Part shown: piece after piece, positions 1-6,426 of the stretch
Numbering within the stretch: the stretch's first letter is position 1
Layout of the letters: every line of letters begins with the position of its first letter
DNA from: a candidate division KSB1 bacterium
GTDB taxonomy: Bacteria; Zhuqueibacterota; JdFR-76; DREG01
NCBI GenBank assembly: GCA_022566355.1
Contig: JADFJB010000178.1
Span: 1-6,426 of the forward strand
Length of the DNA stretch: 6,426 bases
Direction of reading: 5' to 3'
The notes under the pieces: generated by a model
Databases searched by the model: none
The model's input: the letters and a program-made list of their open reading frames with translations, nothing else
What the model was told of the DNA's origin: nothing
Made by a program: the position numbers and the translations under genes

Positions 1-21
1 ATCTGTGCCAAGAAAAGCCAA
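1..21 (-). CDS. Possible 5' end of a gene running off the left edge
   Basis: Only seven codons are visible on the minus strand, starting with TTG at 21-19 and reading (M)AFLGTD to the edge. The support is the ribosome binding site: an AGGAG (within AAAAGGAGAT) lies at 32-28, six bases before the TTG, which is ideal spacing. No ATG or GTG in this frame lies close to that site. Nothing can be said about function from seven residues. The site could be fortuitous, since purine-rich runs are frequent in AT-rich DNA. Confidence 0.25.
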
Positions 22-998
22 AACTATCTCCTTTTAGGTTGTTCGTATATTCTTAATTGCTAAAATAACAATAACTTGAGTCATATTCAAGAAGAACAAA
101 TCTCGCCAGCTAATATTGAAATGCCCCAAATGACTCATCGGGTTGAAGGCTATTCTGCGACAGCCTGCTGGGCGGGATTGTTTTGCCGATCATGATATGG
201 TTATCACAAAGTTTTGATTTTATTCAGGAGATATTTACAGTTCATTGATATTGGATATTACAAATTGATTAGTCCAAAATCAATAATTTTCTCGGAATTA
301 TTGGATATAGGATGGATAGAATAAAATGATTCTAGTTATTGAACTTCGGAGCTTGAAAGGATCGCTCAGGAGCTACCAAATCCCCACCAGACCTTCATAG
401 AAGCTCACCATTCGGTTTTCTATATTCGGATGAGGTAATATTGAGGATAATTCCCTTTATAACTTATATCGAACCTTGAAAGATCGGATTCAGAGGATGG
501 TTAGAAAAAAAGAATTGTTTTTCTGCGTAATCGTACCCCTACACCCCAAATAATCATGATGGGGCGGCGATTAGAAATATCCGCATGATAATTTATAACA
601 TTTTCAAAGACGTACGAACTGCTCCGAGTTGACCAATTTTTATATCTCTTTTATATTAACAGCCCCTGCCAGTTTTACCACTCGATGGGGTATGGGCATG
701 GAAATCACCGCAAACTCCTTATTAAAGCGCATGCTGTTTTGATTGATTGTCGATATTTCATTTTGCTTAATGTCAAATTAGTCAACTTTCTTTGTTTAAG
801 ATTTTCCCTTATCTGACCTAGAAGTATTTCCCGTTCTTCGTTTGGCGTTTTATATCTCTTTCTCATACTCTTCAATTTTCTTTTACGCTCCTGTTGTTAA
901 TATTCCAACATTTCCGACAATACGATTGATGATAGCGCGGTTCATTCTAGCATTAACAAAACCGCCATTACTTACGGCATGTGTTGCGAAAATTATTT
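22..998. other. Gene-poor stretch with short coding-like debris
   Basis: No complete recognisable gene was found on either strand. Plus-strand frame 1 gives protein-like runs broken by stops: about 43 codons from 64 to 192 (including IEMPQMTHRVEGY) and about 30 codons from 343 to 435 (including ELERIAQELPNPHQ). On the minus strand a run lies directly downstream of the methyltransferase stop, at 998 to about 885 (including NGGFVNARMNRAIINRIVG), and a 53-codon frame lies at 866-705. None matches a family I recognise. The region could be decayed coding DNA, but open runs of 30-50 codons also arise by chance. I saw no RNA gene, clear terminator, CRISPR or IS end here. Confidence 0.4.
705..866 (-). 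CDS. Doubtful small hypothetical ORF, 53 aa
   Basis: This frame begins with ATG at 866 and reads MRKRYKTPNEEREILLGQ, then a lysine/arginine-rich sequence ending IRSLR. It is strongly basic, with no signal peptide, membrane segment or recognised motif. The frame is open for ten further codons upstream, to a TAA about 33 bases before the ATG (QQERKRKLKS reads into it), so it may be the tail end of something older rather than a gene of its own. A purine-rich GAAGAG lies too close to the ATG to be a good ribosome binding site. I do not recognise a family. It could be a degraded fragment or chance. Confidence 0.18.
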   Translation of the reverse strand: MRKRYKTPNEEREILLGQIRENLKQRKLTNLTLSKMKYRQSIKTACALIRSLR

Positions 999-2036
999 TT
1001 ACTTAGTTGCAATTACGGCACTTGAAGGCCCTGTCAATGGCATAGTAGAAGTTTCTCTATAGCCAATTTCCTTTGCCCACCTATCAAAGTCCGCTAAAGA
1101 AAAGTCATAACCTTCAGGTGTTTCTATCAACATATTTAATGACATCATGAGACCAAAAGCATTTTTACTGCGGTCGTCATCTATAATGTTCTCAAGAACC
1201 ACTAAGGCCCCTCCTTGAGGTAGGGCGTCATAAGCTTTTTTGATGAGCATCTTTTTATCCTGAGTTCCCCAATCATGAAGAATATTTCCCATAGTAATTA
1301 TATCCGCTTTTGGAAAGTCTTCCTTGAAAAAATCTCCGGATTGAATAATTATTTTATCACCCAGGCTCATGTTGTTTATAGTTTCTGTTGCTACTGGACT
1401 TACGGGAGGTAAGTCAAAGGAAATACATTTCATATGATCATTATTCAGAACTACTTGGGCAGAAAGATACCCTCCAGCACCTCCTATATCGCAAAGCGTA
1501 CCATAGTTGGAAAAATCAAACTTTTTAGAAAAAGTCATGAAGTTTCCCATTTGTATACCGCCCATTGCTTTTAAAAATTCTCGAAGATTTTCTTCGTTGG
1601 CATAAAGTTCTTCAAAAAGAGGTTTACCACCGGTTTTCGTTTCATTTTGAGGGGCACCTGTTTTTAATCCATCTTCAAGATTATGCCAGAATGGATATAA
1701 CCTATTATTAGACATTTCTAACATACCACCAACATAGCTTTGTTTATTTTTGTCGAGAAATAAATCCGTATCTTCTGCGTTTCTGTACAAAGCAGTTTCC
1801 TTCAAGCCACTTCTTTTTAAAAAACCTAATGCTACCAAGGTGTCTAAAAAATCATAAAGACCTCTTTCATGCAAGCCTAATCTTGTCTTAATGTCTTGTC
1901 CTGATAACTCCCCATTTGCTAAATAAGTAAATAGCTCCATATTAACTGCTGTGAGTAGTGTTTTTGATGCCCAAAATCCCATTCCGATTTGCATTATTTT
2001 AGAAGGGTTTACTTGTTTTTCTGTCATTGCTTCCAT
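999..2036 (-). CDS. SAM-dependent O-methyltransferase (COMT/acetylserotonin methyltransferase type), 345 aa
   Basis: Predicted cytosolic enzyme that transfers a methyl group from S-adenosylmethionine to a hydroxyl of a small, often aromatic or polyketide-like acceptor. The substrate cannot be read from sequence. Residues about 10-100 form the helical winged-helix dimerisation domain typical of the family (WASKTLLTAVNMELF, then LGLHERGLYDFLDTLVALGFL). The catalytic Rossmann domain follows: SAM-binding motif I DIGGAGGYLS at 183-192, acidic FDLPPV near 207-212, GDFF at 234-237, and ILHDW at 252-256, whose His254 corresponds to the catalytic base of COMT-like enzymes. LVVLENIIDDD follows at about 278-288. 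The length is normal for the family and the gene looks intact. The ATG at 2036 is favoured over a second ATG nine bases inside, because AAGGA at 2047-2043 lies six bases before it. The gene stands alone with no operon partner, next to mobile debris. Related families include CrtF-like hydroxyneurosporene and polyketide O-methyltransferases. The family call is firm; the substrate is unknown. Confidence 0.93.
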   Translation of the reverse strand: MEAMTEKQVNPSKIMQIGMGFWASKTLLTAVNMELFTYLANGELSGQDIKTRLGLHERGLYDFLDTLVALGFLKRSGLKETALYRNAEDTDLFLDKNKQSYVGGMLEMSNNRLYPFWHNLEDGLKTGAPQNETKTGGKPLFEELYANEENLREFLKAMGGIQMGNFMTFSKKFDFSNYGTLCDIGGAGGYLSAQVVLNNDHMKCISFDLPPVSPVATETINNMSLGDKIIIQSGDFFKEDFPKADIITMGNILHDWGTQDKKMLIKKAYDALPQGGALVVLENIIDDDRSKNAFGLMMSLNMLIETPEGYDFSLADFDRWAKEIGYRETSTMPLTGPSSAVIATK

Positions 2037-2042
2037 ATCTAT

Positions 2043-2094
2043 TCCTTTTCTAATTGTTATAGTTATTATAATAATTTTTGTTAACTAATTTCAA
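2043..2094 (-). promoter_or_regulatory. Promoter and ribosome binding site of the O-methyltransferase gene
   Basis: On the minus strand a -35-like TTGAAA (2094-2089) is separated by 18 bases from a perfect -10 TATAAT (2070-2065), and AAGGA (2047-2043) sits six bases before the ATG at 2036. This implies a leader of about 20 bases and no long 5' untranslated regulator. The match is to the sigma-70 consensus and was judged by eye. In AT-rich DNA a TATAAT alone would mean little, but the paired boxes at legal spacing just upstream of a real gene make it credible. Confidence 0.6.
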
Positions 2095-2436
2095 CCCGTT
2101 TTTTCTCACGGGCTTTTATTTAATGGGAAAGTTCTGTTGCACTTCTTTTCGTTCCTTGCCACCAAAAGGTATCAACGGACACATGAACACTTGTAAAATG
2201 ATTCTATTGGCATACTCAGAAGGATCCATATGTAGCATGGGGGTAACCCTTTCCAAAAAAAGGGGTGGGGGCATCAATCACCCGCCACCCACTTTGGTGT
2301 CCATATGGTGTCTATAATTGGACACAATTGGTATAAATACAGCAAAATTGGTATAAATCAACTACTACTATAAGTTATTGTAAAAACATAAACTTACTTG
2401 AATTTCAAAAGGATACGGGGATAGTGGGTAATGGGT
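2095..2436. other. Intergenic stretch without a recognisable gene
   Basis: Both strands have open frames here: a plus frame at 2078-2317, and a minus frame at about 2281-2123 containing HMDPSEYANRIILQ. Neither has a clear ribosome binding site or a family signature, and each may be the shadow of the other or of nothing. Visible structures are a weak hairpin CCCGT/ACGGG (2095-2112) followed by CTTTTATTT on the plus strand, a G/C-rich imperfect hairpin around 2263-2291, and a repeat cluster at 2296-2358 (listed separately). Function unknown. Confidence 0.4.
2296..2358. repeat. Cluster of short phased repeats (GGTGTC and AATTGG/AATTGGTATAAAT)
   Basis: GGTGTC occurs at 2296-2301 and 2307-2312 (period 11), with the inverse GACAC at 2321-2325. 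AATTGG occurs at 2316, 2326 and 2346, that is, at offsets of 10 and 20 bases. The last two copies extend to an exact 13-base direct repeat AATTGGTATAAAT at 2326-2338 and 2346-2358. Spacing in whole helical turns puts the copies on one DNA face, as in operators or recombinase arm sites. No gene start lies close enough to show what it would control, so the role is a guess. Confidence 0.5.
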
Positions 2437-2453
2437 TTAGAAGTCCGTTGCTC
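2437..2453 (-). repeat. tRNA-like 17-base fragment, candidate att-site relic
   Basis: Read on the minus strand this is GAGCAACGGACTTCTAA, which has the form of the 3' D-stem plus the 5' anticodon arm and loop of a tRNA. The first 12 bases (GAGCAACGGACT) are identical to the tRNA-Lys gene at 3012-3001 in the same orientation. The loop would carry TCT (Arg) rather than CTT, and the bases beyond it no longer pair, so this is not a tRNA gene. It lies 25 bases beyond the stop of an integrase C-terminal relic (2479). tRNA anticodon arms are classical crossover sites for tyrosine integrases, so an attL/attR relic is likely. Confidence 0.45.
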
Positions 2454-2478
2454 CATGTCATTTATGAATTTTTCTCTA

Positions 2479-2598
2479 CTACATCAATTCGGGAAGTTTA
2501 TCTATCGCTTCGTCTTTCTTTTTGTCTATCAGTTTAGCATAGATTTGGGTGGTTTTTATATCTTTGTGGCCTAATAATATTTGAAGAACTTTGCCAAT
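2479..2598 (-). pseudogene. Tyrosine recombinase/integrase, C-terminal fragment
   Basis: About 39 codons on the minus strand encode GKVLQILLGHKDIKTTQIY and continue AKLIDKKKDEAIDKLPELM to a TAG at 2479. This is the last part of the catalytic domain of a phage/transposon-type tyrosine integrase: the LLGH histidine, then KTTQIY with the nucleophilic tyrosine, then the usual charged C-terminal helix. The N-terminal domains and the catalytic Arg, Lys and first His are absent. Upstream, the frame closes at a stop (2610-2608) after only a few codons, and the plus-strand integrase fragment begins at the same place. The fragment cannot be functional. Its style differs from the relic at 3103-3429, so it is a separate integrase. 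Confidence 0.85.
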
Positions 2599-2755
2599 GA
2601 GTAAATTCTACAAAACCAAAATAGGCGGTACTAAGTCCTGGTATTACTGTTTCGTTTACCAGAGCAAGAAATACAGAGGTGTAGGGAGAACCACATCAGA
2701 AACCCCCACTGGATATATTTTCTTAGTTAGCTACCTTATAAGGAAAAATTTCTAA
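2597..2755 (+). pseudogene. Tyrosine integrase, N-terminal fragment
   Basis: A 52-codon frame from ATG at 2597 reads MSKFYKTKIGGTKSWYYCF, then VYQSKKYRGVGRTTSET, before losing resemblance (TPTGYIFLVS...) and stopping at 2755. The first 35 or so residues look like the arm-type DNA-binding beta-sheet domain at the N-terminus of many integrases (aromatic strand WYYxFxYxxKxYRGVG, then a turn). The SAM-like and catalytic domains are missing. There is no ribosome binding site, because the bases just upstream belong to the opposing integrase fragment at 2479-2598, so the junction is a rearrangement breakpoint. Recognition rests on pattern similarity over a short stretch, so confidence is moderate. 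Confidence 0.55.
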
Positions 2756-2843
2756 AAAATATTTAGCGACGGGTATATATATATCTTACCTACCCCTCAT
2801 TTTTTTGGGTGTATGGAGTCTCGGAATCGGAATAAATCTGAGC

Positions 2844-2862
2844 ACCGTGACGCTACCGTGAC
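2844..2862. repeat. Tandem ACCGTGAC pair with 11-base period
   Basis: ACCGTGAC occurs at 2844-2851 and again at 2855-2862, one helical turn apart, in an otherwise AT-rich spacer about 100 bases beyond the 3' end of the tRNA-Lys gene. Short direct repeats beside an attachment site are where integrases and excisionases bind (arm sites), which fits the setting. Two 8-mers are weak evidence. Confidence 0.4.
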
Positions 2863-2922
2863 ACGACTCTGTTAAAAAGGGGTTAAAATGAGTCAAAACC
2901 AGTTAAATTGGAATCAAATAAT

Positions 2923-2954
2923 AAACCCCATAACAATTTAATATTACAGGGTTT
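2923..2954 (-). terminator. Weak possible terminator after tRNA-Lys
   Basis: On the minus strand, starting six bases beyond the tRNA 3' end, AAACCC (2954-2949) can pair with GGGTTT (2928-2923) across a 20-base AT-rich loop. It is followed by ATTATTTGATT. The stem is short and the loop long, so this is only a candidate for the transcript end of the tRNA. Confidence 0.25.
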
Positions 2955-2960
2955 AAGCAG

Positions 2961-3033
2961 TGCGCCCACTAGGAATCGAACCTAGAACCTGCGGATTAAG
3001 AGTCCGTTGCTCTGCCAATTGAGCTATGGGCGC
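2961..3033 (-). tRNA. tRNA-Lys (anticodon CTT)
   Basis: The minus strand folds into a full 73-base cloverleaf. The acceptor stem is GCGCCCA/TGGGCGC with discriminator A, the D arm GCTC-AATTGGCA-GAGC, the anticodon arm ACGGA-CTCTTAA-TCCGC (one A-C mismatch at the top of the stem), the variable loop five bases, and the T arm CTAGG-TTCGAAT-CCTAG. The loop reads C-T-CTT-A-A, so the anticodon is CTT and the tRNA decodes AAG as lysine. CCA is not encoded; the next bases are CTGCTT. It appears intact and probably functional. It is surrounded by integrase relics, and its D/anticodon-arm sequence recurs at 2437-2453, which marks it as a likely integration target. Confidence 0.97.
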
Positions 3034-3102
3034 ATATATTGTTTTTTAAAGACTTACGAACCTCCAGTTTTCACAATTTTCATCTTGGTATACATAACTG
3101 GC

Positions 3103-3429
3103 TTATAAACGTTCCAAAGCCAGTCTTTTATGCTCATTACTCAAATGAGAATATCTCATCGTTGTTGTAATTTGCTTATGCCCTAAAAGCTCTTTCTTAT
3201 ATGATCGTTTGTAAGATTTACTATAACTAAGTTATTCTTTGCTGAACTCATTGAATTTGACACGCTTCTCAGACTTCTTCAAACCAAAATGCCCTTGCGC
3301 AATCTTTCCTTTCCTGGCTTCAAAAGCTCTTTGAGCCAGCTTTTTGATGGTTCCTACACTTTCCTGTTTTCTTTTTCAATTGTAGTAATAGTCGATAAAC
3401 CATTTGCTATTTTGGTTATAAATAGCCAT
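3103..3429 (-). pseudogene. Tyrosine integrase relic with in-frame core deletion and two stops
   Basis: A single continuous minus-strand frame of 109 codons carries both ends of one integrase. The N-terminus, from ATG at 3429 (GAGG at 3439-3436, six bases before it), reads MAIYNQNSKWFIDYYYN, then a TGA at 3378-3376. It continues KRKQESVGTIKKLAQRAFEA, RKGKIAQGHFGLKKSEKRVK, FNEFSKE, then a TAA at 3234-3232 where related proteins usually have an aromatic residue, then LSYSKSYKRSYKK. Directly after comes ELLGHKQITTTMRYSHLS and a C-terminal helix ending at TAA 3103. The LGH histidine and the MRY tyrosine nucleophile remain. The catalytic Arg, Lys and first HxxR, a few hundred codons in full-length relatives, are lost, with the join near 3192 keeping phase. 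It lies between the tRNA-Lys and the excisionase-like gene, an arrangement expected for an integrase module. Non-functional. Confidence 0.88.
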
Positions 3430-3534
3430 TGGATACCTCACTATTGTTAATAGAAAAAGAATATTTAAGTCCAATGTAGTGAATAATTTGTGATGTTTCA
3501 AGCATAATACTATCGTTTTAAAGTAAATTTCAGA

Positions 3535-3717
3535 TCAATAGACCTGGACTTCCTGAGTTTGTGATTTAAGCCATTTTTTAAGCCCTCTTGGATCAAATTT
3601 GACCAGTCGACTAACTTTTATAAATGGTATTTTTCTCCGGCTGCCCCATGAATAAAGCGTTGGCACTTTTATGCCTAAATAGTCTGAAGTCTCTTCAATA
3701 TTTAATAGTTTTTTCAA
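3535..3717 (-). CDS. Excisionase/AlpA-like helix-turn-helix protein, 60 aa
   Basis: Small basic DNA-binding protein. LLNIEETSDYLGIKVPTLYSW followed by GSRRKIPFIKVSRLVKFD and LKKWL is the classic winged MerR-like helix-turn-helix of the HTH_17/excisionase group, with the helix-turn-helix at about residues 5-25 and the wing at about 27-45. The length is normal, so the protein looks complete. The start is TTG at 3717-3715; no ATG lies nearby, and only a weak GGA (3726-3724) precedes it, so the start is uncertain. In this family such proteins direct integrase toward excision or regulate phage/island genes. That fits the degenerate integrase beginning 105 bases downstream on the same strand, probably once its partner. 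Dyad symmetries just upstream (3725-3789) may be its operator. Confidence 0.72.
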   Translation of the reverse strand: MKKLLNIEETSDYLGIKVPTLYSWGSRRKIPFIKVSRLVKFDPRGLKKWLKSQTQEVQVY

Positions 3718-3724
3718 TTCTGAT

Positions 3725-3789
3725 CCAAGTGGTTAACTTTGGTATTACCAACACTCAAATAATCTGCCACGTGGCTTCAGTTATTTGAG
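3725..3789. promoter_or_regulatory. Dyad symmetries upstream of the excisionase-like gene
   Basis: Two inverted repeats lie 22 to 72 bases upstream of the TTG at 3717. The first is TTGGTA-T-TACCAA (3739-3751, perfect 6-base arms). The second is CTCAAATAA (3754-3762) with TTATTTGAG (3781-3789), perfect 9-base arms that enclose a nearly centred palindrome GCCACGTGGC (3766-3775). A looser pair, CCAAGT/ACTTTGG, spans 3725-3742. Their placement suggests an operator/promoter for the small regulator. The larger dyad could alternatively act as a terminator, since the plus strand continues AGACTTTAATTT. The right arm ends 22 bases before the IS21 tip. Confidence 0.4.
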
Positions 3790-3817
3790 AGACTTTAATT
3801 TGTTGCATTTTTGATTA

Positions 3818-3867
3818 GCGACATTTAAAAGTCCCTATTAACGACAATTAAAATTCCCTTTTTTTAG
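3818..3867 (+). repeat. IS21 left terminal repeats L1 and L2
   Basis: L1 (GCGACATTTAAAAGTCCCT, 3818-3836) and L2 (ACGACAATTAAAATTCCCT, 3841-3859, extending as inverted repeat to 3867) are direct repeats matching at 16 of 19 positions, with starts 23 bases apart. In IS21 elements such repeats are the transposase (IstA) binding sites. L2 is the copy matched perfectly at the right end. Confidence 0.8.
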
Positions 3868-3870
3868 GAG

Positions 3871-3905
3871 GGTATTCATACCATTTAAGTCAAACCAAAT
3901 GGAGG
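3871..3905 (+). promoter_or_regulatory. istA leader: Shine-Dalgarno site partly in a hairpin
   Basis: GGAGG at 3901-3905 lies five bases before the istA ATG, a strong ribosome binding site. Its first two bases also complete AAATGG (3897-3902), which can pair with CCATTT (3881-3886) across a 10-base loop. A smaller GGTAT-TC-ATACC dyad lies at 3871-3882 and overlaps the same stem. A leader hairpin that masks the start of a transposase gene is a common way for insertion sequences to limit translation. Here the stem is only six mostly A/T pairs, so any effect is uncertain. Confidence 0.35.
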
Positions 3906-3910
3906 CTTAG

Positions 3911-5395
3911 ATGGTAACAGAACAACAAGTGCGGAGGTTAATGAGACTAATGCAGACAGAGAGGACACAAAGTATCGCAGCATCCAAAGCTGGGATGGAT
4001 GTAAAGACAGCAAGGAAGTATATTCGTTTAAAAAGACTTCCCAGCGAAATAAACGTTGAACATCCCTGGCTTACCCGAGAAGACCCGTTTTCTGAAGTAT
4101 GGGACGAGGTAAAAACCAAATTGCAGATTAATCCTGGTCTTGAAGCAAAAACGCTTTTTGACTATTTACAAGGCCAATATCCCGGCAAATTTTCAGATGG
4201 CCAGTTACGCACTCTCCAGCGACGTGTAAAACATTGGCGCAGCACCGAAGGCCCAGCCAAAGAGGTATTTTTTGCTCAACAACATCATCCTGGACAATTG
4301 TGTCAATCCGATTTTACTCATATGGATGATTTAGGGGTTACAATTAATAAAGTTCCATTTAACCATATGATCTATCATTTTGTTCTCACCTATTCCAATT
4401 GGGAAACTGGGACGATCTGTTTTTCGGAGAGTTTTGAAAGCTTAAGTAATGGCTTACAAAATGCACTTTGGGAATTGGGCGGCGTCCCAGATAGCCACCA
4501 GACAGATCGATTGAGCGCTGCGATAAATAACAGTTGCAGCCATAAAGTATTTACTCAGCGTTATGCCAGCTTGTTAAGGCATTATAAATTGCATGGCCGA
4601 AAGATACAGCCAGGCAAAGCCAATGAAAATGGCGATGTAGAACAACGTCATTTTCGCTTTAAAAAAGCTCTGCAACAATCATTTATGCTTGGCGGCAGTA
4701 GCGATTTTCAGAATCGCGACGAGTATGAACACTATCTTAAAAATTTGTTCAACCAGCTAAATTCAAACCGGCGAAAACGATTTGAAGAGGAATTGACTGT
4801 TTTGCATCGTTTACCCAATTCTCGTCTGGATTGCCGTAAAAACATGGAGATCAAAGTTGGTCCCAGCAGCACCATTCGGGTAAGCCACAATATTTATTCG
4901 GTTCACAGCCGTCTCATTGGCGAGATCGTAAAAGTTCGATTGTATTCAGATTATCTGGAAATCTGGTATGCTCAAAAATGCATAGAGAAAATCCCCAGAC
5001 TTCGAGGCGAGAGTCGTTCTCATATTCAATATCGCCACATTATCGATTGGTTGATTCGTAAACCAGGAGCTTTTGCCAACTATCGATATAAAAAGGATTT
5101 GTTTCCTACGCATCGATTCCGCATGGCTTATGATTATTTAGGTCGCCATTCTCATCCTAAAGCAGCCAAAGAATATTTGAAAATATTATATCTGGCCGCA
5201 AGGGAAAATGAAACCGCCGTAGATCATGCGTTGGACTATATGTTTATAAAAAACATCCCCATCTGCTGCGAAACAGTTCGAGAACTGATTCAATCAGACC
5301 AAAAACTTGAAAAGTCAAAAGATGTTAACATTGACTCTGTTGACCTAAATATTTATGATCAACTGTTATTAGGAAAATGGACAGTGACATGTTAG
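3911..5395 (+). CDS. istA: IS21-family transposase IstA, 494 aa
   Basis: DDE-type transposase that binds the terminal repeats and carries out strand cleavage and transfer with its partner IstB. Residues about 1-45 hold a helix-turn-helix (TERTQSIAASKAGMDVKTAR) for end binding. A linker follows (HPWLTREDPFSEVW), then the RNase H-like integrase core at about 125-255 with the acidic triad readable as D134 (QSDFTH), D199 (QTDRLSAA) and E244 (ENGDVEQ). After it comes the C-terminal beta-barrel region (VGPSSTIRVSHNIYSV, then YSDYLEIWY) and a basic tail region (KPGAFANYRYKKDLFP). The length is typical and the frame unbroken, so it looks functional. The start at 3911 is supported by GGAGG at 3901-3905. 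Its end overlaps istB by 19 bases, implying one transcript with translational coupling. Confidence 0.96.
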   Translation: MVTEQQVRRLMRLMQTERTQSIAASKAGMDVKTARKYIRLKRLPSEINVEHPWLTREDPFSEVWDEVKTKLQINPGLEAKTLFDYLQGQYPGKFSDGQLRTLQRRVKHWRSTEGPAKEVFFAQQHHPGQLCQSDFTHMDDLGVTINKVPFNHMIYHFVLTYSNWETGTICFSESFESLSNGLQNALWELGGVPDSHQTDRLSAAINNSCSHKVFTQRYASLLRHYKLHGRKIQPGKANENGDVEQRHFRFKKALQQSFMLGGSSDFQNRDEYEHYLKNLFNQLNSNRRKRFEEELTVLHRLPNSRLDCRKNMEIKVGPSSTIRVSHNIYSVHSRLIGEIVKVRLYSDYLEIWYAQKCIEKIPRLRGESRSHIQYRHIIDWLIRKPGAFANYRYKKDLFPTHRFRMAYDYLGRHSHPKAAKEYLKILYLAARENETAVDHALDYMFIKNIPICCETVRELIQSDQKLEKSKDVNIDSVDLNIYDQLLLGKWTVTC

Positions 5396-6135
5396 AGAAA
5401 CAAATCAATCACTATTTAAAAGAACTTCATTTGCCGACTGTAAAGTCTTGTTACCAGGAACAAGCTCATTTAGCCAGACAAGACTCCTTGAGTTACGAAC
5501 AATATCTTTTAGAACTTATCGAAAGAGAGCGTGAGGTGAGACGTTATAATCGCATCACACGTATACTCAGAGAATCGAAATTACCCCTGGAAAAGACGTT
5601 AGAATCTTTTGATCGCAAACGATTACCCGGTAGAGTTAATTCTCAAGTGAGCGTTTTATTGGATGGTTCATTTTTGGATCGTTGTGAAAACATATTGGCC
5701 TTTGGGAATCCTGGCAGCGGCAAAACCCATTTGTTATGTGCGATAGCTCAAGAGCTTGTGCAACAGGGAAGAAGGATATTATTCAGTCCGTGCAATCTTT
5801 TGGTTCAACAAATGTTAATCTTGAAACGAGATTTCAAGTTGCCTCGTTTCTTAAAACAACTAGCCAAATATGATGCGTTGATTCTTGATGATATTGGCTA
5901 TATTCAACAAAATCGTGAAGAGATGGAAGTCCTGTTTACGCTTTTGGCAGACCGATATGAAAGAGGAAGTATTATGTTAACCAGTAACCTTCCCTTTTCA
6001 AAATGGGAAACCATTTTTAAGGATCCAATGATAACAGCAGCGGCAATTGATCGGTTGGTTCATCATAGTGTGATTCTTGAACTAAATATCAAAAGTTATA
6101 GATTGGAACAATCCCAAATAAAACAAACAGAATGA
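5377..6135 (+). CDS. istB: IS21 helper ATPase IstB, 252 aa
   Basis: AAA+ ATPase of the DnaC/IstB group that assists IstA by remodelling target DNA and activating the transposase. Residues about 1-85 form the helical N-terminal region (LHLPTVKSCYQEQA, then YLLELIEREREVRRYNR). The ATPase domain has Walker A GNPGSGKTH at 110-118, Walker B ALILDDIGY at 167-175, a sensor-1-like LTSNLPFSKW at 201-210 and a candidate sensor-2/arginine region AAAIDRLVHHS at 221-231. The length is typical and the frame intact. Two starts are possible: ATG 5377, with AGGA only two bases before it, and ATG 5389 (MLEKQINHYL), with GGA seven bases before it. The second would give 248 aa, and both lie inside the end of istA. 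The pair forms the IS21 operon. Confidence 0.96.
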   Translation: MDSDMLEKQINHYLKELHLPTVKSCYQEQAHLARQDSLSYEQYLLELIEREREVRRYNRITRILRESKLPLEKTLESFDRKRLPGRVNSQVSVLLDGSFLDRCENILAFGNPGSGKTHLLCAIAQELVQQGRRILFSPCNLLVQQMLILKRDFKLPRFLKQLAKYDALILDDIGYIQQNREEMEVLFTLLADRYERGSIMLTSNLPFSKWETIFKDPMITAAAIDRLVHHSVILELNIKSYRLEQSQIKQTE

Positions 6136-6169
6136 TTAAAAAATTAAACGGAAAGGTGGTGATGTTTTT

Positions 6170-6191
6170 TTGCAATGGTTAACCATTGCAA
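6170..6191. repeat. Perfect 22-base palindrome downstream of istB
   Basis: TTGCAATGGTT (6170-6180) is followed directly by its exact reverse complement (6181-6191). It lies 34 bases after the istB stop and inside the IS. A run of seven T precedes it on the plus strand (6164-6170), but no T run follows it on either strand, so it does not fit an intrinsic terminator. It could be a binding site for a dimeric protein, a cruciform-forming site, or an element protecting the end of the istB message. Confidence 0.6.
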
Positions 6192-6257
6192 GGAATAGGG
6201 AATAAGTAGACCATACGATCATCACTGGTTCAATGACATATAATGATTAATGAGATA

Positions 6258-6307
6258 CTAAAAAAAGGGAATTTTAATTGTCGCCGGAAGGAAATAATAG
6301 TTGACAT
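6258..6307 (-). repeat. IS21 right terminal repeats
   Basis: The inner repeat (6283-6258 on the minus strand) is identical over 26 bases to left repeat L2. The outer repeat (6307-6289, ATGTCAACTATTATTTCCT) matches left L1 at only 10 of 19 positions, but its start is exactly 23 bases outside the inner repeat and six bases inside the CA tip, the same geometry as at the left end. The outer copy would not be called on similarity alone; spacing makes the case. Confidence 0.65.
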
Positions 6308-6313
6308 TGGTCA

Positions 6314-6426
6314 GGTTGCTGCACGGCGACTGCGAACATAGACATTACAATCATCCGCATAGCGAACAAAACGATGTCCACGCTTCTCTAATTCTCGATC
6401 CAATGAATCCAACAGCACATTCGCTA
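6314..6426 (-). pseudogene. Group II intron reverse transcriptase/maturase, internal fragment cut by IS21
   Basis: The minus strand, entering from the right edge, reads ANVLLDSLDRELEKRGHRF, then VRYADDCNVYVRSRRAAT. This is the palm region of a group II intron-encoded protein: the LANVLLDxLDxEL helix, the YADD catalytic box (two of the metal-binding aspartates) and the following VRSRRA strand. The frame stops at TGA 6313-6311, which consists of the first three bases of the IS21 end, so the insertion truncated the protein there. The thumb, maturase (X) and any DNA-binding/endonuclease domains should follow but are not found left of the IS. Group II assignment rests on the LLDxLDxELxxRGHxFVRYADD pattern; retron and DGR enzymes look different here. 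Confidence 0.85.

Follow-up and report, generated by a model that had tools for sequence, protein, structure and literature searches.

A tRNA-Lys(CTT) locus with the probable remains of two or more tyrosine-integrase elements

The DNA examined here, referred to as the window, is one whole contig of 6,426 bases (G000:C178) from a draft genome of 4.62 Mb. It carries a tRNA-Lys(CTT) gene, a short copy of part of that gene and pieces of tyrosine integrase. The locus raises the question of whether these are the two ends of a single decayed island, or the remains of different elements that have accumulated at one tRNA gene.

Results

Integrase remnants on both sides of an intact tRNA-Lys gene

The features on which the analysis is based are the following.

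2294-2368, minus strand: att flank with two TTTATACCAATT repeats 20 bp apart and GACACCATATGGACACC (identity to contig C123)
2434-2453, minus strand: tRNA-Arg(TCT)-like att relic GAGCAACGGACTTCTAAACC, equivalent to tRNA nucleotides 22-41 (12-mer, shuffles and 17-mer survey)
2479-2607, minus strand: integrase remnant 1, C-terminal part including the catalytic-Tyr motif (HMM E 9.5e-6 over 2482-2607)
2591-2755, plus strand: integrase remnant 2, N-terminal domain (BLASTP 3e-7; HMM E 0.13)
2846-2862, minus strand: arm-site-like direct repeat GTCACGGTAGCGTCACG with an 11-bp period, 98 bp beyond the tRNA-Lys 3' end
2960-3033, minus strand: tRNA-Lys(CTT), intact target gene (ARAGORN; Rfam RF00005, 72 bits)
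3103-3429, minus strand: integrase remnant 3, both termini present but the middle deleted, with stops (HMM)
3535-3717, minus strand: HTH_17 protein of 60 aa (Pfam HTH_17, 2.1e-9)
3842-6283, plus strand: IS21-family insertion with istA, istB and 26-bp perfect inverted repeats
3911-5395: istA, within the IS21 insertion
5377-6135: istB, within the IS21 insertion

The components named in the original prediction, an intact tRNA-Lys, an exact same-strand 12-mer copy and three integrase pieces, were all found to be present with ARAGORN, Rfam, shuffles, HMM and BLASTP. The 12-mer GAGCAACGGACT has exactly two matches, both on the minus strand (2442-2453 and 3001-3012), and two copies arose in none of 200 shuffles. 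The wider repeat around them is identical at 17 of 20 positions. Because the 3' half of tRNA-Lys(CTT) is repeated 190-330 bp downstream of the gene in the relatives G002 and G006, this tRNA is an integration hotspot, as had been proposed. At one such locus, L134 (G006:C55), a short reading frame that resembles a GIY-YIG nuclease (by eye only) lies at 9035-9466 between tRNA-Lys(CTT) and its 3'-half copy, and the duplicated tRNA edge falls within its 3' end.

The integrase pieces were scored with an HMM built from 18 intact relatives. The tyrosine integrase gene is present as three remnants, every one of them broken and short. Remnant 1 reads towards the relic and ends 25 bp from it, on the side opposite to the repeat flank; relatives with 84-85% DNA identity occur on contigs C7 and C55. 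Remnant 2 is weak by HMM (2585-2752), and BLASTP matches it with an E value of 3e-7 to the intact N-terminus of L250 and L254, which belong to the family of intact tRNA-adjacent integrases. Remnant 3 had been taken for a single fragment; it is genuine integrase sequence, but is not continuous, consisting of both ends of one integrase placed back to back without the middle (C-terminus at 3106-3231 on the minus strand, E 3e-8; N-terminus at 3235-3429 on the minus strand, with the HMM match at 3235-3375, E 1.2e-4). It shows 69.5% DNA identity to a broken integrase on contig C80 of the same genome, which is situated 88 bp upstream of tRNA-Arg(CCT) in the same integrase-tRNA layout. Membership of the pieces in a tRNA-targeting family is supported.

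On the upstream side of tRNA-Lys, the order is HTH_17 gene, remnant 3 and, 70 bp after its C-terminus and on the same strand, the 5' end of the tRNA. The small HTH gene upstream of the integrase corresponds to the layout of an excisionase-integrase module, and most loci with intact integrases have an HTH_17 homologue immediately upstream of the integrase; the HTH_17 protein is the probable excisionase of the remnant 3 module. Farther upstream, the locus is broken up by the IS21 insertion. Moving downstream from tRNA-Lys, one meets the repeat sites and then remnants 2 and 1, followed by the tRNA-Arg relic and the flank belonging to it.

Two other segments of the window were noted. An O-methyltransferase gene segment (955-2091) shares 97% DNA identity, ending abruptly at either edge, with one from a small G056 contig. 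G056 belongs to a different family in the same phylum, and the match reflects either recent transfer or mixed binning. At the contig end (6301-6426, minus strand), the YADD region of a reverse transcriptase was recognized (RVT_1, E 5e-4), probably from a group II intron.

The distal copy resembles tRNA-Arg(TCT)

Compared with tRNA-Arg(TCT), the relic at 2434-2453 agrees at 19 of 20 positions, 17 of them consecutive. The local score of 17 was equalled by none of 300 shuffled windows, whereas the score of 12 against tRNA-Lys was equalled by 10 of 300. The Arg-like TCT loop pointed out in the original prediction is thus real, and tRNA-Arg(TCT) fits far better than tRNA-Lys. The 17-mer GAGCAACGGACTTCTAA is present in 40 of the 82 genomes of the phylum, nearly always as a single copy, and the reversed 17-mer used as a control gave no match in these genomes. 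We checked 27 of these loci: 26 have it inside tRNA-Arg(TCT) and not beside tRNA-Lys, and the remaining one is at a contig edge. The relic retains about 20 bases, less than a tRNA half, and does not include the tRNA-Lys 3' half. The relic is therefore not a displaced piece of tRNA-Lys, and an origin in another tRNA, tRNA-Arg(TCT), as offered in the original prediction as the second option, fits best.

In the assembly of the window's genome, the relic is the sole copy of the 17-mer and the sole tRNA-Arg(TCT) sequence, and a search for a tRNA-Arg(TCT) gene there found none. This absence means little because the assembly likewise lacks tRNAs for His, Ile, Glu(TTC), Val(TAC), Ala(TGC) and Thr(GGT), and on the same grounds we rejected the idea that the relic is the host's lost gene. 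The real gene probably lies in an assembly gap.

The flank at 2294-2368, in which the TTTATACCAATT unit measures 12 bases, shows 88% identity to the stretch after tRNA-Lys(TTT) on contig C123 of the same genome. In an end-to-end alignment, the relic occupies the place of the D-arm and anticodon arm of tRNA-Lys(TTT). As its flank is homologous to that of another tRNA gene, the relic represents a second, separate att site. Repeats of the GYYACS type with an 11-bp period occur five times in ~360 kb of the window's genome, all five within 250 bp of a tRNA or a relic and none in 339 kb elsewhere. None of 360 permuted patterns performed better, but as the motif was defined after examples had been seen, this is supporting evidence only. 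We regard the repeats as putative integrase arm sites.

Similar sequences were observed elsewhere. A dispersed repeat of ~80-130 bp (window 195-320 and 212-292) recurs on C123, near tRNA-Lys(TTT), as well as on C85 and C52. Nearly identical copies of TGTTACCAAAACGTTACCACTTTTTC are located 61 bp after tRNA-Met (L169, 636-710) and tRNA-Thr(CGT) (L123, 9576-9649); together with a GGATAGAGCAACGGACTT relic on C52, they make up further att-like scars.

Intact relatives read into tRNA genes, often from the 5' side

The 82 genomes of the phylum were searched first with pieces of the C80 relative and then with an intact relative. As to the targets of intact integrases, 17 of the 20 found in the second search end, by their C-terminus, at a tRNA or tRNA half, and three are without a tRNA. 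Eight of the 17 read into a complete tRNA of the same strand at its 5' end, namely Arg-TCT (twice, L252 and L253), Val-CAC (twice), SeC (twice), Arg-CCT and Leu-CAA. Another five read into the 3' half of a tRNA that has been displaced, and the remaining four approach a complete tRNA from the 3' side. Most of the 5'-end readers have their stop codon 7-75 bp from the tRNA, and the L257 integrase runs into the tRNA; gaps of 7-40 bp between stop codon and tRNA are frequent. Integrases of the 5' and 3' types are interleaved in the tree and mixed inside well-supported clades, one of which (support 100/100) contains 5'-type integrases at Val, SeC and Arg(TCT) and a 3'-type integrase at Met; the type consequently cannot be read from the protein alone. 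A search of viral contigs with an intact integrase returned one distant relative (31%), and known phage integrases were below 60% save for one record, with the best-ranked at ~33%, so that we claim no phage identity. At one locus, L215 (G061:C130), tRNA-Arg(TCT) has an integrase upstream and, at 2.7 and 4.4 kb downstream, two copies of its 3' half, indicating that this gene was hit from both sides. Of the two results that the original prediction named as refuting it, neither was obtained: relatives have the 17-mer within tRNA-Arg(TCT) and not at tRNA-Lys, and the intact integrases are directed at tRNAs.

Displaced 5' halves were found for two of these tRNAs. In G039, where the integrase lies just upstream of tRNA-Val(CAC), contig C22 carries two copies of nucleotides 1-43 of the tRNA (100% and 98%), and in G043, with the integrase just upstream of tRNA-SeC, nucleotides -5 to 44 occur on contig C3 with 100% identity. 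AT-rich sequence lies upstream of each. The motif GCCACC-N5-GCCACC follows the displaced half at C22:48071 and on C3, with a near match at C22:71370, and is also present within the 3' end of the integrase gene in L210 and L216. These halves are what integration at the anticodon loop would be expected to leave behind when the element supplies a 5' half; neither the G039 nor the G043 element is whole on one contig, the displaced halves being on contigs other than those with integrase and tRNA. When the displaced Val and SeC halves were aligned with sister species in search of an empty site, DNA similarity ended at the tRNA and its immediate edge. A tandem array was considered for the two 5'-half copies on C22 and rejected, as there is no integrase before the second copy.

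The window's genome holds comparable copies at other tRNAs. An exact copy of nucleotides 1-37 of tRNA-Asn lies 68 bp upstream of the gene (C39), a copy of nucleotides 1-39 of tRNA-Leu(GAG) lies 1,982 bp upstream (C89), and a 3'-half copy of tRNA-Arg(CCG) lies 54 bp downstream (C11), all on the side expected of an island fragment. The insertion in tRNA-Leu(GAG) (L184, contig C89, 228-2332) measures 2 kb. Besides a displaced 5' half, it has upstream sequence that looks like a promoter, and paired repeats at either end (GTGCCCGGTTTGGTGCCCGG and GGTGTCCTATTTGGTGCCCGG). It lacks an integrase, contains a single reading frame (304 aa) of no recognized kind, and is possibly a non-autonomous element.

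Origin of the remnants

Remnant 3 lies at the 5' side of tRNA-Lys and points in the same direction, a layout shared with C80 and with the eight intact relatives, and by analogy with these it would represent a 5'-type element in the window's genome. Since the stretch 3103-3717, read together with the adjacent tRNA-Lys, shares the layout of the intact loci, the window likely holds an attR end. Taking these results together, we put the probability at about 70% that the window consists of the attR end of a 5'-half-replacing element upstream of tRNA-Lys and an unrelated att relic downstream. In the assembly, the displaced tRNA-Lys 5' half is absent; the contig ends 3.4 kb upstream, where the IS21 insertion is located. 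The only tRNA-Lys fragment detected there was the 12-mer, which fits tRNA-Arg better. As no displaced tRNA-Lys fragment of matching orientation was found, we class the window as remnants and not as an intact island.

The single island put forward in the original prediction, with tRNA-Lys and the copy at 2442-2453 as its two ends and ~550 bp left between them, would account for the common strand and the exact 12-mer, and tRNA-Lys 3'-half copies do exist downstream of the gene in G002 and G006. Such an end should, however, hold tRNA-Lys nucleotides 33-74, none of which are in the copy. The copy belongs to another tRNA, its flank matches the tRNA-Lys(TTT) locus, and remnant 3 lies on the other side of tRNA-Lys, as in elements that rebuild the tRNA 5' half. 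We consider a single island unlikely.

Ordinary duplication or rearrangement of a tRNA-Arg(TCT) gene, with no integrase involved, could also have left the relic, and would agree with its being the only such sequence in the assembly. We judge this improbable to a similar degree, as an integrase C-terminus lies 25 bp away with repeat sites on the other side, and the many tRNAs missing from the assembly deprive the gene's absence of weight. A chance match might be entertained from the shuffles against tRNA-Lys alone, but those against tRNA-Arg(TCT) and the position of the relic relative to the flanking repeats, which is that of the real tRNA on C123, make chance a very remote explanation.

We infer how the upstream and downstream remnants came together at tRNA-Lys as follows. 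An upstream element would have recombined at the anticodon loop and given tRNA-Lys a new 5' half, while the original 5' half and its promoter would have been pushed to the far upstream end, now lost. By analogy with the intact relatives, the HTH_17 gene, remnant 3 and the tRNA-Lys 5' end would constitute the attR end of this element. Downstream, the decayed tRNA-Arg(TCT)-like core, the adjoining repeats and remnant 1 pointing at the core may be a second att site, left by an element whose attP carried tRNA-Arg(TCT) sequence. The tRNA-Lys(CTT) locus thus probably preserves the wreckage of two or more tyrosine-integrase elements. On entry, one of them seems to have replaced the front half of the tRNA gene instead of the usual back half.

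Discussion

Among the 3,919 islands in Islander, 3,760 have 3' fragments and 159 have 5' fragments (PMC4383910). The relatives share with these tRNA islands a tyrosine integrase, a whole tRNA with a displaced direct fragment, and a break in the anticodon region (PMC4383910). Islands with 5' fragments are a known but uncommon mechanism, of which the window is probably a new, decayed case. In this phylum, by comparison, eight of 17 tRNA-adjacent integrases read into a tRNA 5' end.

Two other systems invite comparison. In the type of control described for ICEKp1 and ICEclc, the integrated element has its integrase transcribed from the promoter of the host tRNA (PMC13023037). Here too, transcription of integrase and tRNA would be physically coupled at the attachment site, but the arrangement would be the mirror image, with the integrase upstream having to supply transcription of the tRNA. 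In tRNA-dependent lysogeny, the phage carries a tRNA of its own, and none is rebuilt (PMC10865867). An integrase at a tRNA gene and a short shared core are common to both, and the short match of the relic would fit (PMC10865867). In contrast, the relatives studied here have the tRNA rebuilt whole at the junction, and the complete same-isotype tRNA borne by the element is absent, no second tRNA having been found in the window.

Islands that replace the 5' half are a rarely counted minority, and this phylum offers many. With the integrase stop codon so often 7-40 bp from an essential tRNA, the question arises of what transcribes the tRNA. Because close relatives among these integrases differ in the orientation in which they use the anticodon arm, they also permit a direct test of how the near-palindrome of that arm sets which half is replaced. 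The frequency of the arrangement in the phylum and co-transcription of tRNA and integrase are worth following up. We tentatively raise the possibility that an integrase family in this phylum preferentially replaces the tRNA 5' half; the host tRNA would then be without its promoter and is predicted to form the tail end of the integrase transcript. If this were true, the integrase end of the element would be hard for the host to delete, which could explain why broken integrases remain beside intact tRNAs, as in the window.
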